In this document: positions 1 through 64,000 of the stretch, in pieces
Layout: every line of letters starts with the position of its first letter
Numbering within the stretch: position 1 is the stretch's first letter
Source of the DNA: Benincasa hispida
Taxonomy: Eukaryota; Streptophyta; Magnoliopsida; Cucurbitales; Cucurbitaceae
DNA length: 64,000 nucleotides
Assembly: GCF_009727055.1 (NCBI RefSeq)
Contig: NC_052349.1
Coordinates: 35,086,134-35,150,133, forward strand
Reading direction: 5' to 3'
Program-made: the position numbers and the translations under genes
Notes under the pieces: model-generated
The model's database searches: none
The model's input: only the letters and a program-made list of their open reading frames with translations
What the model was told of the DNA's origin: nothing

Positions 1-1363
1 AATTGAAAGTGGGAAAAGTTGGATTTTCCCACTTTCTCTAATTTTTAATTATTAAAATTATTTTTTATATAAAATCAAATTTTTNATTTTATTTAAATAA
101 ATAATTAATTTAATTTTAATATCCAATATTAAATTAATGAAACACCTATTCCATAAAATGAATCCTTATTCATATAATATTTAAATCAAATTAAAAAAAA
201 ATTTAAATCTCTAAATTTGTTTTATTCAATAATTATATGTTAATTATATCAAATATAATAATCCAAACCCTAATCCAAATTTGAACATTTCAAATTCTTT
301 CAACACGTTATTCTAAGATTAAACTATTTACAAGTTAGTAGAAGGACCTAATGGACATACAGATCATGAGCTCCAACAATTCGAGATTAATCGGTTAAAC
401 ATTTTTTTATCAATTAACCAACATTCATTAACTACCAGGACACTTCACTAAAGGCTAGTAGTTGCACTCTCCTCACTGTAGATATATTTTTGTACACTTG
501 ATTTAACAATAAACAATAAATCGATCCTTCACAGATTGTTCGTATTTATAGCCAGTTCAAAAATACCATTTACCTCTGAATACATCTTGCTCATTAAGTT
601 TCCACTGGTCCACTAATAAATAATTAGTTTATGGTCTCACCAATAAATCGAGTCCCTCTCAGACTTAGAGAGGACGAGGCCCCTCATTCAAGACTGGGAG
701 TTAGTCCTTAAGAGAACAACTATTCTTGAAGTTGGGTAGGAGTGAATTACATCTCACAGGACTATGTCCCCAGCTATCTACCCAGTCTTACCCCTAAAAT
801 GGGAGACTTATCGAGTGATGATGAGCCACTCTCACCCATGTAGATTAAAGGATAATCATGAATATATAGGAGCTCATAGTTAGCTCAGGATTGAGATCAA
901 GTTACCTTAGGTCATCAAATTAAAATAGTCAGTTCTAACAGTTAACGACATTATAAAGAAAAGTGACTATTTCGTGATACAGTCTTATGCAAACATCTTT
1001 TGCATAGGATATCTCCACTTGCATATCTTTACATTAGCGATTTAGGATCACATCGTTTGTATCATATAAAAAGTGGGTCGCATCCATAGTATTTCCAAGA
1101 TGATGTACCCAACTCTAACTTTATACTTATAGAGACTGTTTTGGCTATATACTCAAACTTGATCAATTTTTATGTCTCTACATAAAGTTCAAGTATTTAT
1201 GTTATAGCTAGAGATTTGTTTAGTTTATTGGATTTAGGCTATATTCAAGTGCAATTTACATGTTCAATAACAACTTTATTGAATAAGTCTCAACAACTCT
1301 TTTATAGAATAGAATAAATTTAAAGATTACAAACTGCGAGTTATAGGACATACAACCCCAACA
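1..1363 (-). mobile_element. Copia LTR, 3'-type position, cut by the left window edge
   Basis: On the minus strand the block opens with TGTTGGGGTTGTATG at 1363 and runs off the left edge. Its text matches the LTRs at 9960 and 22731 (pausing at shared segments such as the tail of the U3 start, the GTAGAGACAT motif, and the segment ending in GCAAAAGATGTTTGC), so it belongs to that LTR subfamily. It abuts the remnant gag/protease region directly at 1364. There is no pol and no polypurine tract between them, so the element has a large internal deletion. One ambiguous base (n) lies at 85. The other end and any target duplication lie outside the window. Confidence 0.8.
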
Positions 1364-2390
1364 ATTTCACTCTCTTCGAGTTGCTGGAAGGAACTAATTC
1401 CCTGTAAAGAAGAACATACGTGATTAATGGCTCCTAAATCAAATATCCAGGCATCATGGTCATTTTCCACTAAACAAGTTTCCAAAACAAGTAAATCATA
1501 TTTACCTTCTTTCTCTTTCTTCTTCTCAGCAAGGTATTTAGAGCAATTACATTTCCAGTGACCATCCACATTATAGTGGAAGCATTTGCCCTTGCCATCC
1601 TTAGTTTTGCCCTTGGCTTTCCCACCATTAAGAGCTTTCCCCTTCCCTTTTTTTTTTCTCTGGATCGTTTTAGAATCAGAGGTCGAAGGAACAAATTTAG
1701 TTCTAGAGGATGTATCCTTATGGAACTTTTTGGAATGGACAATATTTGCCTCTCATTCTACTGATCCCTTATCTTTCATAAGGGACTTAAAAGTCTGTAA
1801 CTCATTTAGAAGGGTAGTTAGATTGTACTGTATTTTGTTCATAATCGCATTGCTGTGGAATTGAAGAAAACTCGTGGGAAGAGATTCTAAAATAAAGGAC
1901 ACCTGACTCTGCTCTTCGATGAATGCACCGTTCATTTCGACGACTTGAACTAGACCATCAGGTCGAGAACATGTTCTCTCACTGATTAGCTTTCTTTCAT
2001 GTGCACATTGTAAATGTACTTGAGGATCACGTGTCGGATCAGAATGGACGATTGTCCAAACATCTCCTAGAGGGACTCCATGATTGTGACGTGCAGACAT
2101 CATGACCTCATGCTTCTTAGTAAGAACGTCAAACAAACTTGTCAAGATGTAGACTTGGGCCTTACCATTAGACTTCGTCCAATGGTCATAAGCATCCTTC
2201 AACGCTTGGGATGCATTTTGAATGGGGACTGGGGGACATTCCTTCGACAAGATAAACCATAGATCATCAATAACCAGAATCGTATTCAGGCTAGATTTCC
2301 ACGTCGTATAGTTTTCAGCGATTAATTTCTAATTTAGCAAAGATATGATTGTGGAAGACATGTTGAAACATACAACAATCAATTGACCGT
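1364..2390 (-). pseudogene. Copia gag/protease remnant
   Basis: Reading right to left from an ATG near 2360, the translation gives a UBN2-type copia gag core (about 2250-1753), a degenerate CCHC zinc knuckle (near 1560, with one Cys replaced by Tyr) and the beginning of a protease-like segment in which the catalytic DSG motif reads DLG. Several frame changes and stops separate the pieces. The same order of motifs occurs in the plus-strand elements at 13600-14560 and 44890-45930. The reading frame runs straight into LTR sequence at 1363, so integrase, RT and RNase H are missing. It is not expected to make a functional protein. Confidence 0.75.
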
Positions 2391-4587
2391 ATTAGTTATA
2401 TTTTTCATAACCCATTACTTAATAATCCAATCAATTTAGAAAAAGCATATGTAATCATAGAACTCTAACTATACTATTGATTTTTCGTTTTTGCAATGAT
2501 ACTTCAGAGGTTTAGAGCAAAACCACCGAAGGGTGATCAGCTACTCCTCCTTTGAAGTGAGACAATCTCAGCCGATCACTAACATCAGAATAACTCTTAT
2601 TCCTATAGTTTTTAGCTAACATTGTTTCGGTCATGGATTCATTAACTAACTTAATTCATCCCGTAAATGTGATCCTCCCATTTTCAGATCCTAGAGGTAC
2701 GCTTCAACAAGTTACCAAAGGGAAAGAAAAATGTTGAAGATTAATCTAAGAAACCCTATCCATTGCTAGAGTTTGCATTGTTCCGACCACTATGATCAGA
2801 CCATCCGAAGGGATGGTCACTCCAAGACGACACGCAGACAAATCATAGGAATCTTACGGTGCAACCTAATGGAAGAGACTCTAGGATATGTTGACACGCG
2901 TCCTTCTCCCACTTACTATGAACACTTTCCCCATTCACCTTGTTATTAACCCATGCAAACACTTTTCGAAGGGAGGTCGTGCCCAAGGCGACACGAAACC
3001 AAACAAAATCTCACGGTGTGAATTTTTAGGGACGTGAGAGTTGAATTTTGATATATCACATATACCAACATCCTCCTACTAAATTATTCTAATATTTTTA
3101 GGATTTTATTATACTTAATTTAAACTTGACTAATGAATTTATCTAAGTCCTTTTAAATTTGCTCAATATAACATTTATATTGAATGATTTAACAATATTT
3201 GATTTCATTTATTAAACTCTTTTAATAAAATAATCAATTATTGCATGCTTATAAAATATTTGTCCAATCCACCTTCCAGGTCGGTTTTCAGGTGGAGGTA
3301 TTCCATTTTCGTCAGCTTAAATACCTCATCCTAGACAAAACCTTCCTTAGACAAAAGTCCCTTATGGGCAATTATTTTATAAATTTAGTCTTTGAATTAA
3401 ATTCATTTTAATCCTATTAAAACAAGTTAAAAATATTAACCTATTCCTAATCCCATTAGAAATAACATAAGTCTAGGTTGATCAATTTTAAACTATTTAA
3501 AATTAATTTGGACCTATGTTTGCATGCAAATCTTAATTATAAATTTTAATCTATCCCAATAAAACTAAAACTATTATATTTTAATGTTTTATTAAAACCT
3601 ATAAATTTGTATCTAATGACATCGATTAAATACAACAATTATATTTATCTAAGTAATGTCATGCTCAATACAAATTCAATTTTCATTTGATAAATATAAC
3701 ACATATAAATCGTTCATGAAAAACAAGCATTCACATACATCATTCCACTATTTAGTATAAATATATAGTATGATGCATGGACATGCTTAGGTTAATCATA
3801 CATCACTAACATAACACTTATATCATGATGCATGAGCATGCTAATTTAATCATGTATCTATAAAATATAACCCTTTATTTTTATTTATGATGCATGTACA
3901 TGTTTATCCTGAAGTGGGTAATTTTCAATCTATATGACATACAGTATGCAATATGAATTAAAATATTAATTTAAACATCCATCCAATGCATAATTAAATT
4001 AATTTAAATAGCAAAAATTGGACCCATTTTGGAACCTTAATACAAAATTAATTGATTAAATTAATATAATAATTATTATAATATAATTAATTAAATAATA
4101 CAAAGGGAATTAGGTAAAAAACAGCTACAGCCGAAGGTCCTCGTATGCGCCGCCTGCATTCTGTCAAACCTCAGAGCGTTGCAACGTTGAGGCCAGCGTT
4201 GCAATGTTATGACTACTCTGCGATGCATCTGCCTTTTGGTGTAGCAACGCTGCAATAGTAGCGTCACGATGCTGAGCGACAGAATGCTTCTGTTCTGCAC
4301 GTTTTCGGCTCCAAACTTATCCTGATCACCTCCATTTCTTCTAGTCTCCTCAGCAACTTTTGCTCTTTCGATTGACACATACTTACATACTTGAAGCAAA
4401 AATTAAATTGCCAAAAAAAAAAAAAATGGGCCCTTACAGATTAATCAAATTAAATGTAATCTAGTGCCAAAAGCGAAAACATCCAATTTTGCAAATTGAC
4501 ATTCAAAAATATCAAATGCAAAATATTAAACCCACCTTTAAACCGATTTTGTTTCAAAAAATATGAATACCGTGGATGCAAAAAATT
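2391..4587 (-). mobile_element. Copia untranslated leader (between PBS and gag)
   Basis: Non-coding stretch of about 2.2 kb between the primer-binding site and gag, on the minus strand. Parts align by eye with the leader of the plus-strand element at 12260-13560, including the segment with GCATGTTTCATGCA-like text and the block just upstream of gag with short Lys/Arg-poor ORFs. An A-run followed by TGGGCCCTTA lies at 4413-4436. ORFs here (for example 4091-4399) show no domain and I do not consider them genes. Confidence 0.6.
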
Positions 4588-4600
4588 GGCTTAGATACCA
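4588..4600 (-). promoter_or_regulatory. Primer-binding site (initiator Met-tRNA type)
   Basis: The minus strand reads TGGTATCTAAGCC two bases inside the 5' LTR boundary. This is close to the usual plant copia PBS TGGTATCAGAGCC. It fixes the left edge of the LTR and the orientation of the element. Confidence 0.8.
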
Positions 4601-4602
4601 AT

Positions 4603-6472
4603 TGAAGGGATTGAATCCTGCAACGGAAGCGTTTGTGTGAGAACGGCTTGCATCCCGCAATTCAATTTTTACTTAAACAAATTCATTATACTAAAACAAA
4701 ATATAAACATGTAACTTAGCATACTTTGGGAAAACATTAGAACTATTTTTGCCTTTGTAGATTCTCAAGCTTTACGAACAATCCTCTTGAAGTTCCAACG
4801 AACGACTCCTCCAACGATCTTTATCATGAACGATTTCTTGAACAATCTCAAACACTAGCACGAGAGTAACCTTGTTATTCTCTAGGATCCCAATAGACGG
4901 ATAGGTGGTATCCAACTATTGAAAGAGGGAGAGAAGAAAAGGTTTTGGAGAGTAGGGAGGATTCTCTTTGTGGCTTAGGAAAAATTTTGCACAATAACAC
5001 TTGTGTGTTATATATTGTCAGTCTCTGTATCTCCCAAATGGGTCATAGGGAGGTCTTTATATAGAGAAAGGTCAAGCCCTTTTCCTAATCATTTTCCTAT
5101 TTCCCTTTTACACAATTAATTTAATTAAATAACACTTATTTAATTAATTAGTATAATTAAATAACACTGATTTAATTTAATTTGCACATTAATTAAATAA
5201 CTGTTTATACATTAATTATTATAAACGTCATATGTATATGTGCAATACCTCTCTATTAATTAATTCTTTATGAATATAATTCACTTGAATTAATTAATTG
5301 AAACCTATTCAAATATTACTTTCCAATTTAATTTAAATTATAGATCATATCCATAATCAATTATATATTAATCATATTAATATATGGTTTGCTCAAATTA
5401 ATTTTAAAAATTCAAATTATCCCACTTAATATCTTCTAGTGAGCTAACAAGGGGACCTGGTGGACCTGTAGATCAGAAGCTCCAACGATATGAGATTCAT
5501 TAGCTAAACTCATTAACCAAGTTAATCAATATTCGTTAACTGTGGGTACATTTCACTAAAGACCCACACCTTCACTCTTCTCACCACATCTATATTTTTG
5601 TATGCACACATATAGACCAATAATAGCAAGTTAGTTCTTCACGAGTGTTTGTAACTCCAACTGGGTTAAATTACCGTTTTACCCTTGCATTACCTCTGAT
5701 TCTTTAAGTAGTGCTACTCTAATGAACAACCTGTTTATGGTCCAACCAATAAACAGAAAACCCTCTCGGGCCAATGAAATGGTAGGACCCTTTGTTCAAG
5801 TCCTAGAGATACCACTTACGGAAACACTCATTTACTTACCCTTAAGGCTGGAAGGCGTGAATTTCATCTTGTATTATTATGTTTCCAGCTTCCCACTCGG
5901 TCTTGTTCCCAAAATGGTAGGCATATTAGGTCGGTGCACTGGTCACCCTCACCCATACAAATCAAAGGACAATCCCTCGTGAACAAGATTTTATAATATA
6001 CTCAATATTAAGACTAAGTTGTCTTGGTCATTCTATTTAAATAGGAACCTAACTAGTTAACGGTGTTACATCTAGTGGTTACTATTTCACAGTCCAGTCT
6101 TATGCAAACTCATTGCATAGGATACCCCCACTCACATGTCAACTATATGAACACGTTGGATCATTGCGTTTGTATTAAATACACAAAGTGGATCATATCC
6201 ATAATGTTACCAGGATAAGGTACCCAACCTTATCCCTATACTATAGACCCTTTAGGTTGTATCTTGAACATTGATCCCTGTATGTCTCCACATTCAGATC
6301 AAGACTCAAAGGCAGCCTTGGATATTAGTTTTTTGGATCTAGGGTTATTAAGACAAAAATAGACAAATAACACAAACAATAACATTATTGAATTAACATC
6401 TATAACTCTTTATTGATGATGGTCAATTAATAATGTTTACTATCTATGAATTTTAGGGCATAAAACCCAACA
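4603..6472 (-). mobile_element. Copia 5' LTR (1.87 kb)
   Basis: The block starts on the minus strand with TGTTGGGTTTTATGCCC at 6472 and ends with CA at 4603, two bases before the PBS. A TATA box (TATATAAA on the minus strand, about 5055-5062) precedes the likely R/U5 part. Its start resembles the solo LTR at 48905 more than the LTR at 1-1363, so the two LTRs of this element are of different subfamilies. The ORF at 5722-5982 is an accidental frame inside the LTR. Confidence 0.8.
5055..5062 (-). promoter_or_regulatory. LTR TATA box
   Basis: The minus strand reads CTATATAAAG in the 3' third of the LTR, the expected position for the retrotransposon promoter. Activity cannot be judged from sequence. 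Confidence 0.5.
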
Positions 6473-7479
6473 AAATGTTTGTATAAGCTTATCAATGTCA
6501 CTAAGAAAGCTCCCAATGATAACAATATCATCAACATATATAAATATATAACAACAAGAAACAGTAATCATTCGGATCAATAAAGAAGTATCAACTTTGG
6601 AAGTATGAAAGCTAAGAGAATGTAGATAAGAACTGAGCCTTTCATACCAAGCCCGAGGAGCTTGGTTAAGGCCATATAAAGCTTTCTATAGTTTGCAGAC
6701 TAAAGGAGTAAATCTTGTTCGTCTAAACCTCAAAGGTTGAGCCATAAACACATGTTCAATGAGTAAACCATGAAGAAAAGCATTAATTACACCCAATTGA
6801 CGAATAGACCAACCTTTCATTAGTATAAGTGTTAACAAGACACTTAATAGGTATAATCAATGTCAGATTGTTGATGAAAGCCCTTTGTTATTGAATGAGC
6901 TTTATACCTGGCTATAGTTCCATCTGAATTACGTTATATTTGAAAAACCCATTTGAATCCAATGATCTTTTTATCACTTGGTTTAGGCACTAAGTCCCAT
7001 GTATTATTCTTAATAAGGGCATTATATTCTTCTTCCATGGCTCTTTTCCATTGTGGATATTTTAAAACTTCTTTAACTTCACATGGTTCAGTTTGTGTAT
7101 AATCAACAAGATAAACTTTAGGGTTGAAGATACCATTCTTACCTCTTGTTACCATAGGATGAGTTGAAGCAAGAGAAGTTCGACTAGATCCAGTTGGTGC
7201 TAAGGAATAAGTGGAAATAGTAGCAACTTGATCTAGAGATTGATTATCATGCTGAACAGTTAGTGACTGAGTATTATCCTGTGAAGATACTTCAAAGGAA
7301 TCTGTCTCTAAAGGATTCACATTAGTAGGAGTTAGGTTGTCAAGATTGTTAGAAAATGGAACAGTAGTAAGTTTATCTTCATTATGGTCGACTATACCTA
7401 ATGAATGTACACATTTTGGATCGAAGAGAAAGTTTATGTGAATTATAAGGTCGTAAACGAGGAAAACATTTACATCCAA
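6473..7479 (-). pseudogene. Copia reverse transcriptase remnant
   Basis: The N-terminal RT stretch (7479-6934) ends with the typical segment W-K-x-A-M-x-E-E-Y-N-A-L, N-T-W-D-L-V-P and G-F-K-W-V-F. Downstream, after frameshifts and stops, the catalytic YVDDI motif is still readable on the minus strand at 6538-6524. The sequence stops just after this motif at the LTR boundary. An acidic, Ser/Thr-rich linker between integrase and RT occupies residues before the conserved part. Non-functional. Confidence 0.8.
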
Positions 7480-8448
7480 AAATTTTGAGTGAGGAATAAT
7501 CTAGTTTAAGGCCATAAAGCTTCTTCAAGGGACTTAGATTATCAAGAACTAAAGTAGGCAGTCAATTTTTTAGTAAACAGTAGTTGTAAAGGCTTCATCC
7601 CAGAATGTTAGAGGAATAGATGACGAGAAAGAAGAGTTAGACCCACATCTACAATATGTCTATGCTTTCTTTCTATAATTCCATTTTGTTGCGACGTATG
7701 AGGACATGTAAGTCTATGCTCAATGCCATTGTTATTTAAAAATGGTATAAATCATTTAAACTCTCCTCCTTCATCAGTTTGTAACCTAAGAATCGAATGT
7801 TGTAAAGTTTTCTCAGCAAGAGTTCTAAATTTTAAGAAAGCAATAAAGGCATCAAACTTAGATTGGAAAAAATAGATCCATGTATAACGACTAAAAACAT
7901 CCATAAAACTGATGTACCTAAAACCATTCCTAGAAAAGGAATGAGCAGGACCCCACAAATCATAGGCAACAAGTTGAAGAGGGGCATTGTACACAGTAAT
8001 TCAATCAGAAAAAGGAAGAGAATGATATTTTTCTAATGCACAAGCATCACAAAAACTCAATTTATTTATATTAACAGGAGGGTGTTTTAATTAAGTAAGA
8101 ACATACCGAAATATAGACATATGAGGATGGTCAAGACGCCAATGCCAAACATCCAAATTAAAAGCAGAGGAATTAGAAAAAGCAGAAACAACACTTAATA
8201 CTTTTGAATTCTCAGTATTAGATTGATCAAAAAATTTAGAAGACTCATGAACTTATGTAACATTGAAACGATAAAGTCCTTAATGAAGAGTCCTTTGGAG
8301 TCGCACATGGCCAGTAACCTGATCCTTCACATAAAAAAAATAGGATGAAATTCAAAGAACATGATTATCACGAGCAAACTAAGAAACACTAATCAAATTT
8401 TTTGTTATATAAGGGACATGAAGAAGATTTTTAAGAATAAGAGGTTTA
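7480..8448 (-). pseudogene. Copia integrase region remnant
   Basis: Residues encoded by 7994-7752 give the start of the integrase core: D-L-W-G-P-A, then R-Y-I-S-F-M-D-V-F-S-R-Y-T-W, and a Q-T-D-E-G-G-E-F segment corresponding to the second catalytic Asp region. GAG-pre-integrase-like text (with H-x-R-L-G/H-P-H-type words) lies at about 8290-8040. Stops interrupt the frame on both sides. Confidence 0.7.
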
Positions 8449-9787
8449 TTAGATGAAAACGATTTTAAGAATAAGAGGTTTATTGGATGAAAACGATGGA
8501 AGAATTGTAGAACCATAATGAGGTATAGATAAACCTGAGCCATTTATTGGATACACTTGACTTCTTCCTCCATACTCAGATCCAGTAAACAGATTATTGA
8601 AGTTGTTTGTCAAGTGATTCGTAGCACCAGAATTCGGGTACCAATTATTATCAATATTCAGATCATGAGAAGCTATCATAGTAGCCATCCGTGGGTTTCC
8701 AGATTGATGAGAAGAATTAGAGTAAGAAAAACTGGGGGATGTGGATTATTAGAGGAAGAAATGTGGATCTGACACTGAGGCTTATATTTGGGATTTTAAT
8801 TTCCTGGTCGTCCACCTCTATTTCCATGACCACCTCCACATCCACGTTGACTCAGATTTCCTTGATGTGATCCATTATTTTTCCAAGAAGAGGAAGTATT
8901 TCCTTCCCTCTCAGAAGTATTGTTGTTAGAAGAAACTAAGTTCAATGAATGTACTGAAGGATCGGGGCTAACAATTTTATTCTCAATACGAGCCTCCTGA
9001 TTAAGTAAAAGGGAAGTAATATCCTAAATAGATGGTGAATCAGTATGCATAGAAATAACAAACACCATAGATTTGTACTCAGACCTAAGTTAGAGAGAAT
9101 ATACCCAATATGATCATCTCTTGAAACTGACTTACCAATAGAGGCTAATGCATCAACATATTGTTGAATTTTCATAAAATATTCCTTAAGTGACATCGAT
9201 CCTTTCTTCATATTCTGTAATTTGTTCTTAAATCACATGGACTGAGCAAGACTCCTAGCTGAGAAAATTTCTTGTAAAGTAGACCAAATTTCTTTGGTTG
9301 TTTTACAATTAATCATTTGAGTCAAGATATCTTCACCCACAGATCTCAGAAGCCATGATGAAATTAAATGATCCTGTCATTTTCAGACCTTATAATCAAA
9401 ATCCATACTGAAATTTAAAGGTGTAGCTATGAAAGTTTTAGCCGTAGCAGGAAGTTTTGGAGGCGGTTCATCTTCAAGGAACGTCTTTAGACCATATCCA
9501 TCTAGGGCAGTCAAGATCTAAAACCTCCATAGAAGAAAATCGTAATTGGTAAGTTTTAAAATAGATATTCTATTACTCGGATTGAAGATTTGGTTAAGCA
9601 AAGACGAAGACGAAGAGCCCTCAGATCTGTCTCCCATGTAAAAAAAAAAACAAAGAAGAACTTCAGCGATTGAATGGGTGATAAGAAATAGTGAAAAGCC
9701 CTTTGTCATTAGACATAGGTTCTTTGATACCATCTCAAAATAAGCAAAATAAAGACATTTGGGGAAGAAGAAACAACATGGATGCAA
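8449..9787 (-). pseudogene. Copia gag and protease remnant
   Basis: The gag start with L-L-N-Q-I-F-N-P and the L-T-N-Y-D-F-L-L-W-R core lies at about 9640-9518. The middle gag part with a K-G-S-M-S-L-K-E-Y motif is at 9211-8942. A Gly-Arg-rich segment at 8900-8790 stands where the zinc knuckle would be. The protease segment reads W-Y-P-N-S-G-A-T-N-H at 8688-8449, so the catalytic Asp of DSGA is Asn. Frames are broken between parts. Confidence 0.7.
9718..9732 (-). promoter_or_regulatory. Primer-binding site of the second copia element
   Basis: The minus strand reads TGGTATCAAAGAACC immediately upstream of the gag start region, close to the Met-tRNA PBS. It marks the inner edge of the truncated 5' LTR at 9733-9959. 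Confidence 0.65.
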
Positions 9788-9959
9788 GAGAAAAACCCTA
9801 TGATTTGTTATTGAATAAGGGAAGACCCATCACCTTTAAATAACAAAACCTGGGGGATAAAAAAAACTCTTGCAAAAGAGTTTCAATGCACACATACACT
9901 GAATAATATCTCAGAAAATGTTTCTATAAGAGGAATCTACTAACGAATTACAAAAGAAA
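9733..9959 (-). mobile_element. Truncated 5' LTR of the second copia element
   Basis: A short LTR fragment with a TATTTAAAGG TATA-like motif on the minus strand (about 9833-9842) lies between the PBS and the inserted LTR at 9960. The missing upstream part was not found elsewhere in the window. Confidence 0.5.
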
Positions 9960-11688
9960 TGTTGGGTTTTATATCCTAAAACTCTTGGTTTGTAAATAAT
10001 AAACATAATCTATTTTTCAATAAAGTTGTTATTGAGGTTTATTCAGTAAAGATGTTATTGAATATGTGAATTGCACTTAAAAACCCTAAATCCAATAAAC
10101 TAAGAACACTTGGCTATTACATGAGTACTTGAATTATATGTGGAGATATAAAAGTGGATCAAGTTCGAGTAAATAGCCAAAACGGTCTATAGTATAAAGA
10201 TAAGCTTGAGTACCTTATTCTGGAGACACTATAGATTAGGCCGACTTTGTATTTAGTACAAACGATGTGATCTTGAATCATTCATGTGAAGACGTGCGAG
10301 TGGGGGCGTCCTATGCAATGAGTTTGCATTAGACCGGACCGCAAAATAGTCACTTTTACATTATAACGTTGTTTACTGTTAAGACTAACTATTTCGATAC
10401 GATAACCTAGGTAACTCAGGGATAGTAGATAGGTTATTCTCTTAAGTGTTGACTTTGGGTCTTGAAGAAGGGACCCCACCCTTTTATTAGCTAAAGAGGG
10501 ACTCGGTTTAGTGGTTGGACCACAAACCAATTGTTCATTAAAGAATCAATGGGAGATAAGGAGCAAGAAGTAATTACAGGGTAAAATGATAATTTTGATC
10601 TAGTTGTAACTACAAACAACTTGTGAAGGATCGACTTACTAATCATGGTTATATCAAGTGGACAAAAATATATCTACAGTAAAGAGAGTGCAACTACTGG
10701 GCTATAGTGGAGTGTCTCAGTAGTTAATGAATATTGGTTAACTATGTTAAAGAGTTTAGTCGGTTAAACTCGGATCATTGGAACTCATGATCTATAGGTC
10801 CATGAAGTCCTTTTGCTTGCTCATATTGAAACTAAGCCTTAGAACATTGTGATGAGATCATTTGAATTGTTCAAATTCAGCTTATGGAGTAACCATTATT
10901 TATATGCTATATACTTGACATTTTGGAGAGTTGGAAATATTTAAATGTGAATTAAATATTGTACACATGAATAAGGATTCATGTTCGAAATTGGTTTTGA
11001 ATACTAATTAATTATTTAAAATTAATTTTAAATAATTTAATATTTGATATTAAATTATTAATAGTTAAATTGTTTAATTAATTAGAATTCGTTTTATTTA
11101 AAATGAATTATTAAGATTAATTTTTATTTAAAACTAATTATTATAATTAATTTTATTTAAGAATTAATTATTTTGAATTAATTTATATTTTGAATTTTAT
11201 GAAAAAAAAATACTTGAGAAAGTCGGATGATCCCACATTTTCCACTTTGCACTTATTCAACACCTAAAAGTCCACTCAATTAATGTTGATTTTTCTATCA
11301 ATTTTTTTTTGGATTTGGAGGGAGGATTTCTTCTTTAAATAGAAAAAGAAGAAATTTTGGTTAACAAGTGGTTGAACATTTTAGCTTTTGAAGTTCAAAA
11401 TTTCTCTCATAATTCTAAGCTCCAAAACTCTTTCAGTCTCTTTTTTTCTTCAAATTTATCACAAATTTAGATCCCACAATCCGTTCTAAGGTCGAAAAAT
11501 AGTGGGAAAGACTCTAGTAGTGGTCCACGAAGTGTTTGTGATAAAAAAACAAGTAATGTACAACTTCAATTCTTAGCTATATTAAGATTTGCTTCTTATA
11601 ACTCTTTATTTTCAGCTTTGTGCTTGCATGCTTAATCCTTAAATTAATGAAATTAGAGTGCTTAAGATCCTGATTGCTAACTCTTTCA
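9960..11688 (+). mobile_element. Copia 5' LTR (1.73 kb)
   Basis: The block starts TGTTGGGTTTTATATCC and ends CTCTTTCA two bases before a canonical PBS. It aligns with the 3' LTR beginning at 22731 over more than 1.4 kb, with scattered substitutions and one larger deletion (about 23200-23340 of the 3' copy has text missing near 10400). Candidate target duplication at its left is AGAAA (9955-9959), but the right counterpart is lost. The short ORF at 10282-10530 (minus) is an accidental frame. Confidence 0.9.
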
Positions 11689-11690
11689 TG

Positions 11691-11702
11691 TGGTATCAGA
11701 GC
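11691..11702 (+). promoter_or_regulatory. Primer-binding site
   Basis: TGGTATCAGAGC follows the LTR end CA after two bases. This is the standard plant copia site complementary to the 3' end of initiator Met-tRNA. Confidence 0.9.
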
Positions 11703-13589
11703 ATGTTTTAATCACCCAATTTGCATTAATTTAAGCTAGTGGGTGAAATTTCATAAGATAAATGTTGTTGGTTGCTAAATTTGGATATACTACAATTTTG
11801 ACATCAAATTGAGCTTTAATCTATTGTAATTATTGTAATTTTTGGGTTGTTTATGGGCTTTAATGATTGTAGAAGATTATGTAATTTTGTCAATAAAGTT
11901 GAAATTAGGCTATAATTTGAAGAGATTTGGAGCAAGATGCAGCTGGAACCAAAATAAGGAGATTCTGCCCGAGGCGTGGCATTGTAACGCTCCATCACAG
12001 CGTTGTAACACTGCTTATATTTTTTCCAAAAATATGTGCGCGAAGGAAGAATGGTCCAGTTGTATTGGTTCAGCCCTATCTGGTCTGATTCACCCTCAAT
12101 TTAGCCGGTTCTACCCTAATTGAAGCCCTTTGAGTCCAGTTCAAGCTGATTTCATCTGATTCGAGCTATTTCGAAGTGTTCGAGAGTGGTTCGAGGCAGT
12201 TTTTGAATTATTCTAGTAATAGTAGTTTGATAGCCTAGGATGCCAAAATCGGTCCACTTTAGTGTGTTTAATTAATTATGCATTATGATTGTATGTTTTA
12301 ATTAAATTAAATTTTTTTGTGCATAAAGAATGTCATATAGATTTAAAATCACACCATAGGATAAGCATGTTTCATGCACTGAAAGTATGTTATAAGTGTT
12401 ATAATATATAGTATGCATGTGTAGCTTTTCATGAGAATTGATATAAGCTGTTATATTGGTTTATGAAATGCTTAATGTATGTTATGGATTTTGTCTAAGT
12501 CATAAATGTTATAAAATGAATTAGATATTTAAAATCTATACTAAAAATAGTTGCATGCTCACTTAGGGTTAACAACCGTAATCTGTTTTAATAGTTAAAA
12601 TGGGTCGATAACTTGTAAAACTAAGGTTACAAGATAATTCACCAGACATGATCTTGTCTAAGGCTGGAGGTATTTAAGTTGACGGTTTATGGAACACCTG
12701 CTACCTGGGGATCGAAGCGGTTCTTGAGTTATGTTAAAACTCAGTGTTATGAGCATTATGAACGATGTGAGGTGTTAAAAGAAGTTTATCATCACATAAA
12801 CGTTATAGATTAAATCCAGTATAAGAGTTATACTCGGATACACACTTAAACTTAGGTTTTTTTTTTTTAATTAGCCGAAATATACCTAAGTAAAAGTATA
12901 CTCAAATCGTCTAGAACATTTCAGTGGGAGAAAATTGGTCTTTAGATCTAACGTCCCTAGGAGTTCACACTGTGAGATCTATACTCGGCTTCATGTCGCC
13001 CTGGGCGTAGCCTCCATTCAGAAAGTGTTTGTATGGGTCAATAACAAAGTGAATAGGGGAAGTTGTTTCATAGTAATTGGGACAAAGAAGTGTGTCAATA
13101 CATCCTACTGTCTCCTCTATTAGATTGCACCATGCGATTCCCATTATATACTTGCATGTCGTCCTAGAGTGACCACCCATTCGGAGGGTCGTGACGTGGG
13201 AGTCGGAACACCACAAACTTGAAAAACGAATAGGTCTCTTAAGTTTTTTCTCAACATTGTCTTCCATTCGATAGCTTGTTGGGACCGATCTCTAGGATCT
13301 GAAAATGGAGGATTAAACTTACAAGAATTACTAAGTGTTAGTAAGTTCTTAACCAAATAAGCGATAACTAAATGCCATAGGAATAGGAGTTATTTTGGTA
13401 TTAGTGTTTAGTCAAGGATGTCTTGGTTCAGTGAAGGAGTAATTGACCACCCCTCAATAGCGGTTATTCTAACTCACTGAAGTATCATTACAAATTAATA
13501 ATGAGTTATATGAGTACATTATTACTTTTGCTAAAACTTGATTGGATTTAATAGCAATTCACTAATAGAACTTGTTTATATTTTTAGCA
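11703..13589 (+). mobile_element. Copia leader, non-coding
   Basis: This is the region between the PBS and gag. It has no conserved protein domain. It shares blocks with the minus-strand leader at 2391-4587. ORFs at 11842-12123, 12935-13123 and 12965-13356 are accidental frames. Confidence 0.6.
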
Positions 13590-14560
13590 TGACTAGCTCA
13601 TTAGTTCAACTACTGACTTCTAAAAAATTAAACAGAACTATACAACATGGAAATCAAATCTAAACATGATACTAGTAATCGATGATCTTAGGTTCATCTT
13701 AACTGAGGAATGTCCTCCAAATCCTAGCTCGTCGACTAACCAAAATGTTCGACAGTCTTATGACATATGGATTAGGGCAAGTGATAAGACCCGAGTCTAT
13801 ATCTTAGTGAGTATATATGATATTCTAGCTAAGAAATACGAGGGCATGGTCACCGCTAAAGCGATTGTGGATTCGTTGCAGGCAATATTTGAACAATCAT
13901 CTTCATTTGTTAGGCACGATGCTCTTAAATACATTTATAACTCCCACATGAAGAAATCAACCTCTGTTAGAGAACAACATGTTCTGGATATGATGGTACA
14001 CTTCAACATAGCGGAGGTAAACGGTGTTGTCATAGGTAAAAAAAGTTCGGTTAGTTTCATTATGGAATCTCTTCCGAAGAGTTTCCTATAGTAATGCACT
14101 AACGCGATGATGAACAAGATTGAATACAATCTAACTACTCTCTTAAACGAGCTCTTGACATACCAGTCTCTTATAAAGACTAAAGGACAAGAAGAGGGAA
14201 GCAAATTTTGCTACCTCAAAGAAGTTCCAAAAGGGATTGTCCTCAAGAACTAAATCTAGACCTTTTACCTCAAATAATAAAAGTATTCAAATTAAAAAGA
14301 AGGGAAAAGGAAAGGCAAGACTCCTACAAATCGCAAAAGCAAGGGAAAAACTACAAATAAAGGAAAATGTTTCCACTGCAACGAAGATGGGCATTGGAAA
14401 CGAAACAGCCCAAAGTACCTTGTTGAGAAGAAAGCTGAGAAAGCAAAACAAGGTAAATATGATTTACTTATTGTTGAAACATGTCTAGTGGAGAATGATA
14501 ACTCCACCCAGATACTAGATTCAGGGGCCACTCACGATGTTTGTATTTTTTTTCTAGAAA
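13590..14560 (+). pseudogene. Copia gag to protease start, broken
   Basis: A gag core (13666-14091) carries the UBN2-like words Y-D-I-L-A-K-K-Y-E and S-F-I-M-E-S-L-P-K-S-F-L and ends in a stop at 14089. The reading continues in other frames to a zinc knuckle, C-F-H-C-N-E-D-G-H-W-K-R-N-S, at about 14365-14410, in which the last Cys is Ser. It then reaches the protease motif L-D-S-G-A-T-H (about 14515). The start region around 13592 is frameshifted. Non-functional. Confidence 0.8.
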
Positions 14561-15321
14561 CTAGTTCCTGACGGCAGCTTGGAAAATGCAAGACAACTCT
14601 CAAAGTTGGAACGAGAGAGGTCATCTTAGCTCAATCAGTGGGAGACTTAAAGTTGTTTTTTGGAGATAGATTCATTTTTTTGGAAAATTACTTTTAGTTC
14701 CTAATATGAGAAGGAATCTAATATCTATCTCTTGTTTGTTAGAACAAATGTACAAAGTATTTTTTTGAAGCTAATGAAGTGTTTATTGGCTTAAGAGGTG
14801 TATAAATTTCTTCTGCAAAACTTGAAGAAAACTTATATGTGTTAAAACCAATCAAAGAAAAAGCTATTTTAAATACAGAGATGTTTAAAACAGTTGAAAC
14901 TCAAAATAAAAGGCAAAAAGTTTCTCCTAATGCCTATCTTTGGCACTTAAGACTTGGCTACATTAATCTCAATAGGATTGGGAGATTGGTCAAGAGTGAA
15001 CTCCTAAGTCAGTTAGAAGACAATTCTTTACCTCCATGTGAGTCCTGTCTTGAGGGTAAGATGGCCAAAAGAGCTTTTAAAGGAAAAGGTCTTAGAGCCA
15101 AAGAACCCTAAAACTTGTGCATTCAGATCTTTGTGGAAATGTCAAAGCATGATGAGGGTATGATTATTTCATCAGTTTTATTGATGATTATTCAAGGTAT
15201 GACTATTTTAACCTAACGTATCACAAATCCGAAACCCTTGAAAAGTTCAAGGAGTATAAGGCAGAGGTTGAGAACCTGTTAGGTAAAACAATTAAAACAC
15301 TTCGATTGGATCGAGGTGGAG
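14561..15321 (+). pseudogene. Copia GAG-pre-integrase and integrase N-terminal part
   Basis: The pre-integrase zinc-binding segment is clear at 14925-15110: W-H-L-R-L-G-Y-I-N, later C-x-x-C-L-E-G-K. A stop at 15109 separates it from L-C-G and the D-D-Y-S-R-Y-D-Y words of the integrase core. It ends at L-D-R-G-G just where a foreign LTR begins; the integrase resumes at 17927. Confidence 0.8.
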
Positions 15322-15322
15322 T

Positions 15323-17920
15323 TGTCACACCCCTCCTCAGATTGTCCTCTAAACGGGATTTGAAGATAGAAATTGCCAACCATCTTATGACAACTACGGT
15401 CCATCATAAACTTGTAAACTTGTTTCTTGAGCACCTGTTAACCTGATAGACAATACCATACTCATGCCAGGTAATTTTCACATCTTACATTAACTCAACA
15501 CAAGTGCTAACATTAAGAATTCACAACATTACATAAGTACTTAAACTGTAGCAAATATTTACAATTTTGACTCAAGTCTCTACCCTGACTTCCCATGACA
15601 TGTATAACCGTAATTAGGGTTAAACAAATATAGTGGACCACCTAGACTTGAGTTCCTTGGAAATCCTGTTAAGTGACTGACTGACAAATCTACTCACCTT
15701 CGGGCTGTCGATCGCTACTTGGAGAACAAAACATTTGAAAACACGAGCTTAAAAATGCTAAGTGACTGACTATTTAGAAATACATGCTTTCATTCATAAA
15801 TAATATAAACATGCTTTCATTAAAAACATCGCATGCTCATAAATATAGTTCTTAAAATAAACTGAAAAACATGAATCGTATAAATTGAAAACCTTGACAA
15901 AAAAAGTTAATCATAATCACACTGAAAAAATACCACTACTCTTCTGCCTAAACATGGGGAGAGCCCTTTTGTTCAAACCTTGAAACATAAGCTTGGGCTG
16001 GGGTGAAAACCCTTTTGCTCAATCACCTTACAATCAATGTTGAAAGAGAGCTCTTTTACTCGATCTCACCAACATCAATAACATGGTCATATGTGCACAC
16101 AGAGCTAAACTGGATCTTGCTCACCTTACCATACCTTCAGTGTCAAGGATTATAGCATAACTGCCATCTAGGTCCTTACCATACCTTCGACATCAACATA
16201 GCATAACCGAAATCTAGGTATCTTACCATACCTTTGGTACCAACATAGAAGTAGGTCGCATACAAGGCACAAAACATTTAAAGCATATAAACATGATTCT
16301 CATTTGAAACATCATAAATCATAGTTCATAACATCGTGTGGTGCCTTGTAAAACATGGAGCATGTTTATAAGATCTCTTGATAAGACACCATCATTCTAT
16401 AAAACATGGCATAGACATACTGGAAAACGCATACTAAATTCATAAGTAACATTATCATTTAAAACATGGATCATGTGATTAAATTTCTTTAAGAGCATGT
16501 GATAACAATATCATATCATGAAAGCTTTAAATAAGTCACTTATGTGTTAAATCATTCATGAAAACTTGTCTTTGGAAAACATTTATTAAAACTTGTCACT
16601 CCTGTAAGCCACTTATCCAAGGGGTCTGTAAGCCTCTCCTACTTGCGTCTGCCCTGTGACAAGAAGAGATCCCTTGGTTAAAATCATTAACTCCCTTTTG
16701 AGATTTACATAATACTTAACTTTTCATCATCGCATATATGACTCTATTGCATCTTAGTTGCACTAATGCATCACTTTTACTTAGCCAATTTACCTTTGCT
16801 TTGGCTTGAGCTTAGCTACCCTTTCACTCGGGTACACAATGGTCGCGAGGTCACACTTTAGTGCCTATGTGACAATCATCCTTACGTGCTAACTTCATGC
16901 CTGTGCGTATGTTGCATGCCCTTACGCCTATGCATTGACTGTTCCAACTGCCTGCTTGTACTTTGTATGTAGCTACCTGCTTGTTCATCCATAACCTCAA
17001 CTCATATTCAATTCTTTTGAACATAATAACTTAAAATCCAGCTAAGTTTACTCAAAATCCGACACAACCTTGCACTTCAAATGGTAATCTCACTTTTCTT
17101 AAACGTGGAAAAGTTGGCAAAATAGTTCTCATTTTCACTAAGCTTATTTATACCTCAGCGTGCATGGCATGCTCACTCAATTAAGTGCCACTTGGCATGC
17201 TAATACATTGTTAAGTTTTCTAAAACAGCCACTTAGCCCACTAACCAGGTGATTAAGCTGAGTTCTTCAACCTAGCTTAATCGCATAAGGCTTGCGATCC
17301 TTTAAATCATTTCCCGCTCAATGCATGACTCTAGTCATCATCGCATAGCCTCTTAAATATTTCTGACTAAGCTTACTTATATTACCTTCCTTCATTTACT
17401 TCTTTAACCTTTTCCATTGCATAACACAATTGCCACTACTAACGCATCGGTCCTCTGTAGACTCTTACGCTAACTACTAAGCCTCCCGACTAGCACTTGA
17501 TCGCGTATGAGCTAACTCCACTTCTTTCGTGGGCTTTCTCGTATTACGAGGTACACTTAAACATTTTTTTCTTTCCTATAAATGTTTGGCCGCATACCCC
17601 CTGGATAGACCATCGCATACATCAACATGCCACTATCGCATGGTCACCCTGAAAATTTCCTAAATATTGGTTCCTCTTGGCTCAATCGAGAGCCTTACCT
17701 TTCAACACTTAGAATATTTCCTGCTCTGAAATCTCACCCGAGAGCTCATCTTCTTATACTTTGCAATTTTTCTTTCTTCATACATATTGTAACACCAGCT
17801 TTATAGTTCCAAAACATTACAAACATCATATTAATCACAACTTAACTTACAATGGTGTTAAACACCTAATTAAATGTACTTAAGCATACTTAATTAATAA
17901 AACAAGTTCATGGGTTTATA
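15323..17920 (-). mobile_element. Solo LTR, gypsy-like family, inserted in copia integrase
   Basis: In minus orientation the block opens TATAAACCCATGAACTTG (probably a mutated TG start) and ends GGGTGTGACA. Those ends and much of the interior match the plus-strand block at 18556-21010. The flanks are TGGAG (15317-15321) and TAGAG (17922-17926), a 5-bp target duplication with one change and one extra base at each junction. Joining the flanks restores the integrase reading R-G-G-E-Y. No coding region, PBS or polypurine tract is inside, so a solo LTR from unequal recombination is the simplest reading. The superfamily is inferred from the GGGTGTGACA terminus. Confidence 0.75.
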
Positions 17921-17926
17921 ATAGAG

Positions 17927-18555
17927 AGTATATAGACTTGAGATTTCAGGACGATTTGATCGAACATGGAATCTAGTCTCAGCTCTCAACACTCAATACG
18001 CCTCAATAGAATGGTGTATCAGAAAGGGGAAATAGAATCCTGTTGGACATGGTTCATTCTATGATGAGCTATGCTCAATTGCTTGATTCGTTTTGGGGAT
18101 ACGCAGTAGAGATTGTTGTTATAATTTAAACATGCTTAATTCCAAAAGTATTTCTGAAACACCCTATGAGTTATGGAGATGGCGTAAAGGTAGTTTATGT
18201 CACTTCAGAGTTTGGGGATGTCTTACATATTTGTTGGTGCAAAATCCAAAGTACTTGGAACATCATTCAAAATTCTGCATGTTCTTAGGATACCCCAAAG
18301 AGATGAAAGGTGGTTTGTTTTATGATCCTCAAGATAACAAAGTGTTTGGATTGACAAACGTTATGTTCTTAGAGGAAGACCACATGAGAGATCATCAACT
18401 TCGCAGTAATCTAGTATTTGGTGAAATTTCCAAAGAAGCTAAATATAAATCAACAAGAGTTGTTGATCAGGTCGATTCTTCAACAAGAGTTGTTGATGAA
18501 GTTGTGGTCTGTCACATCCTTCTCAAGAGTTGAGAATTCCTCGACGTAGTGGGAG
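17927..18555 (+). pseudogene. Copia integrase C-terminal part and linker
   Basis: The region begins with D-L-R-F-Q-D and I-E-H-G-I of the integrase core. After a stop it continues (18093-18533) with the conserved T-P-Y-E-L-W, then F-R-V-W-G-C, F-L-G-Y-P-K-E and the hydrophilic linker with two S/T-R-V-V-D repeats. The frame is cut by the solo LTR at 18556. A stop at 18531-18533 lies just before. Confidence 0.8.
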
Positions 18556-21010
18556 TGTAAACCCCTAAACTTGTTTTACTAGTTAATTAAGTTTAAGTTC
18601 TCTTAATTAAGTGTTTAAGGTGTGTAGCATTAATGGAAAAAGTAAGCTAAGTATGTTTAATTAAATGATGTGTCTGAAATGTGAGAGAAGGAAAATTTTC
18701 TAAGTGTTACGGGTATATTCATCCAGATTGTGAACATATTCGACGCATAAAGAGTTGAGAATAACAATGGCAAGCCAAAAAAGGGCAAGAAAATATGTTA
18801 AGTGTGGAATGTTCAGACTCGGGTGAAGTAGAAGAAAGTTAACGTTCAGAGGAAGTAGAGGACTCTATGTGTTAGAGCTATGAGGTGCCATGTGGTCAGC
18901 TTTGAACGATGCGACAAAAGATTATGTGTTGAAAAGAGAAGGCTTAAGTGACCCCAAGGCCATGAATGAAGTTAAGATGAGAAATTCAGTTTAATTAACG
19001 AGTGAGAAATCCAAGTGGCAGCCTTATAAACGTCAATGAAAGGATAAGCATGCCAGGTGGCAATTAATTAAGTAAACTCTTTATGCACGCTTAAGTACAA
19101 ATAGGCTTAGCAATGAATGAGACTGTTTTGCCAAATGTTTTCTAAAGTCTAAGTGAGTAGTGTTGCTGTCATCTGTAGAATCTGAAGGTTGAAAAGTTCT
19201 TGGCAACTAAAGGAGAATTTGAGGAATCTCCGATCAATTCTAGAGGAAATAATACTCAAATTCTAAGGTAAATAAAAGTTAAGATGTCTTTGAGCAATTT
19301 CCTTGAAGGGGGTGTAGTTTTTATGAATGTTAGAACTAAGTTAAGAAATCTGGAAGATTGAATCTGAAAATGATGTTGTGGATGAATAAGCAGGCAGCTG
19401 CATACGAAGAACAAGCAAGCAGCTGACCTAGTGATGTTATGCGTTGACTCAAACAATATAGTCAATTTATAACGAAGGCGCTTTGAGTACGTCACATAAT
19501 GGTTTTACTTCGCATATATTGAGAAGGCGTTTCAACACTTACCCGAGCACCTTGAGGAAGGATTTTCAATTATTAGCCAGGTTATAAGGTAAGATGACTA
19601 AAGATAGCTGATGCGGTGAAGATAGCTTGATGCGTCGAACTTAGTTGTGATGTGATGACTATTAATATGCAGTAAAATTAAGTTATGCGTTAAGCTCAAA
19701 AGAGAGCTAAGTATACTGACCAAGTGATATTTCCTTTTTAGGGAAAACGCAAATAGGAGAGCGCGTACAACCCCTTGGAAAAGTAGCTTAAGACAGTGAG
19801 TGACAAGTTTTAATAAATGTTTTTCCAATGTTAGTTTTATGAATGGTTTTAACGTATAAGCATTTTATATGAGATTTTTATATCATGATTTTCTTCAACG
19901 CATGCCTTAAAATGAATGTTAATAGCATGATCCATGCTTTTAGATGAAGAATTTATTTATGAGTTTAGCATGTGTTTCCCAGTAAGCCTATGCCATGTTT
20001 TATCGCATGATGAAATTTATCAAGGAAATAATGTAAGTATACACCATGTTTTACAAGGCACCATAAGTTGATATGAAATCATGAAATATGATTATTTCAA
20101 ATATGTATTTTGTATATATTTCTATATGTTTAAATGTTAGTGCCTTGTACAAACCTTACTCTAATGTTGGTACCGAAGATATGGTAAAGTACCTAGATTT
20201 CAGTGATGTTAGGGATCATTGACACTGAAGGTATGGTAAGGTGATCAAGACCCAATTCGGCTTTAGGTGCACACATGACTATGTTATTGACATTGATGAG
20301 ATCCAGCAAAAGGGATCTCTCTCAACTAAGGTTATTAGGGATTGGGCAAAAGAGCTTTCCCACATGTTCAGGCAGTGTAGTGAAGTTTTTCATAAATATG
20401 CTAATGAGTTTATTTTAGGGTTTTCTTATATGATATATTTTTATGATTTCAATTCCATTTCTGAAACCCTTATTATGATTTTATAACCATTTCCTTGATA
20501 AACAAGTCCACATTAGTTATGATTTAAAGTATGTTTTATTTAAAATAGTTACTCAATGGGTCTTCTAGCTCATTCTTTAAAAATATTTTCCTCCCCAGGT
20601 AGTAGTCGACATCCCGAGGCCTAGCAGTTCTGCCAGGTAATCACTTCTCAGGCCCACAGAGAGCAGAAATTTAGGTGGCTCATCATGTTTTGTTATTTAA
20701 TTTTATGTCCATGTCAAGGGAAAATGGTAGAGTTGTGTTAAATAGATGTTATGTTTGATTGTGGTTTATGAAAACTGTTATGTATGTTGATGTTGATATT
20801 TTTGGTCACCAGTAAATTATATGCTTAAAGCTGTTGCTAAAACCGTGTGTTAGGTTCTAGAGGATTATAAACTGCTAATCAGGTGTAACAGGTGCTAAGG
20901 ATATAGGTTTTCAGGATTATGTTGGGCAATAGTTGTCATAAAAGGATTGGCAATTGCTGTCTTCACACCCCTTCTCGAATTAAGAGGGTAATTTGGGGAG
21001 GGGTGTGACA
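18556..21010 (+). mobile_element. Solo LTR, gypsy-like family, with perfect target duplication
   Basis: The block starts TGTAAACCCC and ends GGGGTGTGACA. It is flanked by GGGAG on both sides (18551-18555 and 21011-21015). The paralogous copia element at 47213-47230 has the same text without the insertion, which confirms the empty site. It lacks ORFs with any domain. It is an inverted relative of the block at 15323-17920. Confidence 0.85.
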
Positions 21011-21015
21011 GGGAG

Positions 21016-22612
21016 GGTTATCCAATAGCTCAACTGTTATATGGGTTTAACAGAAACTTAGGTTGTCATAACTGATGATGGCATTAAGGATCCATTGACC
21101 TATGAACGGGCAATGAATGATGTAGACCGAGACTAGTGATTCACAGCCACAGACCTCGAAATGAAGTCTATATATTTCAGTTCGATATGGGAACTCATAG
21201 ATCAACTGAATGGGATAAAACCTATTGGTTATAAATAGATCTACAAGAGGAAACGAGACCAAGCCGGTAAGGTGCAGATCTTTAAGGCTCGACTTGTGGC
21301 AAAAAGGGTTATATGTAGAGAGAGGGGGTAGACTATGAAGAAACCTTCTCCCTTGTTTCCATGTTGAAGTTGATTAGAATATTCTTGTCCTTTGCCACTT
21401 TTTATGATTATGAAATTTCACAAATACATGTCAAAACAGCCTTTCTGAATGACAATCTTAAATAGAGTATCTAAATGGCTCAACCAGAGGGGTTCATTAA
21501 ATAGGATAAAGAGGAAAAAGTCTGCAAGCTTAAACGACCCATTTATGGGTTAAAAAAAATCCAGATCTTGAAATATAAGATTTAACACTGCGATCAAATC
21601 TTTTGGCTTTAAACAGAATGTTGACGAACTTTATGTCACAAGAAAATTTTCAAAACCACTGTAGCCTTCCTAGTGTTGTATGTTGATGACATCCTACTCA
21701 TGGGAATGATGTAAGATTCCTAACTGGCGTTAAACAATGGCTAGTAACCTAATTCCAGTGAAAGATTTAGAAGAAGCTCAGTATGCTCTTGAATCCAAAT
21801 CATTCGGAAGTGCAACAACAAAACATTAGCCATGTCTCAAGCATCATATATAAACAAGATGTTGTCTAGATATAAGATACAGAATTCCGAAAATGGTTTG
21901 TTACCTTTCAAGCATGGAGTTTATCTATCAAAGGAATAGTGTTCTAAGACACCTTAAGAAGTTGAGGATATGAGACGTATTTTCTATCCATCAGCAATTG
22001 GTAGTCTAATGTATGATATGTTATGTACACTATCTAACATATGCTATGCAGTGAGAATAGTCAGTAGGTATCAGTCCAATCCAGGATATGATCATTAGAT
22101 TTTCGTTTAAAAATATCCTCAAGTATCTTAGAAGAACGGGGGATTATATGCCCGTGTATGGATCTAAAGATCTAATCATTATAGGATACACTTACTCTAA
22201 TTTTTAGACCGATAAAAATTTGAGAAAATCTACATCGGGATTAGTGTTTACTCTAACGAAGGAGTATAAAGCAAGGTTGTAATGCTGACTCCACCATGTG
22301 AAACAGAAAAGGAAGTTGTATGGCTTAAGTTCTTGACGAATTTGGAAGTGGTTCCAAATATGCATCTTCCTATCACCCTCTATTGTGATAACAGTGGCGC
22401 ACTTGCAAATTCTAAATAACCTAGAAGCCATAAGCGTGGAAAGCACATTGAGCGTAAATATCATCTCATCGGAAGATTGTGTAACGAGGAGACGTGATTA
22501 TCAAACAAATAGCTTCGAAACACAACATTATTGATCCGTTTACAAAGGTTCTCACGACTAAAGTATTTGAGAGTCACCTAGTGAATCTAGAACTACGAGT
22601 TATGTAAATCTA
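21016..22612 (+). pseudogene. Copia reverse transcriptase and RNase H remnant
   Basis: RT words K-P-I-G-Y-K and F-K-A-R-L-V-A-K occur near 21220-21310. The catalytic Y-V-D-D codons are at 21679-21690 in another frame. RNase H text (Y-C-D-N-S-G-A-L, then S-H-K-R-G-K-H-I-E) follows at about 22380-22455. Many stops and frameshifts are present, so the product cannot be functional. Sequence order matches the element at 47230-48880. Confidence 0.8.
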
Positions 22613-22730
22613 GGGTAAGTAGGAGAAGTCATGGATATGTGATGCCCTAATTTATTTTATTATGTTTTTTCTCTCACACTCAACATGATATGTAAATAAC
22701 CCCACTGGAGTTTTAGTGCAAGCAAGAATT
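22613..22730 (+). mobile_element. Polypurine-tract region before the 3' LTR
   Basis: Two AAGTGGGAGA-like tracts flank a roughly 100-bp T-rich spacer. The first reads AAGTAGGAGA (about 22617-22626). The second is a decayed CAAGCAAGAATT directly before the LTR at 22731. The same two-tract arrangement is found at 48880-51034. Confidence 0.6.
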
Positions 22731-24476
22731 TGTTGGATTTTATGTCATAAGACTCTTGGTTTGTAAACAATAAACATATTCTATTTTTTATTAAAGTTGT
22801 TATTGAGGTTTATTCAGTAAAGATGTTATTGAATATGTGAATTGCACTTAAAAACCCTAAATCTAATAAACTAAGAACCCTTGGCTATTACATGAGTACT
22901 AGAACTATATCTGGAGACATAAATGTGGATCAAGTTCGAGTAAATAGCCAAAACAATATATAGTATAAGGTAAGGTTTGGTACCTTATCCTGGAGACACT
23001 ATGGATGCGACCCACTTTGTATTTGGTACAAATGATGTGATTCTGAATCGTTCATGTGGAGACATACGAATGGAGGCGTCCTATGCAATGAGTTTGCATA
23101 AGACCAAATCGTGAAATAGTCACTTTTACTTTATAACACCGTTTACTGTTAAGATTGACTAGTTCAATACGATGACCTAGATAACTTGATCTTAATCTTG
23201 AGCTAACTATGAACTCCTGTTTATTTGGGATTATTCTTTAATCTACATGGGTGAGAGTGGCCCGAGTTCATCGACTCAATAAGCGCCCCCCCCCCCTTTG
23301 GGATAAGATCGAGTAGATAGTTGGGGACATAGTCCTGCAAGATGGAATTTACTCTGACCCGATTCTAAGGATAGTAAATAGGTTGTTCTCTTAAATACTG
23401 ACTCCAAGTCATGAACAAGAGGTCCCACCCTCTCATTGACTCGATAGGGACTCAGTTTAGTGGTTGAACCAACTGTAAGATGTAATTATAGAAGTAAAAC
23501 GGTAATTTTGACCCAACTGTAATTACGAACAACATGTGAAGGATCGACTTACTAATCATGATTATATTGAGTGGACAGAAATATATCTACAGTGAGGAGA
23601 GTACAGCTACTGGACTATAGTGGAGTGCCTCGATAGTTAATGAATGTTGGTTAACTAGGTTAAAGAGTTTAGCTGGTTAATGTTGGATCGTTGGAGCTCA
23701 TGATCTGTAGGACCATTAGGTTCCACTACTAGCTCATATCAGACTAAACCTTAGAACAGTGTGATGAGAAAATTTGAATTGTTCAAATTCGGCTTAGGGA
23801 GTAATCATTATTTATATTCGATATACTTGACGTTTTAGAGAGTTAGAAATATTTAAATGTGATTTAAATATTGCACACATGAATAGGGATTCATGTTTGG
23901 AATTGGTGTTGAATATTATTTAATATTATTAATTAAATTGTTTAATTCGTTATTTAAAATTGATTTAAAATTATTTAATATTTGATGTCAAATTATTATT
24001 AATTAAATTGTTTAATTAATTAAATCGATTTTTTATTATTTTTTTAATTTTTTTAAATTAATTACAATTAAATATTAATTATTTTGAATTAATTTATATT
24101 CTGAATTTTATAAAAATTCAAAATACTTGAGAAAAGTGAGATTATCCCACATTTTTCACTTTGGGCTTGTTCAACACCTAAAATTCCATTCAATTATAGT
24201 TAATTTTGAAAGAATTTTGTTGCCAATTTTTTCATGGATTTGGAGTGCATAATTTCTTCTTTAAAAGAAGAAACTTTAGCTGAGAAATGGTTAAACATTT
24301 TAGCTTTCGTAGCTCAAAATTTCTCTCACAATTTCTAAGCTCCAAAACTCTTTCAATCTCTTTTTTCCTTCAAATTCATCACTAATTTGGATTCCACAAT
24401 CCGTTTTAAGACCGGAGAATAGCAAGGAAGACTCCAGAGGAGGTCCATGAAGTGTTTGTGATAAAAAAAAAAAAAA
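22731..24476 (+). mobile_element. Copia 3' LTR, 3' end lost at an A-run
   Basis: It begins TGTTGGATTTTATGTC and follows the 5' LTR at 9960 almost to its end. It breaks off after GTGTTTGTGAT into a run of A, where the 5' copy has ACAAGTAATG. The last 150 bases or so of LTR and the right target duplication are missing. A run of about 11 C lies at 23285-23296, which is unusual for this LTR and may be an assembly or replication slip. Confidence 0.8.
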
Positions 24477-25094
24477 AAATGGGCCCTTATAAGTTATAAT
24501 GGTGGGCTTATGGGCTTGAACAAATACAATAAAATGGTATATTAATATCGTGCCTTAACATTTCCACCTCAATTTTTCTTTCTTTGTTATCTACTTTTCA
24601 CCAATTTTTTAAAAAATCAAGCCAAACTTTGAGAACTAAAAGGTAGTTTTCAAAAAGTTGTTTTTATTTTTGGAATTTGGCTAAGAATTCAACCATTGTA
24701 TTTAAGAAATATTCAAATTATTATAAGAATTGTGTATAAAATAGACCTAATTTTAGAAAACGAAAATAAAAAACTAAATGATTACCGAGTGAAGCATAAA
24801 CAGTTTGATAATATTTTTCAAAATCATTATTGCCTGGTTTCAAAAAATACGAAAATCGCTTTCAAGGATGAAAAAAAAACAACATTTTCCTACTTATATA
24901 GCAAATGTATCTAAAATTTAATTTTTGATAAACTTTCTACTTGATTAGAATGGTAGAGGTAGGTAGAAGTTAATTCAAACCTTCACAAACATAAAAAGAA
25001 AAAAAAAAAAAAAAAAAACTCTTGTTTTTATTGGTAAAAAATTTAATTGTGGTGTTTAAGCTTTCCTTATTTTCTCTCCATATTTGTTTAAGTG
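24477..25094. repeat. Dispersed non-coding repeat fragment and upstream sequence
   Basis: The segment around 24590-24870 (AAAAAATCAAGCCAAACTTT, then TTTTTGGAATTTGGCTAAG) resembles a short interspersed repeat I recall from cucurbit introns and intergenic DNA; this is memory, not a search. No coding potential. The ORF at 24696-24914 overlaps it and is not supported. Confidence 0.35.
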
Positions 25095-25102
25095 TATAAA
25101 TA
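25095..25102 (+). promoter_or_regulatory. Candidate TATA box of the PI-PLC X-domain gene
   Basis: TATAAATA lies about 450 bases upstream of the chosen ATG (25545). If used, the 5' UTR would be about 420 bases and would contain the small uORF at 25291-25389. No closer good TATA motif was seen. Confidence 0.35.
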
Positions 25103-25290
25103 GTAGCTAGCACTAGCACCACTCACCACTGGCCCCTTAATAAGGAAATATTTTTGTGGGCAAGGACATTTCGAATTTTAAAAATCATACCAAACCAAAA
25201 CCAAGAAGTTACAAAATGCAATAAACTCTACGTAAATGTAATTCAATTAATAAATAAATTTCTTTATTATTGTTCAATTTGAAAAAGAAA

Positions 25291-25389
25291 ATGATTGCGA
25301 GAGTGAGACGTGAGAGCGAGTGTAGTAAATATCCGTACGACTCTGCGCGCCTTAACAGTTTTGAGTCCTTCTCAGCATCCATCGTATGA
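25291..25389 (+). other. Candidate upstream ORF (32 codons)
   Basis: ATG at 25291 opens a 32-codon frame ending TGA at 25387-25389, in the probable 5' leader of the PI-PLC X-domain gene. It does not overlap the main start. Whether it is transcribed depends on the true start site. Confidence 0.3.
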
Positions 25390-25544
25390 ACTCGCTTTTC
25401 GTTTCTTCAAAGTCTTTCCTTTCAATCTCCACTTCTCTTTTCAATTTTCTTTCTCCATTTTCCCACCTACATTCCCGGAAAGTTTTAGCCATCTTCCCGG
25501 CAATATTCCCGCTCTGAAAAACGCTTCTTTCCCTCTTCCACTTA

Positions 25545-28500
25545 ATGGGGCTTCCTCATTTCTTCCAGAGATTACTTCCAGCAGTCCTTCTGTTCCACAT
25601 TCTCTTTCTCTTCGATTCTTCTTCATCCTTTCGGGTTCGTTTCCCCCTTCATTCCATGACCCACTTCCTTTTTCCTTTCCAATTGAATGTGTTTCTCTGT
25701 TTCTTCTTCAGGAGGGACGAACTTGTATTGTGAACAGAAACTGCGACGCCGGATTGCATTGCGAGACCTGCTTCGCCGACGGCAATGTCCGCCCCCGCTG
25801 CACTCGAATCCAGCCGATCAGTCCGATTTCAAAGGTCTGTAATGTAACAGCGCTCTGTTTATTTCTGTTTTTTCTGCGATTGTGGGTTTTTTTTTTTTTT
25901 TTTATTTTGGGGTTATTGGTATTTTTGGAGCAGGTGAAGGATCTTCCGTTTAATCATTACGCATGGTTGACAACCCACAACTCTTTTGCGAAATTAGGGG
26001 CGAAATCGGCTACTGGGTCTCTGATTCTTGCTCCCACGAATCAGCAGGACTCCATTACTAGCCAGCTCAATGTACGTTACCTTACTGTCTTTCCTTTTCT
26101 GCTTCGTTATTGTTGTTTCTTTCTCCTGTTTGGGTTGTGGAATATTCGAGCGAAGAGTAAAGTAGAACCTGGAAAAGGATATGTAACAATTCTGTAACGT
26201 TTATTGGGCGGGATAGCGGTCAGTCTTATCGTTCCTATAGTTGAAAATTACATCGGTTTTTGTATGTTCGGTTCACCTGCCCTGAAAGCGAACCTCTTCT
26301 ATTGCTTATTGTCTCTAACTGGAAAGGCCAAAACCCCTTTTGTTTTTTCCCTCCTTCAACCTAATTTACTACCATTTGCACACTTTTTTCAGATGGAATT
26401 AAAATTAGAGCGAGTTTGTTCATTGTTGAGAATGTATTGATGTGTGTAGAAGCAAAACAGAAATCTTGGAAAATTAAGGAAAAATGTATGCTAAAAATGG
26501 TAACATCCCCTTTGAGAAAAAAATAATAAACTTTGTTTGGATTGGATTGAGTTGGAATATGATGATTAATGGGTCTTCAGTTGATATCTTTTCCAAAATT
26601 TGTCAGGATTCGCTGATCCAGCTAAAATTATTTTCTTAAAAAAGACAACATACTTTTTCTTTTTCTTTTTTTATTTAGAAAATTCTTTCAGAACTCTGGG
26701 CCTTTTTGGAGCTTTTTAACATTCCAACTAAATAATTAGTTTATGTACTTAAAATGCTGTATATTCTATTCAACTACTGACTACTGTTTTTAATTCAACG
26801 TGTAGAAATGGGTAAGTAGATAGAATATTATTGAAAAACTTTTCAGAAAATATTTTAGAAAATGACCCAAATGACCAGAAAATTCCTGCCTAAAGGCCTC
26901 AACTTATAAAGTTGAACTGAATTGTTCCCATATCTTGTATCATTTTAAACTAGACAAATTTTCTGCCCTAATAGTTTAATTGAATCTCAAAACATTTATT
27001 CAACCCAGCTGAAATAGGAGCTGTGGTGGCTCCAAAAACTGAAGGAGAAGGACAATTCCCCCTTATATTTGTCTCATATATATTCGCACATATAAACTTT
27101 ACAATTTAAATGTTTTCCTTCATGCCTCCCTTTAATAGTTAGAATTAAAAATTATATGCATAAAAAATAAGTAAAGTTTGATTGAAAAATTAATGATCCT
27201 GCTCCGCCTGTGAACAGTTCTATTTGGAGTGCTAGCCCTGTTTTTAGGTTGCTTTATTTTAAATGAAAGAAACATGAAAATCTTTGCTTGACAGCCCAAC
27301 TCAGCCGATATCTTGACCTAAAAAGTTCAGTAAGATTTTTTTCCACTACTCATATTATAAATAATGGTTAGGCGTGTGGTTTCTGGTTTATTCCTCTATT
27401 GTTTTTTCATTTTTGGTGCAAGCGTGACTCAGTCACTTGAATATGCCACTCTTTTTTGTCTTATTCATTTTCAAATAAGCATATGGCCTCTCTCTCTCTC
27501 ACATGTTCTTGTGAATCTTTTGGTCCTAGTATGTAAGAGATTCTCTCTCTCATGTGCTGGTGATTTTTTAGTCCTAGTTCTCTATTTTAATTGGGAGGAA
27601 AGATAAGGGTCGCTTGGCAACTACTTAAACTACATTGTTTAATGATCTCTCTTTACTCTTGCAGAAGGCAATTGAGGTTCATGTTGCTATCAAGAATAAG
27701 CAACCCTGAAAGAATGATAAATCTTTAAGCAAAAGCTAGCTAAAAAAAGTTAAAAACTTTTTAGGATTGGTTTCATAACCTTTTTTGTTCTGTCTTTCCT
27801 TACCCAAATGAATTCGATCATGACAACTTTTTATTGGGTTCTGTGTGAACTGCTCAAGAGATGGGTGGAGACTAGACTGCACCAAAGTTTTTTTTTTTTT
27901 TTTCCTATTATATATATATATGGTTATATATGGTTCCTGGAGACCACCTTCCTCCTCTTTTATTTATTTATTTATTATTAATATTATTATTATTATTATT
28001 ATTAATTTTTTTTTTTTTTGCCTTTTCTAATCTGGTTAAAATTTGAAAATGAAATCTAAAAAATAGTAGTATACATCCTTCTTTAAAAAGCAGAAAATTA
28101 AAGGCGGAATTATTGTGAGGCAGGGTCTTACTTTTGGAATATCTTGATGACCCTTTTAGTTTTTAACGAGAAGGAACGCGAGATCAATTTTAAGACAAAA
28201 GAAAAAATCATAATTTTAATGGGATTGTCATTTTTAGAGCAATTCGTAATCATATTAACAGTTTAGTATATTTTAGTGACTTTCACTTCAAATGAAGTGG
28301 CTTGATAAAAGTTGTGTGAATTAGATTAGATGGATACTGAGTAACTAGAATTCTCTACCCTTTGAACAATACTAGACGAATACGATACAATTTCGAATGT
28401 TTCTTCACCGCATATTGATTATTAATAAGCCTGTGTACTACACTTTTTGATGTTCAATTTTCATTTTGCAGAATGGTGCCAGAGGGTTTATGCTTGATAT

Positions 28501-29896
28501 GTATGACTTTGAAAACGATATATGGTTGTGTCACTCTTTCGGAGGCCAATGCTACAACTATACAGCTTTTGTAAGTGTGCATATTGCAGACTGTTAATTT
28601 GGTGGTCTGAAAATTGGCTTGATATTCCTTCATTTCCTCGTTTATGTTATTTTGAACAAGTTCATGCAAATACTTTCAATGACCAGCAACCTGCCATTAA
28701 TGTTCTCAAAGAGTTCCAAGCATTTCTTGAAGCAAACCCATCGGAAATCGTTACCATCATCATCGAAGACTATGTCACGTCACCAAAGGGTCTAACTAAT
28801 GTGTTTGGTGCTGCTGGTCTGAGAAAATTCTGGTTTCCAGTATGGAGAATGCCCAAGAATGGTGGAGATTGGCCCACAGTTAGCGACATGATCCAGAAAA
28901 ACCAACGTTTGCTCGTTTTTACTTCAAAAGCGGCAAAAGAAGCCTCTGAAGGAATTGCATATGTTTGGAAATACATGGTAGAAAACCAATGTAAGCTCAT
29001 TTTCATACTTGAGTAGACTGAATAAAACTTGGAGAATCCAATAGCTTTTCTTATTGATTCAACCATTCCACAGATGGGGATGGAGGAATGAGAGCAGGTT
29101 CATGCCCGAACCGAGGAGAATCACCACCGATGAACACGACTTCAAGGTCGCTTGTAATTGTAAATTTCTTTAGAACTGCTCCAAATTTCCCTGAAGCTTG
29201 CAAGGACAACTCTGCTCCATTACTCAACATGGTGAACACCTGCTATAATTCAGCAGGAAATAGATGGCCTAACTTCATTGCTGTTGACTTCTACAGGGTA
29301 ACTAACTACAAAACTAAACCATTAAATCAGTTGCTTCAAATTTCTCTGAAACTGATGACCGATGTATATACTCAACATAGTTCAATTTGGTATGAAAATA
29401 TTTCAGAGAAGCGATGGGGGAGGAGCTGCCGAAGCCGTCGATGTAACGAACGGTCACTCTGTTTGTGGATGTCCAAACATTTCAACTTGCAAGGTTAGTG
29501 ATTACTACTATACTACAATCACTATGGGAACTTCTTGCAATCTCTGAACATAGTTAGTTCGGAAAGCATTGAGAGATAAAGATTGAACGTAGAAGAAGAT
29601 TAAGAAAACAAATGAAAACAATGGCATTGAAACTGAAAAATGGTCTAGGTAACCATTTTTCTAGCATTTTAAGATGTCAAAAAGTTTGGTTTTGATGGAT
29701 CATCATACAGGAAAACATGAGATTTGGGGCCTGTGAGTTACCTGAGGCAATTGATGCAGCAACATCATCATCAGCAGCAGCAGATGTGCAAAACAGCTCC
29801 GCCGAATCAAAATGCAGATTAGCTCAATTGTTTGCTTTGACGGCCACATTACTTGCTGCACTCTTTCTCCTGTCACTCCAGGAATTTCATGTTTAG
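25545..29896 (+). CDS. PI-PLC X-domain-containing protein, eight coding exons, GPI-anchor-like tail
   Basis: Coding exons by GT/AG sites and protein continuity: 25545-25634, 25712-25834, 25934-26071, 28472-28570, 28687-28990, 29074-29297, 29407-29493 and 29711-29896, giving 416 residues. Residues 1-29 form a hydrophobic signal peptide. A Cys-rich stretch follows (C35, C41, C47, C50, C60). The phosphodiesterase X-domain starts near residue 76; H86 (in W-L-T-T-H-N-S-F) and H138 (in W-L-C-H-S-F-G-G) match the two general acid/base histidines of bacterial-type PI-PLC. R121, D126 and the later W-P-T-V and L-L-V-F-T-S blocks are also typical. The tail (residues 391-412) is hydrophobic after a Ser/Ala-rich segment, which suggests a GPI anchor at the cell surface. 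There is no Y domain, EF-hand or C2 domain, unlike the classical plant PI-PLC. The family resembles Arabidopsis At5g67130-type proteins; substrate is unproven. Intact and probably functional. Confidence 0.93.
26072..28471 (+). other. Long intron 3 (2.4 kb) of the PI-PLC X-domain gene
   Basis: The donor is AAT/GTACGT and the acceptor TTTTGCAG/AATGG. It separates the first histidine exon from the second. It is T-rich, holds TATTTATT/ATTATT microsatellites at 27958-28005 and no recognised transposon. ORFs at 26204-26440, 27364-27606 and 27845-28030 are accidental. It is much longer than the other introns (about 80-220 bases). Confidence 0.85.
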
Positions 29897-31204
29897 GATA
29901 GTTCTTCAATACCCTTTCAAGTAATTTAAAGGTTTTTTTTCCCTTTCCTACATGATAGATGACTATATGTTAAAAAGAACTCGGAAAAAGTTCAAAAATA
30001 TTTAAAAGTCTTACAATGAAACTGCCAGTTTGGTAGTGGTTTTAAAATGATTAAAATTACTTCGATATATATCTTTGATTATTTTGTCGCTTCAATGTTT
30101 TACTTTGCACTTTTAAATGCAAAATTTTTACGGTCAAAATTAGTTGTAAATTATTAAAAGTAAATTATGGACTTATTTTAAAAATGATAGAAGTGATTTT
30201 AACAATATCAAATTACTTCCAACATCTTTTTAATCATTCAAAATCAATTTAATATTCTATTTTACACTTTTAAACTACTTTTTATACATGATTTTGAGTG
30301 ATCAAAAGATATATTTGAGACTGATCTTGAATCTAACAAAATTGATATCGATCATTTCAAAACTACGGCCAAACAAAATTTTGGAAGGACTCTCAACCCC
30401 AAAGTGATTCAAGTTCTTAAATTTGAAAATCGTACTTGGATTTTAACTTACATTTTTTTTTTTAGTTCATCTAACATCTAATATATGTCTAAACCATTTG
30501 AGCTATGGTTCGCTATCTTATGAGATTTTGCATTTATGCAATTTTCGTCATTGTGTTTGATTTTGAGGAATTGGTGTAAGGTCACATTTACCCCGACTAT
30601 AAAATAATAAATCAATGGTAATAGAAAAGGTGGGTCAATTTGATTGTTTTTTGTGTTGTTTACTTATGTTTTGCATTTGTATTAACACATGAAACTACTT
30701 CCAAATTTATAAGGGGAAAAAAAAAAAACCAAACTGGTTGACAAACGTGCTCAATTTAATTGCGTCTACCATTACCATTATTATTACTGTTCTAAAGAAA
30801 AAATTATGAATTTTGACACATTTACAGTTATCGTTATCATTTAACTATCAAAGGTAAATATAAGAAAATTCATAATTTCAAGTAAACACAATCCAATTAC
30901 ATTTATAATTCAGATTCATTACAATTGATCCATAAATGAGAACTCGTTATAATTATACCAATTTTTATTACAATTTGGTAAACTTGACCAAAGTTTCTCC
31001 ACCAACCATGTGGATGAAAGGAATGCAAGTTAAAATAACTCTTGTTCAAGAAATAAAAAAAAATAAAAAAAATCTTCTGAATTTTTAGTCACCAACCCAT
31101 TTTGTCAACATACATTTTCCTTGAGTTAATTCTATACAAGTTGAGGTGACAAAAGAATATGTTTTTCCCCATTAATTTTTGCTAAACAAATCATTTAAAA
31201 AGAA
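29897..31204. other. Intergenic region between two convergent genes
   Basis: AT-rich non-coding DNA. It holds the 3' ends of both genes but no clear AATAAA at the expected distance. No ORF, repeat family or RNA gene was recognised. Confidence 0.6.
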
Positions 31205-33211
31205 TTAAAAAATTTTGAATTTCTTTTTCTTTCTTTCCTTTCCCTCTCTTTGTTTCCTTCCCCATCGTCGTAGCCACCCTTTTCTACGCTTAGATTTGGA
31301 ACACCGACCACTACCGCCGTCCTTAACTACATCCACCGCCCTCCTCCGCCGTGGTTTGGAATGCCAACAACCACAACATCGCGTAGAATTAGAATGATCG
31401 GTGTCAGCCACCACGCCCGTAACGCCGGCGGCATCCACCACCTCATTATGAACTTCCGAAACGCCATTGTCGACCAACCCTTCTTTTTCATGCAATTTTG
31501 CAATGCTAACAGATTCCTTCTTTCTCCCTCTGCACATGTCTAGTGTTGGTAGCCACCCACAGATCTGGAATCCCCAACCTCCTTCCCTAGATTTTGGACT
31601 CCGGCGGTGTTGGCGGCGACTACCCTCTTTTCCCCCAAGTTTGAAACACCGGCAGCAACCACCTTCATCCTCCTGGTTCAAATCTGAAACACCAGAATCC
31701 ACAATTTCCTCCTGGTTCAAATCTGGTTCAAATGTCTCCTGAATGCTGCCGGAAGACGCATTCTCTTCCTTACCGGCAGACATCTTCTCCTCCGTACTTT
31801 GAACTGGAATGTCGTCGGCAGCCACCTGTTTTTCCTTGCCGTCATCTGGAATGCCGTCAGCCACTGCAATGCTCTCTTTCTGAGGATCTGGAATGACAGC
31901 AACAACCTCCTCCTTTTGAACGTCGGGAGGCGCCTTTTCTTCTTCCTCTCGATGATTTGAAGCATCAACGGTGATCCTTTCCCCACACAGAAAAAACCTA
32001 GGCAACCATCCTCTTGTGCAGATCTGGAATGGCCAACAAATTCCCCCTTGAGTAGATTTGGAATGCCATTCCTCATCGGCAGCAACCACCTCCTCCCCCT
32101 CCGGCGGATCTGAAACAGAGACAACCACTTTCTCTTCCCTGCCTGGATTTGGAACTTCGGAAACCGCATTCCTCCTCCGCCCGCAGATGTGTAATGTCGG
32201 CATACATTTAAAACAACTGCAGCAGCCACCACTCCCTTCTTTCTGCAAATCTGGAACGTCGACGTTTGAAGAATCTTCAGACGCCAGCGCCTCCTTCTCG
32301 AATGTCTTTGGATTGTCGTCCACTGTTTTCCTCCCTGCGCAGCAGATGTGGGATTGGAATGCTTGTAAGCATTCCACTGAATCGCCCTCTTGCTTGTTTA
32401 CCTTATCATTAGCCACTTCTTCTTCTACCTCTGGAACATCAACAACCGCCTCTTCCTTGCTGGCCACCACATTCCTCCTCCTGCAAATCTGAAACGCCGG
32501 GAAACATCCACATCGTCCACAACAGCAACCACTCCCCTCCTCCTTACGCAGATCTGAACCGCCGACGACGACGACTTCCTCTTCCTTCACCAAATCTGGA
32601 CCACGATTAGCCACTTCCTCCGTCCGCAGATTCGGATCGTCGGTAACCGCTCCATCCTCTTTTTGAAGAACAACTATGCTTTTTCTTCTCCCGCAGATCT
32701 GGAACGTTGGGAAACACCTGCAACCACACCCGTCCTTTTCGAGAACATCGCTGACAGCCACCACCGTCTCCTCCTCCCGCAGATTCGAAACGACGGTAAC
32801 AACCTCTACCTCTGAACCATTGGTAACCACCTTTCTCTTCCTTAGAGAGAGATGGAATTTTAATGCACACTCCCGCCGCGTAGATTTGGAACTTTGCCAA
32901 CAACAACAACCAGCTCGCGCAGATATAGAATCATCCACAGCCTGCACTCTGTCCTTCGGAACATCGGCGACAACTGCCCCACCATCCTCTGACGAATCAA
33001 AAACGACGACAGGGGTCCTTACAACGGGGCGATTGCCATTAACAGGTTTAGATTTGGAATTGGCATCGTTGCAAGAACCTGAATGACCGACTGAGTTTAG
33101 CCATTTAGTGAAAGTGGGCAATTCCTCCATCTGGAGGTTCCTCCGTTGGCGGGGCTTCCTTGATTTCGGTTCTTCCATTTGCTTATCAGTGGTCATAAAA
33201 AAATCGACCAT
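31205..33211 (-). CDS. Cysteine-rich, internally repetitive protein of unknown function (668 aa)
   Basis: An open frame of 709 codons runs without a stop; the first in-frame ATG is at 33211 (the upstream 41 codons begin with GTG and include 18 serines encoded by a GAA/TTC microsatellite, so I exclude them). The 668-residue product alternates acidic, Val/Glu-rich spacers with about nine basic Cys-rich blocks, at about residues 102, 161-177, 228-247, 281-295, 328-348, 389-412, 517-528, 545-565 and 611-624. A typical block reads GCGCRCFPTFQICGRRK. The C-terminus is Lys/Arg-rich. No signal peptide, membrane segment or known catalytic motif was recognised. Such a long stop-free frame in AT-rich DNA, with higher local G+C, favours a real single-exon gene, possibly lineage-specific. 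It could be a metal-binding or lipid-modified protein, but that is a guess. The other strand has only short shadows. Confidence 0.65.
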   Translation of the reverse strand: MVDFFMTTDKQMEEPKSRKPRQRRNLQMEELPTFTKWLNSVGHSGSCNDANSKSKPVNGNRPVVRTPVVVFDSSEDGGAVVADVPKDRVQAVDDSISARAGCCCWQSSKSTRRECALKFHLSLRKRKVVTNGSEVEVVTVVSNLREEETVVAVSDVLEKDGCGCRCFPTFQICGRRKSIVVLQKEDGAVTDDPNLRTEEVANRGPDLVKEEEVVVVGGSDLRKEEGSGCCCGRCGCFPAFQICRRRNVVASKEEAVVDVPEVEEEVANDKVNKQEGDSVECLQAFQSHICCAGRKTVDDNPKTFEKEALASEDSSNVDVPDLQKEGSGGCCSCFKCMPTLHICGRRRNAVSEVPNPGREEKVVVSVSDPPEGEEVVAADEEWHSKSTQGGICWPFQICTRGWLPRFFLCGERITVDASNHREEEEKAPPDVQKEEVVAVIPDPQKESIAVADGIPDDGKEKQVAADDIPVQSTEEKMSAGKEENASSGSIQETFEPDLNQEEIVDSGVSDLNQEDEGGCCRCFKLGGKEGSRRQHRRSPKSREGGWGFQICGWLPTLDMCRGRKKESVSIAKLHEKEGLVDNGVSEVHNEVVDAAGVTGVVADTDHSNSTRCCGCWHSKPRRRRAVDVVKDGGSGRCSKSKRRKGWLRRWGRKQREGKERKKKKFKIF

Positions 33212-33336
33212 GGAAGAGGAAGAGGAAGAAGAAGAAGAAGAAGAAGAAGAAGAAGAAGAAGAAGAAGGAAACTGAAAGAGAAAGAAGCAATTGGCAATGG
33301 AAAGGACTCTGAAAATTGGGAATGAGGTTCCCACAT
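33193..33336 (-). other. Upstream ORF overlapping the start of the Cys-rich gene
   Basis: An ATG at 33336-33334, in a different frame, opens a 47-codon ORF whose stop (about 33193) lies 18 bases beyond the main ATG at 33211. It reads through the microsatellite as a run of Leu. If the transcript starts upstream of 33336, scanning ribosomes would meet it first. Confidence 0.4.
33217..33268. repeat. GAA/TTC trinucleotide microsatellite
   Basis: About 12-14 units of GAA on the plus strand directly upstream of the main ATG of the minus-strand gene. Length variation would alter the leader or, if translated, a Ser or Leu run. Confidence 0.9.
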
Positions 33337-33396
33337 TCTGACCTCTCCACAGCCAATAATTCCCTTGGAAAATAGCTTCAGAGGAGAGAGAATATT

Positions 33397-33405
33397 CATA
33401 TTTAT
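33397..33405 (-). promoter_or_regulatory. Possible TATA element of the Cys-rich gene
   Basis: The minus strand reads ATAAATATG in an otherwise AT-rich upstream zone. If used, transcription would start near 33370 and the upstream ATG at 33399 would be outside the transcript, but the one at 33336 would be inside. Confidence 0.25.
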
Positions 33406-34958
33406 TTTCTATTTTTGAAATGCCACGCTACACAGAATTACTTCATAACTCTTTTTTTTTAGTTAAAAACAAAATTTTAATCCTTTTCCCCGTAATTATC
33501 AAAAACAAAAAACAAACAACTCTCTCCAATGCTTTTAAAAGTTAACTTTTACACACGTTTCAAAATTAGAAATTTCAATGTGCGTTGACCTAGAAGAATA
33601 TTTCACATCATCACATCAATTCAAGTCATAGAAACCCTGTTTTAAATCTTAATTTCAACTTAAAAAAATATAAGCCTATTTTTTAAGAAGATTTTCAAAA
33701 TTAAAAAAAAAAAAGAAAAATAATTTACACAAAAAATAATCTTTTTTCAATAGAGGTTATCGAAAGTTTATTAGTGTCTATCAATAAAACAAAATGATAG
33801 AAGTTCATCATTGATAATATGCGATAGATATTTATAATATTTTTTTGTTATTTCTGCAGTTTCATATTTTTTTTATTGGTGAAATTTTTCCTTTTTTTAA
33901 CACTGTGTATGATTTTAGTTCTTTTTCACTTAAATATTTTAATGGTAAGAAAAATAAAAAATATATTTTATAATTAATAATGTTGTTTTTATTAATGTAT
34001 TTAATTGAGTAAGTTGAATTTATGGTTTTAATTTTATGGACTTGGGTTTAAACTAAAACAGAGGATGAATAATGTATTTTATTAGTTCTATTTCTATTTT
34101 TCTAAAAAAAAAAAATGTGACTAATTTGGGTATTATCGTCACTCACAAGACAAATTTGGTAATTGTGTTTTCTTTTTAAGAATAATAGGAAAGAGTATTA
34201 GTTGGTTCTAATTTTAGTACAAAATAAAAGGTTCTACTTTTTGATGTATAACATTTTTTAGCGGGATTTGAGAAATTTTCACGTTCTAGATTGAGTGTTT
34301 TTTTATGGCTAGATTTAATTGACTTATTGAGCCCTTTTTTAGGGGGGAAAAAGTTTTGGGTTAAATGGTTATAATTAGCATTTATAGTTTATAATTAAAA
34401 TAGTCATTATGATGGAATAAAATCATAATAAATAATCTCCGGCGTGTTTCTACCCATCCATAAAGACTATTTATAAGATTTTTATCAAATCATAGAGACT
34501 AACTTTTATTTTTTATTTTTTAATTCTACAACTAAATTTATAGTTTAACCAATAATTAAAAAAAAAAGTTAAAAATATCATTTTGGTCATGTAGTTTAAA
34601 GTTTGTTTAAATTTAGTCTCTACTTTCAGATGTTTAATTTTAGTAACTAAACTTTGAATAAATATTAATTTTTGTATCTACTACTAGTTTATTGTTGATT
34701 TCTTAAAAAACTTATATTCTCTACTAGTATTTTTACTTATAAATTTTGAAAATATATTATATATTACAATTTTTTTTTGCATGAAAATTATTATTATTAT
34801 TATTATTTTTGAAGTCAATTTTGATACAAATTAATTTTAAGAGACTACATTTAAGAATTAGACTATGGACCAAAATTGGACTGAACCAAGGGAGACACCG
34901 TACCATCAAGACTCAAATCTGAAACCCAACAATGCAATTATAGATTTGAGAATGAAAC
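33406..34958. other. Intergenic AT-rich DNA
   Basis: Holds homopolymer runs and an ATT microsatellite (about 34789-34807). I see no gene, TE ends or RNA gene in it. Confidence 0.6.
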
Positions 34959-35345
34959 CTAGTAGTAGAACATTCTTTCCTTCGCTCGGGATATTTCAAT
35001 GTTAATGATACATTGAACGTTGTTTGTTGTAGTCGTAGGGCTCACCATAATTTCCTTTCCTTGTTTCTTCTCCTTTGTTATTTTTTCGAGTATTTTTTCT
35101 GTAATTTCTTCTCTCTCTTTTGGATCCTTAATGCTTTCAAGTGTCAAAGTGTTTCTTGCTTCATCTAAGAATACTACATATTCTTTTTCTAATCAAGTTT
35201 TAAGTGTCAGTGCTTCACCTCGCTCTTTTTCTTTTTCATTCAAAGTATGTACGTTGTTGAGCAAGGTCCTTTGGGGAGTAATCTTCAATTCATTTGTACA
35301 TTCTTCTATTTGAATCTCCAAATTTTGTTGAGATGTTGCATCACT
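34959..35345 (-). pseudogene. Decayed coding fragment, Lys/Glu-rich, unidentified
   Basis: Read from about 35340 leftwards the minus strand gives a nearly continuous polypeptide of about 115 residues with one in-frame stop. It includes a highly charged segment with E-E-I-T-E-K-I-L-E-K and K-K-Q-G-K-E. This may be a remnant of a host or transposon gene cut by the gypsy LTR at 35349. I do not recognise a family. Confidence 0.3.
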
Positions 35346-35348
35346 TTC

Positions 35349-36650
35349 TGTAACGACCCTAATTTCTAGTATGTTTCTAGGACATTACTCTATGCATGCA
35401 TATGCTTGGCAATACATTTCTTGAGGAATATTTAAATAAAAGAGATAAAATTTTTATTTCATTAAATAAAGCTCAAATAAAGAAGGAAGAGAATTCCACA
35501 AAAAAATTATCGTTTGGGGTACCTCTGACCCAACTTTAAAATAAATAACAATTAAATGAATCAATAAATGCAATCAATGAATGTTCATAAGTTTCTAAAA
35601 CTCCTAACTCCTAAACTAGACACTAGTGCATGAAACTTAAGTGTGGAAGCAATGACTCGTCCAAATGGCCAGGTCACGGATCTCTCTTGTCATTCGCCAA
35701 TCTATCTCCACCTTTACCTGAAAACATGGAAGGAAAAGGATGAGTATATAAGTATACTCAGTAAGGGACTCACTATCGGGCCCACTCCGTGATTTGTTAA
35801 CCTTCCCATCAAGGCACAAGTGTACAATCACATCGTAGGCATAGGCATAGGCATAAGCATAAGGAGCGAACACGAAGGTATGCTTTCATAAGTAGTGACC
35901 CCGGAGGCACAATCATAAACATAAGTGGTGGTCCCAAGGGGACACAACACATATGCATAAGGTGGGCCCGAAGGCTCACAACATGCGATGTGTATAGCCC
36001 AATGGAAGTGCTAACAGTCACTACAATCTTATACAGACATAAACATACAACCAAGGTCATAAATCATGCTAAGATCAACATAACAGTTTACAATTTATCC
36101 ATCCATCAAACACTGCTAGACCATATAATAGCAACATTCCATGACATAAGCGTAAGCTTTCAAAATTTTCATCTAACCAACAGGCATATCAAGGCATCTC
36201 ATACTAACGTAGGAACCAGTAGAAACACATGCTTGGGTTTGAAGGCTAACCGATAGTAAATCACTTACCTAAGTTTTTTACACAACGAGGAAGTTCAATG
36301 CAAGCACGATAGCAACGAAATCCCACACACTCGAAACGAACTCTCAACACTTCAAATGAGCAATCTGACCTTCCCACACAACAATATCAATGGTTTGAAA
36401 CAAATCACAGCAGCACAACCCATCCCACAAATGCATTGAAATTGCATCGACTTACTAAGAGTACCGAACTGCCCCAAACGAATCTTCACTTCCGTTGGAA
36501 ACTCCCTTCACCACCATAAGTTTCTGAATTCAACCACAAAATTTCATGGATAAATTAGATTTGACCCAAGAATAATCAATGACAAACGGCCTACCAACAG
36601 AACCCGAAACTTACCTCAAATACCAGAATCTGACAACTGGCAGAGTTGAG
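35349..36650 (-). mobile_element. Gypsy 3' LTR (right boundary uncertain)
   Basis: The block starts TGTAACGACCCTAATTTC at 35349 on the plus strand, the 3' end of the LTR in minus orientation. The first 280 bases repeat at 39214-39571. It includes a GCATAG-type hexamer repeat at about 35838-35862. Its other end lies somewhere between about 36590 and 36780, where RT text begins. Left flank is CTTTC (35344-35348). Confidence 0.7.
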
Positions 36651-36784
36651 GAGGAGTGACGCCGGCAAGGAAACAAAGGCTCTCAATAGCAAAAGATGGT
36701 GGCGACAGAAATTCGGTAGCGCGATGGCTGGACCAGGTCGGGCGATGTGGGCTGAGACGTCGGCATGGACGGGCGAACTGCAAG

Positions 36785-37693
36785 GATATCAATGTCCCTT
36801 ATCCTCAGTTGGTGGTAACCTAATCATAGGCCAATCTTGGAAAATACAGTAGCTCCTTGTATCTAGTCAAACAAATCATCAATCTTGGGAAGCGGGTATT
36901 TATTCTTGATGGTTACTTTATTCAATTCCCTGTAGTCTATGCATAAGCGTAACGATCCATCCTTTTTCTTTACGAATAACATCGGTGCACCCCAAGGAGA
37001 TACACTAGGCCGTATGAACCCTTTATCAAGCAGTTCCTGAAACTCGACCTTCAGTTTCTTCAATTTGGCCGGAGCCATTCTGTACGGATCTTTGAATATG
37101 GGAATAGTGACTGGCTTCAACTCGATCACAAAATCAATCTTTGTGGGTGGAGGCAAACCTGAAAGTTCTTCTAGAAACACATCGGGGTATGCTCTCACAA
37201 CTGGTTCTAAGGTTAAAGAAATCTCAGTTTCCTTGGTGTCAACTACGCTAGCCAAGATACTTCTGGTATTTTGGCTAATCAACCTCTTGGACTTCACAAC
37301 TGAAATCACCTTGGGCAAGACTACAGTCTTGGCCCCCTTGAACTTAAAGTTGGCTCCCCTATGAGGGTTAAATATCACTTCCTTATGAGAACAGTCTATA
37401 TTGGCATGATTGACACCCAACCAATCCATGCCCAAAATCACATCAAAGTCACGCATGTCTAACACTATTAGGGTCACATCAAGAGTGTGGTTCGCCATTT
37501 CTAACTGACAAGCTTTTATCTTTTCGCTTGCTATCATAATTTCTCCTGACAGAGTAGACACTGATAACACATAACCCAAGGGCTCTAAAACTAGCATAGC
37601 ATGCTTGAACAACGATGAAATGAAAGAGTGAGACAAGCCAGAATCAAATAACACTAAAGCATAGTGCCCCAAGACTGGGAGCATACCTGTCAC
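36785..37693 (-). pseudogene. Gypsy protease and reverse transcriptase N-terminal part
   Basis: The retropepsin-like segment reads [12 protein letters not shown], then [10 protein letters not shown] (residues near 20 and 90 of the 276-codon frame). RT begins at the [10 protein letters not shown] segment and continues through [17 protein letters not shown] to P-K-I-D-D-L-F-D. A stop follows at 36863. After it G-Y-H-Q-L-R-I-R-D is readable to about 36785, and then sequence switches to LTR. The YVDD region is absent. Confidence 0.85.
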
Positions 37694-38960
37694 TACTGTT
37701 CCAGAATGCTCAGCTTCTCGGCGGTTGGTGGCATAGACCCGACCATGCTACTGCTGTCAATTTGAACTACCTTGATGCGAACTCGAGGGCTGACCCTCTG
37801 TACTTCAGAACCAATACTAGGGTATTGGTCCGCCGTATGCCCTACATGCTTACATCTAAAGAAAGTCCCTGTGTCGATCAGACAACGTCCCTAATGACAC
37901 TTCCCACATGACTTGCACACCGGTCTATCCCTTCAGACTCCTCCTGAATGTGCCCTAGTGACCTGTCTGTGCTTTGAACCTTCTGCGGAGGCCTCGGTGC
38001 TTTCTGTTCACCTTTCCACTTCTGACCTCGAGTAGATTCTTTCGTCAAGGACATTAGAAACTCTATCCCTGAGGGACAACCCACACATGCTGTCGTTCAA
38101 AAAGCTGTTGCATAGGTGGGAAGCTCAAGAGCTTGCACAATACCTCGCACCCCGTCCCAAAGTCCATGCACAAATCTTTTAGCCCTTTTTGCTTCAGTGG
38201 ACACTAGATTAAGGGCGAGGCAAGATAGTCTGTCAATCTTCTCCTCGTACTCCTCTACTATCATGGTCCCCTGCTTCAGATTCATAAACTCAGTCTGCTT
38301 GTTATACCTCATGTGAGTAGAGAAGTACTTCTCGTAAAACCGCTCTTTGAACTGGTCCCAGGTTGCTTGGCCCCCACTAGCTTTTATCATTCTTTCAACT
38401 GAGCGCCACTAGCGCTTGGCATTATCAACAAGAACAAAGACAACACATTGCAACTTCTGCTTTTCTAGGTACTTCATGTACTGAAAAATCCCTTCCACAG
38501 TGGACAACCATAACCTTGCTTTAGTGGAGTCTTTTAGAGACCCATTAAATGTCGGAGGTCATCCTTCTTGAAGTTTCATAGATATCCAGCGTCCAAGGAA
38601 GAGCCTTCCACAGTGTGACTCGGTACCCTAACTTGATTCTGAACTTGTGGTGTCGGGGCCAGCGAGAATGACACTTGTTGTGACTGTGCGTGCTGAGCTA
38701 TTTGCTCAGCCACAATATCCCTTAGTTGCCCTACCACAGCTTGTGTGACGACATTCCCAATAGTTGCAGCCATGGCAATGTACTCTACTGGAATCTTTGA
38801 GGAGGACGATCCTGGCGGGGGCACAATCGAAGTTCGAGGCCCGCTCCTTGGTCTAACCCATTGCCAGATTAACCTAGAAGGGTCAAGAGGCAACGAGTCC
38901 CGCCTTCTTGGATTTGCACCTCAGGGTCTTGTACGTTAAGGTTCTGCTCCCCAACTACAT
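37694..38960 (-). pseudogene. Gypsy gag remnant
   Basis: Retrotrans_gag-type words W-D-Q-F-K-E-R-F-Y-E-K-Y-F-S and V-E-E-Y-E-E-K-I-D-R-L-S lie at 38390-38097. The N-terminal, Pro/Ser/Gln-rich part is at 38893-38576. A zinc-knuckle-like zone with C-K-x-C-G-x-H text (about 37910-37840) is degenerate. Stops separate all parts. Confidence 0.75.
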
Positions 38961-39198
38961 TCTTACCTCGACTGCCGCTTTCTCTAGTTCGTGGTGCCAT
39001 ACCTAATAACCACACGGAATGCTTAAAAAAACGCTAGCAGGGAAACCAGTCAAAATGACTGTACAACAGGTAAAATTTCATACATAATTCCCTAGAGAAC
39101 TTTAAACGACATACTTGGCGATGACGAGAGACACATTTATGGCCATAAGGAATAGTTTGGACTCACGATGTAAGTCAGTGTACAGAACCTAAAACTTA

Positions 39199-39212
39199 GG
39201 CTCCGATACTAA
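39199..39212 (-). promoter_or_regulatory. Primer-binding site of the gypsy element
   Basis: The minus strand reads TTAGTATCGGAGCC next to the LTR end at 39214, a variant of the Met-tRNA type site. Confidence 0.7.
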
Positions 39213-39213
39213 C

Positions 39214-39571
39214 TGTAACGACCCTAATTTCTAGTATGATTCTAGGACGCTACTCTATGCATGCATATGCTTGGCAATACATTTCTCGAGGAATATTTAA
39301 ATATAAGAGATAAAATTTTTATTTCATTAAATAAAGATCAAATAAATAAGGAAGAGAATTTCTAAAAAAAGAATTTACCGTTTGGGGTACCCTAGACCCA
39401 ACATTAAAATAAATAACAATTAAATGAATCAATAAATGCAATCAAGGAATGTTCATAGGTTTTTAAAACTCCTAACTCCTAAACCAAACACTAGTGCACG
39501 AAACCTACGTGTGGAAACAATGACTCGTCTAAATGATCAGGTCATGAATCTTTCTTGTCATTCGTCAATCT
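39214..39571 (-). mobile_element. Gypsy 5' LTR fragment
   Basis: Matches 35349-35700 closely, with about one difference in ten bases. It ends at 39571 where the copia LTR starts; the remainder of this LTR was not found to the right of the copia complex. Confidence 0.85.
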
Positions 39572-42500
39572 TGTTGGGGTTGATGCCCTAAATCTCGTAG
39601 GGTCCTGTAGTTTGTAAACACATGTATGAACATATTTTTGATATAATAATATGAGATATTTTATTCATTACAGTCTATGAAATATTAGATATTTTAGTTG
39701 CATTAACCACAAACCAATAAACTAAGATCCCTGGTTGTTTATGTAACTTAAGCATATATGTGGAGACATACAAGTAGATCGTGTTTTAAGTGATAACCTA
39801 AATGGTCTGTAGTATATGGATAAAAGAGGGAAACCTTATCCTGGTGACGCTACGAATGGGATGCTCTATACAAAGGAGTTTGTATAAGACCGGACCACGA
39901 AATGTTTAGTCTCGTTATATAACACCATTTATGTTGGGTTTTATGTCCTGAAACTCATGGTATGTAAACAATGGACCTTATTCTGATAATTCAATAAAGG
40001 TGTTATTGAATAATTCTATTGTTTAAATAGAAATCCAATAAACCTAAAAGTCCCTTGACTATTGGATGAGTACTTAAACTTTATGTGGAGACATAAAGGT
40101 GGATCAAGTTCGAGTAAATAGTCAAAATGATCTATAGTACATGGATAAGGTTGGGTACCTTATTTTGGTAACACTATTGGATACGACCTGCTCAGTAGTT
40201 GTTGCAAGGAGTTGTAAAGTGCTACAAACGGAGTGATCCTAATTCGTTCATGTTAGACATGAGGAGTGAGGGTTTCTTCGTGCAAAAGATTTTGTACAAG
40301 ATCGGACCACGAAATGAGTCATTCTTACTTTATAAAGCTATTTACTATTTAAGACTGATTATTTCAAAGTGATGACCTAGGTAACTTGACCTTAATCCTG
40401 AGCTAACTATGAACTCCTGTTTATCTGGGATTGCCCTTAGATTTGCATAGGTGAGGGTTGGCTCAACAACGTCAGCTCAATATAACTACCATTTCAGGGG
40501 TAAGACTAGATAGATAGCTGGGGACATAGGGTGCAAGAGAGAATTCACTCCTACCCGCTTTAGAGATGTAGAGAGGTTGTTCCCTTAAGTGTTGATTCTA
40601 GGGCTTGAACAAGGGATCCTGCCCTCTCATTTGGCATGAGAGAGACTCGGTTTTGTGATTGGATCACAAAACAATTGTTCATTAGGGGATCAGTGGGGAC
40701 TTAAGAAACAAGAGGTAATTTTTGGGGTAAAACAGAGATTTGACCCAGCCGTTATTACGAACAACCTGTGAAGGGTTAACTTACTAATCATGGTTATATC
40801 AAGTGGACATAATATATCTACAGTGAGGAGAGTTCAACTATGGGTTTTAGTGAAGTGACCCATTAGTTAACGAATCGGGGTTAGATCGGTCTAATGAGTT
40901 TAGTCGATTAATCTCGGATCGTTAGAGCCCATGATCTGTAGGTCCATGAGGTCCCTCTACTAGCTCAGAAATGGATTAGCTCTAGAGTAGTGTGATAAGT
41001 TAATTTGAAATGTTCAAATTAGAATCAAATGGAATTGGAGAAAATATATTTAAATATGATTTAAATATATGAAGATGAATTTGTGTAAAAATTATTTAAT
41101 ATTGGATATTAAATTAATTAGAATTATTTAAAATGTTTAAATAATTATTTATTAATTTTATTAGAAAATTAATTTGTAAAATTAATAAATTTTGATTTTA
41201 GAAATACAATATGATTTTAAAATCAAAATAATTTTCGAAAATTGAAAAATTACACAAAATTGAAAATGGGTTTTTCATCTTCAACTAGCTTACATGGAAC
41301 CCACCTTCTTCTTTCGTTTACTCCAAGCATGAGCTGCATTCCATGCAACACATCTCTTTGCATGATAGTCTTCAATATATGGAAGAGATTGAGTGAAGAA
41401 AGGGTTGGTGAACCGATTGAATTTTTGCTAAAAAATTCGGATGAAGAAGGTATTCTTCAATGGGTTGATAGAGTGAGCTTTCTAAAAAAAAAACTTTCTT
41501 AACAAGAATGCATCAACAAAACTGCCATTCCATATAGATCGTCGTCGCATAAACTTTGAGGAGAATGCTCTCCATTAGTTTTCCAAAGCCAGGGATTGGT
41601 CTTCCGATTGGAAAAACATTGCCTAGTGCATCAAAATTTCCTATTTTAGTTTCCCTTTTTTGTTTGTCTTTACGAGTTGAGTAAACAAATAAAAAAGCAA
41701 ACAGATTCTGAATTTCATATAGCTCGAATCATTCTCAGATGCCCCGAAAGGCATCATTTCCTTGTTTGTTGGGTTGGTTATATTCCCTTTGATTTCAGCT
41801 TATTTTGAGTCCCACAACTCAATCTAGAGCACCAAAAGGATAGTAGGGAAGATCTTGTGGTGGTATACACAAGAATATTGGAGGATTTTGCAACTAGAAA
41901 ATGAAGATTTCAATGGTTCGGCCAAGGTATGTACATGAAACCCATTATACTCTATTTTTAGCATTTTTTTATGTCAAAATTAATCAATTAGAGTGCTTAT
42001 GGATCCTGATTTCTTCCGCTGCGTAATGGTGTTGATCCAACAATCTATGACAAAGACTTTCATTTCACTAGGATGACCATAGGTAACATGACCTTAATCC
42101 TCAGTGAGTTATGAACTTTTGCCTATGAGGGCGGTTCTTTGATTTACATGGGTACGATTGACCAAATCGCTGACTCAAACCTACCACTTTGGGGATTCGT
42201 CTAATTCGGGAGCTGAGAACTCAGCTACACAAGATGGGATTCACTCCTTCCTCAAAGAAGGGGTAAGTAGATAAATTGTTCCCTTAAGGGCTGATTCCGA
42301 GGCTTGAACAATGTGGCGCCATACCTTCTCTTGATCCGAGAAGGGTTTACTCATAGTAGGACTATGATGAATTGTTCATTAGAGAAATCAGTGGTACTTA
42401 AGAAGTTAGATGTAACTACTGGGGGAAAACGATAAATTGGCCCAGTTGTACTACGAGCGATTTGTGAAAGGTCATCGTACTATTAATTGGTTATATCCGA

Positions 42501-43513
42501 TAGACACAGAAATATATTTGTAGTGCGAAGAGTGTAGCTGTCGGTCTTTAGTGGAGTTTTCGGTAGTTAACGGATGGTGGATATTGTGATTGAAGAGTTT
42601 AGTCAGTTATTCACGTACCGCTGGAACTGCAAGCTATAGGTCCATAAGGTTCCCTTGGTAGCTCAATGGATTCATGTTGAGAATCAGTTTTTGGGTTGAT
42701 TTGAAGTGTTCAAATTAACAAAAGAGAATTTGATTATATATGATATAATTAAATTAACTCAGTTATATGGAATATAATTGATTTTATATATTAGATACAT
42801 CAATTGGATGAATTAATGAAAGAGAAAAAGAACTATGGTTTATATATTGCATGAGATGTGATATTAAAACTATAGGTTATAAATATAATATTTATTTATA
42901 ATTAAATTAATTATGAGATAATTGATTTTGGCCTTTTCTCAGAATAACCAACTTAGTGGGAAGTTATAATTAGTTATGGTAATTGATGGATAAAATAAAA
43001 ATCGTTTTCATTTTTTCATAATTGAACATGCATTAACCAAAAAGCTATATGATAGCTTGAGAGAATAAACGATCGTGCATCGAGCTTTTCTATATGATAG
43101 TCGCTCACTTCTAAACGGTCAAGTACCTAAGTCTACACGATAGACTCATGTCTTCTCCCACTTACTCGATCGTCTACACGATCGTTCAATTCCTTCTTCC
43201 CTCTACCAAATCCATACAGAGCCCACAACTTCTAGATTCTCACACTGAGAATACTGAGGTAGCCTCGTGGTAGTGTCTGCTTGCTATTCGAGGGTCGAGG
43301 GTCGAGTGTTACTCGATTGTGTTTGAGGATTCTATAAGTTCGCACTTTTTGCTGAGGTGTTGAATTCGTGTTGTTGAGTGTTCGTGCTATTGAATGTTCG
43401 TGTTGTTAGATCGAAGGATACGAGAAGAAATGTTCTTCAAGGGTATGTTCACTCGATCTTTAGTATTTTCCTTTGGAAGCATGCTGTAATTTCAAATTTG
43501 TGCATAACTGATA
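39572..43513 (+). mobile_element. Copia 5' LTR split by a nested solo LTR
   Basis: The LTR starts TGTTGGGGTTGATGCC at 39572, runs to 39932, and resumes at 42048 after the insertion at 39933-42042. It follows the 3' LTR copy (51035-51228, 53372-54195, 56164 on) and the inverted copy (53371-51237) in order. The right part contains several ACGATCGT palindromes (43060-43190). Homology stops near 43513 (GCATAACTGATAAC) before the expected LTR end, so the end and the PBS are replaced by other DNA. Left flank AATCT (39567-39571) is the expected target copy. Confidence 0.8.
39933..42042 (+). mobile_element. Solo copia LTR nested in a copia 5' LTR
   Basis: It starts TGTTGGGTTTTATGTCC and ends GTTGATCCAACA. 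Flanks are ATTTA (39928-39932) and ATCTA (42043-42047), a 5-bp duplication with one substitution. The surrounding LTR text is continuous across it, as judged from the copies at 53560-53640 and 52920. The ORF at 41242-41502 is an accidental frame. Confidence 0.85.
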
Positions 43514-44250
43514 ACAGGTAGAAATACACGTTATTATAGCTCAAATAAGTAAAACAATGAGAGAATGTGGCGGTAAAAATAAACAATATCATGTTCAAAA
43601 GCGCTAAACTGTAGAAATTGCGATCGCATACACCCATCATATAAAAGCAGTTAATTTACTTATTTTGTGCAGGAAAAATGCGTTGGCGCAAGTAAAATTG
43701 TGACCCAAGGAATTAAGCGTCCACACACTTGAAAGATTGTGATCGCAAAGTCATGTGATCGTATGCGAGCGTGAGAAGTTGCTAAAAAAGGTGGTCGCAT
43801 AAAGACTGCGCATCAAGGTGACAACACAATAAATCACGATGGGAAAGAAAGTTGATAACGGTCGAATCCAAATTTAGTTGACAAGCTGTTAAAGCCACAC
43901 TATAGCAAGTACACTCAACTTTCGATGACCATTAATCGGCACACTAGAGCAGGAGATTTAATGACCGCCCATCATTGCAATCATTAGAGAGAAAGGCTGT
44001 TTCACCTTGAGCTCTATAAATACCGAAGGCCACCATTGTAAAAGGGTTATCAGATATATCATTTATACAAGTTAGAGAGTCGTTAGTCTATTCACATACA
44101 TACTCATACTTATACTTAGAGGACGAAGACAAACAAGGAGATGAGGAAGCCGAGAGATCATTCCTGGACAGATCGAGAGACTGCTGAAAAGCGCTACAAA
44201 GGGAGAGAGGGCCAACACTTGCGAGAGCAAGAATATTCATCTGGATCGCC
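43514..44250 (+). mobile_element. Unidentified LTR-like block with TATA box
   Basis: Unrelated to the surrounding copia LTR. It has a CTATAAATACC motif (about 44012-44022) followed by text typical of a transcription start in LTRs (ACCATTGTAAAAGGGTT). No matching second copy is in this window. Tat/Ogre-like gypsy LTR is one possibility. Both ends are unclear. Confidence 0.4.
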
Positions 44251-44756
44251 TTCATAGGTAGGAGTTCACAACTCAACAAGAATTTAGGTCATGTCACCTA
44301 TGGTCATCTTGGTTAAATGTAAGTCTCTATCATGAACGGTGTTATATAATGAGACTATTCATTTCATGGTTCAGTCTTATACAAACTCTTTTGTTTAGAA
44401 CACCTCTGCTCACATTTCTCTATATGAATGATCAAGAGCAGATCATTTGTAGCAGTTTACAACAATTGTAATATCTACAAAGTGGGTCGTATTTGTAGTG
44501 TCACAAAGATAAGGTACCCAACCTTATCCAACTACTACAGACCATTTGGGTTATTACTTAAACATGATCCACCTATATGTCCCTACATACATGTTTAAGC
44601 TACATAAGATAACCTTGGATGTTAGTTTATTGGTTTGTGGGTAAATTCTAATAAATGTGAATACAACATCTCATCTTATATTAAATAAATAAAATGTTTA
44701 TATATAACAATTACAAACTACATAATCAACGAGATTTAGGGCATCAATCTCAACAA
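44251..44756 (-). mobile_element. Inverted copia LTR fragment
   Basis: On the minus strand it begins TGTTGAGATTGATGCCC at 44756 and follows the 39572-type LTR for about 500 bases, then stops. It lies where the 5' part of the leader of the host element should be. Confidence 0.75.
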
Positions 44757-47700
44757 ATTACTCTTCGATGGCTTTTATCCTAAATCGCTAATGTATCATT
44801 GTAAAAATTAGATGTCACATATGGTACATTAAAATTTTGCTAAACTTAATTGGTTTTAATAGGTTATGCATGTATCTAATATACATAACTTGAATGATTT
44901 CAACAAACTTCAAAATGACTAGGGTTACAATCAACTTGTTAAGTGTCGATAAATTAACTGGTGACAACTACACTAGTTGGAAAAATATGATCAATGCTAT
45001 ACTTATCATTGACTACCTCAGGTTTGTCCCATTTAAGGAGTGTCCTCAGGTTCCCCTTGCTAATTCATCTCGAAATGTTTGGAATACATATGAAAAGTGG
45101 ATAAAGGAAAATGAAAAGGTTAGAGTGTATATTCTTTCCAACACTAAAGTTTTGGAAAAGAAAAATGAATTCATGGTCACTGCATGAGAGATTATGGATT
45201 CATTGCGAGAGATGTTTGGACAACTATCCTCAAAGATCAAGCATAATGCTCTAAAGTTCATTGGTAATGCTTGTATGCAAGAGGGGTCCTCAGTACGAGA
45301 ACACGTTCTCAATATTACGGTCCACTTCGATGTGACTGAAATGAGCGGGGCTTGTCATTGATGAGGCTAGTCAAGTTAGCTTTATTCTGAAACCTCTGCC
45401 GGAGAGTTTACTATAGTTTCATAGCAATGTTGTTATGAACAAGCTAGATTACACCCTGACCACCCTCTTGAACAAGCTACAGACTTTCAAGTCCCTGATG
45501 AAAGTGAAGAGTCAAAAGGGAGAGATAAATGTTGCCACGTCCTCTAGGAAGTTCCATAGAGGTTCGACCTTTAGAACTAAGTTTGTACCATCTTCATCTG
45601 GCACTAGGAAGTGAAAGAAGAAGAAAAGAGGTTAGGTGAATAAAACTAAGAAGAAAAAAAGAGGTTAGGTGAATAAAACTAACCCTGCTGCAACCAAGAA
45701 GGGAAAGAAGGCCAAGATTGCCAAAGGAAACTATTTCCACTACAACTAGAAGAGACATTAGAAACGAAACTGTCCCAAGTATTTGGCGGAGAAAGAGAAG
45801 GTCAACCAAAGTAAATGTAATTTACTAGTTTTAGAAACTTGTTTAGTAGAGAATGATGATTCGACCTGGATAATTGATTTAGTGCCCACTAATCACGTTT
45901 GTTCTTCTTTTCACGGAGTTAATTCCTAGCAGTAGCTCGAGACTGACGAGATGACGATGCAGGTTGGAACAAGACATGTTGTTTCACTAGTGGCTATAGG
46001 AGGCATAAATTTTCTCTTCCAGAAATATTTTCTTGTTTTGAACAATGTGTATATGGTTCTTGGTCTGAAAAGAAACTTGATTTTTGTGTAGAGTAATTTA
46101 TTTGTGCTAAGGTCGTTAGCAACTAAAGCACTTCTTAATACTGAAATATTTAGAACTGCAGCAAGTCAACGTAAAAGATAAAAAATATTTCTCCTAAAGA
46201 GAATGCACATCTTTGGGATTTGAGATTATGTCACATTAATCTCAATAAGATTGAGAGATTGGTCAAGAGTAGACTTCTAAGTGAGTTAGAAGAAAACTTT
46301 TTACCTATATGTAAGTCATGCCTTGAAGGCAAAATAACAAAAATCCTTTTACTGGAAAAGATTATAGAGCTAAAGAACATAAAATTTGTACATTCAAACC
46401 TCTGTGGTCCTATGAATGTTAAGGCAAGAGAAGAGTTTGAATATTTCTTCTCTTTCCTAGATGATTATTCAAGATATGAGTATCTTTATCTAATGCAATA
46501 CAAGTCTGAAGCTCTTGAAAAGTTCAAAAAGTATCAGGCTAAAATTGAGAATTCATTGAGTAAAACAATTAAAACACTTCGATCGAATCAAGTTAGAGAT
46601 ATTTGGATTTAAGATTCCAAAACTATATGATAGAACATATAGTTGCATTCCAACTCTTGACATTTGGTACACCTCAGCGAAATGGTCTATCAGAAAGGAG
46701 AAATAGAACATTGTTAGACATGGTTCGGTCTATGATGAGTTATACTTATTTACCTGATTTGTTTTAGGTTATGCAATAATGACTGCAACTTATATTTTGA
46801 ACAATATTCCATCCAAAAGTATTTATGAAATTTCTTTGGAATTATGAACAGGTTGTAAAGGTGGTTTACGAAGCTTCAGGATTTGGGGTTGCCAACACAT
46901 GTGCTCGAGGAAAATCCAAAGAAATCGAAATCTCGTTCAAAGTTATGCCTATTTGCATGTTATCCCAAAGAAACGAGTGGTGACTACTTCTATGACTCTA
47001 AAGAAAATAAAGTATTTAAGTCGACAAATGATATATTTTTAGAAGAGGGTCACATTAAGGAGCATAACCGCGTAGTAAAATCGTGTTGAATGAGCTTTCC
47101 AGTGAAACTACTAAAACTTCAACAAGAGTTGTTGAAAAGGATAATACATCAACAAAAGTTGTTGATGTTGGTTCATCTAGTCAAGCACATCCACCTCAAG
47201 AGTTGAGGGTGCCTTGGCATAGTGGGAGGATTCTAAAACTACCTGCTCGTTATATGGGTTTAATAGAAACTTTAACCATCATATCAGATGGCGACATTGA
47301 GGATCTATTGATCTATAAATAGGCAATGAATGATGTCGACCAAGATGAATGGGTTAAGGCTATGGATCATAAAATGGAGTTTATGTACTTCAATTTAGTC
47401 TAGGATCTTGTAGGTCAACCTGATGAGATAAAACCTATAGGTTGCAAATAGATCTACAAGAGGAAAAGAGGTGTAGATAGTAAGGTGCAAAGCTTTAAGG
47501 CTAAACTGGTGGTAAAATGTTATACATAGGTTAAAGGAGTGGATTATGTAAAAACTTTCTCACCTGTTGCCATGCTTAAGTCTATCCAGATTCTTTTGTC
47601 CTTTGCCACATATTATGACTATGAAATATGGCAAATAAACATCAAGACTGCTTTTCTGAATGGAAATCTTGAGAAGACCATCTACATGTAGCAACCAGAT

Positions 47701-48899
47701 GGATTCATTAAACAAGGTCAAGAGTAAATGGTTTGGAAGCTTAATTAGTCTATTTATGGATTAAAATAGGCGCCTCGATCTTGGAATATAAGATTTAATT
47801 CTGCACTTAAATCTTATGATTTTAACCAAAATGTTAATGAACCTTGTGTCTATAAGAAGATCATCAACGATTCAATAACTTTCTTAGTGTTATATATGGA
47901 TGATATCCTACTCATTGGGAATGATGTAGTCTACTAAAAGATGTTAAGAAATGGCTAGCTGCCCAATTCCTAATGAAAATTTTGGGAGCGACACAATTTA
48001 TTTTAAGGATCCAGATCATTAGGAATCGTAAGAACAAAACACTAACTTTGTCTCAGGCATCCTATAATTAAAAGATGCTTGTTAAATATTCGATGCACAA
48101 TTTCAAGAGGAGTTTATTACCTTTTAGGCATGGGATTGTATTTTCTAAGAAGCAGTATCCTAAGACTCCTAAAGGGGTTGAGGAAATGAGATAGGATCCC
48201 TATGCATCGTCTGTGGGCAGCCTTATGTATTTAATGTTATGTACTAGAACTGACATTTACTATGCCGTAGGAATTTTCAGTAGATATTAGTCAAATCCAA
48301 GATTTGATCACTGGATTGCAGTTAAGAACATCCTCAAGTATCTTTGGAGAATGAAGGACTACATGCTTGTGCATGGAGCTAAGAATTTACTCCTTATAGG
48401 ATACAACGACTTTGATTTTCAGACTGATAGGAATTCTAGGAATTTCACACAAGGATCGGTGTTCACTATTAACGGAGGTGCTATAGTCTGGAAAAACATA
48501 AAGCAAGATTGCATTGCTGACTCTACCATGGAGGCATAGTATGTAGCCACTTGTGAAGCTTCCAAGGAGGCTATATAGCTCAAAAATTTTTTGACAGACT
48601 TGGAAGTTGTTGCAAACATGCAAAGCCTATTACCCTCTTTTGTGATAATAGTGGTGTTGTTACAAATTATAGGGAGCTTATGAGCCACAAGAGAGGAAAG
48701 CACATTGAGTACAAATATCATCTCGTCTGGGAGATTGTGCATCGAGGGGATGTGATCGTCACAAAGATCACTTCGAAGCACAATATTGGTGATCCATACA
48801 AAGGCTCTCATAGTTAAAAAATTTTATGGTCATCTAGAGAGTCTGGGTCTATAGGACATGCATCATCTTGTTTAGGGTAAGTGGGAGATGTTATTGGCT
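44757..48899 (+). pseudogene. Copia gag-pol region, broken
   Basis: The internal part of the large copia element. gag: start near 44897 with L-T-G-D-N-Y-T-S-W-K, ends at a stop at 45185, then continues frame-shifted to a decayed zinc knuckle (about 45735-45790, only one Cys kept). Integrase: pre-integrase H-x-x-x-C motif and D-D-Y-S-R-Y-E-Y at 46220-46610. RT: I-K-P-I-G-C-K, then Y-M-D-D-I-L-L-I-G-N-D near 47893-47925. RNase H: Q-T-D-R-N and A-D-S-T-M-E-A near 48425-48540. More than ten stops and several frameshifts are present. It aligns with the element at 13590-22612. Confidence 0.85.
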
Positions 48900-48904
48900 A
48901 TAAT

Positions 48905-50941
48905 TGTTGGTTTTATGCCCTAAAACTCGTATATAGTAAATGTAAATAATTGACTGTCATCAATAAAGAGTTATCGATATTATTGCAATAAGTCTTATTG
49001 ATTGTATTTTATTCATTTTTTTAATAACCCTAAATCCACATCTTAGGCTGTCTTGTGAGTCTTGAACTTCGTATTCATTCGACCTGAGGCAAAAGAGAAG
49101 TCATACAAAGAAAGTATGTGGAGACATACAAGGATCAACGTTCAAGATATAACCTAAATGATCTATAGTATAGGGATAAGGCTAGGTACCTCATCTTGGT
49201 GACACTATGGGTACAACCCACTTTGTATTTGATACAAACACAATGATCCAACGTGTTCATTTATGTAACATGCGAGTAGGGGTATCCTATGCAATGAGTT
49301 TGCATAAGACTGGACCATGAAATAGTAACGACTAGATGTAACTCCATTGACTAGTTAAGTTTCTATTTTAATAGAATGACCTAGGTAACTTAATCTTAAT
49401 CTTGAGTCTATTATGAACTCCTGTGCATGAAGGATTGTCCTTTGATTTATATGGATGAGAGTGGTTAGTTCGTCGACTCAATATGCCTACCATTTTGGGA
49501 ACAAGATCAAGTGGGCAGTTAGAAGCATAATAATACGAGATGGATTTCATTCCTTCTCGATTTTAGGGTATGTAGATGAGTGTTCCCTTAAGTGGTATCT
49601 TCGAGACTTGAAGAAAGGGCTTTACCCTCTCACTGGCTCGAGAGGGTTTTTGTTTAATGGTTGGACCATAAATAGGTTGTTCATTAGAGGAACACTAATA
49701 CTTAGGGATACAGAGGTAACCTAGGGTTAAAACGGTAATCAGACCCAGCTGGTGGTACGAAAACTCGTGAAAGACTAACTTACTGTTCTTGGTCTATATC
49801 CGGGGACATAGAAATATATTTGTAGTAAGAAGAGTGCAGTTGTAGGTTTTTAGTGGAGTGTACCCACTGTTAACAAATATTGATTAATGTGGTTAATTAA
49901 TTTTAGCCAATTAATCTCATATCATTAAAGCTTCTAATATGTAGGTCCATGAGGTTCCCTTCCTAGTTCGTAAAGGGAATTGAGGTAATTATGTCTTGAA
50001 TAGAGTTTGAAATGTTCAAATTCACTTAGGGAGATAGTATAATATATAATGATACATTATAATACGAAGTTTATATTTTAATTAAACTTTATAATAAAAT
50101 TTAATTTTGGATATGGTTCAAAATTAATTTAGAGAATCAAATATTCGAAGGAGTTCAAATATTAATTTAATATGAATTGGATTCATATTAAAATTATAGG
50201 TTAGAATTAATGTGTATTAGATGCACATTAAAACTATAAGTTATGATAGAAATACAATTGAATATGATTCAAATGTAGGCTAAATTAAATATTTGGTATT
50301 TAATTAAATAATTAATTAATTAATTGAAAAACTAATTAATTATTTAATTTAATATAATATAATTGAATTAATTGAATTAAACTATAGATTTTATGAGAGA
50401 TGTTTCATTTAATATGATTTAAATGAAATCATTAATTAGGTTAGATTTAATTAATTAAATCAGATAATTCCTATGTAAGGGAGTTATTTGAAACATGGAC
50501 TATCCTACGTTTCCTCTCTCTCCTTCATTTGGTTGAAAAACCTGCAAAACGTAGTTTTTGCAGGTATTTGTGATTTCAACACTAAAAACATTTATGTCAT
50601 CTCTAAAAAATTTTCCCCTTCTTCCCATCATTCTTTTGATTCCCATAAACCAATACCCAAGAATTCTCAGAAAATAAGAAAGAAGCCTGTTGCTGGTGTT
50701 CAAGAAATCTCAAGAAGAATTGGCCTTATCAATCGAGTCTTCAATGGGAGTATGTCTTTCTTTTCACTGTAGAATTCTTAATTTTAAATGCATGTTTAAT
50801 CTAGAGTTTGCAGTAGGGTTAATTTTGTTAAATCTCTATGATATTCTGATTTTTCCAATGTATTGGTATTTCACGTTTTCTAAATTAATTTCAATAAGAA
50901 GTTCTGGTTAACTTTGTTGCATTAGGGCTTTTATCCCTACA
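48905..50941 (+). mobile_element. Solo copia LTR between pol and the 3' LTR, perfect target duplication
   Basis: It starts TGTTGGTTTTATGCCC and ends TTATCCCTACA. It is flanked by ATAAT on both sides (48900-48904 and 50942-50946). The host text continues across it: the comparable region at 22613-22731 has the two purine tracts with only the spacer between. Its start resembles the LTR at 6472. Short ORFs inside (50488-50772, 50690-50911) are accidental. Confidence 0.9.
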
Positions 50942-51023
50942 ATAATATATGTCCTAGTTTATTATTTTGTGTACTTTACTTTGTTATATGATTTGTAATT
51001 ATACATCCCACTAGCTTTAGGAC

Positions 51024-51033
51024 AAGTGGGAGA
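51024..51033 (+). promoter_or_regulatory. Polypurine tract of the large copia element
   Basis: AAGTGGGAGA lies directly before the 3' LTR start at 51035 and would prime plus-strand synthesis. Confidence 0.8.
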
Positions 51034-51236
51034 TTATTGGGGTTGATGCCCTATATCTCGAGGGTTTTATAGTTTGTAAATCTTCGTACATAAATTATTT
51101 ATTTAGTAACATAAAGTGTTATTTTATTCGACATTTAGTCTGCATTAGCGCAATCCAATATACTAAGATCCAAGGTTATTTCATAAAACTTAAACATGTA
51201 TGCGGTTGACATACAAATGGATCATGTGATACCAAT

Positions 51237-53371
51237 TGAAGGAACTCTTATCACAGAGTATCTTTGAGTGGAAGCAAGATCGTTCAAACTCATTGTGACA
51301 GAATTACCGTATTCACAATCTAACAAACTAGTTATGCAATATACAACAAATTATAGGCATGCTTTGAAACTTTAAACAACAAGAGAACAAAATACATACC
51401 AGTTCAAGAACCCTTCTTCGCCTCAAATCTTGTTCTCACCAAGGACTGCTCCTCTCGCTCTCACTGAGAACGTCCAAGCAAATCGTCCACCAAATCATCT
51501 ACCCACGAATGGCCTCTTCACGAACACGGTAGCAGGGAAGACACCACCACTTAAAACCCTTGGTATTCTTGGTGTGAGAATCCAAGAGGTGTGGGCTCTA
51601 TTGGATTTGGTAGAGGGAAGGAGGAAAAACCAATCGTATACCACGACCAAGAAAGTGGGAGAAGTCGGGTGTCTATCGCATAGATGATGCTTGATCGTTT
51701 AGGAAAAGGTACACGATCGTGTAATAAAAGGGTCGCGATCGTATAGACGATCGTTTAGTAAATTCTCGGGCACGCGATCGTTTAGTAAACGCTCGGGCGC
51801 GCGATCGTTTAGGAAAAATCTAGACGACTGTTTAGTAAATACTATGCAATCGTTTAGTAAATTGTGTGCGTGTATACAATCGTTTAGAAACTTTGAGCTA
51901 TCATGTAGGCTCTCGATTTGTTATGCGTTAGGCAGTATACACTAAAAGTGAGTGAGTGTCTGATCTTTTACAAAATGAAAACCATTTTAATTTTATCCTT
52001 CAGTTACGAAAGCTGAATTCAACCTCCCACTAACATTCGGTTACGAAGAAAAAGTCGGGCAACAATTATCCTATAATTTTTAAAAAATAAATAATAAATA
52101 TAATCATATTATATTCGTTAACCTATGGTTTAATATCACATCAAATGTAACATATGAACCATAGTCTTTTTCTCCTCCACTAGATATAAATCATATTTAT
52201 ATCATTTTCCTCCAATTAATGTATCTCATACATCATGTCAAACATATCATATATAATTAACCAGTTTAATCATACCATATATAATTGAACTCCCTCTTGT
52301 CAATTTGAACACTTTAAACTGACCCAAAAACTTATTCTCAACTTGAATCCATTGAGCTACTAAAGGGACCTTGTAGACCTATGGCTCGAAGCTCTAACGG
52401 TACGTGAATAGCTGATAAACTTTTTAGCTACGAGATCCACCATCCATTAACTGCCAGACATTCCACTAAAGACCGGCAGTTACACTCTTCTTACTACAGA
52501 TATATTTCTGTGTCTATTGGACATAACCAATCAACAGTACGATAACCTTTCACAGATGCTCGTAAGTATAGCTGGGTCGTTTTGTCCCTGTAGTTACATC
52601 TAACTCCTTAAGTACCACTGATTCCTCTAACCCCTAATGAGAAGGTGTGTGGTGCAACATCGTTCAAGCCCCAAAATCAACCCTTAAGGGAGCAATCTAT
52701 CTACTTACCCCTGCTTCGAGGAAGTAGTGAATTCCATCTTGTGTAGCTGAGTTCCCAGCTCCCAAATCAGGCGATTCCCCAAAGTAGTAGGTCTGAATCG
52801 GCGATCTGGCTACTCTCACCCATGCAAATCAAAGGACCGCCCTCAAAGGCAGGAGTTCTCAACTCACTCAGTATTGAGGTCATATTACTTATGGTCATCC
52901 TAGTGAAGTGAAGTCTCTATCATGAACGACTTTATATAACGAGACTATAACACTTCGTGGTCCGGTCTTATACAAACTTCTTATTATAGGATGCCCCCGC
53001 TCACATGTCTCCACATGAATGATCAGGATCAAACCATCTATAGCAAGTCACAACACTTGTAACTATTCTACAAAGCGGGCCGCATTCGTAGCGTTACCAA
53101 CATAAGGTTTTCCTCCTATATCCATATACTACAGACCATTTTGGTTATCACTTAAGACATGATCTACCTGTATGTCTCTACATACATGCTTAAGTTACAA
53201 ACGACGACTACGGATCTTAGTTTATTGGTTTGTGGTAAAGAAATTAAAACATCCAATGTTCATAGACAAAAGTGAAGAAAATATCATATATTATACATCA
53301 CAAGTGTTTGTTTAAAAAGTGTGTTTACAAACTACAAGACCCAACGAGAGTTTAAGGCATCATCCCCAACA
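51237..53371 (-). mobile_element. Inverted copia LTR inserted in the 3' LTR
   Basis: On the minus strand it starts TGTTGGGGATGATGCC at 53371 and ends CCTTCA at 51237, followed by a PBS-like TGGTATCACATGATCC (51234-51219). It is of the same LTR subfamily as its host LTR but in opposite orientation. The host LTR resumes at 53372 with TAAGT. The left junction is not a clean target duplication, so insertion plus deletion, or recombination, is possible. Confidence 0.7.
51685..51895. repeat. Short irregular repeats with core CGATCGTTTAG
   Basis: About eight copies of a CGATCGTTTAGTAAA-type unit at 25-35 base spacing inside the inverted LTR. The core contains the palindrome CGATCG. The related copies of this LTR near 43060-43190 have fewer such units. 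Confidence 0.7.
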
Positions 53372-54195
53372 TAAGTAATATCGGTTTGTAGTATACGGTT
53401 AAGGTTGGATACCTTATCCTAGTGACACTATGGATACAACTCATTTTGTAATTGTTATAATAGTTGTAAAGTGTTACAAACGATTTGATCCTAATCATTC
53501 ATGTGGAGACATGTGAGTAGAGGTATCCTACACAAAGAGTTTGTATAAGACCTGACCGCAAAATGATTAGTCTTTTTTATAACACCGTTACTCGAAGAGA
53601 TTAACATTTCACGAGGATGACCATAGGTGACCTGACCTTAATCCTAAGTGAGTTGTAAACTCTTGTTTTTTAGAGGGGTCCTTTGATCTGTATGGGTGAG
53701 AGTGGCCAAACTCGTTGACTCAATAAACCTACCATTTTGGGGATTTTTCTAAGTAGGGAGCTGGAAGAACAACTATCTTAAGGAAAAGTAGATAAATTTC
53801 TCCCTTAAGGGTTGATTCCGAGTCTTGAACAACGAGGTGTCTCATCCTCTCACTGGCTAGAGAGGGGTTTAGTTTATAGTTGACTATAACTAATTGTTCA
53901 TAAGAAGGATCAGTGGTACGTAAGAAGTTAGAGATAACTACAAGGATAAAACGGTAATTTGACTCAGCTATAGTTATGAACAATTTGTGAAGGATCAACT
54001 TACTGTTGATTGGTTATATCCATGGACACAAAAATATATCTACAGAATGAAGAGTGCAACTGTCAATCTTTAGCTGAATGATCGACAATTAATGAATGTT
54101 GCTTAATTTAATTAAAGAGTTAAATTAATTAATCTTGTATTATTGGATCTTCTAATTTGTAGATCCATAAGGTCCCATTTCTAACTCACTAAGGA

Positions 54196-54203
54196 TAAAA
54201 CAA
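54196..54203 (+). repeat. 8-bp target duplication, left copy
   Basis: TAAAACAA here and again at 56156-56163 flanks the insertion in the LTR. Confidence 0.85.
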
Positions 54204-54359
54204 AGGGCTAGTTGCATAAATAGAATTCAAGCCCAAAATAATAGAATATATAGTACAAGGATAAAATAATTGCATATATAGATCAAAAAATGGTAAAAGA
54301 CTAAAAAACCCATGCCTAGTCACCATTGTACTCGCTTCTTCCCAGTTTTCTTACATTAA

Positions 54360-55460
54360 AAGCTATCACTGATAGAAGTTATCAGTGATAGCTACTATAG
54401 CTGCTATCAGCTGCTATCACTGATAGTTTCTATCAATTGCTATCGATGATAGTTGCTATCAGCGATAACTTTCAATTTGAGAAAAATTAATATAGCTTTC
54501 AATTTGAGAAAAATTAATACAATATTGAAATATTAGCTTTTAATTTGCTATCAATTATCAGTAGCTATCATTGATTCATTTTCATCAATTGGAATCAATC
54601 TTGAAATATCAATACTTAAGGCTATCAGTGGCTTTCAATGATAGATTTATAAATATGGATCAACTTTGAAAGAAGACCAACAACTTTGATTACCACGGTA
54701 GTTATCACTAATAATCTTTTATCATGGTTATCACTCATAGCAGCTATTAGTCGCTATCACTGATAAACTTTCATCAATTGAATCAACCTTGAAATATTAA
54801 CACTTAAGGCTACCAATGATAGACTTCTATAACTGGTTATCACCTTTGAAAGAATCTCGATATATAGATTTCACCTAAGTTCTATCACTGATATCACTAA
54901 CATCACTCATATTGTGGTTATCAGCGATAGCTTATTTCACTGATAACATCACTGATAAGATGCTATCAATGATCTCACTAATATCATGCTATTAGTGATA
55001 GTTCTCTATCACCGATAACGTGCTCAGTGGTAGCTTCTATCACCGATAACGTGTTATTGGGTAGCTTCTATCACTTATAACGTGCTATCGGGTAGTTTCT
55101 ATCATCGATAACATGCTATTAGTATTAACTTCTATCACTGGTAACATGCTATCAGTAGTAGCTTCTATCAATCATAGTCACTGAACACCTTTTTGCCCCT
55201 TTCTTGTCCTTCCCAAACATTTATAAGTCCTTTTTCTTTTCTATGATAGCTTTTATCACTAATAAACATATTATTAGTGATAACTTCTAGGCATTCCACT
55301 TACATTTTAGTTCGAGATTCAACTTTATTAATTAAATTCACTAAGCTGGCTATTAATGATAGAATTCTATGAGTGACTATTAACTATGAAAATATAATCA
55401 AAGATTAAGCTATCAATGATAGAAAATATTAGTGACTATCACTGATAGACTTTCACTTGT
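54360..55460. repeat. Minisatellite with core TATCACTGATAG
   Basis: Dozens of diverged copies of CTATCACTGATAG and its complement, often in palindromic pairs. It lies inside the transposon-like element. Copies of both orientations alternate, so long stem-loops are possible. Confidence 0.85.
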
Positions 55461-55574
55461 TATTTATATTTATTATTTGTTATAATAATCAAACTTGATG
55501 ATTGGCTTGTTGGTGTAGTCACTTATGAATTGAGTATTTTTAAGTCTTGGGTACGAAACTCAGCAACATAATTC

Positions 55575-56035
55575 TTGTGAAAAAAATGGGGATAGAAGAA
55601 AAAAATCAAATAAAGGAAAGAAAACTTTTAAAAATAAGAGAAAGAGAAGAAGCAAAAACTAAAGAAAGGAAAGAAAAGTAAATATATAAAAAAAGAAAAT
55701 ACCGAAGAAATGAAAGAAAAATTCAAAATGAAAAAGAAAAAGAAAGGGAAGAAGAAGGGAAAAAAAGAACGAAATGAAAGACAATAAAAAAAAATAAAGG
55801 GAAAATGAAGAAAATAAAAGAAAATAAAAAAAATAAAGGAAAAAAGCAAAAATTAGATAAAGGAAAAAATAAAATTAAAAAAAAAAAGAAAGAGAATAAG
55901 CAAAAACTGGAGAAAGATAAGAAAATGAAAAAAGGAAAAAAGGAAGGGAAGAAACAAAAATCGAAAAAAAAATAAAAAAAATAAAAAGACTAAAAAAAAG
56001 AAGTTGTGCAACAAGACAAGACAATGTAGGATGAA
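55575..56035 (+). repeat. Homopurine (A/G) tract of about 460 bases
   Basis: The plus strand is almost all A and G (for example GGAAAGAAAAGTAAATATAT is one of the few interruptions). It has AAAGAAA and GGAAAA motifs, not a strict tandem repeat. Confidence 0.85.
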
Positions 56036-56774
56036 ATTGGAAATAAAAAAAATTCAAAAATTGACTAATCAACTCATCCATATTTGCAAATATTTTAGAG
56101 ATGTAATATATTTTTAGATTTTGTTCTCTTATTCTACTATCTATTACAAATATCCTAAAACAAGTGATAACTGTTTTTGGAATAATTTGAATTGTTCAAA
56201 TTATTAGAAAATTAAAGGTGTTGATTATATTAGTATGATTAATATAAAGAGTAATGTGTGTTGATATATTATAGTACATAGTTAATTATAAATATGATTT
56301 ATAATTAAAACTATATAATATGTGAGAGGTATTTGAATAAGATTCAAATATTATTTATATGAATATGATTCATATAAATATTATAGGTTAAAATTAATAT
56401 AAATGACATTCATATTAAAACTATAGGTTATAAGGGAGAGTTGCATTTTAATGTGATTAAGATGCATAATATATGGTTTATTAATTAATGGTTAATTAAT
56501 CAACCGTGTATTATTTTTGTTAATATTATATTATTAATATTGTTATTAATATAATATTTTTATAATAAAATAACTCTCCATCACAAGGAGTTGTCTCTGC
56601 ACGTATGAGGGAGTTATTGTAACTCCTCCCCTCCTCTTTGATAAGTTTGTTGTACTAACAGACAAAAAGAGAGTGAGACATGAAAAACGTTATAGAAGAT
56701 CTTTCTCTAAAAACTTTATCACTCTGCCTTTCTCCCAAAAACTAGTACGGGGACCACACTTTCTTATTCTCTTG

Positions 56775-57240
56775 TGAAAACAAGAAAATCGCCTTTTAGT
56801 GATGTACAAAACATGTTGCTAAAGGTCAAAAAGCACCGTTAAAAATATTAGCAACACAGAGACATGTGTTGCTAAGAATGTTGTTGCATCTACGTAGCTA
56901 AAGGTTTTATTGAAGCATTTATTGTGCACTGCTAAAAGACTACTTTTACTGATACGTATGAGTCACTAAATGCACACTTTTAGCAACACATTATTTGTCA
57001 CTATTTATCTTATACAGTAACGTCGTAAATTCGTCACGAAAAGTTAAGTTTTAGCAATATATAAGACTGCTGTTAAATATTTATTTGTAGTAATTACAAG
57101 TACCTTTTTTAAACAAATTTAAGCGTCGATAAATTATATTTTGTATCATTATAAAAGCTGTTATTTTTAAAACTACGATTTACTAACGTTATAGAAAACA
57201 TCAGTAAAAGTACTCTATTAATTAAAAAAATAATATCTGA
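56775..57240 (+). mobile_element. CACTA-like terminal region or MITE
   Basis: Begins with ACAAGAAAATCGCCTTTTAG, like the subterminal part of plant CACTA elements (CACTACAAGAAAA...). It has repeated TTGCTAAAGG and TAGCAACAC motifs in both orientations. A possible other end, TTTATTTGTAGTA, lies at 57063-57075. Terminal CACT is not intact and the 3-bp target duplication cannot be set. Confidence 0.5.
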
Positions 57241-57774
57241 TTCAACATATAAACCTATTATTAAATTTTAAAATATAATAATCCTTTGAATAAATTATGA
57301 ATCAACTAATGAACTTATATTTAAACTAAAAATTACAAGCGAAGATACACATGTTCAATACTATCATTGAAACAAAATGAAATGATACCAACTTGACCAC
57401 AAGTTTACATGTCAAATTATATCAACAAACCTTCGTTAATTTCTAATAAGTGAATTCAAGTAATATCAACCTAAGTTATATTTATCAAGTTATATCAACT
57501 AAAAGATGAACAAAATTAGTACAATCACTAGCTATCACAAGTTTGCATAATAAAAGTTCAACGAACGATCTTTGAAGCATGAAACATCATTTTGAAACAA
57601 AAGTATAAAATACCAACCCAAACTCTTTCCATCTCCATCAAAATTCAACTTGCAAATCTTGTCTTGAAGACCATCAAGACATCAAATTTGATAAATAAAG
57701 AAGTGAAAAATGTAAATACTTGAGAATAAAGAATTGAACAAAACTCCTCAAAGTAACTCAAACATAACAAAACC
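57241..57774. other. Non-coding AT-rich DNA
   Basis: No ORF or recognised repeat family. It may be internal sequence of the same CACTA-like element. Confidence 0.45.
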
Positions 57775-58990
57775 TTAAGCAATGACCAATCAAAAGCACA
57801 ACCATATTCTAAAACAAACACTAAATCATCTCTTACCTTGCAAATTCAAGAAAAATCAATAACATAAAAGCAAAACACATATTCTGGCCATGAACACATT
57901 GTCAAGAAAACAAATTATGGAAGCTCCATTCAAAAGGGTATCGAAATAAGTACCTTCAAAGTAACTCAAACAAACCGAAAATTTAAGCAATGACTTCTTA
58001 AATCATACTAAAGATACCAATCAAAGTGAGTGTCCTAAATACAAGTTGAGAGGGGGAGAGGTCAAAAGCACAACAATGTTCTAAAACAAATATCAAACCG
58101 TTCCTATACCTTTCAAATTCAAGAAAATTCAATAACATAAAAGCAAAACAAATATTCAAGGCATGGCCATGAACACATTGTAAAGAAAAAAAAAATTATG
58201 GAAGCTCTGTTCTAAAGAGTATAGGAATAAGTATTGTCAAAGTAACTTAAACAAAACCAAAAGTTTAAGCAATGACTTCTTAAATAATACTAAAGGTACC
58301 AATTAAAGTATTTTAAATACAATTTGGGAGGGGGGAGGGGGGTCAAAAGCACAACCATGTTTTAAAACAAACACCAAACCATTCCTATACCTTTCAAATT
58401 CAAGAAAATTCAATAATATAGAAGCAAAATATATATTCAATTCATAGTCATGAACACATTGTCAAGAAAACAAATTATGAAAGCTCCTTTTAAAATAGTA
58501 TAGGAATAAATTCTGTCAATGTAACTCAAACAAACAAACAAAAAAATTAAACAATAACTTCTTAAATCATACTAAAGGTACCAATCAAAGTAATGTTCTA
58601 AATTAAATTTTGAGGAGACCAAAAGTACAACCATGTTTTAAAACAATCACCGAACTATTTCTTTACCTTTCAAATTCAAGAAAATTCAATAACATAGAAG
58701 CAAAACACATATTCAACTCATGGCCGTGAACACATTGTCAAGAAAACAAATTATGGAAGCTCCTTTTAAATAGGAATAAGTACCATCAAGGTAACTCAAA
58801 CAAACCAAAATCTTAAGTAATGACTTCTTAAATCATACTAAAGGGACCAATCAAAGTGAGTATCCTAAATACGATTGGAGGGGAAAGGGGTCAAAAGTAC
58901 AACACCATGTTCTAAAACAAACATCAAACTATTTCTATACCTTTCCATAAACACATTGCCAAGAAAACAGATTATGGAAGCTCCTAGACA
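57775..58990 (+). repeat. Tandem repeat of 265-282 bp, about 4.3 copies
   Basis: Anchor phrase ATTCAAGAAAA followed by TCAATAACATA occurs near 57847, 58120, 58400 and 58673. A second anchor, GACTTCTTAAATCATAC, occurs near 57992, 58275, 58558 and 58822. Copies differ by substitutions and short indels. A partial fifth copy ends near 58990. No coding potential. Confidence 0.85.
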
Positions 58991-59406
58991 TTGCAAATTC
59001 AATACTTCCAAACATTTATATCAAGAACTCAAACGATAAAAATTATTGAGCAATAACATAGAAAAAACTAATCGATGATTGCCATAAATGCAGGATAGTC
59101 ATAGCAACTTAATTATACTAAATTTACATATACTGATCTAATCTAACAGATCTTATCAAACTAGAATTTCAAACAAAACACCTACTTGACTTGTAAAATT
59201 AAATTGATAAGTTGGGATATATAGTAACTTTTCTTCAAAGCTAAATCCACTTGCTACAAACCATTAAAACCACCCTATACTTAAGAATAGTTCCTTACAT
59301 CATTAACATTATAATGCAATCGAGATCTTACTAAATAAGCCTATGTTAACATAAATACTTTATATCTATATTGAATAGATAAACCCTAGAATCATTCATG
59401 TCAAAT
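58991..59406. other. Non-coding DNA between tandem repeat and copia LTR
   Basis: I see no gene or repeat in it. Confidence 0.5.
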
Positions 59407-59803
59407 TGTCAAGAATATATACATACCGGATTCCATTGAAAGATTGATGATGACTAAGTGACGGCTACTGTCTTCCTCAACCAAAGCTCCAAATACCCTA
59501 AGTGGGATCTCTCTCTAGATGGGATTCAAGAAAGACTGAGTACTTATTGCTTTGGTATATTGGGGACCATAGCCCTAAGGTCTCTTTATATACTAGTTCA
59601 ATTAGGGTTCCCATTAAACCCTAATTAACTATGAATAGGCTTCTACCCATTAAGTCCATACTCAATTAGAAATCTAGGGCCTTAATTAATTAGATCACAT
59701 AATAGGGCCCAATCTAATAAAATAACCCAATACGATAAATTATTAATCCACATACATAGCCCACACTTTAATTAAATACATTATTATTTAAATATGTCTA
59801 ACA
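59407..59803 (-). mobile_element. Copia 3' LTR (about 0.4 kb)
   Basis: On the minus strand it starts TGTTAGACATA at 59803 and probably ends ATTCTTGACA at 59407. A TATA box (TATATAAAGAG on the minus strand) is near 59583-59593. The polypurine tract follows on its right. Confidence 0.7.
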
Positions 59804-59846
59804 ATCTCCCACTTGGGCTATGTCTAACAATCTCCCACTTGGGCTA
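59795..59846. repeat. 26-bp tandem duplication of the polypurine tract/LTR junction
   Basis: The 26 bases at 59795-59820 are repeated exactly at 59821-59846. Each copy contains the polypurine tract (AAGTGGGAGA on the minus strand) and the first bases of the LTR. Confidence 0.95.
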
Positions 59847-60260
59847 TGTCTGTGTACCTAATATAATTAAATCACATAAACCTTAAGCGCGCATAAACAA
59901 GTTATTTCAATAATAGAATTCCCCTTTAGTTCAATCTGGTCCATTTCCTATATTAGCACAGAATCAAGGCGGCTTTCGTCACTACCCTTGTAACTAAACC
60001 TTCCTTGATCACCAATTCCAATACATTCAATGACATAGATCAAGTATGGATGGATAGCATGGAAACTACATGTAAAGTGATCTAGATCATACATGTTTCC
60101 GACTGGTCCAAATTCCTTAATGAGATCATTCTAAAAAACTTTATGCTAAACTGCATGCATGATAAATGAATTCAGATAATAAAACATAAACCATTAACTT
60201 TATTCTATATAGAAAATAAAAAAAATAAGGTCAAAGAAAATCCTCAATAACAAACTCCCA

Positions 60261-60799
60261 CTAAACCATGGAATCAGAAAAGTGACTAACATCCATGTGA
60301 GCAACATGCTCATGAAAAAATTTAGGTGGTAAACCTTTAGTCAATGGATCTGCCACCATAAAGTTTGTTTCTATGTGTTCTATCGAAATTTGATCATTCT
60401 GAACTCTTTCTTTAACAACCAAAAACTTCACATCTACATGTTTTGACTTCGTATTGCTTCTGTTGTTGTTAGAATACATCACAGCCGACTTATTGTCACA
60501 AAATAATTTTAGTGGTCTTTCTATGCCAATCACTATCCGCAACCCAGTGACAAAATTTTGCAACCATATTCCATGATTGGATACCTCATAACATGCTATA
60601 AACTTCGCAGCCATGGTAGAAGAAGCATAAGTGTTTGTTTAACACTTTTCCAGGATACAGCTCCTTCAGCCAATATGAAGATATAGCCTGAAGTGGATCG
60701 CAAAGTGTCTTAACATCCAGCATAATCAGAATCAGAATACCCAATGATCTCCAAAACTTCTGATCTCTGATAAGTGAGCATATAATCTTTTGTTCTCTG
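60261..60799 (-). pseudogene. Copia RNase H domain
   Basis: The 117-codon frame ends the polyprotein: M-A-A-K-F-I-A-C-Y-E, F-C-D-N-K-S-A-V, S-K-H-V-D-V-K-F and A-D-P-L-T-K-G-L-P motifs. The preceding part (60615-60799) carries stops or a frame change against RT. Confidence 0.85.
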
Positions 60800-61741
60800 T
60801 TAATACCTCATAACCCGTTTGGCTGCTATCCAATGATCCATCCCCGGGTTACTCAAATATCTGCCTAACACTCTAACTATGAACGCAATATCTAGACACG
60901 TGCATACTTTAGCATACATTAGACTTCCAATGGCTAATGCATAAGGAACCTTCGACATCTTCTTAGTCTCGAGTGTGGTCTTGGGGCATTGACCTAAATG
61001 AAATTTATCACCTTTAGCAATCGGGGTATTTCCTGGCGCACAATCTTTCATGTCAAATCTACTCAAGACCTTTTCAATGTAGTTCTTTTGTGACAATCTC
61101 AAAATACCTTGAGAACGATCTCGCAGTATTTCAATTCCTAATAGAAAAGAAGGATCACCAAGATCCTTCATCTCAAAATTTCTTTTGAGAAATCTCTTAG
61201 TGTCATGCAATAAACCTACATCATTACTAGCTATGAGTATGCCATCAACATATAACACCAGAAAGATTGATTTACTCCCACTGAACTTGTGATATATACA
61301 ATCTTCCACAATGTTCACCTCAAAAACAAATGAGGTTATCACTTTATGGAATTTGTGATACCATTGACAAGACACTTGCTTGAGATCGTAGATGGATTTT
61401 TTTAATTTGCACACCATAGACTTTGAATTACCAGACACAAAGTTTTTTTATTACACCATATAAATCGTCTCATCAATGTTCCCGTTGAGAAATGCAGTTT
61501 TTACATCCATCTGGTGTAGCTCTAAATCAAAGTGAGCTACTAGTGCCATGATTACCCTAAAAGAGTCTTTCGATAAAACCGAAGAGAAAGTCTCTTTGTA
61601 ATCAATGCCTTCCTTTTGAGTAAAACCCTTTGCAACAAGACGAGCCTTATATCTTTTAATATTGCCATGTGAATCCCTTTTGGTTTTAAATATCCATTTA
61701 CAACCTATGGGTTTCACTCCTGATGGCAGTTCGACAAGTTC
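60800..61741 (-). pseudogene. Copia reverse transcriptase with altered active site
   Basis: RT runs from K-P-I-G-C-K-W-I-F-K (61710) through D-V-K-T-A-F-L-N-G to K-K-S-I-Y-D-L-K-Q and the catalytic motif. The motif reads Y-V-D-G-I (61253-61239) in place of Y-V-D-D, so the second catalytic Asp is Gly. A frame break at 61440-61452 separates two long open stretches. Otherwise this is the best-preserved pol in the window. Confidence 0.85.
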
Positions 61742-62302
61742 TCAAACGTCATTGTCTTTCATGGATTTTATTTCCTCTTTCATAGCACTTTTCCACTTTT
61801 GAGAGTTAGAACTTTGTAAAGCTTGTTGGAAGTTGATTGGATCATCTTCCATTATGCCTACATCATCCTGATGTTCTTGAAAAAACACAATATAATCATC
61901 TGGAATTGCACTTCTTCTCTCTCTAGTAGATCTTTTTAATGACACTTCTTGAGGTTGTTGAGTTTGAACTTTAGGTTCAACAACGGGGACTTTAATGTTG
62001 TCTTGTTCTATAATTGGTTCAATAATGAAGTCAGGAATTGAAGCTTGAACATAATTTATAATCACATGAGGAAAAGAAATCAATTCCTCTTCAAGGACAA
62101 CTTTCCTTATGTTATCTTTCCCCTCAAACTCAACATCCTCAAGGAATCTAGCATTTCCTGTTTCAAACAATGATATAGAAGTGGGATCATAAAACTTGAA
62201 ACCCCGAGAGTGCTTAAAATACCCAACAAAATAGCAGCTAATAATTCTTGAATCCAATTTTCTTTCATTAGGCCTATAAGGCCTAGCCTCAGTTGGACAA
62301 CC
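61742..62302 (-). pseudogene. Integrase C-terminal and linker region of copia polyprotein
   Basis: The frame starts with the C-x-F-V-G-Y segment after integrase (S-R-G-F-K-F-Y-D-P) and continues with a Ser/Glu/Val-rich linker holding the R-S-T-R-E-R-R-S motif. A stop lies near 62258-62302 between it and integrase. Confidence 0.8.
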
Positions 62303-63129
62303 CTAGATATGAAGATGCCTAATACTAGGCTTCTTTCCTATCCACAGCTCATAAGGGGTTTTAACTACTGCTTTACTAGGTACCCTATTAAGGATATATG
62401 TTGAAGTTTTTAGTGTCTCACCCCAGAGGGATTCTGGTAGAGAAGAATGGCTAATCATACTTCTTACCATATCCTTAAGTGTTTTATTTTGCCTCTCCGC
62501 TACACCATTCATGCTGGGTTTGCCCAACATATTGTATTGTGGGACGATTCCACATTCTTTTAGGTATTTGGCAAAGGGCTCTGGACATTGTCCACCTGAT
62601 TCATCATATCTACCGTAATATTCACCACCACGATCAGATTTGACAACCTTAATTTTCTTTCCAAGTTGAAGTTCGACTTCAGCTTTGAAAGACTTGAAAA
62701 TGTTCAAGGATTGATACTTGTCATGAATTAAATATAAGTACCCATATCTTGAATAGTCGTCTATGAAGTAATAAAATATTGTTATCCATTCCAAGAGGTC
62801 GTAGGGAATGGACCACAAATGTCTGTATGTATTAGTTCTAAAACGTCTGAGCATCTGTTGGTACCTAATTTTCTTATGTTTGTCTGTTTTCCCTTAATAC
62901 ATTCCACACAAACGTTGAAGTTACTTAAATCAAGGGAATCAAGAATTCCATCTGACACAAGTCTCTGAATTCTCTGTTTAGAGATGTGACCTAAATACTT
63001 GTGCCATATCATAGCAAAATTCTCATTTAATTTACGCTTTGTACTACATGAATTAGATAACAGGATCTTGTTAAATGAAGCAAAAGAAATCAAGCATATA
63101 TAGATTATCAATTTAAAGAACTGGTACAA
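62303..63129 (-). pseudogene. Copia pre-integrase and integrase core
   Basis: The pre-integrase zinc-binding segment (W-H-K-Y-L-G-H, then C-x-x-C-I-K-G-K) is at 63129-62880. The integrase core shows [15 protein letters not shown] and [11 protein letters not shown] with the expected third acidic residue. A frame overlap at 62782-62854 shows a frameshift between the two. Confidence 0.85.
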
Positions 63130-64000
63130 ATAAGCTTAGAATCTTGAAAAAGACTAACTTTATTATTTCCAAAGAACAAGAAAAATCAAATTTGTCCACA
63201 CTGGAAATAGAAACTAAATTCCATCTAAAATGACGGTACAACAAAAGTCTCATTCAGATCAAAATAACAACCAGTTTTTAAAAGTAATCTAAAATTTCCA
63301 ATAGCTTCAAGTAGAACTGCTTTGCCATCGCCCACATAGATGAATCTCTCAGCATCACTTGGCAGCCGACTCCACAGGCAACCCTGCATTAATAACTTAT
63401 GTGAGTAGTAGCACCAAAATCTACCTACCAAAGTATCTGTAGGTACAGGAAGCTAAATTAACTTCAGAACAAACCAAAGTAAGAAGTTTACCCTTCTTTA
63501 CACGCCACTTGGTGTACTTGGGACATCTTTCTTGAAGTGATTCTTCTTTTGCAAAAAAAAAAAAAAAACAAGGGATTTTTCAGTAGCTTGTTTCTTGTTT
63601 TTATTCTGCTGAGATGTCCCTTCTGCAATATCCACAAATTTTATTTTCTTCTTATCACGAGAGTATGTTGTCAAATGAGCACTTTCTGTCCTTTCTCTCT
63701 TAATCCTATCTTCTTCTTGCACACATTGTGAGATAAGCTCATTAATACTCCATTTATCCTTCTAAGTATTATCTGAGTATTATAGCTTATCTTAAACTGG
63801 GTGAATTATGCAGGAAGAGAGATAAGTACCAGATGCACGAGTAAATTTTCATATATCTCGATATCAAGTGCCTTTAATTTACCTGCGAGATTGGACATTT
63901 CCATAATGTACTCCCTTATGTTTCCATTGTCCTTATACCTCATAGAACAAGAAATCAAAAGACTACTTGCTTCCCCTTTCTTATTTTTAACAAAATATTT
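63130..64000 (-). pseudogene. Copia gag and protease part, broken, continuing off the edge
   Basis: A degenerate zinc knuckle with K-K-N-H-F-K-K-D-V-P is at about 63540-63500 (Cys residues mutated). A Lys-rich gag segment precedes it. Protease-like text lies near 63430-63225 with stops. An A-run of 16 (63555-63570) has probably shifted the frame. The gag N-terminus is outside the window. Confidence 0.65.

What the first reader, a model, noticed from the sequence alone, without database searches (positions are those of the whole stretch)
31205..33211. Long stop-free ORF for a nine-block cysteine-rich repeat protein with no recognised family
A 668-codon single-exon frame between transposon arrays shows alternating acidic spacers and basic CC-x-C-F-x-x-P-x-x-Q-I-C-G-R-R-type blocks. 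This modular layout suggests growth by internal duplication and looks unlike any family I can name. Blocks range from full to worn. I infer a lineage-specific gene, and it is the best candidate here for something undescribed.
Basis: partly seen in the sequence, partly recalled or inferred. Interest (0 to 1): 0.75.

Follow-up and report, generated by a model that had tools for sequence, protein, structure and literature searches.

The report
Gourd-family cysteine-block repeat protein
This looks like a real but undescribed protein gene of the gourd family, built from positively charged cysteine-rich blocks set between mostly negatively charged linkers, with a block number that differs between relatives; its job is unknown, and our best guess is that the blocks stick to membranes.

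Summary
The frame is on the minus strand (ATG 33211, stop 31205), 668 codons, in wax gourd (Benincasa hispida), where it is already annotated without function as LOC120072275. Relatives keeping the frame exist in Cucurbita moschata, C. maxima, C. argyrosperma and unnamed assemblies. Three protein searches named no relative outside Cucurbitaceae; this protein matches no Pfam family and no solved structure credibly.

Nine cysteine clusters, mostly basic, alternate with mostly acidic spacers. B2, B3 and B5 are clearly one repeat, B8 more weakly; others are worn or unproven. Strong core matches number 3 here and 7, 8 and 10 in three Cucurbita proteins, with three identical blocks 64 residues apart in C. 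maxima. Blocks are better conserved than spacers in 4 of 4 comparisons; cysteines stand out clearly in 2 of 4.

I infer a disordered cytosolic protein held to membranes by many S-acylated cysteines beside basic residues (about 0.4; inference only). Metal/redox and nuclear roles are rivals. dN/dS on 115 inferable codons was 0.56 (0.28-1.14): not decisive.

The parts
31205..33211 (-). Coding frame, 668 codons plus stop, MVDFFMTTDKQ...KKKKFKIF; Benincasa hispida LOC120072275
33194..33196 (-). Second ATG (M6); the annotated Cucurbita proteins P0005, P0007 and P0010 start at about the aligned place (MATTDKQ/MATDKQ), so it may be the ancestral start
   Evidence: sequence; alignment
33213..33267 (-). 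(TTC)n microsatellite just upstream of the ATG, probably in the 5' leader (inferred)
   Evidence: position inferred
33398..33406 (-). AATAAATAT, TATA-like, about 195 bases upstream of the ATG (consensus match only)
30964..30969 (-). AATAAA poly(A)-like signal about 235 bases after the stop (consensus match only)
32816..32920 (-). Block B1, residues 98-132, GCCCW...RREC...SLRKRK; largely invariant in the relatives aligned
32675..32734 (-). Block B2, residues 160-179, CGCRCFPTFQICGRRK
32462..32533 (-). Block B3, residues 227-250, CCCGRCGCFPAFQICRRR
32324..32377 (-). Block B4 (worn, homology unproven), residues 279-296
32162..32230 (-). Block B5, residues 328-350, CCSCFKCMPTLHICGRRR
31967..32044 (-). 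Block B6 (second type), residues 390-415, CWPFQICTRGWLPRFFLCGER
31571..31666 (-). Block B7, residues 516-547, CCRCFKLGGKEGSRRQHRR
31508..31585 (-). Block B8 (second type), residues 543-568, WGFQICGWLPTLDMCRGRKK
31328..31384 (-). Block B9 (homology weak), residues 610-628, CCGCWHSKPRRRR
31208..31327 (-). Strongly basic C-terminal tail, residues 629-668, net +16
31668..31725 (-). 39-base segment with an exact 19-base direct repeat (CAGATTTGAACCAGGAGGA) at its ends; skipped in the public protein model, with no GT-AG boundary in any of 20 equivalent placements

Best explanation
A real, apparently single-copy and intronless protein-coding gene restricted, as far as found, to the gourd family. It encodes a probably disordered, soluble protein without a membrane-spanning or signal-like hydrophobic stretch, made of basic cysteine/aromatic blocks (core P-[TAS]-F-x-[IM]-C-G-R-[RK]-K, usually after CC or CxC) separated by mostly acidic linkers that hold a short degenerate motif. 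Shown: the frame, the charge pattern, the repeat relation of several blocks, higher conservation of blocks, and copy-number change. Inferred: cysteines beside basic and hydrophobic residues are S-acylated, so that each block is a weak reversible membrane foot, several feet together hold the protein on the cytosolic face of a membrane, and the acidic linkers stay off the membrane and recruit partners. Changing block number would tune avidity, which would tolerate the gains and losses seen.
For: Relatives keeping the frame and plan. Blocks more conserved than spacers in 4 of 4 comparisons (circular shifts reaching the observed count: 13/616, 5/594, 2/630, 10/639). Cys identity above overall identity in 4 of 4, with permutations reaching it in 2662 (P0002), 130 (P0003), 305 (P0007) and 10 (P0010) of 5000. 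Block charge rarely reached by circular shifts in 6 of 6 proteins tested: 8/667, 7/715, 10/618, 13/1005, 6/1132, 5/1201. Highest 19-residue hydropathy only 0.81. No confident fold, mean pLDDT 27.7 with 7 sequences. [quoted passage not shown] One locus in the genome.
Against: No acylation, localisation or expression datum was available. Cys conservation is unremarkable against P0002 (26 of 33; 2662/5000) and marginal against P0007 (305/5000); W/F are not specially conserved (identity 0.80, 0.65, 0.62, 0.64 against overall 0.77, 0.68, 0.57, 0.55). With automatic boundaries the charge alternation has exceptions in every protein tested. The tail, net +16, would serve as a nuclear signal as well as a membrane patch. 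CC/CxC also fit metal or redox roles. The dN/dS interval includes 1, and the stop-containing +2 frame gives a lower value, 0.34. Low pLDDT rests on a shallow alignment and does not prove disorder. B1, B4 and B9 are poorly supported as copies. Block boundaries were set by hand.
Confidence: 0.4

Rival explanations
1. A cytosolic or nuclear metal-binding or redox-sensing disordered protein: the CC and CxC clusters bind Zn/Cu, or form disulfides on oxidation and cross-link chains.
For: CC or CxC in most clusters, 35 Cys in 668 residues; basic tail that could act as a nuclear signal.
Against: The repeated core also keeps basic residues right after the last Cys, which simple metal binding does not need (recalled); no metal-site family matched this protein; no folded domain predicted.
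Confidence: 0.25
2. A nuclear, nucleic-acid- or partner-binding protein in which the basic blocks and tail bind RNA/DNA and the acidic linkers bind proteins or the blocks of another copy (condensate).
For: Blocks more basic than chance placement in 6 of 6 proteins tested; tail with net charge +16.
Against: Does not explain the Cys clusters at the blocks.
Confidence: 0.25
3. A chance or decaying open frame without a functional protein (an old gene under relaxed constraint, or a non-coding transcript).
For: dN/dS interval 0.28-1.14 includes 1; protein identity falls to 0.55 within one plant family; one relative (P0004) runs into another frame after residue 446.
Against: 0 of 1000 shuffles approached the length; simulated neutral substitution at 12% gave 8.6 stops on average and 0 of 2000 stop-free runs (18 of 2000 at 6%, 2 of 2000 at 9%); blocks are preferentially conserved; start region and tail are conserved between genera. 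Caveat: the protein searches see only predicted proteins, so broken relatives are under-sampled.
Confidence: 0.07

Closest known systems
Uncharacterized proteins LOC120072275 (Benincasa hispida), LOC111430613 (Cucurbita moschata), LOC111483201 (C. maxima), SDJN03_24523 (C. argyrosperma, named partial)
   Same: The same gene, and relatives sharing its ends and block plan.
   Different: The public wax-gourd model lacks 13 residues that the assembly encodes. Three Cucurbita proteins scanned (P0005, P0007, P0010) have 10-13 core matches, weak ones included, against 8 here.
S-acylated cysteine-cluster proteins (GAP-43, SNAP-25 cysteine string and similar)
   Same: Cys clusters beside basic or hydrophobic residues in a soluble protein (resemblance; PMC5364179, passages).
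   Different: No sequence relation found; about nine clusters along the chain with acidic linkers; acylation untested.
Metallothioneins and PLAC8/PCR-type cysteine-rich plant proteins (recalled)
   Same: CC and CxC motifs.
   Different: No Pfam match for this protein; basic core; length about 620-1200 residues.

Membership tests
Cucurbitaceae gene family of LOC120072275 | Shared amino end (EE[LF]PTFTKWL), GCCCW block, repeated core, basic tail | tested here: met
   alignments (P0004 lacks the tail after its frame change; P0011 lacks the amino end)
S-acylated multi-anchor protein (works like) | Cys clusters next to basic/hydrophobic residues, no membrane span | tested here: met
   hydropathy only, no dedicated predictor
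S-acylated multi-anchor protein (works like) | Thioester-linked acyl groups on Cys; membrane association | not testable with these tools
   needs acyl capture and localisation
Metallothionein / PLAC8-type | Profile match | tested here: not met
   0 Pfam families at E<=10 for this protein; among 5 relatives only P0010 had rows, LVIVD (just above cut-off) and DUF3913 (below), without a passing stretch
Secreted disulfide-rich protein | Hydrophobic signal peptide | tested here: not met
   best 19-residue hydropathy starting before residue 45 is -0.35; no dedicated predictor was run
Transposon-encoded protein | Multiple genomic copies or transposon domains | tested here: not met
   matches only at this locus (3 candidates scored in each); no Pfam domain

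The most novel reading that the evidence does not exclude
A gourd-specific multivalent membrane zipper that evolves by copy number: lipid-anchored Cys/aromatic/basic feet alternating with acidic linkers, whose avidity is tuned by gaining or losing blocks through unequal exchange between near-identical units.
Probability: 0.2. Interest if true: 0.6.

Novelty: new variant of a known kind. Interest (0 to 1): 0.4.

Why it matters
It is a fast-evolving gourd-family protein, undescribed in the papers searched, with a block count that differs between genera, so it is a tractable case of how a new modular protein grows. If the blocks are acylated feet, it would show how a plant lineage can build a membrane tether from repeats. 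It also suggests that public models of repeat genes may carry false small introns or isoforms.

Tried and rejected
Rejected: transposon protein (no domain, one locus); chance ORF; a functional second protein in the +1 frame, open for 226 codons (31717-32397): synonymous-codon shuffles of the gene give as long an open +1 frame in 117 of 1000, its dN/dS is 0.85 on 113 codons, and it has no Pfam match at E<=0.01. The +2 frame's longest open run (107 codons) is rarer, 3 of 1000 shuffles; not followed. Structure prediction gave no usable model, so no fold search was run. Searches of three frames of the neighbour did not confirm its family. Rfam gave 0 matches in the window. Paper searches: the gene identifiers gave 0 papers; one search gave 7 papers, each only for a guessed wax-gourd gene prefix; keyword searches (93 papers, 10 listed; 194, 10 listed; 16, 12 listed) were seen as listings, and of these only PMC9114813 and PMC5364179 were opened, for passages. 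The spacer motif was defined after reading the sequence, so its 0 of 2000 shuffles is optimistic. The conservation test used 4 of the 10 relatives held apart from the wax-gourd record itself (P0002, P0003, P0007, P0010); P0004 is frame-shifted, P0011 partial, P0005, P0006, P0008 and P0009 are Cucurbita proteins close to P0007; P0007 and P0010 share a genus and are not independent.

Full report
WHAT IS THERE. Window 31205-33211, minus strand, holds a 668-codon frame with 35 Cys and no Tyr. The genome search places the window at C1:35086134-35150133 of a 913-Mb assembly. A protein search identifies the gene with Benincasa hispida LOC120072275, 655 aa, which equals the frame minus 39 bases. In 1000 dinucleotide shuffles no open frame exceeded 309 codons. 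GC is 0.50 in the frame; the two kilobases mostly inside it have 0.447 and 0.514, the other 62 range from 0.240 to 0.476.

RELATIVES. Three protein searches (each scored about 8000 candidates at most) gave 11 proteins in all: the wax-gourd record, four isoforms of C. moschata LOC111430613, C. maxima LOC111483201, C. argyrosperma SDJN03_24523, and four without a name (P0002, P0003, P0004, P0011). P0011 is 87% identical over 391 columns to the C. maxima protein, so it is probably Cucurbita. No named protein from outside the family appeared, also not at E<=10 with the two alignment queries, the second of which covered shorter proteins. No named cucumber, melon or watermelon protein appeared either; I cannot tell loss from missing annotation. 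Candidates must share exact five-residue words, so distant relatives may be missed. Family libraries: 0 Pfam and 0 NCBIfam rows for this protein; weak rows for relatives are told above.

REPEATS. Nine clusters of two or more Cys. Of 36 block pairs, 8 were reached by none of 300 shuffles; B1, B4 and B9 are mostly unconvincing. A core HMM built from these same proteins gives, weak matches included, 8 matches in wax gourd, 9 in P0002 and in P0003, 10 in P0007, 12 in P0005, 13 in P0010 and 3 in the partial P0011; counting only matches with E below 1e-5, the numbers are 3, 4, 4, 7, 8, 10 and 2 in the same order (P0004, P0006, P0008 and P0009 not scanned). The C. maxima protein carries three identical copies of the 26-residue core at a spacing of 64 residues, which speaks for recent duplication; P0002 has a second copy of the B2 unit. 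That these gains were separate events is my inference. The spacers also repeat a short motif, [DN][LPHVQ]x(1-2)[KR][ED]: 9 in wax gourd against a shuffle mean of 0.9 (motif chosen after looking).

CHARGE. With automatic boundaries, blocks with net positive charge are 8/9 (wax gourd), 8/8 (P0002), 7/9 (P0003), 10/12 (P0007), 11/13 (P0005) and 13/15 (P0010); spacers with net negative charge 7/8, 6/7, 7/8, 7/11, 8/12 and 12/14. So the alternation is a strong tendency, not a strict rule. The same tendency is seen around single Cys: mean net charge within 8 residues is 1.23, reached by 32 of 667 circular shifts.

SELECTION. No relative's DNA was at hand. P0002 and P0004 are identical for 446 residues and then agree, as one gene read in two frames, at each of 114 positions tested, so 115 codons can be inferred, 110 uniquely. 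Against wax gourd: 13 synonymous changes on 72.3 sites, 29 non-synonymous on 272.7, dS 0.205, dN 0.115, ratio 0.56, bootstrap 0.28-1.14, 94.8% of bootstraps below 1. This stretch is block B6 and mostly spacer. The +1 frame gives 0.85 and the stop-containing +2 frame 0.34, so the ratio alone does not prove coding. Better evidence is the pattern of conservation: block/spacer identity 0.84/0.74, 0.75/0.64, 0.64/0.53 and 0.62/0.51 against P0002, P0003, P0007 and P0010; Cys identity 0.79, 0.85, 0.71, 0.80 against overall 0.77, 0.68, 0.57, 0.55, clearly above chance for P0003 and P0010, marginal for P0007, not for P0002. Aromatic residues are not specially conserved. Simulated neutral change at 12%, the divergence seen in the 115 codons, leaves 0 of 2000 frames open, with the caveat that broken relatives would not be listed.

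THE 39-BASE SKIP. The public wax-gourd model omits 13 residues that the assembly encodes. The skip fits 20 placements over an exact 19-base direct repeat, none with GT-AG ends. P0002 and P0003 keep related residues there, so the longer form is probably older. I infer either a repeat-mediated deletion in other cultivars or a template-switch artefact in cDNA; if the model rests on RNA reads, which I could not see, both imply transcription. Among the moschata isoforms, X3 lacks 51 residues and X4 lacks 70 and 55 residues compared with X1, while X2 shows no long gap; the same cause is possible.

MECHANISM. No membrane span or signal-like stretch by hydropathy, no confident fold (shallow alignment), basic Cys-bearing blocks between mostly acidic linkers. 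[quoted passage not shown] On this I commit, at about 0.4, to a peripheral membrane protein held by many acylated feet. Metal/redox and nuclear roles each keep about 0.25.

NOVELTY. The gene is annotated, but the identifiers LOC120072275, LOC111430613 and LOC111483201 occur in no paper of the held library, and keyword listings showed nothing on it. PMC9114813 (passages) catalogues orphan genes of eight Cucurbitaceae, wax gourd included; whether this gene is in its tables was not checked.

Noticed in passing
window 31717-32397, minus strand: A second, overlapping open frame of 226 codons in the +1 frame of the gene; the 113 codons comparable are stop-free in the relative behind P0002/P0004 too. 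Composition can explain it (117 of 1000 synonymous shuffles; dN/dS 0.85).
   Followed up: yes
window 31668-31725: Exact 19-base direct repeat around a 39-base segment that the public protein model skips without GT-AG ends.
   Followed up: partly
window about 25307-29498, + strand: Frames that read like exons of a plant PI-PLC X-domain-like protein (recalled; Pfam on three frames and PDB on one gave no significant match), convergent with the gene.
   Followed up: partly
window 1753-2328, 13624-14091, 18087-18533, 36863-37747, 46175-46612, 60800-61447, 62303-62893: Pieces of LTR retrotransposons: copia-type gag and reverse transcriptase, integrase-related pieces, and one with an RVP_2 protease.
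   Followed up: partly
Cucurbita moschata LOC111430613 (P0006-P0009): Isoforms X3 and X4 differ from X1 by skips of 51 and of 70 and 55 residues, possibly mapping artefacts of near-identical repeats.
   Followed up: partly
P0010 (C. maxima): Pfam LVIVD scores just above its cut-off (20.9 vs 20.2) but no single stretch passes; probably a low-complexity match.
   Followed up: no
P0004 (unnamed source), after residue 446: Identical to P0002 up to there, then continues in the +1 frame; allele, sequencing or assembly error cannot be told apart.
   Followed up: partly
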